Source of the DNA: a virus | Reading direction: 5' to 3' (one strand) | DNA length: 33,563 bases | IMG/VR virus record: IMGVR_UViG_3300008267_001363 | Span: 1 to 33,563 of that record | In this document: positions 1 to 33,563 of the stretch, one piece after another | Numbering within the stretch: position 1 is the stretch's first letter | Layout: the number at the start of each line of letters is the position of its first letter | The notes under the pieces: generated by a model | Databases searched by the model: none | Seen by the model: only the letters and a program-made list of their open reading frames with translations | What the model was told of the DNA's origin: nothing | Translations under genes and position numbers: made by a program

Positions 1-248
1 TATTCCCAACACTTAAAGATGATTGGGGTGTTTACGTTCCTGAAGTAAAATATCTTTCACCTGAACCATTAGTTTATCCAAGTGATTTGGCTTTAGTAGA
101 TTATCCAAATGTTCACTTTGTAGGTGATGCCTTATCAGCTCGTGGTATTACAGTTTCAGGAGCACAAGGTATATTATCAATTGAAAAATTAATTAGTAAA
201 GAATGTCCTTGGGATAACATTCAAGGAGATATTATTAATTGGAGATAA
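1..248 (+). CDS. C-terminal fragment of a possible FAD/NAD-binding oxidoreductase
   Basis: An open frame enters from the left edge (first full codon at 3) and ends at TAA 246-248, giving about 81 residues. The segment FVGDALSARGITVSGAQG resembles the final FAD-contacting strand and helix of two-dinucleotide-binding-domain flavoproteins, where a VGD motif is followed by a glycine-rich turn and a helix beside the flavin. The N-terminal Rossmann motif, which would decide the matter, lies outside the window. The reaction and substrate cannot be named. A 36-base gap separates it from the next gene, and it is not obviously part of the virion module. The frame itself is well supported; the family assignment is tentative. 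Confidence 0.5.
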   Translation, partial: FPTLKDDWGVYVPEVKYLSPEPLVYPSDLALVDYPNVHFVGDALSARGITVSGAQGILSIEKLISKECPWDNIQGDIINWR

Positions 249-284
249 TTTGGAAAATCAAAGAATTTTTATTATATTACAAGC

Positions 285-533
285 ATGAAAACTAAATATG
301 AACCAAGTAAAAAACTAACTAAAGCAGATGGTACTGTTGCCTATGTTTGGGAAGGTAAATTACATAACTGGGAAGGTCCAGCATTGATTCCTGAAGGTGA
401 TACTCGTAAACGTGAATATCATATTCATGGGATTAAATATACCGAAGATGGTTGGAAAGAAGCTCGTCGTAATCGTGAAGGTCTTCCATGGTATAAAACA
501 GCAATGGGTCAAGCAGGTCAAAATAGAAACTAA
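285..533 (+). CDS. Small HxxGPA-motif protein, function unknown
   Basis: This 82-residue protein is rich in Trp, Tyr, Gly and charged residues. The pattern around residues 20-55 (W, G, K, LHNWEGPA, then G, EYHIHGIKY) matches the short beta-hairpin unit of MORN-like phage and toxin-associated proteins, in which an LHR/N-x-x-GPA motif is followed by an aromatic-x-x-NG turn. Only one unit is present. There is no signal peptide, membrane segment or catalytic motif. It ends one base before the start codon of the next gene (TAATATG), so the two are probably co-translated. The function is unknown. Confidence 0.7.
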   Translation: MKTKYEPSKKLTKADGTVAYVWEGKLHNWEGPALIPEGDTRKREYHIHGIKYTEDGWKEARRNREGLPWYKTAMGQAGQNRN

Positions 534-534
534 T

Positions 535-1065
535 ATGAAGATAGGTTTATGTGGAACAATGAGTGTAGGTAAAACTACATTAGTAAATGCTTTGATGTCT
601 TTGCCTGAATTTGAAGGATATAATTTTGCTACTGAACGTTCTAAGTATTTACGTGATTTAGGTATTCCATTGAATACTGATTCTACATTAAAAGGTCAAT
701 TTGTATTTTTAGCTGAACGTTGTGCTGAATTGATGAATGAAAACATTATTACAGATAGAACTATAATTGATGTTATGGCATTTACTAAAGCAGCTAAGTC
801 AATTGAGTATTACGATGCTGAAGCATTTTGTGATGCTGCTAATAAATTAGTTGGAGAATATGATTATGTATTTTATGTGTCTCCTGAAGGTGTTGAGATG
901 GAAGATAATGGAGTTCGTGAAACTGATTTGAAATATAGAGAAACTATTGATAATATAATTAAACTATTATTATATAGAAGTAATCATAAAATTAAAAATC
1001 TACATACACTATCAGGCACTACAGAAGAACGTATTCAACAAATGAAAGAAGCGCTTTCCCTGTAA
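535..1065 (+). CDS. P-loop ATPase/kinase of the NadR/AAA_28 type
   Basis: The 176-residue protein begins MKIGLCGTMSVGKTT, with a Walker A motif at residues 7-14. ITDRTIIDVMAFT (about residues 72-84) has the Asp-Arg pair seen in nucleotide and nucleoside kinases of this group, and an Arg-rich lid-like stretch follows at about 130-145 (RETDLKYRETID). This set fits the AAA_28/NadR kinase family, small ATP-dependent kinases of nucleosides or nucleotides. Which substrate is used cannot be read from the sequence. An open frame continues upstream to 397, but that part overlaps the preceding gene. ATG 535, one base after the upstream stop and directly before the P-loop strand, is the natural start. 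It may be a nucleotide-metabolism gene at the edge of the late region. Confidence 0.8.
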   Translation: MKIGLCGTMSVGKTTLVNALMSLPEFEGYNFATERSKYLRDLGIPLNTDSTLKGQFVFLAERCAELMNENIITDRTIIDVMAFTKAAKSIEYYDAEAFCDAANKLVGEYDYVFYVSPEGVEMEDNGVRETDLKYRETIDNIIKLLLYRSNHKIKNLHTLSGTTEERIQQMKEALSL

Positions 1066-1073
1066 TATTTATG
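1064..1073 (+). promoter_or_regulatory. Variant boundary motif AATATTTATG
   Basis: The last two stop-codon bases of the P-loop kinase gene run into AATATTTATG, one base short of the usual motif end (G for A). Its ATG at 1071 is in frame with the next gene, so either the motif has been partly recruited as a start codon or translation begins at ATG 1077. Confidence 0.3.
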
Positions 1074-1076
1074 GGT

Positions 1077-1505
1077 ATGAAATTATCTGAATTAAAAAAA
1101 CAAATTAAAGATAACATATACGAAATCTTGTCTGAAGCTGATTTAGATCCAGCAGCTGGTTCTGTAGTAATGCCTAAAACTTCAAACCCTGCTGACATCA
1201 AAAAGTTAACAGCTCAAAACATTGATGTACAGTTAAAAGAAGAAGAAGAAGATAGGGAACCTACAAAAGCAGAATTAGCAAAAGAAAAAGTAAAAACCGT
1301 TTCTAAGTTTAAAATCCCTAACGACCAATTTGAAGATTTTAAATCTAAACTTAAAACTTTAGTATCTAAAGTAAAAGGTATGGAAAAAGGAGATGAGCGT
1401 ACTAAAAAAATGGCTGCCCTAAAACAATTTATTAAAAAACCAGAATTAGTTAAAGCGTTTAAAGAAAGAGACGTTAAAATTGATACTGGTGATTTGATCG
1501 GATAA
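1077..1505 (+). CDS. Unknown charged protein upstream of the spanin-like pair
   Basis: The protein has about 142 residues and is very rich in Lys, Glu and Asp. It begins with an amphipathic helix (MKLSELKKQIKDNIYEILSE), has a low-complexity acidic stretch (EEEEDREPTKAE) near residue 55, and ends with a predicted helical Lys-rich half. A second ATG lies two codons upstream at 1071, inside a variant of the recurrent boundary motif (TATTTATG), so I prefer ATG 1077, although 1071 is possible. There is no signal peptide or transmembrane segment. It ends one base before the next gene. I do not recognise the family; the position just before terminase suggests a late or structural role but does not show one. 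Confidence 0.65.
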   Translation: MKLSELKKQIKDNIYEILSEADLDPAAGSVVMPKTSNPADIKKLTAQNIDVQLKEEEEDREPTKAELAKEKVKTVSKFKIPNDQFEDFKSKLKTLVSKVKGMEKGDERTKKMAALKQFIKKPELVKAFKERDVKIDTGDLIG

Positions 1506-1506
1506 T

Positions 1507-1848
1507 ATGAAAAAAATTATTATACAAGTAGTTATAGTGTGTTTAGTAGGTGTAATACTTTACGGGTTATTTACTTACAAACAAGGTTATTCTTCTGATA
1601 AAGACAAACAATACCAACATACTATAGATTCTCTACAATCAGAAATTGGTAAAAAAGATACTATGATTTCTACTTTAGATTCTACTAGAAAGGTCTTAGA
1701 TTCTTTAATCATCGTAGATAAAGTTAAATTAGCTGATATTGCTGAAAAAGCAAAACAATATAAAAATCAATATGAAAAAGAGCATAATCGCATCAATAAT
1801 ATGTCTGATGATGATATCATCGGCGAGTTCACAGCAGCGTTTAAGTGA
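1507..1848 (+). CDS. Inner-membrane coiled-coil protein, candidate i-spanin (Rz-like)
   Basis: This 113-residue protein has one N-terminal membrane segment (about residues 4-22, IIIQVVIVCLVGVILYGLF), then a Tyr/Gly-rich linker and a long charged helix with heptad-like Leu/Ile spacing (about 35-100, including SLQSEIGKK and STLDSTRKVLDSL). It ends in a short acidic segment (SDDDIIGEFTAAF). That architecture, an N-in/C-out anchor plus periplasmic coiled coil, matches inner-membrane spanins, which help disrupt the outer membrane at lysis. The strongest support is context: the next gene starts inside this one in another frame and encodes an exported coiled-coil protein, the nested arrangement classical for Rz/Rz1. 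Spanins are poorly conserved, so this is inferred from topology. Confidence 0.6.
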   Translation: MKKIIIQVVIVCLVGVILYGLFTYKQGYSSDKDKQYQHTIDSLQSEIGKKDTMISTLDSTRKVLDSLIIVDKVKLADIAEKAKQYKNQYEKEHNRINNMSDDDIIGEFTAAFK

Positions 1849-2179
1849 TTCAACTGTAATAGTTCCTATTAAATCCTTAAAAAATGCTTTATTAGTTAAA
1901 ACTGATAGAGATAATCTTAAAAAAGAATTAGTAATAGCTCGTGATTCCATTTCAACAATGGAAAAAATTATTCTTAGACAGGATACTGCTTTATTCGTAT
2001 GCGATTCTACTCGCGTGATTTTAGATGATAAAGTAAAAGATTTAAAAGGTATTATTACGGCTAAAGACGGGATGATTAGTGAAAGGGATAAAAAAATTAG
2101 TGATTTAGAAGATAAACTGAGGGGAGCTAAAGCAGCATTTGTAATTGCTACTGTTGGTATGATTTTAGCACTTTTATGA
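1772..2179 (+). CDS. Exported coiled-coil protein with C-terminal membrane segment, candidate spanin partner
   Basis: ATG 1772 gives 135 residues. The start begins a clear signal sequence (MKKSIIASIICLMMISSASS followed by QQ), whereas the longer open frame from 1739 would add an unlikely polar extension. After the signal comes a mostly helical region with heptad-like spacing (about residues 35-115). The extreme C-terminus is hydrophobic (AAFVIATVGMILALL) and could be a membrane anchor. The first 77 bases overlap the preceding membrane gene in another frame. Cys11 lies within the signal but not in a good lipobox, so an outer-membrane lipoprotein is not assured. Signal plus coiled coil plus C-terminal anchor also resembles unimolecular spanins. 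The stop overlaps the terminase start as ATGA. Confidence 0.55.
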   Translation: MKKSIIASIICLMMISSASSQQRLSDSTVIVPIKSLKNALLVKTDRDNLKKELVIARDSISTMEKIILRQDTALFVCDSTRVILDDKVKDLKGIITAKDGMISERDKKISDLEDKLRGAKAAFVIATVGMILALL

Positions 2180-3750
2180 GCGATTTAAGTTTAAAAGAAG
2201 TAATTAAACAGGAATACATAAAGTGTGTACAGGACCCTGCTCACTTTATGAAAAAATATTGCAATATTCAGCACCCACAAAGGGGTCGAGTAATATTTAA
2301 TTTATATCCTTTCCAAGATAAAGTATTAAACCTTTGGAAGGATCATCCATATTCAATTGTATTAAAATCTCGTCAGTTAGGTATTTCAACTTTAGCAGCA
2401 GGTTATTCTTTATGGTTAATGTTATTCCAAAAAGACAAAAACGTACTTTGTATTGCGACTAAACAGGAAACCGCTAAAAACATGGTTACTAAGGTTAAGT
2501 TTATGTATGATAACTTACCTTCATGGCTTAAAATACCAGCAGACGAACATAACAAATTAACATTAAGATTAAGTAACGGATCACAAATTAAAGCTACTTC
2601 AGCATCAAGTGATGCAGGTCGATCAGAAGCCGTATCTTTGTTGATAGTCGATGAAGCAGCTTTTATTGAAAATATTGGAGAAATATGGGCATCAGCACAA
2701 CAAACTTTAGCAACAGGTGGTGGAGCAATTGTACTTTCAACACCGTATGGAACTGGAAACTGGTTTCATAAAACTTGGGTAGCAGCAGAATCAGCAGATA
2801 ATGACTTCTTACCTATTAAATTACCTTGGTATGTTCATCCTGAACGAGATGAATCATGGAGAAAACGTCAAGATGAACTATTAGGTGATCCTAGACTAGC
2901 CGCTCAAGAGTGTGATTGCGATTTTAGCACATCAGGTGATATTGTATTTTACAATGAGTGGTTAGATTTTATTAAAGAAACAACAATCCAAGATGCGGTT
3001 GAAAGGAGAGGAGCAGACCAGAACTTATGGGTATGGGAACCTGCAGACTATACACGCGAGTATATGGTAGTAGCAGACGTAGCTAGAGGTGATGGTAAAG
3101 ACTTCTCAACTTTTCACGTAATGGATATTGCTACAAATACTCAAGTAGCCGAATATAAAGGGCAAATGTCGCCTAAAGAATTTGGATACTTTTTAGTAGG
3201 TGTAGCTACTGAATATAACCAAGCATTATTAGTAGTAGAAAATGCTTCTATTGGATGGGCAGCTATTGAATCTGTTTTAGAAAGAGGATATAGGAATGTT
3301 TATTATTCACCTAAGAGTGATACTTTAACCTCTGATTCGTATTTTAACCAATATGAAAACAGTGATAATGTTACACCCGGGTTTACTATGTCAATGAGAA
3401 CAAGACCTTTAATAGTAAATAAATTTAGAGAATATGTTGGAGATCGTTCTGTAACTATTCGTTCTAAAAGATTATTAGAGGAAATGAAAGTATTTGTTTG
3501 GAAAAATGGTAGACCTGAAGCCCAAACAGGTTATAATGATGATTTAGTAATGCCTTTTGGAATTGCTATGTATTTAAGAGATACCTCTTTAAAATTCCAA
3601 CAACAGTCTCACGATTTAACAAGAGCAACTTTAAATAACTTTTCTAAAGGAACTACTTCATATCAAGGAGCATACAACAGAAATTCAGTCCAAAACCCAT
3701 ACACAATACAAACGGGTAATGGGGAAGAAAGCATTAATTGGCTTCTATAA
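2176..3750 (+). CDS. Terminase large subunit (T4 gp17-like)
   Basis: The 524-residue protein is the ATP-driven packaging motor and headful nuclease, acting at the portal vertex. In the ATPase half the Walker A region reads KSRQLGIST (Lys64-Thr72), Walker B is LLIVDEAAF with Asp159 and Glu160, and the coupling motif is the Ser-Thr of VLSTPYGTG (188-189). In the RNase H-like nuclease half the acidic residues are Asp301 (VVADVARGDG), Glu355 (LLVVENAS) and Asp455/456 (GYNDDLVMP). The P-loop lacks the usual GK lysine; Lys64 at the front of the motif probably replaces it, as in lambda-type terminases. T4 gp17 is about 610 residues, so this is a shorter form. No small terminase subunit was recognised. 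The start is fixed by the ATGA overlap with the preceding gene. Confidence 0.96.
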   Translation: MSDLSLKEVIKQEYIKCVQDPAHFMKKYCNIQHPQRGRVIFNLYPFQDKVLNLWKDHPYSIVLKSRQLGISTLAAGYSLWLMLFQKDKNVLCIATKQETAKNMVTKVKFMYDNLPSWLKIPADEHNKLTLRLSNGSQIKATSASSDAGRSEAVSLLIVDEAAFIENIGEIWASAQQTLATGGGAIVLSTPYGTGNWFHKTWVAAESADNDFLPIKLPWYVHPERDESWRKRQDELLGDPRLAAQECDCDFSTSGDIVFYNEWLDFIKETTIQDAVERRGADQNLWVWEPADYTREYMVVADVARGDGKDFSTFHVMDIATNTQVAEYKGQMSPKEFGYFLVGVATEYNQALLVVENASIGWAAIESVLERGYRNVYYSPKSDTLTSDSYFNQYENSDNVTPGFTMSMRTRPLIVNKFREYVGDRSVTIRSKRLLEEMKVFVWKNGRPEAQTGYNDDLVMPFGIAMYLRDTSLKFQQQSHDLTRATLNNFSKGTTSYQGAYNRNSVQNPYTIQTGNGEESINWLL

Positions 3751-3759
3751 TATTTATAA
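3750..3759 (+). promoter_or_regulatory. Boundary motif ATATTTATAA before the portal gene
   Basis: This is an exact copy. Its first A is the last base of the terminase stop codon, and ten bases separate the TATTTATA core from ATG 3769. It is a candidate late-promoter element, inferred from recurrence and position only. Confidence 0.5.
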
Positions 3760-3768
3760 CAAACACAA

Positions 3769-5646
3769 ATGGCAAACACTAGTTTATTTACACGTCTACA
3801 AAGATTATTCTCCACTGATGTAATTATCAGGAATCAAGGAGGTAATGAATTAAAGGTTTTAGACGTTGATAGCATACAACGCTCAGGAGATGTAGCTACA
3901 AACTCCTTAATGGATAGATTTAATAGGATTTATTCTCCAGCAGCATCTTCTTTGTATGGACAACAAGTTAACGTTAACTATCAGTATCTTAGAACGTTTA
4001 TATACTCGGACTACGATATTATGGACAACGATGCCATTATTGCATCTGCTCTTGATATAATAGCTGAAGAATCTACATTGAGAAACGAAATGGGTGAGGT
4101 GTTGCAGATTAGATCTAGTGATGAGGATGTGCAACAAATACTTTATAACTTATTTTATGATGTATTAAACGTTGAATTTAATCTTTGGTCATGGATTCGC
4201 CAAATGTGTAAATACGGTGACTTTTTCCTTAAATTAGAAATTGCTGAAAAATTTGGTGTTTATAATGTTATTCCATTTACTGCTTATCATATTGATAGAC
4301 AAGAAAATTACGATAAAGACCATCCTAATGCAGTAAGATTCAAATACTCAGCAGAAGGTACATACGGCGGAGGTTCAGGGTATTTTCCTACACCAAACGT
4401 AACTGCTCAAAAAGATGGTAATAGTATATATTTTGAAAATTATGAAATGGCTCACTTCCGTTTAATGACGGATGTTAACTATTTGCCTTATGGTAGAGCG
4501 TATATTGAACCTGCTCGTAGAATTTACAAACAATATGCTTTGATGGAAGATGCTATGTTAATTCATAGAATATCTCGTTCACCTGATCGCCGTGTATTCT
4601 ATATTAACGTAGGTTCTATTCCTCCAAATGAAGTAGAAAATTTCATGCAGAAAACAATTACTGCTATGAAGCGTACTCCATTAATGGATGAAAAAACAGG
4701 TGAGTATAACTTAAAATATAACCAACAAAACCTAATGGAAGATTTTTATATTCCTGTTAGAGGTAATGATAATTCAACAAAAATTGAAAATCTTGCTGGT
4801 TTAAATTATGATGGTATTGCTGATGTTGAGTATTTAAGAAATAAATTATTTGCTGCTCTTAAAGTACCTAAAGCATTTATGGGTTACGATGAGAATTTAC
4901 AAGGTAAAGCAACATTAGCAGCAGAAGATATTAGATTTGCTCGTACAATTGACCGTATCCAACGCATTATCCTTTCAGAATTATATAAAATTGCTTTAGT
5001 ACATTTATATACCCAAGGTTATACATCAGATAGCTTAACAAACTTTGAATTATCATTAACAACTCCTTCTATCATTTATGATCAAGAACGTATTGCTTTA
5101 ATGAAAGAAAAGATGGATTTAGCAGCGCAAATGATGGAAACCAAATTAATATCTACTGATTGGATTTATGAAAACGTATTCCACTTCAGCCAAGATCAAT
5201 ACGAGGAAATGAGAGATTTGATTGCTCAAGACCAAAAACGTGCCTTTAGATTAACTCAAATTGTTGAAGAAGGAAACGATCCTCTAGAAACAGGCAAATC
5301 ATATGGCACACCACACGATTTAGCTTCATTATATGGAAGAGGAAGATACGAGGATATGCAACTACCAGATGGATATGATGAAAAATTACCACTAGGTCGC
5401 CCTCAAGAAAAAGCATCAAATATCAATACTCAAGATAATGCATTTGGTAAAGATAGATTAGGTAGAGATGCGATGAAAAATGATGACCAAGAAGGATATG
5501 GCAGACCAGTAAAAAATGTATCTCCATTAGCTTTAGAAATAAAAGCTAAAAACAAAACATTACTAGAGTCGCTTGATAAGAAAACAGTATTTAAATCTAA
5601 GTCCAATGGTGAGTCATTGTTAGATGAAAGTAAGTTAAAGGAATAA
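3769..5646 (+). CDS. Portal vertex protein (T4 gp20-like)
   Basis: The 625-residue protein would form the dodecameric ring at one capsid vertex through which DNA enters and to which the neck attaches. Recognisable gp20-family features include YSDYDIMDNDAIIASALDII with the following EESTLRNEMG segment in the N-terminal third, the WSWIRQMCKYGDFFLKLEI wing segment, HRISRSPDRRVFYINVG, and the LRNKLFAALKVPKAFMGYDE stretch followed by a long helical crown-type region. The charged C-terminal 110 residues are low in complexity and probably flexible. T4 gp20 is 524 residues, so this one is longer, mostly at the C-terminus. It directly follows terminase; in T4 the sheath and tube genes lie between these two. 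Confidence 0.93.
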   Translation: MANTSLFTRLQRLFSTDVIIRNQGGNELKVLDVDSIQRSGDVATNSLMDRFNRIYSPAASSLYGQQVNVNYQYLRTFIYSDYDIMDNDAIIASALDIIAEESTLRNEMGEVLQIRSSDEDVQQILYNLFYDVLNVEFNLWSWIRQMCKYGDFFLKLEIAEKFGVYNVIPFTAYHIDRQENYDKDHPNAVRFKYSAEGTYGGGSGYFPTPNVTAQKDGNSIYFENYEMAHFRLMTDVNYLPYGRAYIEPARRIYKQYALMEDAMLIHRISRSPDRRVFYINVGSIPPNEVENFMQKTITAMKRTPLMDEKTGEYNLKYNQQNLMEDFYIPVRGNDNSTKIENLAGLNYDGIADVEYLRNKLFAALKVPKAFMGYDENLQGKATLAAEDIRFARTIDRIQRIILSELYKIALVHLYTQGYTSDSLTNFELSLTTPSIIYDQERIALMKEKMDLAAQMMETKLISTDWIYENVFHFSQDQYEEMRDLIAQDQKRAFRLTQIVEEGNDPLETGKSYGTPHDLASLYGRGRYEDMQLPDGYDEKLPLGRPQEKASNINTQDNAFGKDRLGRDAMKNDDQEGYGRPVKNVSPLALEIKAKNKTLLESLDKKTVFKSKSNGESLLDESKLKE

Positions 5647-5656
5647 GGATCTTTAT

Positions 5657-5666
5657 ATATTTATAA
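5657..5666 (+). promoter_or_regulatory. Boundary motif ATATTTATAA before the 287-residue unknown
   Basis: This exact copy lies in the short gap after the portal gene. Fifteen bases separate the core from ATG 5681, and the leader between them is A-rich with no purine-rich ribosome site. It would head the unit 5681-7470. Confidence 0.5.
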
Positions 5667-5680
5667 CAAAAATCTATTGA

Positions 5681-6544
5681 ATGAATATTAAACATTCTAA
5701 ATATAAGAATACGGGGCTTTTATTTGAACTCTTAGTAAGACAAATTACCGCAGATACTTTGTCCGGAAAAGACTCAAAAGCAACGGGTATATTAAAAAAA
5801 TATTTTGTAAAAACAGAATTAGGTAGAGAGTACAAATTGTACGAAGCCCTATCTAAATACAAAAATATTACTGAAGGTAAAGCCGAAACTGTAGTTAATA
5901 CTTTGGTTGAATCTTCTAAAGATTTAAACAGAGGAGCGTTAAAAAGACAAAAATATAATTTAATTAATGAAATTCAAAAGCATTATAATTTAGAAGAATT
6001 TTTTAAAACTAAATTACCTAATTATAAAGCTTACGCTTCATTATATACACTTATAGAAGTATATAATAGTGAACATTTGTCTACTCCTGACCAAATTATT
6101 ACTAACAAGTTAGTTTTATTAGAACATTTATCTTCCAAATCAGTTGAAAAGTCAAAAGTTGAAGATAGTGTTATTGAAGAGTTTAAAACATACGATAAAG
6201 ACCTTAGAATTTTAACATATAAAGTTATGTTAGAAAAATTCAACGGTAAATACGCTGATTTAAATGACAACCAAAAATCAGTACTAAAAGAATTTATAAA
6301 TTCAGTAGATTCAACCCCAAAATTAAGAGAATTTTACAATACTAAAATAACAGAAATTAAATCTACTTTAACTGAACTAAATAAAAAAGTTCAAAATAAA
6401 GCTATTAGTATTAAAATTAATGAAATAAAAAACATCATCACTCCATTAGATAAAATATCTAAAATAGGTAATGATGATTTGGTTAACCTTTTACAATATT
6501 ACGAACTATTAGAGGAATTAACTAACATTCATGGCACAGTTTAA
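5681..6544 (+). CDS. Unknown helical protein between portal and protease
   Basis: The 287 residues look almost entirely alpha-helical, Lys-, Leu- and Asn-rich, without signal peptide or membrane segment. It begins MNIKHSKYKNTGLLFELLVR, a stretch with the feel of a conserved family N-terminus. Position suggests a role in prohead assembly: the gene lies after the portal and before the protease, where T4 keeps its small prohead core genes (67, 68), although I see no similarity to those. Its last 14 bases overlap the next gene, implying translational coupling. I do not recognise a characterised function. Confidence 0.8.
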   Translation: MNIKHSKYKNTGLLFELLVRQITADTLSGKDSKATGILKKYFVKTELGREYKLYEALSKYKNITEGKAETVVNTLVESSKDLNRGALKRQKYNLINEIQKHYNLEEFFKTKLPNYKAYASLYTLIEVYNSEHLSTPDQIITNKLVLLEHLSSKSVEKSKVEDSVIEEFKTYDKDLRILTYKVMLEKFNGKYADLNDNQKSVLKEFINSVDSTPKLREFYNTKITEIKSTLTELNKKVQNKAISIKINEIKNIITPLDKISKIGNDDLVNLLQYYELLEELTNIHGTV

Positions 6545-7241
6545 ATATAAACTTAAGGAACTTAAAGTAGGAGATATAGATGTACAAGGCGGCACTAAAT
6601 ATACCGTTACGTCTATTGACCCTGAATCTGGTGCTGTTGAATGGTCTGTTGAAAAAGTAGCTGATTATGAAAGTGCATTTGAAACACTTCATAAATCTAA
6701 AGAACTGTTTGATGCTCTAATCAAACAACCAGGAGCTAAAGACGACTTTAAAATTAGACAAATAGCTTCTCAGGTAAGAGAGGCTGTAAATAATTATCGT
6801 ACTCATTTAAGAAAAAATTACCCTGAAGAGTATAATAAAGTAAAATCACTTTCAGAAGAAAGTACAACAGGTGGAGGAGCAGGACAAGCAGGATTTACAT
6901 CAGGAACATCAGGTGAAAATTATGCTACTAAATATGCTTTTGGTAAATATAAGTATAAATTAGCTCCTAAAAAATCATTGAAAGAAGCCGAATTCAATGT
7001 AGACCAATACATCTCAGATTTAAATGTACCAAATCCAGAATTAGTAAATTGGATTAGAGAAAGATTAAAAGCTTTTGATACATTAGAACAACAATTGAAT
7101 ACATTAGTACCATTAATTCAACAAGCAAAACAGGATACTATAAAAACTTATAGTCAAAAACCTAATTTTTCTGTTATTTATGGTACGGACATGGCTCAAG
7201 ATTATTTAAACGATTTAATAGACTTATTTAAAAAACAATAA
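6531..7241 (+). CDS. Unknown protein, likely prohead- or head-associated
   Basis: The protein has 236 residues. The N-terminal 45 form a beta-rich module (GDIDVQGGTKYTVTSIDPES, then AVEWSV). A helical region follows to about residue 105, then a Gly/Ser/Thr-rich flexible linker (TTGGGAGQAGFTSGTSGENY) and an aromatic-basic patch (YAFGKYKYKLAPKK), and a second helical region to the end. The two-part structure around a linker suggests a structural or adaptor protein rather than an enzyme. ATG 6531 lies inside the end of the preceding gene, and only one base separates its stop from the next start. No catalytic motif was seen; the role is unknown. Confidence 0.78.
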   Translation: MAQFKYKLKELKVGDIDVQGGTKYTVTSIDPESGAVEWSVEKVADYESAFETLHKSKELFDALIKQPGAKDDFKIRQIASQVREAVNNYRTHLRKNYPEEYNKVKSLSEESTTGGGAGQAGFTSGTSGENYATKYAFGKYKYKLAPKKSLKEAEFNVDQYISDLNVPNPELVNWIRERLKAFDTLEQQLNTLVPLIQQAKQDTIKTYSQKPNFSVIYGTDMAQDYLNDLIDLFKKQ

Positions 7242-7242
7242 A

Positions 7243-7470
7243 ATGGCAAGTATACCAGCAAATTCAACAGGAATAGTATCAACAACTTCAGTAACAGGAA
7301 GCTTTGGTGGCTTTACTGTTGTATCAGGATCAGCAACTTTTACAGGATTAAAAGATGCTAACAATAATAGCTTAGCAACAACAAACTGGATCATCCCAGC
7401 AGGTACTACTGTTCCTCTGATTGTAACTAGTGCCTCTTTGTCCTCAGGTGCGGTATTATTTTACTATTAA
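7243..7470 (+). CDS. Small Ser/Thr/Gly-rich beta protein, possible virion accessory
   Basis: This 75-residue protein has almost no charged residues and alternating small and hydrophobic residues (for example VTGSFGGFTVVSGSATFTG and IIPAGTTVPLIVTSASLSSG), ending LFYY. The pattern predicts a compact all-beta fold of the kind seen in capsid decoration or small baseplate proteins. It starts one base after the previous stop, in an operon of head-assembly candidates, which supports a virion role. Its composition differs sharply from its Lys/Glu-rich neighbours. The function is not established. Confidence 0.72.
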   Translation: MASIPANSTGIVSTTSVTGSFGGFTVVSGSATFTGLKDANNNSLATTNWIIPAGTTVPLIVTSASLSSGAVLFYY

Positions 7471-7479
7471 TATTTATAA
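7470..7479 (+). promoter_or_regulatory. Boundary motif ATATTTATAA before the 290-residue unknown
   Basis: This exact copy begins on the last base of the preceding stop codon; nine bases separate the core from ATG 7488. A partly overlapping TAATAAATA follows, so an AT-rich element in either orientation could be imagined here. Confidence 0.5.
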
Positions 7480-7487
7480 TAAATAAA

Positions 7488-8360
7488 ATGGCAACATTAC
7501 AACAACAATACAATTTAATTAAAGAAGGTAAAGGAGATAAACAATTTTTCCTTAAATCAGCAAAATATCAGTTTCCTGATTACATTACCTCTTTAACAGA
7601 CTTTAATACAGCTATTCATATTTTAAAAACTAAAAACATTTTAAATGAGGAAGTAAAAACCCCTCAAGCTAAAAAAGATTGGTTTAAAATATTTGAAGCT
7701 GAAGTAAAAGCTCATAATAAAGAAATGGAAAAAGATTTAGTTGATCTTGAAACTAAAAACTTTGACTATAAAGATAAAAAAAATATTGACAATTTATATG
7801 GTCAATCCTTTTTAATGGGTTATTTAGCTGAAATGGGTGATCCTAAAAATGCTGATAAAACTGTAGGTGAATTAAAAGACATGGTAGCTAAAAATATGGC
7901 TAAAGATGTTAATTATTATCACAAAAATGCTTCTTTTGGTATTAAAGGAATTGGATACACCCAACAAGAACCATCTAAAGATCCTAAAGGTAAACATAAA
8001 TCAAGTGGATACGGTGAATTAAGTGAAGCAAAACGTCCTTCAATTGCTAACCATATTAAAGAAGTAGAAAAAACAAGTTCTAGAGTTGCTTTAGAAGCTA
8101 AAATAAATGCTATTGATGAGGCAATTGAAAAACGTAAATCAAAATTAGCATTAGCTGAGTCTGAAGATTTAGCTGAAATGATTGATAAATCAATGGTTAA
8201 AGTACTTAATAAAGAAATTAAAGAATTAGAAAAGTACAAAGCAAAAACCGAAAAGTTATATGAAAAAATGACTGGAGGAGCTAAAGAAGAAATTATTGAT
8301 GAGGTTGAAAAAACAGAAGAACCTACATCAGAAAATTACGATCTTTCAAATCTTAAGTAA
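7488..8360 (+). CDS. Unknown Lys/Glu-rich coiled-coil protein preceding the protease
   Basis: The 290-residue protein begins MATLQQQYNLIKEGKGDKQF. The N-terminal half is mixed, with aromatic segments (KSAKYQFPDY, DNLYGQSFLMGYLAEMG). Residues of about 190-270 form a long charged helix with coiled-coil spacing (ALEAKINAIDEAIEKRKS, EIKELEKYKAKTEKLYEK), and the tail is acidic. The composition is like that of prohead core components, and its stop shares an A with the protease start (TAATG), so both are made together. I infer a scaffold- or core-associated role; no named family was recognised. Confidence 0.78.
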   Translation: MATLQQQYNLIKEGKGDKQFFLKSAKYQFPDYITSLTDFNTAIHILKTKNILNEEVKTPQAKKDWFKIFEAEVKAHNKEMEKDLVDLETKNFDYKDKKNIDNLYGQSFLMGYLAEMGDPKNADKTVGELKDMVAKNMAKDVNYYHKNASFGIKGIGYTQQEPSKDPKGKHKSSGYGELSEAKRPSIANHIKEVEKTSSRVALEAKINAIDEAIEKRKSKLALAESEDLAEMIDKSMVKVLNKEIKELEKYKAKTEKLYEKMTGGAKEEIIDEVEKTEEPTSENYDLSNLK

Positions 8361-8965
8361 TGAAACAAGTTTTAATAGAAACCATTCCGTTTAGTGTATC
8401 ACGTACACAACTACATGAGGGTGTGAAAGCACCTTCTGGTAATCCTTTAGTTGAAGGTATTCTAGCTACTGCTGAAGTAAAAAACGGTAATGGTAGATAT
8501 TATCCAAAAGATTTGTGGGAACGTGAAATTGATAAATACCAACAAATGGTAAAAGAAAATAGAGCAACAGGTGAATTAGATCACCCTGAATCCTCTATTA
8601 TATCTTTAAAAAATGTATCTCACGTTATTAGAGAAATTTGGTGGAACGGAGATAAAGTAATGGGTAAAATTGAGATTTTACCTACTGTATCTGGTAATAT
8701 ATTAAAAGCACTTATTGATAACAATGTTATGGTAGGTGTATCATCTCGTGGAATGGGCAGTTTAAAACCATTAGGAGAAGGCACATTAGAAGTACAAGAT
8801 GATTTCGAATTATTATGTTGGGACTTTGTATCAACCCCATCAAATCCAGGCTCATATATGAATTTGGTTAGAGAAAGTAAAGAATATAGTGAAATTGATT
8901 ATTCAAAAGTTAATTCTTTATTAACAGAAATTTTATGTGCTAATGGCACATGCCCAATATTTTAA
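8360..8965 (+). CDS. Prohead core protease (T4 gp21-like)
   Basis: The 201-residue serine protease would digest scaffold and trim capsid proteins before DNA packaging. Family marks are the N-terminal segment NGNGRYYPKDLWEREI, the catalytic His75 in GELDHPESS, the nucleophile region VGVSSRGMG (Ser128/Ser129) and Asp155 in LLCWDFVSTPSNPG, the layout expected for the herpesvirus-protease-like fold of T4 gp21 and HK97-type proteases. Its length is close to the 212 residues of T4 gp21. Which of the two adjacent serines is the nucleophile cannot be decided by eye. It is the last gene before a strong terminator. Confidence 0.93.
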   Translation: MKQVLIETIPFSVSRTQLHEGVKAPSGNPLVEGILATAEVKNGNGRYYPKDLWEREIDKYQQMVKENRATGELDHPESSIISLKNVSHVIREIWWNGDKVMGKIEILPTVSGNILKALIDNNVMVGVSSRGMGSLKPLGEGTLEVQDDFELLCWDFVSTPSNPGSYMNLVRESKEYSEIDYSKVNSLLTEILCANGTCPIF

Positions 8966-8973
8966 CCCCTCTT

Positions 8974-8986
8974 AGGATAGTATCCT
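8974..8986 (+). other. Small perfect inverted repeat downstream of the protease
   Basis: AGGATA and TATCCT flank a single G. The palindrome sits nine bases after the protease stop and eight before the terminator stem. It may be part of 3'-end RNA structure or a protein-binding site; only the symmetry is seen. Confidence 0.4.
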
Positions 8987-8993
8987 TTGATCG

Positions 8994-9025
8994 ACCCTCC
9001 CTTAAAAAGGAGGGTTTCTTATTTT
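8994..9025 (+). terminator. Rho-independent terminator after the prohead protease
   Basis: ACCCTCC (8994-9000) pairs with GGAGGGT (9009-9015), a seven-base GC-rich stem with an eight-base loop in otherwise AT-rich DNA, followed by the T-rich run TTTCTTATTTT. It separates the portal-to-protease genes from the scaffold and capsid genes, so the latter need their own promoter or read-through. Confidence 0.85.
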
Positions 9026-9168
9026 CGCGATTTTGAAGAATCCCCATATATGTATATTCGTAATATGCGATTTTCTATATCGCATTAAGATTTTAAATAT
9101 CTATTACGCTTCGAGAAATCAATAATAAGCGTACTTCCAACAAAAATTATTTGAGGACAAAAAACAAA
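9026..9168 (+). promoter_or_regulatory. Structured leader before scaffold gene, likely promoter region
   Basis: These 143 non-coding bases hold two hairpins. TGCGAT (9066-9071) pairs with ATCGCA (9079-9084), and TACGCTT (9105-9111) pairs with AAGCGTA (9127-9133) across a 15-base loop. Between them lies AATATCTATTA, two mismatches from the boundary motif used elsewhere. Close to the start is TTGAGGAC, one of very few purine-rich stretches upstream of a gene here. After the terminator this region must supply transcription of scaffold and perhaps capsid genes, so I infer a promoter plus structured 5' leader. No exact motif copy is present. Confidence 0.5.
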
Positions 9169-10209
9169 ATGGCAAACAGAGACTTACTTAAAGAAGCCAT
9201 TGCCGATGCTAAGACTGTTAAGGAAACAGCCATCGCCAATGCAAAAGCTGCTTTAGAGGAAGCTTTCACTCCCTATTTAAAAGAAAAGTTAGCTGCAAAG
9301 TTAGCTGAAATGGATGAAGAGGATGAAACTAAATCAAAAGTAGAAGAAAATGAAAAAGAGGAAGTTGAAGAAAATTTAGAAATGGATGAAGCAACAGAAA
9401 TGGACGAAATAGAAAAGGACATGGATGAAGCTAAAGAAATGGATGAAATGGACTTAGACGAACTCTTAAGAGAATTAGATGAATTAGAGGTAGAAGAAGG
9501 ATTAGGCACGATCAATGATCCCGCAGCTGAACCTGGAACCGACGATCACGGAAACATTGCTGAAGCTGAAGAAGCTGAAGTAGAAGCAGGTGAAGAAGGT
9601 GAAGGCGAAGAAGATGAAGAAATTGATCTTGAAAACATGTCCGAAGACGACCTTAAATCATTTATTGAATCAGTAATTGCTGACATGGTTGAAACTGGCG
9701 AATTAGAAGCTGGTGAAGGTATGGAAAGCGAAGAAGGTGAAGAAGAAGGTGAAGAAGGTGAAGAAGGTGAAATGGATATGGGTGCTGAAATGATGGCCGA
9801 AGTGAAGAAAATGAAAAAAGAAGTAGAAGAAGCTAAAAAAGCTAAAGAAAAAGCTGAAAAAGAATTAAAAGAAGCTTTAGAAACTGTTTCTACTATCAAA
9901 ACAGAACTTCAAGAGGTTAACTTATTCAACGCTAAATTACTTTACACTAACAAAATTTTCAAAGCTAAAAACTTAACCGAATCACAAAAAGTAAAAGTAT
10001 TAGCCGCTTTTGATAAAGCAGCTAGTGTAAAAGAAGCTAAATTAGTATTCGAAACCTTATCAGAAGGATTCGTTGAAAAGAAAGCTCCAATGAATGAATC
10101 ATTAATCCGTAGTAGCGCTTCTAAAGCATCAGGTGCAATTACAAAGAAACCAATTATGGAAGCTAATGATCAGGTTACAAGATGGCAAAAATTAGCCGGT
10201 ATTAAATAA
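9169..10209 (+). CDS. Prohead core scaffold protein (T4 gp22-like)
   Basis: ATG 9169 gives 346 residues; a TTG at 9151 would add six residues but ATG after the A-rich leader is preferred. The N-terminus (MANRDLLKEAIADAKTVKET) and predicted coiled coils suit an internal scaffold that the capsid shell forms around. The middle (about residues 45-210) is extremely acidic, with Glu/Asp/Met runs and a tandem Gly-Glu-Glu tract. A long Lys/Glu coiled coil follows (about 210-260), and the C-terminus is RWQKLAGIK. Many Leu/Ile-x-x-Glu-type sites could serve the upstream protease. T4 gp22 is 269 residues; the acidic tract explains most of the extra length. Position between protease and major capsid protein matches T4 exactly. 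Confidence 0.85.
   Translation: MANRDLLKEAIADAKTVKETAIANAKAALEEAFTPYLKEKLAAKLAEMDEEDETKSKVEENEKEEVEENLEMDEATEMDEIEKDMDEAKEMDEMDLDELLRELDELEVEEGLGTINDPAAEPGTDDHGNIAEAEEAEVEAGEEGEGEEDEEIDLENMSEDDLKSFIESVIADMVETGELEAGEGMESEEGEEEGEEGEEGEMDMGAEMMAEVKKMKKEVEEAKKAKEKAEKELKEALETVSTIKTELQEVNLFNAKLLYTNKIFKAKNLTESQKVKVLAAFDKAASVKEAKLVFETLSEGFVEKKAPMNESLIRSSASKASGAITKKPIMEANDQVTRWQKLAGIK
9730..9771 (+). repeat. Tandem GAA/GGT-type repeat inside the scaffold gene
   Basis: Units of GAAGAAGGT recur in tandem with one extra GAA, encoding a Gly-Glu-Glu tract. A related degenerate run lies at 9594-9620. Such in-frame repeats can expand or contract without breaking the frame, so the acidic region may vary in length between relatives. 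Confidence 0.8.
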
Positions 10210-10248
10210 TTTAAACAAAAACAAACAAAAAAATAAAAAAACACAAAA
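10210..10248 (+). promoter_or_regulatory. Almost pure A/C leader of the major capsid gene
   Basis: The 39 bases between the scaffold stop and ATG 10249 contain no G at all and consist mainly of A runs broken by C and T. There is no Shine-Dalgarno sequence. Unstructured A-rich leaders promote translation in Bacteroidota, so this is likely a high-efficiency ribosome landing site for the most abundant virion protein. No boundary motif is present, so the capsid gene is probably transcribed with the scaffold gene. Confidence 0.6.
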
Positions 10249-11898
10249 ATGTCACAAGTACAACAACTTTTAGAAAGCGCAGCTGGTTCTTGGAAGAACT
10301 TGCAAAGCGACGCCGCTAAATTGTCTAGCAAATGGACTAAAACCGGCTTATTAGAAGGTTTGGGTGAGGTTGAGAAAAACAATATGTCAATCTTACTTGA
10401 AAACCAAGCAAAACAGTTAGTAACAGAAGCTAACCAAATTTCTACTAACTCTTATTTTACTAACGGTACTCAAGGTGAAAACTGGGCTGGTATTGCATTA
10501 CCTTTAGTTCGTAAGGTATTCGGTACAATCGTAGCTAAAGAATTCGTTTCAGTTCAACCTATGAACATGCCTTCAGGCCTTGTGTTCTTCTTGGATTTCC
10601 AATATGGTAACTCTAAGACTCCATTCGGTGCTAACGGATCTTTATATGGTGACAGGAACGCTTCTGGTCCATTCCCATTTGCTACTCCTGCTGCTTCAGG
10701 TGGTCTTTACAATCCAGCTAACAAATTCTCCTACTCTCAAAACACAACTTCTTCAGTAGTATCTGCTACGATCATCACCGCCTCTTGGCAGGAAGTTAAT
10801 TTTGATTCTGAATTGTCAGCTTCTATCGCTGCTGGTAACGTTAAGAAATTCACAGTTTCTACAGCTACTACTACTTTACCTAACTTTGATGCTGATTCTA
10901 CAAGAGGATTCGCTTTCACTTCAGGTTCAATTTTCACAGTTGCTAGAGCTTTACCTCAGTTCACTACTTACAACTACACTGCAAACACTATTACTTTCTT
11001 CTTGACTGGTTCAACTGCTGAAACTAATGGTACTGCTGTAGCTGGTGGTTCTGTTGTAACTTACACTAAAGCTACTACTGATCAATACAGAGGTGATTTT
11101 GAAGAATCTTCTTCTTACGCTGTACCTAACGCTCAAAGTGCTACTCAAATCGTTATCCCTGAGATCAACGTTAAAATGCAATCTCAAGCCATCACTGCTA
11201 AGACTCGTAAGTTGAAAGCTGTATGGACTCCTGAATTCGCACAAGATTTAGCTGCTTACCAAAACATCGATGCTGAAGCTGAATTGACTAACATCATGAG
11301 TGAGTACATTTCAATGGAAATTGATTTGGAAATCTTGGATATGTTGATCGAAGATGCTGCTGCTGGTACTGAGTACTGGAGCGCAGTAAACAACACTACT
11401 ATTAGTACTACTGGTACTTTCGGTTCTGCTGGTTACTACAACACTCAAGGACAATGGTTCCAAACTTTGGGTACTAAAATCCAAAAGTTAAGCAACAAAA
11501 TTCACCAGTTAACTTTACGTGGTGGTGCTAATTTCTTGGTTACTTCTCCTACAGTTGCTACTGTGTTGGAATCTATCCCTGGATTTGCTTCTACTTCAAA
11601 TGGTGAAGCTGAACAAATGGAGTATGCTTTCGGTGTACAAAAAGTAGGTTCAGTAAACGGTCGTTACAAGGTTTACAAAAACCCTTACATGACTGAAAAC
11701 GTAATCTTGTTAGGTTACAAAGGTTCACAATTCTTGGAAACTGGTGCTGTATTTGCTCCTTACATTCCTATGATTATGACTCCTTTGGTGTACGATCCTG
11801 ATACCTTCACTCCACGTAAAGGTCTTTCCAAGTCAGTTACCCATTCAAAGTTTCGTTATGAACTTTCCATTCTCATTATCAACCGCAGATCCAAATAA
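10249..11898 (+). CDS. Major capsid protein (T4 gp23-like)
   Basis: The 549-residue HK97-fold shell protein carries QPMNMPSGLVFFLDFQYG (about residues 104-121), the counterpart of the QPMN segment of T4 gp23, and a C-terminal FLETGAVFAPYIPMIMTPLV then YDPDTFTPRKG block typical of gp23 relatives. Upstream, QLVTE-ANQ (cut after Glu60) resembles the FLTE-AE site where T4 gp21 trims gp23, so the mature protein probably starts at Ala61. Codon use is noticeably more C-rich than in the neighbours, consistent with high expression. T4 gp23 is 521 residues. The last 41 bases overlap the next gene in another frame, and the final residues (SILIINRRSK) are unlike the gp23 C-termini I know. Confidence 0.95.
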   Translation: MSQVQQLLESAAGSWKNLQSDAAKLSSKWTKTGLLEGLGEVEKNNMSILLENQAKQLVTEANQISTNSYFTNGTQGENWAGIALPLVRKVFGTIVAKEFVSVQPMNMPSGLVFFLDFQYGNSKTPFGANGSLYGDRNASGPFPFATPAASGGLYNPANKFSYSQNTTSSVVSATIITASWQEVNFDSELSASIAAGNVKKFTVSTATTTLPNFDADSTRGFAFTSGSIFTVARALPQFTTYNYTANTITFFLTGSTAETNGTAVAGGSVVTYTKATTDQYRGDFEESSSYAVPNAQSATQIVIPEINVKMQSQAITAKTRKLKAVWTPEFAQDLAAYQNIDAEAELTNIMSEYISMEIDLEILDMLIEDAAAGTEYWSAVNNTTISTTGTFGSAGYYNTQGQWFQTLGTKIQKLSNKIHQLTLRGGANFLVTSPTVATVLESIPGFASTSNGEAEQMEYAFGVQKVGSVNGRYKVYKNPYMTENVILLGYKGSQFLETGAVFAPYIPMIMTPLVYDPDTFTPRKGLSKSVTHSKFRYELSILIINRRSK

Positions 11899-12730
11899 CA
11901 TTTGGATGCAAGAGTTAACAGATGAGGAATTAGCAATTAATAAACCTAAAGCATACAAACAGTTTATGGACTTGTATAACTTTGTTGCTGGTGGTGCTCT
12001 AGTAAACTTATTACCCTCAGAAGGTAATTTTCAAGATCAAGTTTATGTAGCTAATTTGGGTATTTATTTACCTCACATTAAAAACGAAAATCATATTATT
12101 TTATCTAATTTTACTTCTGACCCTCGTAAAGGTGAAGAATTAGTTGGAGAAAAATATTTTAATCAAATGGGTTATAAAACAGCAATCTCCCCATACAAAT
12201 GGGAAGGTGAGGCCGATTTGAAATACCTTTACGGAAACAAATATATTGGTGGTTACGGTATTCGTTCAAACATCAAAGCATATGAGTGGATGGAAGAAAC
12301 TTACAATATGGATATTCTTAAAGTAGCTATGGTTGATGAATATTTGTATCATTTAGATTGTTCTATCTTCGCATTAAACCAAGACCAGACATTAGTTTGC
12401 ACTGAATTGTTTGATGAGGAAGAATTGCAAATGATGGAAAAAGAAACAGAAATTATTGATATTCATGTTGACGATGCTTTGTGTGGATTAACTAATTCTG
12501 TAAGAATGGGTAATATGATTATGTGTGCCTCTAATATTTCTGAATTGAAAAAATCACATGAGTATTATGAAGGTGAAAAACACAAAATTGAAACATTAGA
12601 AAAGATTTGTAGCGATGCTGGTATGGAACCTGCTATCTTCAATCTATCAGAATATATGAAATCAGGTGCTATGTTGTCTTGTATGATGATGCATTTGAAT
12701 AGAGTTGACCACAATAAAACCTTATTATAA
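11858..12730 (+). CDS. Amidinotransferase / dimethylargininase-family enzyme
   Basis: The 290-residue protein matches the guanidino-group-modifying superfamily (arginine deiminase, dimethylarginine dimethylaminohydrolase, amidinotransferases), which attacks the guanidinium carbon with a cysteine. In order: DPNNIWM (11-17), DQVYVANLGIYLP (60-72), DPRKGEE (88-94), WEGEADLKYL (115-124), GGYGIRSN (131-138), the His-Asp motif YHLDCSIFAL (164-173, His165 and Asp167), LTNSVRMGN (211-219), and near the end SEYMKSGAMLSCMMMHL with the presumed nucleophile Cys275. The full catalytic layout is kept, so an active enzyme is likely; the substrate is unknown. ATG 11858 is chosen because conserved PNN-W-M lies before the later ATG 11906. 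The start lies inside the capsid gene, and the stop shares an A with the next start. Confidence 0.85.
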   Translation: MNFPFSLSTADPNNIWMQELTDEELAINKPKAYKQFMDLYNFVAGGALVNLLPSEGNFQDQVYVANLGIYLPHIKNENHIILSNFTSDPRKGEELVGEKYFNQMGYKTAISPYKWEGEADLKYLYGNKYIGGYGIRSNIKAYEWMEETYNMDILKVAMVDEYLYHLDCSIFALNQDQTLVCTELFDEEELQMMEKETEIIDIHVDDALCGLTNSVRMGNMIMCASNISELKKSHEYYEGEKHKIETLEKICSDAGMEPAIFNLSEYMKSGAMLSCMMMHLNRVDHNKTLL

Positions 12731-13467
12731 TGGCACAAACATTACAAGAATGGTTAAGTACTGAAGTTAAACAACTTCAGAAAATGCCTGTTGGAGAATT
12801 ATCTAACACATTTTTCTTTAGAGACCCAATTCGCCCAAACTATATTGACCATGAGCATTTTTACTCACCTGCTGATGGAACTATTTTATACCAAAAGTTT
12901 ATTAAAGATCCTTCTGAACCTATAGTTGAAATTAAGGGTATGAATTATACTCTTCAAGATGTTATGGGCGATGATGAATACAATAAACCTTCACTAGTTA
13001 TTGGTATATTTATGTCGTTTTATGATGTTCACATCAATCGTATACCCTACGGAGGTCTGCTGTCATATAAACCACTAGACGCGATTCAATCAACTAACAA
13101 ACCTATGTTGGCGGTTGAAAAAGATATATTAAATAAAAAAATTAACCCCGCAAACATGGAGTACTTAAAGTATAACGAGCGTATGTGGAATAAAATTTAT
13201 TCACCTACCTTAGATTATACTTATTACTTAATTCAAATTGCTGACGAGGATGTAAACGTTATTGCTCCCTTTACTATGGATCAAAACGATGTTTTTGCTC
13301 AAAACGAAAGATTTTCTTTAATTAGATGGGGTTCACAGGTTGATTTGGTGTTACCATTAGATGATAGATATGATTTCGAGTTATGTTTAGATGATGCTAT
13401 GCATGTTAATGCTGGCTTAGACCAACTTGTAAAAATTAACTTTAATGAATACAAAACTAACTCATGA
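12730..13467 (+). CDS. Phosphatidylserine decarboxylase-family pyruvoyl enzyme
   Basis: The 245-residue protein carries the family signature in order: FFFRDPIRPNY (28-38), YSPADG with Asp49 (45-50), IFMSFYDVHINRIPYGG with His101 (93-109), NERMWNK (149-155), YYLIQIADEDVNVI (165-178), and the self-cleavage region NERFSLIRWGSQVDLVLP with Gly201-Ser202 (192-209). In the family an Asp-His-Ser triad cuts before the serine, which becomes the pyruvoyl cofactor of the alpha chain; all three are present. Characterised members convert phosphatidylserine to phosphatidylethanolamine at the membrane; some relatives act on amino acids. No membrane helix is seen, and the length suits the short bacterial forms. 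It is joined by overlaps to the enzyme before it and to the PhoH gene after it. Confidence 0.88.
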   Translation: MAQTLQEWLSTEVKQLQKMPVGELSNTFFFRDPIRPNYIDHEHFYSPADGTILYQKFIKDPSEPIVEIKGMNYTLQDVMGDDEYNKPSLVIGIFMSFYDVHINRIPYGGLLSYKPLDAIQSTNKPMLAVEKDILNKKINPANMEYLKYNERMWNKIYSPTLDYTYYLIQIADEDVNVIAPFTMDQNDVFAQNERFSLIRWGSQVDLVLPLDDRYDFELCLDDAMHVNAGLDQLVKINFNEYKTNS

Positions 13468-14140
13468 AGATTCTATCTTCCAAGAAAAACGTAAACCGAA
13501 AAACCCCATTAAATTTAAATTAAACCTAAACGAGGAACAAAAAGACGCAAAGTCTAAAATCTTAAATAACACAATTACTCTATTAGCAGGATCAGCAGGT
13601 TCAGGTAAAACATTACTTGCTTGTCAGATCGCATTAGAGAAATTGTTTATGAAAGAGGTTGAAAAGGTAATAATTACTAGACCAACTGTTTCTAAAGAAG
13701 AAATCGGATTCTTACCAGGCGATCTAAGAGAAAAAATGGATCCTTGGGTACAACCAATTTATCAAAACATGTATTTACTTTACGATAAAGATAAAGTAGA
13801 AAAATGTATTGCTGAAGGTTCTATTGAAATTGTACCTTTATCGTTTATGCGTGGTAGAACGTTTGTAAATAATTTTGTAATTGTAGATGAGGCACAAAAC
13901 GTAACTCATGAACAAATGCATATGATTGTTACTCGTATTGGTTTAAATTCAAAAATGATTATTTGTGGTGATGATGCTCAAGTAGACTTGAAGAAAAGAT
14001 CTGATTCTGGGTTTAAATTTTTATACAAAGGTGCATCAAAAATTAAAAAATTAGAAGCCATTACTTTAAAAACAAACCACAGAGATCCTATTGTAGAAGA
14101 TTTGTTGAGATATTACGACGAATCCCCTATCAATATTTAA
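13445..14140 (+). CDS. phoH: PhoH-like ATPase
   Basis: The 231-residue P-loop protein has Walker A GSAGSGKT (49-56), the family segment ITRPTVSKEEIGFLPGD (77-93), Walker B FVIVDEAQN (144-152), and a sensor-like ICGDDAQVD (173-181). These mark the PhoH family, common in marine and freshwater phages and related to superfamily 1 helicases; its role in infection is unsettled, though RNA-directed activity has been proposed for the family. The first 23 bases overlap the decarboxylase gene. PhoH genes usually sit among nucleotide or host-takeover genes, so its place in the capsid operon, joined to two metabolic enzymes, is of interest. Confidence 0.93.
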   Translation: MNTKLTHEDSIFQEKRKPKNPIKFKLNLNEEQKDAKSKILNNTITLLAGSAGSGKTLLACQIALEKLFMKEVEKVIITRPTVSKEEIGFLPGDLREKMDPWVQPIYQNMYLLYDKDKVEKCIAEGSIEIVPLSFMRGRTFVNNFVIVDEAQNVTHEQMHMIVTRIGLNSKMIICGDDAQVDLKKRSDSGFKFLYKGASKIKKLEAITLKTNHRDPIVEDLLRYYDESPINI

Positions 14141-14158
14141 CGATTTGTTAATTTTTAT

Positions 14159-14167
14159 ATATTTATA
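14159..14167 (+). promoter_or_regulatory. Boundary motif ATATTTATA opening the adhesion block
   Basis: This exact nine-base copy is followed by C rather than A. Seventeen bases separate it from ATG 14185, the longest spacing among the exact copies. It would start the unit 14185-15055. Confidence 0.48.
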
Positions 14168-14184
14168 CCCAGCACCGTTATAGT

Positions 14185-14568
14185 ATGTCAGCTGGAATAT
14201 ATAATTTATCGATTGAACAAGGAGCAACCTTTGATTTAGAAATAAGATACAAAGATGCTAATGGAGATCCTGTAGATTTAACAGGGTATAATGGTCGTTT
14301 ACAAATCCGCCAAACCCCAGACTCTACAACATCATATATTACGTTAAGCAGTTCATTGCAACCCGATGGAACAGGATTAAATTTTAGTGGTTCAGATAGA
14401 AATAAACCACCAACATCAGGTTCAATATCTATTTTTATATCTGCTTACTCTTCTTCATTGTTAAACTTTGGACAAGGTGTATATGATTTAGAAATATACT
14501 CAGGTAGTTATGCTTATAGATTAATACAAGGTGGTGTAAGATTAAGTAAAGAAGTAACAAGATACTAA
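14185..14568 (+). CDS. Beta-sandwich virion protein (baseplate/fibre-upper type)
   Basis: The 127-residue protein has the sequence logic of the immunoglobulin-like N-terminal domain of phage baseplate or receptor-binding adaptors: IEQGATFDLEIRYKDANG, PVDLTGYNGRLQIRQ, SGSISIFISAYSSSLL, then GQGVYDLEIYSGSYAYRLIQ, closing with LSKEVTRY. In related phages this module precedes fibre genes and probably anchors them. It starts a unit with its own boundary motif; its stop is one base before the collagen-like fibre gene. The family fold is moderately sure; the exact place in the virion is inferred. Confidence 0.72.
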   Translation: MSAGIYNLSIEQGATFDLEIRYKDANGDPVDLTGYNGRLQIRQTPDSTTSYITLSSSLQPDGTGLNFSGSDRNKPPTSGSISIFISAYSSSLLNFGQGVYDLEIYSGSYAYRLIQGGVRLSKEVTRY

Positions 14569-14569
14569 A

Positions 14570-15055
14570 ATGGCAAACAATAACGTAGACCCACAACTAC
14601 CTATACTATCAGTAATTGAAGTAGCATCACCTGGACCTATGGGTCCTACAGGTCCTACAGGACCTCCAGGTTCGTTCCCTAGTACGGGTTCATATTCATT
14701 AACAGGATCTATTAAGATATCAGGTTCTTTTGAATTAGACGGTAACGTTTTTATTACTGGTTCTTTCACTGGTAGTTACTTACATATTCAAGGAACTCCT
14801 TTAAATACATGGACTGTAAACCATAACTTACAAACAGAATTCCCCGTAGTTGTAGTTTATGATTTAAATAAAAAACAAATTATACCACAAGAAGTTATTC
14901 CTTTGAATACAGCAAGTATGAAAATCTTCTTCCCAAGAGAAGAATCAGGATATGCTTATTTTTCAATAGGTACAAACTTAGCAATTCCGAACTTTGCAAA
15001 CATATCAAACTCAGGTTCAAATTTTAACCCATCAATAATTGTATTTGGATTTTAA
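14570..15055 (+). CDS. Short tail fibre with collagen-like segment
   Basis: The 161-residue protein has an unstructured N-terminus, a collagen-like Gly-X-Y stretch (GPMGPTGPTGPPG, about residues 22-34), a Gly/Ser/Thr-rich shaft (TGSYSLTGSIKISGSF, ITGSFTGSY), and a C-terminal beta domain beginning WTVNHNLQTEFPVVVVYD, a pattern common at phage fibre tips. Collagen-like repeats in phage fibres promote trimerisation. It probably forms a small trimeric fibre or fibre-tip protein, made together with the upstream beta-sandwich protein. Confidence 0.75.
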   Translation: MANNNVDPQLPILSVIEVASPGPMGPTGPTGPPGSFPSTGSYSLTGSIKISGSFELDGNVFITGSFTGSYLHIQGTPLNTWTVNHNLQTEFPVVVVYDLNKKQIIPQEVIPLNTASMKIFFPREESGYAYFSIGTNLAIPNFANISNSGSNFNPSIIVFGF

Positions 15056-15065
15056 ATATTTATAA
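15056..15065 (+). promoter_or_regulatory. Boundary motif ATATTTATAA before the 960-residue structural gene
   Basis: This exact copy starts on the base after the preceding stop codon (15053-15055). Only seven bases lie between the core and ATG 15072. Confidence 0.5.
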
Positions 15066-15071
15066 ACAACC

Positions 15072-17954
15072 ATGCCAAGAAAAAGACTACCAGAATATAT
15101 ATTTACTCCTGGTTCATCCAACTCCGGAACTATTAAAGTTCCTTATCGTATTGACACTCACGATTTGTTATTAATAACAAACGTAACAAGAGGAAATACA
15201 TTATTTTTATTCTCAGATCCTACTACAGGAGCTTCATTATCTTATAACCCAAATGATACAACAACTTTCCCTAATGGGGTAGATGGTGTAACTACAATTA
15301 CATTAGCTGTTAGTACTACAAATGCGGAGTCAACAGATGATTTAAGGGTTTATGTTGAATCTGATATAGTAGAATTTAGACCTTGGGATTTTGGAACTGA
15401 TGCTATTGAAAGAATGAGAGTTTCTGAACCTTATTCATTGATAGATGCTGACTTTGAATATGGTATTCAAAACACTAAATGGCAATCAGTAGGACTAAAC
15501 ACAGGTGTACCTTCAGCATATGAATTACCCGGTACTGACTTAGGAGCTACATCTGTATCAAGTTCAGGTGGTTCTACATTCTCTACAATTACAGTTGTAA
15601 CTTCAGGTTCACATGGTTTGAGTATTGGTTCAGCAGTATCAGTATTTGGTTTATTAAATGATAAAGCAGAAGGTATTTTCGCAGTATTATCTACTCCAAA
15701 CGTTACTACTTTTACATATGAAGCAAAAGGTTCTATACCTTTAGGTTCAATTGCAACTACTTATACAAACATTCGTCCTGGAGGTTTCTTCTCAGGATCA
15801 GCATTACCTTTAGCAACATTTACTTCTAATGGTTCTACACCTTCAATTATTACTTGTACTACAGCTGCTCCTCACGGACTAATGCCTGGTTCTCCTTTGC
15901 TAGTATTTGATACAGCAGCCGGAAACCAAGGATACGAAGGTAACTATTTTGCAGAAACTATTCCTAATGGAACTACTTTTACTTACACAGCAAAACAACA
16001 AGTAACAACTCCTACTTCATCAGCAACTATTAGAGTATATGCTCGTAATGATTCATTCTTTATCCATAGACCTTTTGATGGTGGTGTATTAGTAGGTACA
16101 TTTACTCCTTGTTACGGATTAGAAGCAAAACGTCAATCAAAAAGATATTTCCGTTACCAATCAGGTAAAGGTATCTTATTTAGTACAGGTACTTTATTAG
16201 CATCTAACCTAGATATTTCATCAGTTTATTCATCTGCATCTATAACAGGTTCAATTTCAAGTTCATTAATTACCGTGACAACTGATATTGAACATGGTTT
16301 GCAACAAGGTACTAAAGTTACTTTATCAAATATTACTTCTTCTAACTATAATGGAGATTATTTAGTAAATGGTATTATTAATGAATTTACATTTAATGTA
16401 TCTTCTTCATTAGTACCAACTGATCCAACAGCTTCATTAGGTTTTCAACCTCGTGTGTTTATTAAAAACTGGACAGGTGCTATTGTTAGAACAGGTATTT
16501 ATGATGATTCAAATGGTTTATTTTGGGAATATGATGGAACAACTTTATATGTTGTAAAACGTTCTTCTACATTCCAATCTGTAGGCACAATCACAGCAAC
16601 TCCTGATTCTTATGCTGTTACGGGTTCTGGTACTCGTTTTACGGATCAAATTAGAGTAGGTGATACTGTAGTAATTAGAGGTATGGCTTACAGAGTAACA
16701 AGTATTCCTTCTAATACATCTTTAACTATAATTCCTGCTTATCGTGGTATAAGACAAGCAGCAGGTGTTAAAATGGCTCTTGTTAGAGATATTAAAATTC
16801 CTCAAAACAAATTTAACTACGACACTATTGATGGTCATGGCACATCAGGATTTAATCTTGATGTGACTAAAATGCAGATGTTAGGTATTCAATATTCGTG
16901 GTATGGTGCTGGATTTGCTGATTTTATGGTAAGAGCAGTTAATGGTAATTTTATAACAGTTCACCGTTTTAAAAACAATAACGTAAACGATGAAGCATAT
17001 ATGAGAACAGGTAACTTACCTGCTCGTTATGAAGTAGGTAACTATGGTCCTTTATCTAGATTAAGAGTAGCATCTGGTTTATCTGGAAGTTTAAATATTG
17101 TTGATCCTGATATTTTCCCTTCAGCATCAACATCAAATCCAGTAACTTGCGTAATTACAAGTGTACAAGGAAGTACAGTATACAATGAATTAGTTTCTTA
17201 TACAGGAAAATCAGGTAGTTTATTAACTGGAATTCAAAGACCAGCAGTTTATACACCTTACATTTCTGGTGCTCCTAGAATTTTTGCAGGATCTACTCCC
17301 CAAAACCACCCAGCATCATCTTCTATTCAAGTATTTGATACAAGTATTACACCAACATTAACTCACTGGGGTTCAGCGGTTATTATGGATGGTGGGTTTG
17401 ATGAAGACCGTGGTTACCAGTTTAACTTTGCTAGAACTAACGTAACAATTAATGGTAATACAACTAACACAGTATTGTTATTCCGTTTAGCCCCTTCAGT
17501 ATCAAATACAATTCCTGGTGATTTAGGAGATAGAGAAGTACTAAACAGATCTCAATTGTTGTTAAAACGTTTTGAGGTTACTACTTCACAAAAATGTGAG
17601 GTGTATGGTGTATTAAATCCTACAAATATTCCATCTACTACCGTTTATACAAACACTCAAGTGACAAACATTGGTGCTGTAGCAACATCACAACCTTCGT
17701 TTTCACAATACAACCAAAACTTTACAACATCTCCAGTAAATGGTGAGTTATTATTCCGTATTACATCTCCTGCTTCTACACAGCTTAAATCTGAAATTGA
17801 TTTAACATCTGTAAAAGGTATGAACAATTCAATTATTGGTGGTAGATATACATTCCCTGATGGTCCTGATGTACTAGCGGTTGTAATCACAAACACCTCA
17901 GGAACTACATGTACCGCAGATTTCTTGTTACAATGGGCTGAAGCACAAGCATAA
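15072..17954 (+). CDS. Large virion structural protein with HGL beta repeats
   Basis: The 960-residue beta-rich protein has an N-terminal domain ending in VEFRPWDFGTDAIERMRVSE and PYSLIDADFEYGIQNTKWQS, a segment I associate with structural proteins of T4-like environmental phages. Three repeats follow, each with a thrice-seen His-Gly-Leu core and a G-x-x-V turn (SGSHGLSIGSAVSV, AAPHGLMPGSPLLV, DIEHGLQQGTKVTL; about residues 170-450). The C-terminal half includes conserved-looking FNYDTIDGHGTSGFNLDVTK and WGSAVIMDGGFDEDRGYQFN. There are no catalytic motifs. It is probably a baseplate or tail-fibre-base component; which one cannot be read from the sequence. Confidence 0.78.
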   Translation: MPRKRLPEYIFTPGSSNSGTIKVPYRIDTHDLLLITNVTRGNTLFLFSDPTTGASLSYNPNDTTTFPNGVDGVTTITLAVSTTNAESTDDLRVYVESDIVEFRPWDFGTDAIERMRVSEPYSLIDADFEYGIQNTKWQSVGLNTGVPSAYELPGTDLGATSVSSSGGSTFSTITVVTSGSHGLSIGSAVSVFGLLNDKAEGIFAVLSTPNVTTFTYEAKGSIPLGSIATTYTNIRPGGFFSGSALPLATFTSNGSTPSIITCTTAAPHGLMPGSPLLVFDTAAGNQGYEGNYFAETIPNGTTFTYTAKQQVTTPTSSATIRVYARNDSFFIHRPFDGGVLVGTFTPCYGLEAKRQSKRYFRYQSGKGILFSTGTLLASNLDISSVYSSASITGSISSSLITVTTDIEHGLQQGTKVTLSNITSSNYNGDYLVNGIINEFTFNVSSSLVPTDPTASLGFQPRVFIKNWTGAIVRTGIYDDSNGLFWEYDGTTLYVVKRSSTFQSVGTITATPDSYAVTGSGTRFTDQIRVGDTVVIRGMAYRVTSIPSNTSLTIIPAYRGIRQAAGVKMALVRDIKIPQNKFNYDTIDGHGTSGFNLDVTKMQMLGIQYSWYGAGFADFMVRAVNGNFITVHRFKNNNVNDEAYMRTGNLPARYEVGNYGPLSRLRVASGLSGSLNIVDPDIFPSASTSNPVTCVITSVQGSTVYNELVSYTGKSGSLLTGIQRPAVYTPYISGAPRIFAGSTPQNHPASSSIQVFDTSITPTLTHWGSAVIMDGGFDEDRGYQFNFARTNVTINGNTTNTVLLFRLAPSVSNTIPGDLGDREVLNRSQLLLKRFEVTTSQKCEVYGVLNPTNIPSTTVYTNTQVTNIGAVATSQPSFSQYNQNFTTSPVNGELLFRITSPASTQLKSEIDLTSVKGMNNSIIGGRYTFPDGPDVLAVVITNTSGTTCTADFLLQWAEAQA

Positions 17955-17964
17955 AAAATAAAAT

Positions 17965-18189
17965 ATGAAATTATATTCACCTTCCATAACCGGTTCGTTA
18001 GACGCAGATATTACGGCGGGTACCTTTAGTGTAACTAGAGGTAATACTCCTTTGTTATTTATGACAAGTTTAGGTAACTTAGGTGTTGGTACTAATGCAC
18101 CCCAACGAAGTTTAGATGTCGCAGGTGATGTAGCAGCAAATACTTACTATGGAGATGGTTCTCAATTAACAGGTATTGGTTCAAATTAG
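17965..18189 (+). CDS. Fibre protein N-terminal part, probably truncated by a frame change
   Basis: The 74-residue product has a typical fibre opening: MKLYSPSITGSLDADITAG, then GNTPLLFMTSLGNLGVGTNA, then the hinge motif LDVAGDVAANTYYGDGSQLT. It stops at TAG 18187-18189 immediately after GIGSN. The next domain of a usual fibre continues without gap in the -1 frame (see 18129-18458). One extra A in the AAA run at 18183-18185 would join the two as GIGSK-LVYGVLEGPEH. The short protein alone would lack any receptor-binding or capping domain. Confidence 0.7.
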   Translation: MKLYSPSITGSLDADITAGTFSVTRGNTPLLFMTSLGNLGVGTNAPQRSLDVAGDVAANTYYGDGSQLTGIGSN

Positions 18190-18458
18190 TTTATGGTGTT
18201 TTAGAAGGACCAGAACATGCAGTTTATTGCCGAGGTAGAGTAAACAATGACATTATTGAATTACCTGAGGATTGGATATGGTTGATTGAAGAATCATCGA
18301 TTACTATTCAGTTAACTCCAATAGGTCATTTTCAATCAATATATGTTGGAGAAGTTAAAAACAATAAAGTGTATTTAAAGTGTGAAGATCATATTGATTG
18401 TTACTACTTTATACAAGGCACTCGTAAAGATATAAACAAGTTACAAATTATACAATAA
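18129..18458 (+). pseudogene. Out-of-frame fibre C-terminal domain (LEGPEH/RGR module)
   Basis: This frame is open from 18129 to TAA 18456-18458 but has no ATG. From about 18186 it reads LVYGVLEGPEHAVYCRGRV, then IIELPEDWIWLIEESSITIQ, LTPIGHF, and a close with YYFIQGTRKDINKLQII. That series is the well-known fibre C-terminal module with the pattern EGPE-x-x-VY-x-RG, IELP-x-x-W, LTPIG and a terminal Y/F-R-K-D. It must be the continuation of the upstream 74-residue gene. Causes could be a single-base deletion in an A run, an assembly error, or frameshifting during expression; no canonical slippery heptamer is present. Without the shift the 278 bases before the next gene would be untranslated. 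Confidence 0.75.
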
Positions 18459-18467
18459 TAAAAAATT

Positions 18468-21400
18468 ATGCCTGCAATAAGCTCATCTTATAATATATTT
18501 TTCGGGACAGCATCATGGAATGACCCGTCTATCTGGATTGGTGGTATAGTACCTACAGCAAGTGATGATGTAATGATTCAGGGACATAGATTCCTAAATA
18601 AAACTCAAGACAACATAGGAGGAATAGGTTCCTTAAATTTTGGTCAAGTAGCATATGGTATTCCCTATTGGACAGGTTCAAGAGATATTGTAGTTAATAA
18701 TGAAACTACAACAGGCTCAGGTACTGTTCCTTCAAATGGATTTCCTTTTCCTCAAACCGGTTCAATATATACTTACACAAATTTTAATGAATTAGTTAAA
18801 ATTGATTATAAAGGATACCATTTTTCAGGTTCAGGACAAGGTAGTGTATTTAGAAGTTGTTCTGTAGATACTGCTTTTTATTCTTGGAATTCATCTTCAT
18901 TTCCAAGTAGTGAACCTATGCCTTCTACTCGTGGAGGTTATATTCCTGCTGAATTTGGATATTTTTTCTTTCAACCAGGAGTTATTTCTATTTCTGGTTC
19001 AGATCAAGTAGATCTTTTTAGAGTAACAATTCAAAACGGTGGTAAGTTACATATTCAAGATAGTGCATCTATTAGATTAAGAAACTATATTCAAGTAAAT
19101 GATGGTGAATTAAAAGTATCAGGATCAGTAACTATTGCATATGATAATCCATGGACGGGTTCTATTGGTGGTGCTCCTACTGATATGAGACAATTAACAT
19201 TTATTTCTCAATCATCATATTATTTTTCAACGGTTGAATTTACAGGTCCTGAAGTACGATTAAATACAAGTTTAACATCAAGCGCAAGTATAGGCGATTC
19301 TTTTTTAACAGTAAAAAATACATCTTCCTTTGAAAAAGGAGATTGGATTTTTGTTGGTGAAGATGAACCAAACACCCCTCGAACTGATATGGGTTGGAAA
19401 GGTAGAACTTTTCCTCAAGATTATGCTACTTATGGTGAACCTTCTAGTGAAGATGAAGCTTTTTATGTAGCTGGAAAATCAAACAATAGACTTTATGTTC
19501 AAAGAATAAACGGTATTTATGCAGAAATATTAGCTAGTTCAAGTGCAACTCAATGGATTGTTGATGAAGAAAGATTTAACATTGGAGATAAAGTAGTAAT
19601 TAATAATCAAACAGCTACTATTACTAATGTTGAGGATTATGATTTATTATTAAACGATTATGATTTTACAAATCCAACAGCCTCTTTAGCTAATTTTGAA
19701 ACCTCAAGTTTAAAAGCAGCTAATTTTAGAGGATGGGAAATTATACCAGGAATAGGACTTGCTACAAGAGCAAGACAAGAAGGATTTATTTATGATATTC
19801 GTACTACTTTAGAAAAAACTGTAGTTAGAGATAAAGTAAAATTTGAGGCATGGATGTATAATATACCTCCAAACATAACAGGAAGCAGACCAGGTATAGA
19901 TATTAGTTTAAACAATTTGTATCCTGATAACTATGATAAAGCATATGATACTTTTGGAATACTTATTAACTCAGAATTTGGATGTGATGATACTTTTTAT
20001 ACCATTGAAGCAGGAGAAAATCTTACACCTAATCAACAACTAGGATTTACTAGAACTTATTTAGGAGTTAATGCATCAAAAGGATTTTATTTTTTAAATC
20101 CAAGATATAATATTGGTGGTTCTCAATCACAAAGTTTAGATTTAGCAAATGTAGGATTTAAAAAACCAAATTATTTAGGATTATATAAATTTGGATTAGA
20201 ATATTCAAAAGGATTTATTAAAGGATACATAAATGATACTTTAGTTGCTGAACAAATAGTTGAAAATGGAGGGTTTTGGGGAAGAAATGGATTTTGGACT
20301 AGAAACCCATATGTTTTTATTACAAGATATAGAACATATGCTAAATGTCAACGAATAACTTTAAACACCGGAGTAACAGCAAGTATTGGAGATACATTCT
20401 ATGAAACTGGAGTAGAATTTGCTCATCCTACTGGAAGCCAAGTAATTAAATTAGCTTCTATTATTACTGATTTAGTAGATCACACTAATTTATCTCATGC
20501 TTATGCGGGTACTAGTGAATACTCTAATTCTGGAATTAATCCTATTATTTACCAAACAAATGTATTTGATACTGAAAGTAGATATAATCTTTCACTTCAA
20601 AATGCTTCTTGGACTTTACATCAAAGTGCAAGAAATGATACTCAAGCATATGTTGATTTAGGTGCAGGTACTGGATTTTCAAATAAAAACATAACAATAG
20701 ATTTAGGAACTCCAACAACATTTTCAAACGCTGGATTTTCAGAATATTATCAAACTTATGGACAACGTTTAAATAATCCAATTAATCCTCCTGCAGTATC
20801 AGGTAGTTTAGATGCTATTACTTGGGTTCCAATTACTGGAGGTATTGATAATAGAAGTAGAATTCATACTGATGGAATTAGAGATTTTAATTTTCCACCT
20901 GTAGTTTATCGTTATGTAAGATTTAATTTTAATGGTAATCCTTCAAACATAAATAATAATCATATTAGAAGTTTATTTGTAAGAAATTTTGCTTCGGGTT
21001 CAAATAATCCAAGAATTAAAGTAAATAATACTTCTGATTTTAATGTTGGTGATCATATAGCTATTCTTTCAAGTAATATACAAAACACAAACCTTTTTGT
21101 AAACCCTACTCATATAACTCCATTTATTAATGCTAACTCTAGTTCTCAAGATTTATTAGATTTTTATCCTGATCACTATGTAGTAAAACAAGTATCAGGA
21201 AGTTTCCTAACTTTAGATAGAATAGTTAATAGAATGCCATTAGCTAAAGGTTCAATGGTTGTTAAAATAAATAAAGGTTTAAGTGTTACTGGTTCTTTTT
21301 CATCTGGTTCTTATCGTTCTGGTGGTGGAATTATATCTGCATTTGCTAATGGTACTATGTATCAAAACTTTTTTAAAATAAAAAATGTAGCTTTCCAGCA

Positions 21401-22817
21401 TATGAATACTTACACTCCTGCTGTACAACCATCCCCATACCAAAATTATTATGGTACTATTCAAAGAAACCATTCATTTGCTAAAACAACATTCCAGGGA
21501 AATTCTATGTATAATAACTGGAATGGATATCAAACTATTGCATGGTTTGCATCAGGTCAATATTGGGGTTCAGGGGTATTGTTAGCAAGACATAATGCTT
21601 TTATTAACATGCAGTCTGGTTTAGGTAGTATTCTTAATACTAACCAAAATGGTTTTAGCGTTGGTCCTTTAGTATTTACTGGGAATGTAGTTACTTATTA
21701 TTATAATGGATTTGGCTCTAATAACTTTGCATATACTTCTAACTCATATAATGTGTATAGTGCTTGTGATGTTATGTTTGGTGGTGTTGGTGTTGCCAGT
21801 TCTCCTTCTGTTAGTACATACCCACGATTTGGATATCAAAGCAAATACCTTCAAATTAGAAATTATGGGTTATCTATAGGAAATATACATAATATATTTA
21901 ATTCTTTATCTACTATATCTGAAAAAAGAGGTACTGTAGTTATTAGAAATAATGGATTTTCAAATTCTTGGTATGGTGGTGGTGGATATTACGCTAGTCC
22001 TGATTTTGCGTTTATAGAACATATTTATCCAAAAAGAGGAGGATTAGATTTTAGAGCTACTAACAAAATGTATTATGTTGGATCTTCAGATGGTGGTTTT
22101 CCTAGTTCTTTAGGAGATCTTGTTGAAGCTGGTTTAACAAATCAGTATTTAAAAAATCACAATAGATGGGGTTATGATATATGGACAACTAACAAAGGTT
22201 ATTGGATAAAATATCCTAATTTAAATTATTTTAAATTTTATGTAAATGGAGGAGCTCCTACAAATTATTCTGTATCATCACCATTACTATCAGCACATGC
22301 CCAAGTATTAACTAATACAACTGCTTCATTTAATATTAATTTTGATTATTATAACAGTATAGATCAAATAACTCAATTAAATCATTTTACTTCTATGAGT
22401 TTAGATTTAGGTGGTTTATTCCCTTCTAATAGAGATGAGTGGGTTACAAAAGGCAATCAGGCTGGTGCTTTAATGTTGTGGGTATTAAAAAATGGTAAAA
22501 GTATTTTACCTAATGGGGTACCTTATGAGGTATTACCTAAAGTATCTGATTTTACTAATTTTTCAAGAACCTTTAGTTTTGAAGGTAAAGGAAATTATTA
22601 TGTAATGATTACTTCTGAACATTATAGAGGTCACATAGGATTTAAAGGATTAGATAGTGTATTTAAATCACCAAGTGCTGATGATGCTTTCTTAACATTC
22701 AATGCTTTTACACAGAAAAACTTTACTTTAAACGAAGAAAAAACAATTAGAAAAGCAACTACTGTGTATGGTGAACCTGAATCAAAATTTAGATTAAAAG
22801 GAGCAAGATTATTTTAA
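18468..22817 (+). CDS. Giant multidomain adhesin or depolymerase, copy A (G8, lectin-like, F5/8C-like, beta-helix)
   Basis: The 1449-residue protein starts with a G8-type beta domain (FFGTASWNDPSIWIGGIVPT near residue 11; GGKLHIQDSASIRLRNYIQV near 190). A lectin-like beta-sandwich region occupies about 400-640, and a discoidin/F5-8C-like segment with ITIDLGTPTTFSNAGF and VVYRYVRFNFNG about 725-830. Around 960-1200 the repeated short beta strands with Asn/Gly turns (FKIKNVAFQHMN) suggest a right-handed beta helix. The C-terminus ends KFRLKGARLF. G8 plus beta helix occurs in carbohydrate-processing proteins such as CEMIP-type hyaluronan-binding proteins, so surface glycan binding or cleavage is a fair inference; no catalytic residues could be assigned. 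The next giant gene is a paralogue. Confidence 0.78.
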   Translation: MPAISSSYNIFFGTASWNDPSIWIGGIVPTASDDVMIQGHRFLNKTQDNIGGIGSLNFGQVAYGIPYWTGSRDIVVNNETTTGSGTVPSNGFPFPQTGSIYTYTNFNELVKIDYKGYHFSGSGQGSVFRSCSVDTAFYSWNSSSFPSSEPMPSTRGGYIPAEFGYFFFQPGVISISGSDQVDLFRVTIQNGGKLHIQDSASIRLRNYIQVNDGELKVSGSVTIAYDNPWTGSIGGAPTDMRQLTFISQSSYYFSTVEFTGPEVRLNTSLTSSASIGDSFLTVKNTSSFEKGDWIFVGEDEPNTPRTDMGWKGRTFPQDYATYGEPSSEDEAFYVAGKSNNRLYVQRINGIYAEILASSSATQWIVDEERFNIGDKVVINNQTATITNVEDYDLLLNDYDFTNPTASLANFETSSLKAANFRGWEIIPGIGLATRARQEGFIYDIRTTLEKTVVRDKVKFEAWMYNIPPNITGSRPGIDISLNNLYPDNYDKAYDTFGILINSEFGCDDTFYTIEAGENLTPNQQLGFTRTYLGVNASKGFYFLNPRYNIGGSQSQSLDLANVGFKKPNYLGLYKFGLEYSKGFIKGYINDTLVAEQIVENGGFWGRNGFWTRNPYVFITRYRTYAKCQRITLNTGVTASIGDTFYETGVEFAHPTGSQVIKLASIITDLVDHTNLSHAYAGTSEYSNSGINPIIYQTNVFDTESRYNLSLQNASWTLHQSARNDTQAYVDLGAGTGFSNKNITIDLGTPTTFSNAGFSEYYQTYGQRLNNPINPPAVSGSLDAITWVPITGGIDNRSRIHTDGIRDFNFPPVVYRYVRFNFNGNPSNINNNHIRSLFVRNFASGSNNPRIKVNNTSDFNVGDHIAILSSNIQNTNLFVNPTHITPFINANSSSQDLLDFYPDHYVVKQVSGSFLTLDRIVNRMPLAKGSMVVKINKGLSVTGSFSSGSYRSGGGIISAFANGTMYQNFFKIKNVAFQHMNTYTPAVQPSPYQNYYGTIQRNHSFAKTTFQGNSMYNNWNGYQTIAWFASGQYWGSGVLLARHNAFINMQSGLGSILNTNQNGFSVGPLVFTGNVVTYYYNGFGSNNFAYTSNSYNVYSACDVMFGGVGVASSPSVSTYPRFGYQSKYLQIRNYGLSIGNIHNIFNSLSTISEKRGTVVIRNNGFSNSWYGGGGYYASPDFAFIEHIYPKRGGLDFRATNKMYYVGSSDGGFPSSLGDLVEAGLTNQYLKNHNRWGYDIWTTNKGYWIKYPNLNYFKFYVNGGAPTNYSVSSPLLSAHAQVLTNTTASFNINFDYYNSIDQITQLNHFTSMSLDLGGLFPSNRDEWVTKGNQAGALMLWVLKNGKSILPNGVPYEVLPKVSDFTNFSRTFSFEGKGNYYVMITSEHYRGHIGFKGLDSVFKSPSADDAFLTFNAFTQKNFTLNEEKTIRKATTVYGEPESKFRLKGARLF

Positions 22818-22846
22818 TTAATAAATGTAATAAAACAAAAAATTAA

Positions 22847-22856
22847 ATATTTATAA
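22847..22856 (+). promoter_or_regulatory. Boundary motif ATATTTATAA before giant adhesin copy B
   Basis: This exact copy lies in the 43-base gap between the two giant genes. Only five bases separate the core from ATG 22861, the tightest spacing seen. A transcript starting a few bases downstream would be close to leaderless for that ATG, or have a roughly 140-base leader for ATG 22999. Confidence 0.5.
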
Positions 22857-22860
22857 AAGT

Positions 22861-25800
22861 ATGAATGATGTAATTAAAATTTTAGGAGAAAGATGGACAT
22901 ATGTTTACTCCGCTATGGGGTATGGTAATTGGGGTTATAATAAAGATAACAACGAATTTACTTCAAACAATATGGTGTCAAGAAAAAATCGGATACTAAT
23001 GCCAATCAGATACTCAATATCAGGTTCATTTTTTGGTTCAGCTAGCTGGGATAACCCAGCTATTTGGTATGGAGGTATAGTACCTACAGCTAGTGACCAA
23101 GTTTATATTCAAGGTATAAGAACAACAATTAACAACGCCCCCGGATATTATCCTTGGTTAGGGCAACAAACTCTTATTGTTGCCAATACAGCCTCTTTAC
23201 CCCCTTCAGGAACACTTTATACTTATACTGATAGAGATGAAGAAATTAAAATTAATTACTCAGCAATTTCAGCAAGTAATAGATTATTAAGTTGTTCTAT
23301 TGATACTTCTTTTTATTCTTGGAGTTTAGATATATTCCCAATTACTGAATCTTTACCATCTAAAAAAGGTGGTATTATTCCTAACGGTGCTTTTGTATAT
23401 TTTAAACCAGGTACTATTATGATTACCTCTAGCATGGTAGTTTCTGCCTCTAGTGATGTTATCAATGATAGATCAGGTATTTATATTTACCAAGGAGGTG
23501 CTTTAAGTTTACAAAGTGGAAGTACATTAGCTATTAATGGTCGTGTATGGGTTGATGATGGAGAATTAACAGCAACAGGTTCTGCCTTATTTAAATTTGA
23601 TAGACACAATACTACATCTTCTGATGATTTCCGTTGGCATTATTACAATGGATTATTTGCTTCAAACTCTCCCATGCAAAAAGTTGTTTTTGATGGTCCT
23701 GAAGTAAGAACTAATACTAGATTATCTCAAAGTATGGCTGTAGGTGATACTTCCTTTACTGTAAACAGTTCTACTGGGTTTGAGGTTGGGGATTATGTAT
23801 TTATTGGTCAAGAAAACTTTAGTCAATCTAGAACAGATAATGGATTAACAGGTAGAACAATTGCTGTACCTAGTTCTTCAAATGATGAAATATTTGAAAT
23901 AGCATTTAAAGCAACAGGAAGCCGTTTGTTTGTTAAACGCATGAACGGTTTTGAAGGTAATATTTTAGCAACAGCATCTGCTACTCAATTAATAGTAGAT
24001 GAAAAAAGATTTGTTGCCGGAGATAAAGTTTTAATTAACGGTCAAGTAAGAACAATTGTTTCCTCATCTATATATGAATTACAAGTAGGTGATTATGATT
24101 TCCAATCGGGTGCAACTTTAGCAGATTGGGAAACAGATATTACTCGTTCATTTTGGAATAATGACTGGACGTTATATCCTGGTTTAGGACTAGCACAATT
24201 TACTACAGTACAGTATCGACATTTATTTATTAAAAACTTAATGTTAGATGATGTTAAAGTAGAAGCATATGTTTCTAACTTAAGAAACGTTACTAATGGA
24301 TCAGGTAGTAGAGCATCTTACGGTATTCATATTCAAGCAGAACCTCAATGTGATTATGATTTTACTTCTCCCACAGTTACTGGTCCTGGACCCAACCCCG
24401 CAAGCTGGCCTGTAAGAACATCATTTGTTGTAGACCCAGCAAATGCTAGAATGTATTTAAGACAAAAATGGGCTGGACATACTATATACGATAACATATA
24501 CACTAGTAGTTTTGCTATAGATGGACCTAAAAAACTTACATTAGAAACCGAAAATGGGTTTGTTAGAGCATACGTTAACGATACTTTATTTACTGAAGAA
24601 ATTATCCGCACAGGTGGAGCAACATGGGGTCGAGTAGGTTTGTTTACTGACGGTAATAACTGTCTAGTATGCACTAGATTTACAGTTAAACGTAAGTGTG
24701 AATTGCTAGTTTTAGATGCACCTATAACGGTAGCTATTGGTGATAAAGTAGTAGAAACAGGAGCAGAATATGCTCACAATCCAAACGATCGTGTAATTAA
24801 ATTATTATCTGTAGTAACAGATCCTGCAGAACACGTTAATTATGCTATGGCATATAGAGGCGCTGCAAATTATACAACAAATAACCCCGCAAGTGGTAGT
24901 ACAAATATGTCAGGTAGTTTTCCTTATATATTTGCAAACAATGCTTGGGGTACTACAGCATCTAAAACACAAGATACTTATAATTTTTGGAGATTATTAC
25001 CTGATTATCAAAGAAACTTTTATGATTATGGTCAAAACCAATTTACTAGAAGTGTTGTTATTGATTTAGGTCAACCTGTAACATTTAACAATTTTGGTTT
25101 TATAGAAGATTATATTAATGCTGGTCAAAACTGGACAAGCTCAAGAGGTATCCAAATTTCGGGTAGTAACACTATTACAGGTTCATTTGTAACAGCTTCT
25201 GATTGGGTTCCATTAACATCATCATTTATAGATGAAAGATGGAGAACATCAGGTGAAACATTTAGAGGATTTAGAATTGGAGGACCTCATACCTACAGAT
25301 TTGTAAGAATTGAGTGGAATGGTGGTAATACTAGAGCTGCATCTCCTGGATTTAATAGAATTAGAGGATTACGTTTACGATATAACGTATCTAATAGTTT
25401 ACAATTAAATAACACATCAGATTTAAATATTGGAGACGAAGTATTAATTATTTCTAAAAATAATACAGCTTATAACTACCGAAATATTTTAGATTACACA
25501 GGTCAATTATTTGGTACAACAGCAAGCGCGGCTCAATTTGTAGATCAAATGAGACAACATTATATTATTGCTAACAAGAGTGGTAGTATGATTTATTTAG
25601 ATAGACCATGTGAAGAAGGTGATATTGAAAAAGGTGCTCTTGTAGTTAAAGTTAACAGAATAATGAAATTCTCCGGTTCAATGGACTCAGGTTCAGGTAA
25701 CTGGAAAATGGGTAAAATCACTATTGATGGAGGTAATAACCAATTACCTGTTAGAAGAATTAAATTTAATAATGTATCTTTCCAACATATTAATTATTAT

Positions 25801-27117
25801 TTCCCCGCTCACGGTAGTTTTAATAACTGGTCAAATACAGGATTTAATTTTAGAGAAATAAACTGGTATAATTATAGTAGTGGTATAACAGGATGTACTT
25901 TATACAACTGTTTTAATTATGCTACTGCAAACTATTGGTATTACAGAGCAGGATATAATTTAAGACATAGTGTATTTACACACCATACTTCTTTTTATAT
26001 TTTTTCTGAACAAAATAATACTGCTGCTCCTATTGTAGCTAATGGAAATATATTCTATGGAATAAATGGTATTGCGGGAATACCTTCTAATTCTGCCATG
26101 AATATGTTTAATTACAATTTTAACATGACTGGAGATTGGATATTACCATCATATACTCCTGCATCTAAAGCAGGAGCCTTTACTAATTATACTACAACTA
26201 TAGTTCTTAGAAGAAATGAAATTTCTGGAACAAGAGCTCAATGGTTAGCTCAAAGTTATAATGATAATATAGGTAGTCAACATTTTTATGATGTGAATAG
26301 TAATTTGATTAAATCTAATCAAACAGCAGGATCTACTATATACATTTATAACCAAGTAGACAAAGCACATACTAATCCGTTCTTACTACCTAAACGTATG
26401 GGATTAGATGCTAATATGTGGTCAGTTTCTTGGAATAACAACTCTTCATTACCCTCCCCAATCAACCCAGGTACTTTGGGTACTCCAGTAGGTACAGTAG
26501 GTAACTATATTAAAGATTGGAACAGATGGGGTTATAATAGATGGACTAATAACTTTGGTGATTGGGTAAAATTACCAAACGATAATTTCTATAAATTCTA
26601 TAGAAATAACTGGATGGGTGTAGACTATAGATATCCTTTACTAAATGCTAGTTTTTATTTAGCAGAAGGTGTTTCTGGTAGTTTTGATGTTAGCTTTGAT
26701 TATTACATGACTAAAAACGTAGTAAACCAAGGAATGAATACTACTTATGCAAGTGGTAGTTTGTATATGATTGCTTTAAAAGAAGGATTTGAAATGGATA
26801 GTGTTAGTGGTAGTGCTTATATTACCGCTAGAATACCAAAATCTGAAACTCCTATAAACTTTACAAAAACTTATCAAGTACAAGGTCCTGGTCACTTTGT
26901 AATAGGAATTGGTGGAGCTGATTTCTTAAGCGGATATGTAGCAATAAATAACGTTTCAAGCCGATTAAATATACCCGATAATGACCAAGCTCAAGTATTT
27001 GTAAATAACTTAAACATGAGATACTTTGATAAAGGAGACAGATGGTTAGCTAAAACAATGTATACTCAACCAATTAACCAACCTAAATTCAGATTAAAAG
27101 GCGCTAGACTATTCTAA
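22861..27117 (+). CDS. Giant multidomain adhesin or depolymerase, copy B (paralogue)
   Basis: The 1418-residue protein is collinear with the preceding giant. Matched segments include FFGSASWDNPAIWYGGIVPT, CSIDTSFYSWS, SATQLIVDEKRFVAGDKVLI, RWGYNRWTNNFGDWVKLP and the identical C-terminal KFRLKGARLF. The F5/8C-like part (VVIDLGQPVTFNNFGF, YRFVRIEWNGG) lies at about residues 730-825 and the beta-helix-like region after about 960. It differs from copy A by a 46-residue N-terminal extension: the residue matching the start of copy A is Met at 22999. Either start is possible; the motif at 22847 favours 22861. The stop shares an A with the next start. Two divergent copies suggest recognition of two different surface glycans, or a heteromeric spike. 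Confidence 0.76.
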   Translation: MNDVIKILGERWTYVYSAMGYGNWGYNKDNNEFTSNNMVSRKNRILMPIRYSISGSFFGSASWDNPAIWYGGIVPTASDQVYIQGIRTTINNAPGYYPWLGQQTLIVANTASLPPSGTLYTYTDRDEEIKINYSAISASNRLLSCSIDTSFYSWSLDIFPITESLPSKKGGIIPNGAFVYFKPGTIMITSSMVVSASSDVINDRSGIYIYQGGALSLQSGSTLAINGRVWVDDGELTATGSALFKFDRHNTTSSDDFRWHYYNGLFASNSPMQKVVFDGPEVRTNTRLSQSMAVGDTSFTVNSSTGFEVGDYVFIGQENFSQSRTDNGLTGRTIAVPSSSNDEIFEIAFKATGSRLFVKRMNGFEGNILATASATQLIVDEKRFVAGDKVLINGQVRTIVSSSIYELQVGDYDFQSGATLADWETDITRSFWNNDWTLYPGLGLAQFTTVQYRHLFIKNLMLDDVKVEAYVSNLRNVTNGSGSRASYGIHIQAEPQCDYDFTSPTVTGPGPNPASWPVRTSFVVDPANARMYLRQKWAGHTIYDNIYTSSFAIDGPKKLTLETENGFVRAYVNDTLFTEEIIRTGGATWGRVGLFTDGNNCLVCTRFTVKRKCELLVLDAPITVAIGDKVVETGAEYAHNPNDRVIKLLSVVTDPAEHVNYAMAYRGAANYTTNNPASGSTNMSGSFPYIFANNAWGTTASKTQDTYNFWRLLPDYQRNFYDYGQNQFTRSVVIDLGQPVTFNNFGFIEDYINAGQNWTSSRGIQISGSNTITGSFVTASDWVPLTSSFIDERWRTSGETFRGFRIGGPHTYRFVRIEWNGGNTRAASPGFNRIRGLRLRYNVSNSLQLNNTSDLNIGDEVLIISKNNTAYNYRNILDYTGQLFGTTASAAQFVDQMRQHYIIANKSGSMIYLDRPCEEGDIEKGALVVKVNRIMKFSGSMDSGSGNWKMGKITIDGGNNQLPVRRIKFNNVSFQHINYYFPAHGSFNNWSNTGFNFREINWYNYSSGITGCTLYNCFNYATANYWYYRAGYNLRHSVFTHHTSFYIFSEQNNTAAPIVANGNIFYGINGIAGIPSNSAMNMFNYNFNMTGDWILPSYTPASKAGAFTNYTTTIVLRRNEISGTRAQWLAQSYNDNIGSQHFYDVNSNLIKSNQTAGSTIYIYNQVDKAHTNPFLLPKRMGLDANMWSVSWNNNSSLPSPINPGTLGTPVGTVGNYIKDWNRWGYNRWTNNFGDWVKLPNDNFYKFYRNNWMGVDYRYPLLNASFYLAEGVSGSFDVSFDYYMTKNVVNQGMNTTYASGSLYMIALKEGFEMDSVSGSAYITARIPKSETPINFTKTYQVQGPGHFVIGIGGADFLSGYVAINNVSSRLNIPDNDQAQVFVNNLNMRYFDKGDRWLAKTMYTQPINQPKFRLKGARLF

Positions 27118-29042
27118 TGGGAAAAGATATAATAATAAAACCATCCTCTAGTATAATCCAATTCTCCGGGAGTACCGGAGAAATTGGAGCTAGTATTGAA
27201 TTAGATAACGTAGGAAGATTAGTATTATCTTCCTCACAAGTTATTTTTGGTCCCGGAAATAATGACATTTATGTTGGAGATGGTACTTCTAGCGCAAATA
27301 TTATTTTTGATAGAGACGGTGCTATTAAAGCCGAATCAGGAAGTAATGCCCAAATTACTTTAGGATCAGGAGATTCAAGATTAAACATATCAGGTAGTAC
27401 TGTTTATATCACAGGTAGTAATGTAGCAATTGGACCTTTTAGTTCAAGTTTTGCTAATATTACTAGTGGTTCTATTACCGCAAGTATTAGCTCAAACTTT
27501 ATTTCTGCTAGTGTTGTAAGCGCAAGTAATGCTAGAATTAATAATTTAGTAACTACTAATTATACTAGTTCTTATATTGCTTTACAACCTGATGGTGCTA
27601 TTTATTTTAATGATAATACATTAGCAGTAGCTGGATTAAAAGCACAAAACTATGTTGATACTGGTTCATTAATTCCTTTTGGAGATACAGCAGGTGATGC
27701 TTTTAGAATTGTATCCGCTAGTACAAACTGGTTCTTTATAGCATCTGGATATGATGCAACAGGTTCATTACCTCCATCAACCGGAAGTGTACATTACTTT
27801 GGAACAGGTTCAGTATCTGCAAGTGCTTTTGAATTATTAGGTAATAAAATAAATAGTGTATTAAGTTCTAGTTTATTATTTTATACTATTAACAGTACAA
27901 TATTTGCCCTTAGTGCATCATTTACTGGTTCAAGATATAATGGAATTATTTTCCAATCTGGTTCTTTTTCAGGTTCCGTTTCAGGTTCAACAGGTACTTC
28001 GTTTAATACAATTTTCACATTAGCTGGAGGTACTAATTATACTTCTAGTTTCTTAGATAGAGGTGGTAGTATTTCTTTAGATAATTTAGGAAATATTGTT
28101 ATTGATAGTGTTTCTGGTAGTGTTTACTTAGCTAAAGATAGACATGATATCTACATTGGTGATGGTACTAGCTCAGCAAATATAGTATTTGATTACAACG
28201 GTGCTATTAAAGGTGAAGCTAATGCTAGATTTAATACTGGTAGTTTTGGCTTAATTTCAGGAAGTAGATTAAACTTAAATAATAACAGTGGTATTTTCTT
28301 CACAGGAAGTACTTCAACTCCAGGAGCTAGTATTCAATTAGACAATTTTGGTGATTTAGTATTATCGGCTGTTAGTGGTAATGTTAGTATTGGTAACAAT
28401 ACAAACGAAATCTATATTGGTGATGGAACAGGCTCAGCATCATTATTGTTTGATACTGGAGGAAATATAAAAACCACTAATGGTAATGCATTATTGATAG
28501 GTTCATCTTCTGCACCTTTATATTTAACAGGTTCAAGTGTTGTATTACAGCAAAATGGTGGTACTACAGTATTTGGTGGATCTACAGTAGTTACAGGTTC
28601 ATTTACAGGTTCATTTATTGGAAACGGTTCAGGATTAACAAATTTAAATATATCCTCTTCAAATACATCAGGTTCATTTACAGGTTCATTTGGTGGTACT
28701 GGTTCATTAAGATTAGAAACAGGTTCAGTAGGTTTATCTTTAGATGTAGCTTCTGATTTCTTAAGATTTTCATCAGGTTCAACTGTAAACTTTGCAGCAC
28801 AACAAGTAGCAGGTACTACAAGCATGTCTTTTGCCTTTAATACAGGTTCAGCTGTTGGTGGTCAAGGTGCTACATTTGATGTTAGAGCAACTGCTGTTAT
28901 AATGAACCCACAAGGAGCTAACTACAATGAAAATTTAAGATTACCAGCATCTCCTGGTGGATATTCTTCTATTGTAATGAATGGTCCTGTAGCAGGATTA
29001 GCATCTCAAGGAGGAGTATGGTCAATTTATTCCTACATTTAG
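27117..29042 (+). CDS. Repeat-rich tail fibre protein, 3' end out of frame
   Basis: The 641-residue product is Ser/Gly/Thr-rich. A unit of about 60 residues occurs three times, built of a SI-x-LDN-x-G strand pair followed by DIYVGDGTSSANIIFD-type text. The shaft contains SGS/TGS triplets and the hinge FTGSFIGNGSGLTNL. A C-terminal beta domain follows (LRLPASPGGYSSIVMNGPVA). The frame ends abruptly at TAG 29040-29042 after WSIYSYI, while the expected tip continues in another frame. The start overlaps the stop of the giant paralogue. It is likely a trimeric fibre shaft translated with copy B. Confidence 0.78.
   Translation: MGKDIIIKPSSSIIQFSGSTGEIGASIELDNVGRLVLSSSQVIFGPGNNDIYVGDGTSSANIIFDRDGAIKAESGSNAQITLGSGDSRLNISGSTVYITGSNVAIGPFSSSFANITSGSITASISSNFISASVVSASNARINNLVTTNYTSSYIALQPDGAIYFNDNTLAVAGLKAQNYVDTGSLIPFGDTAGDAFRIVSASTNWFFIASGYDATGSLPPSTGSVHYFGTGSVSASAFELLGNKINSVLSSSLLFYTINSTIFALSASFTGSRYNGIIFQSGSFSGSVSGSTGTSFNTIFTLAGGTNYTSSFLDRGGSISLDNLGNIVIDSVSGSVYLAKDRHDIYIGDGTSSANIVFDYNGAIKGEANARFNTGSFGLISGSRLNLNNNSGIFFTGSTSTPGASIQLDNFGDLVLSAVSGNVSIGNNTNEIYIGDGTGSASLLFDTGGNIKTTNGNALLIGSSSAPLYLTGSSVVLQQNGGTTVFGGSTVVTGSFTGSFIGNGSGLTNLNISSSNTSGSFTGSFGGTGSLRLETGSVGLSLDVASDFLRFSSGSTVNFAAQQVAGTTSMSFAFNTGSAVGGQGATFDVRATAVIMNPQGANYNENLRLPASPGGYSSIVMNGPVAGLASQGGVWSIYSYI
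27261..28472 (+). repeat. Three in-frame 23-codon repeats within the fibre gene
   Basis: The best-conserved parts lie at 27261-27329, 28143-28211 and 28404-28472. They encode NDIYVGDGTSSANIIFD, HDIYIGDGTSSANIVFD and NEIYIGDGTGSASLLFD, each followed by a Gly-containing turn and an Ile-Lys. Each is preceded by a SI-LDN-G strand pair. Such modular repeats lengthen fibre shafts and can recombine. Confidence 0.85.
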
Positions 29043-29139
29043 TGGTTCAGATGGTCAGTTCTTATTTGGAAATGTTAGTGGTAACCAAGTAATGTTTGTG
29101 TGGATGGCTGGTCGTTGGAGATCAAGTTCCTTAGCTTAA
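29002..29139 (+). pseudogene. Out-of-frame fibre tip (GRWRSSSLA module)
   Basis: A +1 frame is open from 29002 to TAA 29137-29139. From about 29038 it encodes SGSDGQFLFGNVSGNQV then MFVWMAGRWRSSSLA, closely like the end of the fibre at 32098 (GEFRFVRTGSLNLIYAWVGG then AWRSGSLV). It is therefore the lost C-terminus of the gene at 27117. Removing one T from the TTT at 29026-29028 would restore WSIIPTFSGSDGQF. No ATG opens this frame in a useful position. The cause may be an assembly error, a genuine indel, or frameshifting. Confidence 0.72.
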
Positions 29140-29157
29140 CATTTCTGAGCCATTTTA

Positions 29158-29167
29158 ATATTTATAA
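29158..29167 (+). promoter_or_regulatory. Boundary motif ATATTTATAA before the neck genes
   Basis: This exact copy has thirteen bases between the core and ATG 29180. It would head the longest unit in the window, covering the gp13-, gp14- and gp15-like genes, a fibre and a lectin-like gene. Confidence 0.5.
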
Positions 29168-29179
29168 CAGAATATTACT

Positions 29180-30331
29180 ATGGCAAACATTCCTATTTGG
29201 ACCGGTACTAGTACTTTCTTCCCTGGAGATACACCTTTTGGATTTTATGACAATGATTTCCAATTTCAACAGGATGCAGATAAAGTAGCTAAATTTTGTT
29301 CTCAACGCTTGGGTTATCCTTTGGTTGATGTTGAACTTCAATCAGGATCATTTTATACAGCTTTTGAAGAAGCAGTTACTGTTTACGGAAATGAACTATA
29401 TGCATTTCAAGCAAGAGATAATTACTTGTCTTTAGAAGGAGCAACAACAGGTTCAAACTTAAATCAATCTTTAGTTAATCCAAGTCTAGCACCTATTATT
29501 AGAATGTCTCAACAGTATGCCGATGAGGCAGGAACTGGAGGACAAATTGATTGGTACAGTGGTTCAATATATTTAACTTCAAGTGTTCAAGATTATAATT
29601 TAAAACAATGGGCTATTGACAATAATATTACTGGTGGTATTGAAATTAAAAAAATACACTACGAACAAACACCAGCAATTAACCAACTATACAGTCCTTG
29701 GGCTGGTTTAGCTCCTGGAGCTATGAGTGCTGTTGGGTTAACAGGTTTAGCTGGATTTGGTCCTGCAACGAATTTCCTTTTAATGCCTTTAAGTTACGAT
29801 ATAGCTAACGTACAGGCTATTGAAATGAGTAACCAAGTTAGAATATCTAATTATACTTTCCAATTAGCAAATAATAAATTAAGAATATTTCCTATTCCTG
29901 GTTCAGATGATGAAGGAATACAATTGTGGTTTAACTATATCAAATTAGATGAAAGAAATAATGCTGCTGTAACCTCAGCACCAGGTGTTATTAATAATTT
30001 ATCTAAAATGCCTTACAGTAATCCAAGATATGCTCAAATAAATTCAATTGGAAGAAGTTGGATATTTGAATATACTTTAGCATTATGTAAAGAAATGTTA
30101 GGATATGTTAGAGGTAAATACACTACTGTGCCTATTCCAGGAGCAGAAGTAACTTTAAATCAAAGCGATTTAATTGCTGCCGCTACATCGGAAAAAGAAG
30201 CTTTAATTGCAAGATTAAGAGATTATTTAGATACAACTTCTCGTCAATCATTACTTGAAAGAAAAGCAGCAGAAACTACAGCTCGTAATACAGAAATAGC
30301 ACAAGTTCCAATGACAATTTATATAGGATAA
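29180..30331 (+). CDS. Neck protein, probably T4 gp13-like
   Basis: The 383-residue protein begins MANIPIWTGTSTFFPGDTPF. Its C-terminal half holds the segments SWIFEYTLALCKEMLGYVRG and KYTTVPIPGAEVTLNQSDL, then a long helix with SEKEALIARLRDYLDTTSR, ending VPMTIYIG. I associate this pattern with head-completion/neck proteins annotated as gp13 in environmental T4-like phages, which bind the portal after packaging and receive the tail. The gp14- and gp15-like genes follow directly, the T4 order 13-14-15. T4 gp13 is 309 residues, so this is longer, with a beta-rich middle insertion. Context is the stronger half of the argument. Confidence 0.68.
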   Translation: MANIPIWTGTSTFFPGDTPFGFYDNDFQFQQDADKVAKFCSQRLGYPLVDVELQSGSFYTAFEEAVTVYGNELYAFQARDNYLSLEGATTGSNLNQSLVNPSLAPIIRMSQQYADEAGTGGQIDWYSGSIYLTSSVQDYNLKQWAIDNNITGGIEIKKIHYEQTPAINQLYSPWAGLAPGAMSAVGLTGLAGFGPATNFLLMPLSYDIANVQAIEMSNQVRISNYTFQLANNKLRIFPIPGSDDEGIQLWFNYIKLDERNNAAVTSAPGVINNLSKMPYSNPRYAQINSIGRSWIFEYTLALCKEMLGYVRGKYTTVPIPGAEVTLNQSDLIAAATSEKEALIARLRDYLDTTSRQSLLERKAAETTARNTEIAQVPMTIYIG

Positions 30332-30332
30332 C

Positions 30333-30854
30333 ATGGCATTATTTGGTGGTAATCGCGATATAAGTTTATTTAGACACGTCAATCGTGAATTGATAGGGAA
30401 TATCATATCTCAAGAGGTAGTGCTTTATAAATGCGATTTAGTGGATACTAAAGTAAATATTTATGGCGAGGCCGCATCAGGTAGAATATTTCAAGATCCA
30501 ATTTTGTTAAGTGCTTTAGTTGAAGTTGGTGACCAAACCGCACCTATTCAAGATGAATTAGTAGGATTTAACTGGCCAATTACAGTTAAATTTTTAAGAG
30601 ACGATCTAGTAGATGCCAATATTGTACCAGAAATTGGAGATATATTAATGTGGCAAGAGGCATATTGGGAAATAGATAACGAAAATGTAGTACAATTCTT
30701 TGTAGGAAAAGACCCTGATTATCCATATTACGATGACCAAGGTAATAATCCATTAAATCCAGGATTAGAAAATTTTGGTTACAATTTATCAGTGATATGT
30801 ACTGCTCATTATGTTCCTGCAGATAGATTAAATATTGTTAAACAAAGATTATAA
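30333..30854 (+). CDS. Neck protein, probably T4 gp14-like
   Basis: The 173-residue protein starts MALFGGNRDISLFRHVNREL. Further gp14-type segments are YKCDLVDTKVNIYGEAASGR, WPITVKFLRDDLVDANIVPE, GDILMWQEAYWEIDNENVVQ and a C-terminal SVICTAHYVPADRLNIV. These fit the neck collar protein that with gp13 closes the filled head. T4 gp14 is 256 residues; the shorter length is common in distant T4 relatives. It begins one base after the preceding stop, and its own stop shares an A with the next start. Confidence 0.7.
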   Translation: MALFGGNRDISLFRHVNRELIGNIISQEVVLYKCDLVDTKVNIYGEAASGRIFQDPILLSALVEVGDQTAPIQDELVGFNWPITVKFLRDDLVDANIVPEIGDILMWQEAYWEIDNENVVQFFVGKDPDYPYYDDQGNNPLNPGLENFGYNLSVICTAHYVPADRLNIVKQRL

Positions 30855-32098
30855 TGGCTGGAAGAAAACCTATACCAAAAACCCAAAAAGAAATTAGTAA
30901 TTCTTTTGTAACACCTTATGATGTTACTCAAGGAGATCCTAATGATGTATTAGCTTCTACTAAAAATAGAGCTTTACAACAGTCTTGGAAAGGTGATACA
31001 ACAAAACCATTTACAGTTAGTATTCAAGATATTGACGAGGCTATATTTTATTATCTTGAAAACGTAATTAAACCTACAGTAAAACATAATGGTGAAATCC
31101 TACCCGTTCCTGTTTTATATGGTTCTCCTGAAAAATGGAAATCATATCAAAAAGATGGGTATTTAAGGGATTTAAAAGGATCGTTAATGGCTCCGTTAAT
31201 TATATTTAAACGTGAATCCATTGATAAAAACAGATCTATTGCAAATAAACAAGATGCAAATAATCCTCACAACTATGGAATATTTCAAAAAAGTTATAGT
31301 CCAAAAAATGCATATAGTAGATTTGATTTACTAAATAATAGAGTCCCTGAAAAACAATATTACGCTGTTGTAATTCCTGATTATGTAACTGTAACTTATA
31401 CTTTTATAGTTTTTACATACTACCTTGAACAATTAAATGGAATTGTAGAAGCCATGAATTACGCTTCAGATGCTTATTGGGGTGATCCTGAACGTTTTAA
31501 ATTTAGAGCTTCTATTGATTCGTTTGGTTTTCAAACTCAATTAAATGAAGCATCAGAAAGAGTAGTACGTAGTACATTTACATTAAAATTAAATGGACAT
31601 ATAATTCCTGATGTTATTCAAAAAGATACTACAGCTATATCTAAATTTAATAATAAAACTAAAACAACTTTATTTTTCGAAACCGTTAATACTCCCGGAA
31701 CTACAAGTATGATATCATCAGCAAGAACAAGTCTTCCATCAACAACCTTTATTGACTCAAACTTAGTACCCGGTGGTGGTTCTAGTGGTGGAGGTTCAGT
31801 TGATCCATCAGTATTTACTTATTTAGTAGCTAATTACCAAAAAACAGGTACGGTTACTAATAGTACAACAGTAACATTTAATGTAGGTTGGTTAAACCCA
31901 CCTTCAGGAATACCATCTCCAGATGTTAATAGTTTTACATTTTTCTGTAATGGTAGTTTAATTGAAAAATCCGCTATTACATCATTTACACAAGCAGCAG
32001 GTGTTTCTACTTTAGTTGTAGATACATCTTTATTAGGATATTCATTAGCCATAACAGATGAAGTTATAGGTATTGGTAAATTTGAATCAGGAGACTAA
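30854..32098 (+). CDS. Tail completion / sheath terminator protein, T4 gp15-like, with C-terminal extension
   Basis: Residues 1 to about 290 of 414 align by eye with T4 gp15, the hexamer that caps the tail and joins it to the neck. VPVLYGSPEKWKS matches the VPITYASKEHF segment of T4, TYTFIVFTYYLEQLNGIVEA matches YELSIFTRYEDDMFQIVEQ, and RVVRSTFTLKLNGHIIPDV matches RRIEWSLTFEVNGWMYPPV. A glycine-serine linker (GGGSSGGGS) then leads into an extra beta domain of about 90 residues (SFTFFCNGSLIEKSAITSF), absent from the 272-residue T4 protein. The extension resembles a small Ig-like or fibre-type module and may decorate the neck. The stop overlaps the next start. Confidence 0.75.
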   Translation: MAGRKPIPKTQKEISNSFVTPYDVTQGDPNDVLASTKNRALQQSWKGDTTKPFTVSIQDIDEAIFYYLENVIKPTVKHNGEILPVPVLYGSPEKWKSYQKDGYLRDLKGSLMAPLIIFKRESIDKNRSIANKQDANNPHNYGIFQKSYSPKNAYSRFDLLNNRVPEKQYYAVVIPDYVTVTYTFIVFTYYLEQLNGIVEAMNYASDAYWGDPERFKFRASIDSFGFQTQLNEASERVVRSTFTLKLNGHIIPDVIQKDTTAISKFNNKTKTTLFFETVNTPGTTSMISSARTSLPSTTFIDSNLVPGGGSSGGGSVDPSVFTYLVANYQKTGTVTNSTTVTFNVGWLNPPSGIPSPDVNSFTFFCNGSLIEKSAITSFTQAAGVSTLVVDTSLLGYSLAITDEVIGIGKFESGD

Positions 32099-32877
32099 TG
32101 GCAACACTTAATAGTAAACAATTCTCAACCCCACAAACTTTATCAGGTTCATTAACAGGAAATGTAGTAGGTTCTGTTACAGGTTCATCCTCAGGTTCAT
32201 TTACTGGGTCCTTTACAGGTAATGGATCAGGATTAACAAACATCCCAGGTTCATCAGTTGTTGGTATTAGTGCAAACCGTTTAACTACAGGTTCAGTTAC
32301 AGCTTCTGTTGATGTAGGAATATTTAATACTTTTAGATTAGTAAACGCCAATGGTATTTTATTTAATATTGGATCATTTGGTAATATAGGTATTCTAACT
32401 ACATCTTCATTTTACACAGTAGAAGTTTCAGGTTCAGGTAGATTTACAGATGGATTATATGTTACTGGGTCATTAAGAGTATCAGGTTCATTTTCAGCAA
32501 CTTCAGCTCAATTTACAGGATCTTTAGGTGTATCAGGTTCAACAAATATTAAATCATCAGGTTCATCTATATTTTCAATAGATGGTGTTACTGGTAGATT
32601 ATTCCAAGTAGATGATGGTGTTACAGGTTCATTATTTTCAGTTAATAATGCTTCCGGTTTACCAATTATAAATGCTACCTCGGATTATATTATTACTATG
32701 GGTAGATTTAATGCACCTGGTTTAACAGTTTCCGGTTCAGCAGTTTATACTCCTACATCATCAACTGCTCCTTCTCATACAGGTAAAGAAGGTGAATTTA
32801 GATTTGTACGTACAGGTAGCTTAAATTTAATATATGCTTGGGTAGGTGGTGCATGGAGGTCAGGTTCATTAGTATAA
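32098..32877 (+). CDS. Tail fibre protein with intact tip module
   Basis: The 259-residue protein starts with a Ser/Gly/Thr shaft (SGSLTGNVVGSVTGSSSGS, then FTGSFTGNGSGLTNIPG), the same hinge found in the fibre at 27117. A beta region follows (VTGSLRVSGSFSATSAQFTG; IFSIDGVTGRLFQVDDG). The end, GKEGEFRFVRTGSLNLIYAW then VGGAWRSGSLV, is the intact version of the tip that is out of frame at 29002-29139. It probably forms a trimeric fibre. It lies in the neck-gene unit, so it may be a whisker-like or collar fibre, though this is only a positional inference. Confidence 0.78.
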   Translation: MATLNSKQFSTPQTLSGSLTGNVVGSVTGSSSGSFTGSFTGNGSGLTNIPGSSVVGISANRLTTGSVTASVDVGIFNTFRLVNANGILFNIGSFGNIGILTTSSFYTVEVSGSGRFTDGLYVTGSLRVSGSFSATSAQFTGSLGVSGSTNIKSSGSSIFSIDGVTGRLFQVDDGVTGSLFSVNNASGLPIINATSDYIITMGRFNAPGLTVSGSAVYTPTSSTAPSHTGKEGEFRFVRTGSLNLIYAWVGGAWRSGSLV

Positions 32878-32881
32878 AATT

Positions 32882-33538
32882 ATGGCTTTTACAATAGGTC
32901 CTCCATCAATTATAGGTAGTAATTTATTACTTTATTGGGATGCTTCTAATCCTAATTCATACTCAGGAACAGGTACTACAATTTATGACCTATCAGGAAA
33001 TAATAATAATGGAACATTAGTAAATGGAGTAGCATATGATTCAACGGCTGGTGGTGTATTAGTATTTGATGGAAATGATGATTATGTTTTTAGTAATACT
33101 CCTAATTTAACATCTAGTAATTATACTGTAATGGGTGCTGCTAGATATAGTGGAGCTACTCGAGGAAGAATAATTAATGCTACATCAAATAACTGGTTAG
33201 TAGGTCATTGGAATAATTCTACTGAAAACTATTATGCTGAAGGATGGGTATCACAAACTCAAGCAGGTTCTAATGATACTAACTGGAGAATATATGCAAG
33301 TAATGGAAACATTTCGGGTGATAGTTATGGATTTTATGTAAACAATAATTTTGTAGTCCAAAACAGTAATGGAAATGCTGGTCCTAATGGTATAACTTTA
33401 GGTAGAATAGGATCTGGACTTGGGGGTGGTGAACAAAGCACAGCTCAGTTTAGTTTTTTATTAATATATGATAGAATACTTACAACTACAGAAATGACTC
33501 AAATATTTAACTCAAATAGAGGAAGGTTTGGAATATAA
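32882..33538 (+). CDS. LamG-type (concanavalin-like) lectin domain virion protein
   Basis: The 218-residue protein is almost wholly one LamG/concanavalin-type jelly roll: LLLYWDASNPNSYSG, then TIYDLSGNNNNGTLVNGV, GGVLVFDGNDDYVFS, a central pair of strands, and the closing FSFLLIYDRILTTTEMTQIF. The opening D-x-S-G-N-x-N-G-T-L and closing Y-D-R-x-L-T-x-x-E are hallmark positions of this fold in bacterial and phage proteins. It has no signal peptide and likely binds carbohydrate as part of a fibre or collar. It starts four bases after the previous stop behind an AAATT leader. Confidence 0.8.
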   Translation: MAFTIGPPSIIGSNLLLYWDASNPNSYSGTGTTIYDLSGNNNNGTLVNGVAYDSTAGGVLVFDGNDDYVFSNTPNLTSSNYTVMGAARYSGATRGRIINATSNNWLVGHWNNSTENYYAEGWVSQTQAGSNDTNWRIYASNGNISGDSYGFYVNNNFVVQNSNGNAGPNGITLGRIGSGLGGGEQSTAQFSFLLIYDRILTTTEMTQIFNSNRGRFGI

Positions 33539-33541
33539 ATT

Positions 33542-33563
33542 ATGGGACGAATAACAGGAGGAA
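33542..33563 (+). CDS. Start of a further gene, cut by the window edge
   Basis: ATG 33542 lies three bases after the preceding stop, with the short A/T leader seen at other starts here, and reads MGRITGG before the sequence ends. Only position and spacing support it; no function can be given. Confidence 0.4.

Follow-up and report, generated by a model that had tools for sequence, protein, structure and literature searches.

Why would a T4-type phage carry a guanidine-modifying enzyme next to its major capsid gene? This question is raised by an open reading frame (ORF) at positions 11858-12730 (plus strand, 290 aa) of the window, i.e., the whole stretch of 33,563 nt analysed here (IMG/VR record IMGVR_UViG_3300008267_001363, positions 1-33,563). 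A first-pass annotation had described the ORF as an amidinotransferase/dimethylargininase-like gene starting inside the major capsid gene and had found no known place for its product in T4-type assembly. Below, the product of this ORF and its homologues are referred to as enzyme 1, and the product of the next gene (12730-13467, plus strand) as the PSD-like protein, after its relationship to phosphatidylserine decarboxylase (PSD). Our analysis suggests that the two genes probably constitute a metabolic cassette leading from arginine via ornithine to putrescine. Homology, fold, conserved catalytic residues, genetic linkage and partner replacement form the basis of this assignment, from which we infer both activities, the substrate of the second step and the physiological role.

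The ORF is a real gene and encodes a guanidine-modifying Cys-hydrolase. Homologs occur in bacteria as well as in phages, where at least 82 distinct contigs carry one. A Pfam profile search gave no match for enzyme 1, and its match in PHROG (1.6e-64) was to an unnamed family with no assigned function, phrog_12759.

The junction with the capsid gene

The T4-type major capsid protein gene (PF07068) occupies positions 10249-11898 (plus strand), and its overlap with the enzyme 1 gene was present in the window record alone among 77 contigs measured. The capsid frame stopped 143-172 nt before the equivalent of the window ATG in each of 61 other contigs. Compared to its nearest relative, IMGVR_UViG_3300020151_001596, the window record lacks 206 nt at the junction 11827|11828, and the missing segment comprises the last ~25 capsid codons, a hairpin resembling an intrinsic terminator and the native start codon of enzyme 1. 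In relatives, the capsid gene continues for these ~25 codons (LLTRYAKKMLRPEFYGKIY..LNTI) and is followed by the hairpin, and enzyme 1 begins ~15 codons upstream of the window ATG (MKETPSQLPIQSFV-MNFPF...). Because the deletion removed the native start, the ATG of enzyme 1 in the window corresponds to a methionine within the full-length protein. At the same time, the 3′ end of the capsid gene was altered, with ~25 C-terminal residues of its product exchanged for a frameshifted tail. The reported start inside the capsid gene is therefore peculiar to this record, and a regulatory role of the overlap was rejected, as it results from a private deletion.

Since a capsid C-terminus that is kept in relatives has been lost, an assembly error or a defective genome is likely. 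The enzyme 1 copy in this record may itself be an assembly error or non-functional because its native start was deleted. A chimeric assembly at the junction was not supported, as segment-wise BLAST revealed no clean change of nearest relative. A T4-late-like promoter motif (TATNATATNTATA) between the genes of relatives was also considered and was dropped, given that 6 occurrences were found in the window vs 7.1 expected.

Fold, active site and family of enzyme 1

An AlphaFold2 model of enzyme 1 (pLDDT 86) was built from an alignment of 29 phage and bacterial sequences. The nearest solved structures by sequence were the cyanobacterial arginine dihydrolases AgrE (Alr4995) and ArgZ (Sll1336) (E 6e-14); the Foldseek E was 2.5e-16. 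Structural comparison with VIA-align placed ArgZ/AgrE at the top (Z 27.4) and AstB, N-succinylarginine dihydrolase, second (22.4), followed by dimethylargininase (DDAH, 21.5), arginine deiminase (ADI, 20.4), the amidinotransferases (AGAT 18.5; AGAT and SxtG together 18-19) and agmatine deiminase (17.3). With Z scores of 17-27 to every subfamily listed, enzyme 1 falls within the pentein-fold guanidine-modifying superfamily. The superfamily assignment made at first pass, which had singled out the Glu of a WEGEAD motif, His165, Asp167 and Cys275, is thus borne out by both the fold (Z 27 to ArgZ) and the residues. E116 (the Glu of WEGEAD; codon 12203-12205), H165 (12350-12352), D167 (12356-12358) and C275 (12680-12682), all on the plus strand, were invariant in 33 of 33 tabulated homologs, which included phage and cell sequences, among them those of Campylobacter and Bacteroides phages.

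Agreement with ArgZ extends to substrate-binding positions. ArgZ residues N22, N71, R90, E118, R139, H168 and C264 correspond to N14, N66 (codon 12053-12055, plus strand), R90 (12125-12127, plus), E116, R136 (12263-12265, plus), H165 and C275 of enzyme 1, which were identical in all 33 homologs. The position of ArgZ N71 distinguishes dihydrolases from deiminases, the latter having an acidic residue there. A covalently bound reaction intermediate was captured in the N71S mutant of ArgZ (PDB 6juz). In ADI, the substrate carboxylate is bound by two arginines (PMC3474736), and we take R90 and R136 of enzyme 1 to be their presumed counterparts; carboxylate binding by these residues would point to free arginine, rather than agmatine, as the substrate. 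With the dihydrolases nearest in structure and all tested substrate residues shared with them, the superfamily part of the first-pass name stands, and amidinotransferase is not the most fitting label. We predict with good confidence that enzyme 1 is of the arginine dihydrolase type (arginine to ornithine, 2 NH3 and CO2).

In profile searches, the NCBIfam model for arginine dihydrolase (NF052232) scored 80 bits vs a cut-off of 450, closely followed by dimethylargininase (75 bits, likewise far under its cut-off), and the score for NF052231, which represents the bifunctional ArgZ/AgrE form, was under the cut-off of 1025 bits. Because the arginine dihydrolase and dimethylargininase scores were far below equivalog level, enzyme 1 is best regarded as a sister family to ArgZ and not as its equivalog. 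In the phylogenetic tree, the enzyme 1 family was well separated from true ArgZ, and two cyanobacteria carry both true ArgZ and an enzyme 1 family member as paralogues. Environmental phage sequences formed a well-supported clade (100/99) within a family that also holds bacterial genes. The enzyme 1 sequence from a Campylobacter phage grouped with cyanobacterial sequences on a long branch, and that from a Bacteroides phage was found apart; because these sequences do not fall together, more than one acquisition by phages is likely.

The decarboxylase partner

The gene immediately downstream of enzyme 1 matched PF02666 with 86.7 bits (gathering cut-off 22); the best score against NCBIfam PSD equivalogs, 72.6 bits, did not reach the cut-off of 183. 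Such low NCBIfam scores, observed for both enzyme 1 and its neighbor, imply that specificity may have drifted. In 75 of 80 phage contigs, the stop codon of the first gene and the start codon of the second overlap as TAATG. Starting within the last 23 nt of the PSD-like gene, a PhoH-like ATPase gene (13445-14140, plus strand) is a neighbor whose membership in the pathway is putative. A model of the PSD-like protein (pLDDT 88) resembled Escherichia coli PSD and PsiD, an L-tryptophan decarboxylase; the latter similarity shows that the PSD fold is able to accept a free amino acid. Residues required for self-processing (D49, H101, G201 and S202) were invariant in 31 of 31 sequences, with the predicted cleavage site Gly201/Ser202 encoded at 13330-13335 (plus strand). 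An invariant D172 and a near-invariant D174 occupy positions at which canonical PSDs have A/G and I/N/V/L, respectively. No hydrophobic N-terminal or membrane segment was predicted in the PSD-like protein; five canonical PSDs taken from the same set of genomes were all more hydrophobic, two of them strongly so. In addition, a separate and better-scoring canonical PSD was present in 5 of 7 cell genomes that possess the PSD-like gene, so the latter is unnecessary for phosphatidylethanolamine synthesis there.

Occurrence of the pair was assessed by tblastn across 50,697 phage records. Enzyme 1 was detected in 47 records and the PSD-like protein in 45, and all 45 (39 Campylobacter and 6 Bacteroides phages) contained both genes; the two records matched by enzyme 1 alone represented a fragmentary match and a distant DDAH. 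Similarly, the PSD-like gene was present in all nine large phage genomes or contigs that carry enzyme 1. In Bacteroides phage SJC03 the genes are adjacent, amid nucleotide-metabolism genes, and in Campylobacter phage NCTC12673 they are about 42 kb apart. Retention of both genes even when unlinked argues for a joint function, and indicates that enzyme 1 need not lie next to the capsid gene. Annotations of Campylobacter phages label enzyme 1 as 'Aminidotransferase' and the PSD-like protein as PSD. The PSD-like gene of NCTC12673 (L084:6001-6768) and the homing endonuclease gene Hef85 overlap. No AdoMetDC was found in the nine large phage genomes or contigs; a phage-encoded route would thus end at putrescine.

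Across 84,980 species genomes, 37 enzyme 1 loci were detected, with 44-53% identity to enzyme 1 except for one probable phage contig at 74%. These loci were thinly spread among Verrucomicrobia, Actinomycetota, Gemmatimonadota, Pseudomonadota (including Xenorhabdus), Acidobacteriota, Cyanobacteria and Bacteroidota. Around four of them, enzyme 1 was detected in 1/386, 3/291, 1/394 and 2/395 sampled genomes, starting genomes counted. A search of plasmids with the Xenorhabdus query (E 1e-30) detected no homolog. The PSD-like gene adjoined enzyme 1 in 34 of the 37 loci, and a Saprospiraceae genome has the pair in the same gene order as the phage. On balance, a new soluble pyruvoyl branch of the PSD superfamily, presumably with ornithine decarboxylase activity, and a new family of stand-alone dihydrolases appear to form a mobile cassette shared by many bacterial phyla and several phage lineages, among them the well-studied Campylobacter phages.

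Among the other three loci, one was cut by a contig end, and the remaining two, both cyanobacterial, carried, in place of the PSD-like gene, one resembling ornithine decarboxylases of the alanine-racemase fold (PF02784, 7e-39 and 7e-41; best PDB matches, lysine/ornithine decarboxylases). No PF02666 gene was found in either of these two genomes. One of these replacements, that of locus L099, was aligned to solved structures, and carries Asp in its specificity helix at the position occupied by Glu in a chlorella-virus arginine decarboxylase. In a third cyanobacterium (L214), an Orn/Lys/Arg decarboxylase of another PLP fold (PF01276, 1.7e-77) is located directly downstream of enzyme 1. Exchange for two unrelated types of decarboxylase is the strongest indication that the PSD-like protein may be an amino-acid decarboxylase; all replacements were cyanobacterial, and given the relatedness of the first two they amount to about two independent cases. 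Ornithine is taken as its substrate because ornithine is the expected product of enzyme 1. We predict ornithine decarboxylase activity for the PSD-like protein as the probable outcome, strongly dependent on the first step being correctly assigned. The first-pass options of free arginine and a polyamine-like compound were therefore in the right direction, and the adjacent decarboxylase had been overlooked.

A Bacteroidota locus (L215) counts against the pairing, as its enzyme 1 homolog has no decarboxylase neighbor; this arrangement possibly reflects another pathway that uses the same enzyme family. The homolog directly follows an ATP-grasp-looking ORF with no Pfam match (L215:7243-9048). In a Xenococcaceae contig, a 253-aa agmatine-deiminase-like ORF (L099:4407-5168; NCBIfam 6e-9) separates the dihydrolase gene from an ABC-exporter-like ORF. 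Genes for MATE or ABC exporters often follow the bacterial pair (L103, L105, L120 and L097), which suggests that bacteria secrete the amine product; phages carry only the synthetic half of the system.

Proposed route, alternatives and known systems

In the proposed route, enzyme 1 would hydrolyse free L-arginine by way of a covalent intermediate at Cys275, assisted by Glu116 and His165, and would carry the reaction through to L-ornithine, 2 NH3 and CO2, as in ArgZ/AgrE. The PSD-like protein would cleave itself at Gly201-Ser202 to generate a pyruvoyl cofactor, with which ornithine would be decarboxylated to putrescine. Putrescine, or derivatives made from it by the host, could then serve DNA replication, translation or charge neutralization of packaged DNA, and the pathway would also set ammonia free.

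A decarboxylase partner would be explained equally well if the order of steps were reversed, with the PSD-like protein making agmatine from arginine and enzyme 1 acting as an agmatine dihydrolase or deiminase to yield putrescine or N-carbamoylputrescine. This order is in line with the L214 partner, an Orn/Lys/Arg family member whose best characterized matches include arginine decarboxylases, and with the agmatine-deiminase-like ORF in the L099 cluster. We nevertheless regard it as unlikely: the equivalents of the ArgZ arginines R90 and R139 are invariant in enzyme 1 homologs, agmatine deiminases are structurally distant (Z 17 vs 27), and the L099 decarboxylase has Asp instead of the arginine decarboxylase Glu at the specificity position. 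It is quite unlikely that enzyme 1 is an ADI- or DDAH-like enzyme that releases citrulline for arginine depletion or nitrogen scavenging and is only indirectly linked to the decarboxylase. All homologs have Asn66 at the ArgZ N71 position, whereas deiminases have an acidic residue there, both of the structurally closest families are dihydrolases, and a citrulline product would leave the conserved ornithine-type decarboxylase neighbor unexplained, although DDAH and ADI share the fold and the dimethylargininase profile scored nearly as high as that of arginine dihydrolase. The superfamily also includes protein-arginine deiminases and true amidinotransferases that make guanidino compounds, and the latter function is implied by the label used in Campylobacter phages; the low rank of AGAT and SxtG (Z 18-19) and conservation of the residues presumed to bind the carboxylate of free arginine make either activity extremely improbable.

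The partner protein could be a genuine phosphatidylserine decarboxylase that changes host lipids, with enzyme 1 serving a separate purpose, as its PF02666 score well over the cut-off and the PSD annotation in Campylobacter phages might imply. That it lacks a membrane segment, that most of the cell genomes have a canonical PSD elsewhere, that amino-acid decarboxylases take its slot in cyanobacteria devoid of PSD, and that it strictly co-occurs with an arginine enzyme make this explanation very unlikely. An ornithine-derived DNA modification occurs in phage phiW-14, and the pair might by analogy feed ornithine or putrescine into DNA base hypermodification, as in phages with alpha-putrescinylthymidine. 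DNA of Campylobacter phages is resistant to most restriction enzymes (PMC2853527); however, these phages were reported to use 7-deazaguanine modification instead (PMC6884629), and the same pair occurs in bacterial operons. The HMUDK_hel profile was unmatched in the nine large phage genomes, a result that carries little information as the control was also unmatched. Overall, a role in hypermodification seems highly improbable.

Enzyme 1 shares with ArgZ/AgrE (PDB 6juy, 6jv0, 6jv1, 6lrf and 6lrh; NF052232) the fold, the catalytic Cys, His and Glu, the Asn at the N71 position and the tested arginine-binding positions, but is just 22-24% identical to them, consists of a single domain without the C-terminal ornithine cyclodeaminase domain, and has a decarboxylase partner. 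AstB (1ynh and 1yni), the second-nearest structural family, has the same overall chemistry, but its substrate is succinylarginine; it belongs to the AST pathway, no trace of which was detected here. The PSD-like protein resembles E. coli Psd (7cnw/7cnx) and PsiD (8x4q and 8zia) in fold and in the Asp, His and Gly-Ser residues of self-processing; in contrast to them, it lacks the membrane-binding N-terminus, has the invariant D172 and near-invariant D174, and is genetically tied to arginine metabolism instead of lipids or tryptophan. Virus-encoded polyamine enzymes are already established (Li et al. 2023, PMC9992855), and pyruvoyl ornithine/arginine decarboxylases derived from SpeD are known (PMC10407285). 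The proposed product and the re-purposing of a pyruvoyl enzyme as an ornithine decarboxylase are thus shared with these systems, but SpeD-derived enzymes descend from AdoMetDC and the PSD-like protein from PSD.

Polyamine supply is an old question in phage biology. Particles of phages such as T4 and R17 contain polyamines, which are packaged along with the phage genome, bind to it and neutralize it; in cells depleted of polyamines, both DNA synthesis by T4 and the maturation of its virions drop (PMC7226272). Such binding gives the gene a plausible place in the biology of T4-type phages. Proteins of Pseudomonas phage JBD44 raise putrescine levels, and infection by a mutant is restored when putrescine is supplied together with amino acids; excess putrescine inhibits some phages (PMC11898732), so a benefit to the phage is not assured.

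A literature search on phage arginine dihydrolase, amidinotransferase and PSD with ornithine decarboxylase, with the main ArgZ/AgrE structure papers outside its range, found no report of the pair. For the Group II Campylobacter phages CP220 and CPt10, a radical-SAM cluster that includes a putative glycine amidinotransferase was reported (PMC2853527). The survey of viral polyamine enzymes recorded arginase in giant viruses and none in phage, and did not mention arginine dihydrolase or PSD (PMC9992855). Viral polyamine synthesis itself being known, the enzyme pair and the route appear to be new. If correct, the assignment would supply phages with an arginine-to-ornithine enzyme where that survey saw no arginase, bring one more fold into the set of known ornithine decarboxylases, and re-label two probably mis-annotated genes ('amidinotransferase' and 'phosphatidylserine decarboxylase') in dozens of cultured phages. 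Both proteins are small and probably soluble, which makes this reading directly testable.

Follow-up and report, generated by a model that had tools for sequence, protein, structure and literature searches.

The window, a stretch of 33,563 nucleotides that makes up the viral record IMGVR_UViG_3300008267_001363 of IMG/VR, carries four consecutive genes on the plus strand. The major capsid gene gp23 (positions 10249 to 11898; PF07068, 2e-73) is followed by a gene for an arginine-dihydrolase-like guanidino-modifying enzyme, here called AMT (11858 to 12730; PHROG_12759, 2e-64; ArgZ/AgrE in the PDB), a gene for a PSD-like pyruvoyl decarboxylase of the soluble type (12730 to 13467; PF02666, 2e-24; PHROG_12670) and, as the last gene of the operon, a gene for a PhoH-like ATPase (13445 to 14140; PF02562, 3e-64). 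Downstream, at 14160 to 14167 on the same strand, lies the late-promoter-like motif TATTTATA, a match to TAT[TG]TATA and the putative start of the next transcription unit. The order gp23-AMT-PSD-PhoH is found in 384 of 466 viral loci, a redundant set. An earlier sequence-only reading had described the four genes as linked by overlaps of 41, 1 and 23 bases, and all three overlaps are present in the window. The 1-base overlap of AMT and PSD recurs in 79 of 83 distinct loci, and PSD and PhoH overlap in 59 of 74; the 41-base overlap between gp23 and AMT, however, is specific to this contig.

This overlap lies at a junction (11827/11828) where, by alignment to the relatives L168 and L004, about 206 bp of the closest relative are absent. 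Relative to L168, the absent stretch comprises the end of gp23, a terminator, a promoter motif, and the start and first codons of AMT. The gp23 reading frame is native only to about position 11827, its last residues being an other-frame read into the AMT gene, and the window's copy of AMT is left without its native start and first codons. In 80 of 80 distinct relatives, gp23 has an end of its own, formed by about 22 residues that are absent from the window and then a stop, and its C terminus differs from that of the window. The distance from the gp23 end to the window's AMT start codon is 137 to 1791 bp in 80 distinct relatives (median 156), and the true AMT start lies 42 nt upstream of that codon in 77 of 78. 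Because the stretch is missing in the window contig only, translational coupling through the 41-base overlap is ruled out. A second gap relative to L168, of 115 bp at 18182/18183, also damages a gene, and the 6355 bp between the two junctions align with L168 free of gaps. The first junction has no exact match in IMG/VR, and neither junction is spanned by any other viral locus retrieved. Identity blocks of 82/92/82% had suggested a chimeric joint, an idea that we dropped after computing identity in 100-base steps (92 to 100% before the first joint, mostly 89 to 94% after it). Since these steps show no jump at the first joint, we limit our claim to two gene-damaging deletions in the window contig, for which natural deletion and misassembly are both possible origins. 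A contig-specific deletion can thus mimic a gene overlap.

The same stretch bears on how the cassette is transcribed. That no promoter or terminator intervenes between capsid gene and cassette, as initially noted, is literally so in the contig, because both went with the missing stretch; all 78 distinct relatives have a terminator and a late-promoter-like motif in the corresponding spacer, so the proposal that the cassette shares the strongest late transcript of the capsid gene loses its support. Within the window, 8 of 10 plus-strand matches to TAT[TG]TATA are intergenic, the non-coding share being 2.7%. The AMT-PSD-PhoH operon would be transcribed from its own late-type promoter, provided that the motif acts as one. 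Association with the capsid gene as a family trait is ruled out by the Bacteroides and Campylobacter phages: in Bacteroides phage SJC03, the pair is placed among replication genes, and in Campylobacter phages, AMT and PSD lie far apart, with AMT between gp41 and gp45.

AMT has no Pfam match below 0.1, and its sequence matches ArgZ/AgrE in the PDB at 8e-24. Its fold is likewise closest to ArgZ/AgrE (Z 34.1 to 34.6; top match with an rmsd of 1.8 over 264 residues), followed by the dihydrolase AstB (27.6), DDAH (26.9), ADI (26.0) and the amidinotransferases SxtG, AGAT, HsvA and StrB1 (22.7 to 24.5). An alpha/beta propeller with a Cys nucleophile, His and Glu places it in the guanidino-group modifying (pentein) superfamily. 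Position 80 in full-length numbering (codon at 12053 to 12055), which an alignment of AgrE, AstB and the deiminase family equates with ArgZ Asn71, is Asn in 121 of 121 viral copies; it is also Asn in AgrE and AstB, and Asp in four of four deiminase-family proteins. Amidinotransferases presumably have Asp there as well (AGAT Asp170), and for ArgZ/AgrE we take the roles of Asn71 and other residues to be those suggested by PDB titles and general background. The catalytic His179 (12350 to 12352), found in 121 of 121 viral AMTs, aligns with the His of AgrE, AstB and the ADI family, and the nucleophile Cys289 (12680 to 12682), present in 120 of 121 with one gap, corresponds to ArgZ Cys264, which the title of PDB entry 6jv1 names as C264S.

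AMT thus shares with ArgZ/AgrE, an enzyme of the cyanobacterial ornithine-ammonia cycle, the fold, the catalytic Glu/His/Cys, Asp181 and the Asn71-equivalent Asn80, but it is only 24% identical, has no C-terminal ornithine cyclodeaminase domain and is partnered by a decarboxylase of the PSD fold. Against the NCBIfam arginine dihydrolase model NF052232, it scores 83 bits, under the cut-off of 450, and hence we do not file it as a member of that family, only as a protein that probably works alike. Judged by its fold and active-site residues, AMT probably functions as an arginine dihydrolase. The name amidinotransferase, under which it was first described, is not supported, as its closest relatives are not amidinotransferases, which rank behind ArgZ, AstB, DDAH and ADI. 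Its phage family, PHROG_12759, is catalogued as of unknown function, as is PHROG_12670, that of the neighboring decarboxylase.

The PSD-like protein scores 86.7 bits against PF02666 (gathering cut-off 22), and with its Gly-Ser site it belongs to that family. Its AF2 model (pLDDT 84) has E. coli PSD as its best catalytic structural match (Z 10.9), and the structural alignment ends next to Gly201-Ser202 (13330 to 13335, plus strand), the predicted pyruvoyl-forming self-cleavage site. All 118 viral PSDs share this Gly-Ser as well as D49 and H101. With the PF02666 enzymes of E. coli and Bacteroidota, the cassette PSD shares the fold and the PADG, DVHxNR and Gly-Ser cleavage motifs; unlike canonical PSD, it has no membrane segment. 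Peak 19-residue hydropathy is 0.88 to 1.17 in six cassette PSDs versus 2.36 in a canonical Bacteroidota PSD, and by this measure none of the six has a membrane-anchoring hydrophobic segment. The cleavage serine sits in the context GSQ in the cassette PSD and GSR in two canonical Bacteroidota PSDs. On sequence grounds, the cassette PSD is a soluble enzyme that has kept the Gly-Ser for pyruvoyl formation. Two cellular carriers (Saprospiraceae and Xenorhabdus) have a canonical PSD as well, which, together with the missing membrane segment, disfavors housekeeping phosphatidylethanolamine (PE) synthesis. In a PSD tree, long branches meet and their order is not resolved (one row, canonical_L503, is a wrong ORF), so only pairwise identities are used. 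The L-tryptophan decarboxylase PsiD, a fungal enzyme with an aromatic substrate, has the common PSD fold (Z 9.4 to the cassette PSD) at 12 to 13% identity and shows that this fold can accept a free amino acid. To our knowledge, no PSD-fold member uses ornithine or arginine, and we know of no ODC with this fold.

The two enzymes are close to inseparable in phages. Among 131 distinct viral AMTs, 125 have PSD adjacent, three have it beyond an insertion and three lie at a contig end, so that none is shown unpaired; 126 of 133 PSDs are found with AMT, the remainder being four Campylobacter copies and three contig ends. Every one of the 45 phage records with PSD also has AMT, including those in which the two genes are widely separated, and each of 13 large phage records has one AMT and one PSD; no AdoMet decarboxylase was found in any of 13 such records, a point against the amine route proposed below. 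Carriers comprise Campylobacter Fletcherviruses, Bacteroides phages and a large group of environmental T4-like phages. The suggestion that the two enzymes form one pathway, for which the sequence-only reading had proposed conserved co-occurrence as a check, is supported by this near-perfect pairing and by adjacency in bacteria as well. The opposite outcome that it had envisaged, independent occurrence in unrelated positions, is seen by half: positions do vary, but the genes are not independent in phages.

In bacteria, the order is PSD-AMT in six of six Xenorhabdus loci and AMT-PSD in one Saprospiraceae MAG, and the pair adjoins ABC or MATE exporters, a hint that the product is secreted and is not simply putrescine. 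Non-homologous decarboxylases replace PSD elsewhere: in four cyanobacteria, its place is taken by a PLP decarboxylase of the Orn/DAP/Arg family, whose best NCBIfam match is lysA at a score below the lysA cut-off, and in Spirulina by an Orn/Lys/Arg decarboxylase (PF01276, 2e-77). One cyanobacterial genome without a PSD match has AMT beside a PLP decarboxylase, and an agmatine-deiminase-like gene adjoins in three cyanobacteria. No decarboxylase is seen beside AMT in 6 of 18 bacterial loci (L480, L487, L488, L489, L490 and L500), and AMT therefore also works in other settings.

These features are best read as a phage pathway that converts arginine in two steps into a small amine, most likely putrescine, a reading to which we give about an even chance. 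AMT, through its Cys-His-Glu, would hydrolyze L-arginine, yielding L-ornithine along with CO2 and two NH3. The soluble PSD-like enzyme, self-cleaved at Gly201-Ser202 to form its pyruvoyl cofactor, would then decarboxylate a basic amino acid, likeliest ornithine, to putrescine; the order could be reversed, with arginine decarboxylated first and the net product unchanged. The amine may help to condense and package the DNA, or support replication or translation. In polyamine-depleted cells, T4 DNA synthesis and maturation are reported to fall (PMC7226272). The route would also fit the rise of C. jejuni argBCD by 2.7- to 3.3-fold under infection by a pair-carrying phage (PMC6024767), a response that has other possible causes too. 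Of the products that the sequence-only reading listed, an amine or polyamine is the best supported. A broader version, which we hold somewhat more doubtful than the route itself, is that the PSD fold has turned into a pyruvoyl ornithine/arginine decarboxylase, that the two-gene phage route from arginine to putrescine bypasses the hosts' agmatine route, and that the module, in which decarboxylases of two PLP folds can stand in for PSD, produces amines for export in Xenorhabdus, Saprospiraceae and cyanobacteria.

Several other readings deserve consideration. AMT could be a true amidinotransferase that takes the amidino group from arginine and places it on an amine formed by the decarboxylase, giving a guanidino-amine (for example, agmatine or a diguanidine from putrescine) and, in bacteria, an exported natural product. 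The shared fold superfamily, which includes the polyamine amidinotransferase HsvA, fits this reading, as do the exporters and the agmatine-deiminase-like gene beside the pair; dihydrolases nevertheless come clearly first by structure and by sequence, and Asn80 is the residue of two dihydrolase groups, so that we consider it unlikely. Phospholipid remodeling, in which PE or a similar aminolipid would be made by the PSD-like enzyme in infected cells and have its head group altered by AMT, draws on the PF02666 score, on E. coli PSD as best catalytic match and on the presence of PE in the hosts of these phages. An ocean virus study lists PE synthesis among virus gene pathways and gives psd abundances as negligible (PMC11360552). 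The aminolipid option is disfavored by the lack of a transmembrane hairpin in cassette PSDs, by the canonical PSD already present in cellular carriers and by the cyanobacterium with no PSD match that pairs AMT with a PLP decarboxylase, and we regard it as distinctly improbable.

We rate as slightly less probable again that the arginine step starves the host of arginine or raises ammonia, with the decarboxylase acting on an unrelated substrate and the pair held together by linkage only. The bacterial loci with AMT alone would agree with this, as would the rise of C. jejuni arginine genes under infection (PMC6024767); but Campylobacter phages retain the pair despite lost linkage, and both gene orders occur in bacteria. 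Finally, the pair might make or trim a side chain on DNA or another macromolecule, such as an ornithine-derived base modification, rather than a free polyamine. The location of the pair among replication genes in SJC03, and that of AMT next to gp41 and gp45 in the Campylobacter phages, whose DNA contains the unusual base deoxyinosine, are compatible with such a role, yet no dedicated base-modification partner is seen beside the pair in the annotated F361, and chromosomal copies adjoin exporters instead; we see this as a remote prospect.

The preferred arginine-to-putrescine route has a parallel in AdoMetDC-derived phage ornithine/arginine decarboxylases, which are likewise phage-borne, use a pyruvoyl cofactor and yield putrescine or agmatine, but have a different fold (PMC9992855, PMC10407285). 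The word phosphatidylserine has 0 occurrences in the main texts of these two papers, and the former reports that no arginase homologue was found in phages. In the literature searched, we found no description of an AMT-PSD arginine-to-putrescine pair for phages. If correct, the route would add a new enzyme fold for polyamine synthesis and such a pair in phages, joining two families of unknown function or probably misnamed (amidinotransferase, PS decarboxylase) in one testable pathway; surveys of auxiliary genes may be counting these enzymes under lipid metabolism.

In a wider survey of cells at E 1e-60, AMT was found in one of 386 genomes of cyanobacteria and two of 395 of Bacteroidota, both counts including the center genome, a known AMT carrier beforehand. 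A search for plasmid-borne copies gave just two distant matches, named dimethylargininase. Tolypothrix carries an AgrE-like frame of 712 aa in addition to AMT.

The genes read in the window as an amidinotransferase (AMT) and a PS decarboxylase (PSD) almost certainly constitute a two-gene module. Relatives were recruited from IMG/VR with either gene as query, taking the best 80 per scan, a scheme that very distant unpaired copies could escape; the resulting 466 viral loci include many that cover overlapping parts of one contig, and counts were made on distinct genes. PSD is adjacent to 125 of 131 distinct AMT genes, the others having an insertion between the two (three) or a contig end (three), and 126 of 133 distinct PSD genes have AMT in the same locus, the rest being four Campylobacter phage copies with AMT elsewhere and three at contig ends. 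Among 50,697 phage records, AMT occurs in 47 (40 Campylobacter, 6 Bacteroides, and 1 distant Xanthomonas) and PSD in 45 (39 Campylobacter and 6 Bacteroides, with five further matches at E ≥2 set aside as noise), and all 45 PSD-bearing records also carry AMT. The sole Campylobacter record with AMT but without PSD, PP921807, holds AMT in pieces that cover half of the query. Exactly one copy of each gene is present in 13/13 large phage records. In Campylobacter phage F361, the two lie ~90 kb apart in the record, AMT between helicase and sliding clamp genes and PSD beside a GroES-like gene; in Bacteroides phage SJC03, they are 15 bp apart and surrounded by replication genes; and in the environmental group, PhoH lies downstream of the pair. 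Insertions that break adjacency are rare in this last group (~750 bp in locus L127 and ~1050 bp in locus L079).

In the window, a virus record of 33,563 bases, the cassette comes after genes for terminase, portal, protease, and capsid. The sequence-only reading had the genes and their coordinates right: gp23, the major capsid gene (10249-11898), AMT (11858-12730), PSD (12730-13467), and PhoH (13445-14140), all on the + strand, overlap by 41, 1, and 23 bases. Pfam gives clear matches for gp23, PSD, and PhoH and none below 0.1 for AMT; AMT and PSD belong to PHROG_12759 and PHROG_12670, both listed as of unknown function.

The proposed linkage of the cassette to the capsid transcript was not borne out. 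In 80/80 distinct loci with gp23 and AMT, gp23 ends ~22 residues later than in the window and is followed by a spacer of 137-1791 bp (median 156, measured to the window's AMT start codon), and the native AMT start lies 42 nt upstream of that codon in 77/78 distinct relatives. All 78 distinct spacers contain a terminator-like hairpin (≤ -8 kcal/mol) followed by a T tract, as well as a promoter-like TAT[TG]TAT no more than 75 nt from the AMT start; after mononucleotide shuffling of the same stretches, a mean of 7.5/78 and a maximum of 14/78 contain this motif. Relative to L168, the window's closest relative, 206 bp are missing at 11827/11828 and 115 bp at 18182/18183, and both losses damage genes, the second by fusing one gene out of frame to its neighbor; the intervening 6355 bp align gap-free. 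Among the other viral loci fetched, none reads across either junction, and an exact search for the 11827/11828 junction returned zero copies. The 41-base overlap is thus a quirk of the window's contig, and the two missing stretches reflect either natural deletion or misassembly. Spacers exceed 700 bp in 19/82 cases, with extra inserted genes in L006, L008, and other relatives; the L006 insert resembles an HNH-type endonuclease by eye.

The extended motif TAT[TG]TATA probably serves these phages as their late promoter, since 8 of its 10 occurrences on the window's + strand are intergenic although non-coding DNA makes up only 2.7% of the window. Copies on the coding strand lie just upstream of genes at 3751, 5658, 7471, 9049, 14160, 15057, 22848, and 29159. 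The motif differs from the T4 late promoter, TATAAATA. At 29043-29179, after an ORF end at 29042, another frame is still coding-like, a possible further contig indel.

AMT likely performs dihydrolase chemistry. Its AlphaFold2 model (pLDDT 93.5) matches ArgZ/AgrE in the top seven PDB hits (Z 34.1-34.6, rmsd 1.8-2.0), ahead of the AstB dihydrolase (27.6), DDAH (26.9), ADI (26.0), and amidinotransferases (≤24.5), and ArgZ and AgrE are the only PDB sequence matches below 1e-5. Glu130, His179, Asp181, and Cys289 (full-length numbering) correspond to the catalytic set. Asn80, conserved in 121/121 viral copies, aligns with ArgZ Asn71, the residue altered in the covalent intermediate of PDB entry 6juz, according to its title; this position is Asn in the dihydrolases AgrE and E. 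coli AstB and Asp in 4/4 arginine-deiminase-family proteins, none of which scores above the curated arcA cut-off. Arg104 and Arg150 are shared with deiminases, in which the equivalent residues bind the arginine carboxylate, favoring arginine over agmatine as substrate.

The PSD model (pLDDT 84.2) has as its best catalytic matches E. coli PSD (Z 10.9, 4.4-4.5 Å) and the tryptophan decarboxylase PsiD (Z 9.4), with EIIA-Glc folds reaching similar Z; the alignment to E. coli PSD stops at residue 200, beside the Gly201-Ser202 motif. Asp49, His101, Gly201, and Ser202 are invariant in 118/118 viral copies. Over 19-residue spans, hydropathy peaks at 0.88-1.17 in the six cassette PSDs compared and at 2.36 in a canonical PSD from Bacteroidota, whose membrane segment is obvious. 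For the PSD-like protein of phage NCTC12673, gp085 (L513, 1501-2268), the record notes similarity to an entry of accession AF210249, the bleomycin gene cluster; that entry is possibly a further PSD-fold amine decarboxylase.

We read the PSD-like protein as acting on a basic amino acid mainly because decarboxylase folds swap beside AMT in cells. Among 18 cellular loci (17 from one GTDB genome scan and L500 from a Bacteroidota survey), 12 have a decarboxylase next to AMT, of three unrelated folds, and 6 have none among the scanned neighbors. Xenorhabdus carries PSD-AMT and then an ABC exporter in 6/6 loci (this exporter type was named by Pfam in loci L474 and L482 and by clustering elsewhere), and a Saprospiraceae MAG has the order AMT-PSD-MATE exporter; both also possess a second, canonical PSD. 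In four cyanobacteria, a PLP decarboxylase of the PF02784/PF00278 family adjoins AMT (assigned by Pfam in L482, NCBIfam in L482, L483, and L485, and clustering in L481), and in Spirulina an Orn/Lys/Arg decarboxylase does so (PF01276, 2e-77). The Tolypothrix genome gave zero PSD matches. A Myxococcales MAG (L480, 1021-2891) has two tandem AMT genes with an asparagine-synthase-like gene nearby.

Together, AMT and PSD would convert arginine to ornithine and then to putrescine, a route that fits all of these observations; we put the chance that putrescine is the product at about even. Passages of one report describe phages with pyruvoyl ornithine and arginine decarboxylases, of a fold other than PSD, and state that arginase was not found in phages (PMC9992855). 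Elsewhere, polyamine-depleted cells are described as showing lower T4 DNA synthesis and maturation (PMC7226272), and a Pseudomonas phage as raising putrescine and replicating faster (PMC11898732). Phage NCTC 12673 encodes both AMT and PSD, and C. jejuni argBCD is reported to rise 2.7-3.3-fold during its infection (PMC6024767). A published scheme has B. thetaiotaomicron reach putrescine through arginine decarboxylase, agmatine deiminase, and NCPAH (PMC10135574), so that a phage route through ornithine would be a bypass.

Follow-up and report, generated by a model that had tools for sequence, protein, structure and literature searches.

The self-cleavage of Escherichia coli phosphatidylserine decarboxylase (PSD) depends chiefly on the residues D90/D142-H144-S254 (Cho et al., PMC7952604). 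This enzyme does not use substrates without acyl chains, and it contacts the lipid phosphate through residues other than the Arg-Arg pair of the type II PSDs (PMC7952604). The same fold occurs in PsiD, an L-tryptophan decarboxylase (PDB 8x4q), which shows that it can also act on a free amino acid. The chain of PsiD is larger (342–350 residues) than that of the phage protein considered here and shares about 10% identity with it. To our knowledge, the fungal pathway of PsiD has no arginine hydrolase partner.

Viral precedents for putrescine formation are the arginase and ornithine decarboxylase (ODC) of Klosneuvirus and phage SpeD homologues that have turned into pyruvoyl ODCs or ADCs (PMC9992855). 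They share either the proposed net conversion or the cofactor logic with the gene pair described below, but belong to other enzyme families, and the main text of PMC9992855 mentions neither phosphatidylserine decarboxylase nor dihydrolase. In Campylobacter jejuni and Bacteroides thetaiotaomicron, both hosts of isolated phages that carry the pair, spermidine is made from putrescine through carboxyspermidine (PMC10135574; PMC10413350). A paper on ocean auxiliary metabolic genes found psd to be negligible and proposed a lipid role for it (PMC11360552); the argZ-psd pair is absent from that paper. Homologues of both genes are present in Campylobacter phage NCTC12673 as gp085 and gp044, with 38–41% identity in tblastn; the former is annotated as phosphatidylserine decarboxylase and the latter as Aminidotransferase, and these annotations draw no connection between the two. 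For each of them, the annotators of NCTC12673 pointed to a homologue in Saccharopolyspora.

The window, i.e., the whole 33.6-kb stretch of DNA analyzed, is the record of a T4-like phage with genes for terminase, portal, prohead protease, a gp23-type major capsid protein (MCP), argZ, psd, PhoH, and structural proteins. The features on which the comparison is based are the following.

10249–11898, + strand: gp23-type MCP, upstream neighbor (PF07068, E 2.3e-73)
11858–12730, + strand: argZ, ArgZ-like guanidino-group hydrolase, 290 aa (phmmer, profile, Foldseek); proposed first enzyme of the pair
12053–12055, + strand: codon of Asn66, aligned with ArgZ/AgrE Asn71; invariant, and also present in bacterial ArgZ/DDAH-like relatives
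12350–12352, + strand: codon of His165, aligned with AgrE His168; invariant
12680–12682, + strand: codon of Cys275, the presumed catalytic residue near the C-terminus; invariant in phage and cellular relatives, paired with ArgZ Cys264 by position in the fold
12730–13467, + strand: psd, soluble PSD-fold decarboxylase, 245 aa, ATG to TGA; proposed second enzyme of the pair
12730–12810, + strand: first 27 residues of the protein, devoid of a membrane helix, where bacterial type II PSDs have transmembrane segments (hydropathy)
12874–12876, + strand: codon of Asp49, equivalent to E. coli PSD D90 (HMMER and phage homologue alignments)
13030–13032, + strand: codon of His101, equivalent to E. coli PSD H144 (HMMER and phage homologue alignments)
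13243–13260, + strand: codons 172–177 (D-E-D-V-N-V) in place of the G..ARR segment of type II PSDs (alignment)
13330–13335, + strand: Gly201-Ser202, predicted self-cleavage site giving the pyruvoyl group; GSQ in all phage homologues
13445–14140, + strand: PhoH-like ATPase, downstream neighbor (PF02562, E 2.5e-64)

The genes are tightly packed. The capsid gene and argZ overlap by 41 bases, the ATG of psd shares one base (12730) with the TAA of argZ, and psd overlaps the PhoH gene by 23 bases, which bears out the operon position and the translational tie to these neighbors given in a preliminary description of this DNA. Its further statement that psd belongs to a capsid operon and is made late fits this lineage only, as the genes have other locations in the phages of Bacteroides and Campylobacter; judged from the gene order, late expression may be expected here.

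The product of psd resembles the PSDs (PF02666; E. coli PSD, PDB 7cnz/6l06, and the bacterial type II enzymes) in its fold, its Asp-His-Ser residues, its Gly-Ser site, and its NER motif. In the profile search, residues 27–229 matched PF02666 with E 2.1e-24 and 86.7 bits against a cut-off of 22; a six-frame search of the window found the match at 12730–13467 again, and four other phage homologues also scored above the gathering threshold. The family assignment made earlier was thereby supported, as was the set of residues on which it had been based: Asp49, His101, Gly201, and Ser202 do not vary in 32–34 phage homologues, and the motifs DVHINRIP and NERM lie at residues 99–106 and 149–152. HMMER pairs Asp49, Asp99, and His101 with D90, D142, and H144 of E. 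coli PSD. This alignment stops at residue 112, so that Ser202 is paired with S254 by the Gly-Ser motif and by the match to Pfam. Asp99 is present in most phage homologues, while those of Bacteroides phages have Ser in its place and keep Asp49. By analogy of these residues, autocleavage at Gly201-Ser202 would be expected in the phage protein. The structural comparison pointed the same way. The AlphaFold2 model (pLDDT 79, pTM 0.81) was placed on the PSD fold by Foldseek against the PDB, with E. coli PSD (7cnz_C; E 6e-4, probability 1.00, TM 0.43) as the best and PsiD (8x4q; E 0.012) as the second-best match, the TM-scores being modest throughout (0.43–0.45). The protein is a member of phrog_12670, a group that carries no function label. 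For psd and argZ alike, dN/dS is about 0.03–0.08, indicating strong purifying selection on the two genes.

In other respects, the phage protein departs from the PSDs. The maximum 19-residue hydropathy within the first 45 residues is 0.43 in the phage homologues, against 2.2–3.1 in each of the 28 type II PSDs from bacteria that were compared, which represent the cellular subfamily nearest to the phage proteins. Where type II PSDs read Q-I-A-G-x-x-A-R-R-I, the phage protein has Q-I-A-D-E-D-V-N-V-I, so that the Arg-Arg pair is replaced by Asn-Val. Asp172 occurs in all 34 phage proteins and Glu130 is likewise invariant among them, whereas Arg is found at position 176 and at position 177 each in 26 of the 28 bacterial PSDs. 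This arginine pair is characteristic of the type II enzymes, where it would hold the lipid phosphate or head group. An insertion also precedes the NER motif, and the best score of the phage protein, 72.6 bits, falls far below the NCBIfam PSD equivalog cut-off of 183. The GSQ triplet was considered as a marker of the soluble enzyme and dropped, because membrane-anchored PSD paralogues with GSQ (L096, L097, and L098) occur in Bacteroidota genomes that have a second PSD-family match.

The partner gene had been called an amidinotransferase; the protein is nearer to the arginine dihydrolases ArgZ/AgrE both by sequence and by fold. Against AgrE/ArgZ in the PDB, phmmer gave E 6e-14 and the profile E 2e-21; ArgZ (6jv0) was the top Foldseek match (E 1.5e-15, TM 0.71–0.75), ahead of DDAH (E 1.8e-10) and the amidinotransferases (E 4e-8 and weaker). 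The protein belongs to phrog_12759. Asn66, Arg90, Glu116, Arg136, and His165 are conserved and align with AgrE positions 71, 90, 118, 139, and 168. The His, Cys, Asn, and Arg residues of the active site are thus present, yet they are common to DDAH-like relatives; for this reason Asn66, considered at first as a sign of a dihydrolase, was dropped, and it cannot be used to tell dihydrolases and deiminases apart. Judged by its nearest relatives, the protein would perform dihydrolase rather than deiminase chemistry. The cyanobacterial ArgZ/AgrE enzymes differ in carrying a second domain (ornithine cyclodeaminase) and share only about 22% identity with the phage protein, which scores 80 bits, far below the NCBIfam arginine dihydrolase equivalog cut-off of 450. 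The closest cellular relative was found in a Bacteroidota contig (L139, 10242–12047; G204 contig C49), where the gene lies beside a 300-aa ORF. Its product has Cys168 in common with the phage proteins and, unlike ArgZ/AgrE, shares with them an extra insertion before the catalytic Cys.

The two genes are retained together in several arrangements. Two IMG/VR scans, one per gene and with many contigs in both, yielded 160 viral loci, of which 157 contain argZ and psd and the other three run into contig ends. Among 50,697 phage records, a psd-like gene was found in 45 and an argZ-like gene in 47, namely the same 45, an error-rich Campylobacter record, and a Xanthomonas phage that lacks psd and whose DDAH gene is a more distant one. 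Because a broken psd was found separately in that Campylobacter record, 46 records (40 of Campylobacter and 6 of Bacteroides phages) have both genes. Campylobacter phage record PP921807.1 (L303), in which 619 small features are annotated and both argZ and psd are frameshifted, gives the impression of an error-rich assembly.

At least three contexts of the pair can be distinguished. In the main aquatic phage lineage, the order MCP-argZ-psd-PhoH recurs and is fixed, mostly with the one-base overlap, while related Flavobacterium and Microcystis phages have different cargo between MCP and PhoH. In Bacteroides phage DAC16 (L083) and the IMG/VR contigs L141/L142, the pair is accompanied by dUTPase, dCTP-deaminase-like, and IMPDH/GMP-reductase genes, away from the capsid genes. 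The cassette of L141/L142 contains an extra ORF, primase-like in appearance and without a Pfam match in L141. In the Campylobacter phages the pair is split: in NCTC12673, argZ is located between gp41 and gp45, about 42 kb from psd, and both genes are away from the capsid gene, unlike in the window. Linkage therefore does not explain the joint retention in these phages. Elsewhere, the two genes lie on opposite strands (L091/L140) or have other sequence inserted between them (L141 and L047). Few lineages have been sampled, the independent ones are small in number, and many contigs are near-identical. When genome contigs were scanned with the phage alignment for a cellular donor, the sole match was a contig of phage origin that had been binned in a Flavobacteriales metagenome-assembled genome (MAG), and tblastn against plasmids returned ordinary, mostly alphaproteobacterial PSDs (26–33% identity) and a few DDAH genes.

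The strongest argument for a single pathway is that the two genes are kept together in these different arrangements, although this points to a shared role rather than to a substrate. We consider it likely that a soluble PSD-fold decarboxylase works in one pathway with an arginine hydrolase. The best explanation that we can offer, with about an even chance of being correct, is that the ArgZ-like enzyme converts arginine to ornithine and the soluble pyruvoyl enzyme converts ornithine to putrescine. In such a pathway, L-arginine would be hydrolyzed to L-ornithine, ammonia, and CO2; self-cleavage at Gly201-Ser202 would turn Ser202 into the pyruvoyl group, to which the amino acid would be linked as a Schiff base; loss of CO2 would then yield putrescine from ornithine. 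The product could serve as a DNA counter-ion in packaging or feed the putrescine-to-spermidine route of the host. That ornithine is the substrate, in preference to arginine, citrulline, or some different amino acid, is an inference, as is the way in which virus or host would use the amine. The small-amino-acid substrate that the preliminary description had mentioned as a second option is now favored, the obligate ArgZ-like partner being the main clue that it lacked. More tentatively, and with somewhat less than an even chance, the phage protein may represent a PSD-fold ODC whose origin is separate from those of the PLP-dependent and SpeD-derived ODCs, forming together with the ArgZ-like dihydrolase an arginine-to-putrescine route that has spread in T4-like phages infecting Bacteroidota and Campylobacter. 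Two observations count against the module: other polyamine enzymes (AdoMetDC, CN-hydrolase) were not found in the pair-carrying phages examined, and the closest cellular argZ-like locus has no adjacent psd. The AdoMetDC family had no match in a Bacteroides control genome.

The role first proposed for this gene, that of a genuine phosphatidylserine decarboxylase increasing the phosphatidylethanolamine of the host, is very unlikely. It would account for the PF02666 match, the intact cleavage site and triad, the top Foldseek match, and the annotation of the Campylobacter phage homologues as PSD. However, the membrane anchor and the conserved type II residues are lost, and since E. coli PSD is inactive on substrates without acyl chains, a soluble form would need to dock to the membrane, for which a short helix at residues 5–16 of the model may offer a peripheral contact. 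Among 15 related phage records, 11 of which are IMG/VR contigs and possibly fragments, none yielded a CDP-alcohol phosphatidyltransferase and hence a recognizable PS synthase. Moreover, the host-like Flavobacteriales MAG that carries a close phage copy has a PSD of its own, and a lipid enzyme gives no reason for an obligate pairing with an arginine hydrolase. The phage protein is thus probably no lipid enzyme, and the proposed shift of host phospholipids towards phosphatidylethanolamine is not favored. The pairing itself might be fortuitous if a DDAH-like gene for arginine scavenging and an unrelated decarboxylase gene were independent auxiliary genes traveling together. The pair is adjacent in most lineages, where linkage alone could hold it, but the unlinked Campylobacter phages always have both genes, and the opposite strands and inserted sequences noted above argue in the same direction. 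Hitch-hiking by linkage was rejected on the Campylobacter phages, and we regard independent auxiliary genes as highly improbable.

Two further readings keep the enzymes together and change the chemistry. The PSD-fold enzyme could make agmatine from arginine or N-carbamoylputrescine from citrulline, with the ArgZ-like enzyme hydrolyzing the guanidino group before or after this step and a host N-carbamoylputrescine amidohydrolase finishing the route where needed. Arginine would be the common starting point, the hosts have agmatine and N-carbamoylputrescine as intermediates (PMC10135574), pelagiphages have pyruvoyl ADCs (PMC9992855), and the C. jejuni agmatine deiminase appeared in Foldseek as a more distant fold relative of the ArgZ-like protein. 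Against this order of steps, no CN-hydrolase was found in the phages, and Arg90 and Arg136 are invariant and aligned with AgrE Arg90 and Arg139. We take these arginines to be the binders of the substrate carboxylate in ArgZ, which would favor arginine over agmatine as the substrate of the hydrolase; we consider this alternative unlikely. Even less probable is a hypermodification pathway, in which the amine would be joined to the DNA, the RNA, or a virion protein of the phage and no free polyamine would be formed. Thymidine hypermodifications derived from amino acids are known in other phages, the pair adjoins nucleotide-metabolism-type genes (dUTPase, dCTP-deaminase-like, IMPDH) in DAC16 and L141/L142, and argZ of NCTC12673 lies between gp41 and gp45. 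In the main lineage, however, the neighbors are capsid and PhoH genes, and no transferase or base-modifying partner was seen among the genes examined beside the pair. Furthermore, deoxyinosine is reported to replace deoxyguanosine in the DNA of Campylobacter Fletchervirus, and we know of no amine-modified base reported from it.

The psd gene as such is not new, given the annotated Campylobacter phage homologues and the existing PHROG. The statement that no characterized phage enzyme of this type is known agrees with the papers found, but homologues are present in 39 Campylobacter phage records, many of them annotated as PSD. What appears to be new is that the two genes are coupled, that features of PSDs have been lost, and that the product is read as an amine; no paper describing this was found in the open-access literature. 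If arginine-to-putrescine conversion is correct, many phage genes named "phosphatidylserine decarboxylase" and "amidinotransferase" would be misnamed halves of one amine pathway, ornithine decarboxylases would gain a new fold, and a compact PLP-free route from arginine to putrescine would be added to those described. It would also suggest that phages of carboxyspermidine-route hosts supply putrescine, as other phages supply AdoMetDC. It would likewise bear directly on where T4-like phages get the polyamines used in packaging their DNA. In any case, caution is advised against counting phage psd and argZ genes as lipid-metabolism auxiliary genes.

Elsewhere in the window, three big ORFs (1449, 1418, and 641 aa) without PHROG matches occupy positions 18468–29042, the first of them with a weak F5/8 type C match under the cut-off. 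Upstream of the terminase gene, positions 397–1065 encode an AAA_28 domain protein (PF13521, E 6.5e-13).
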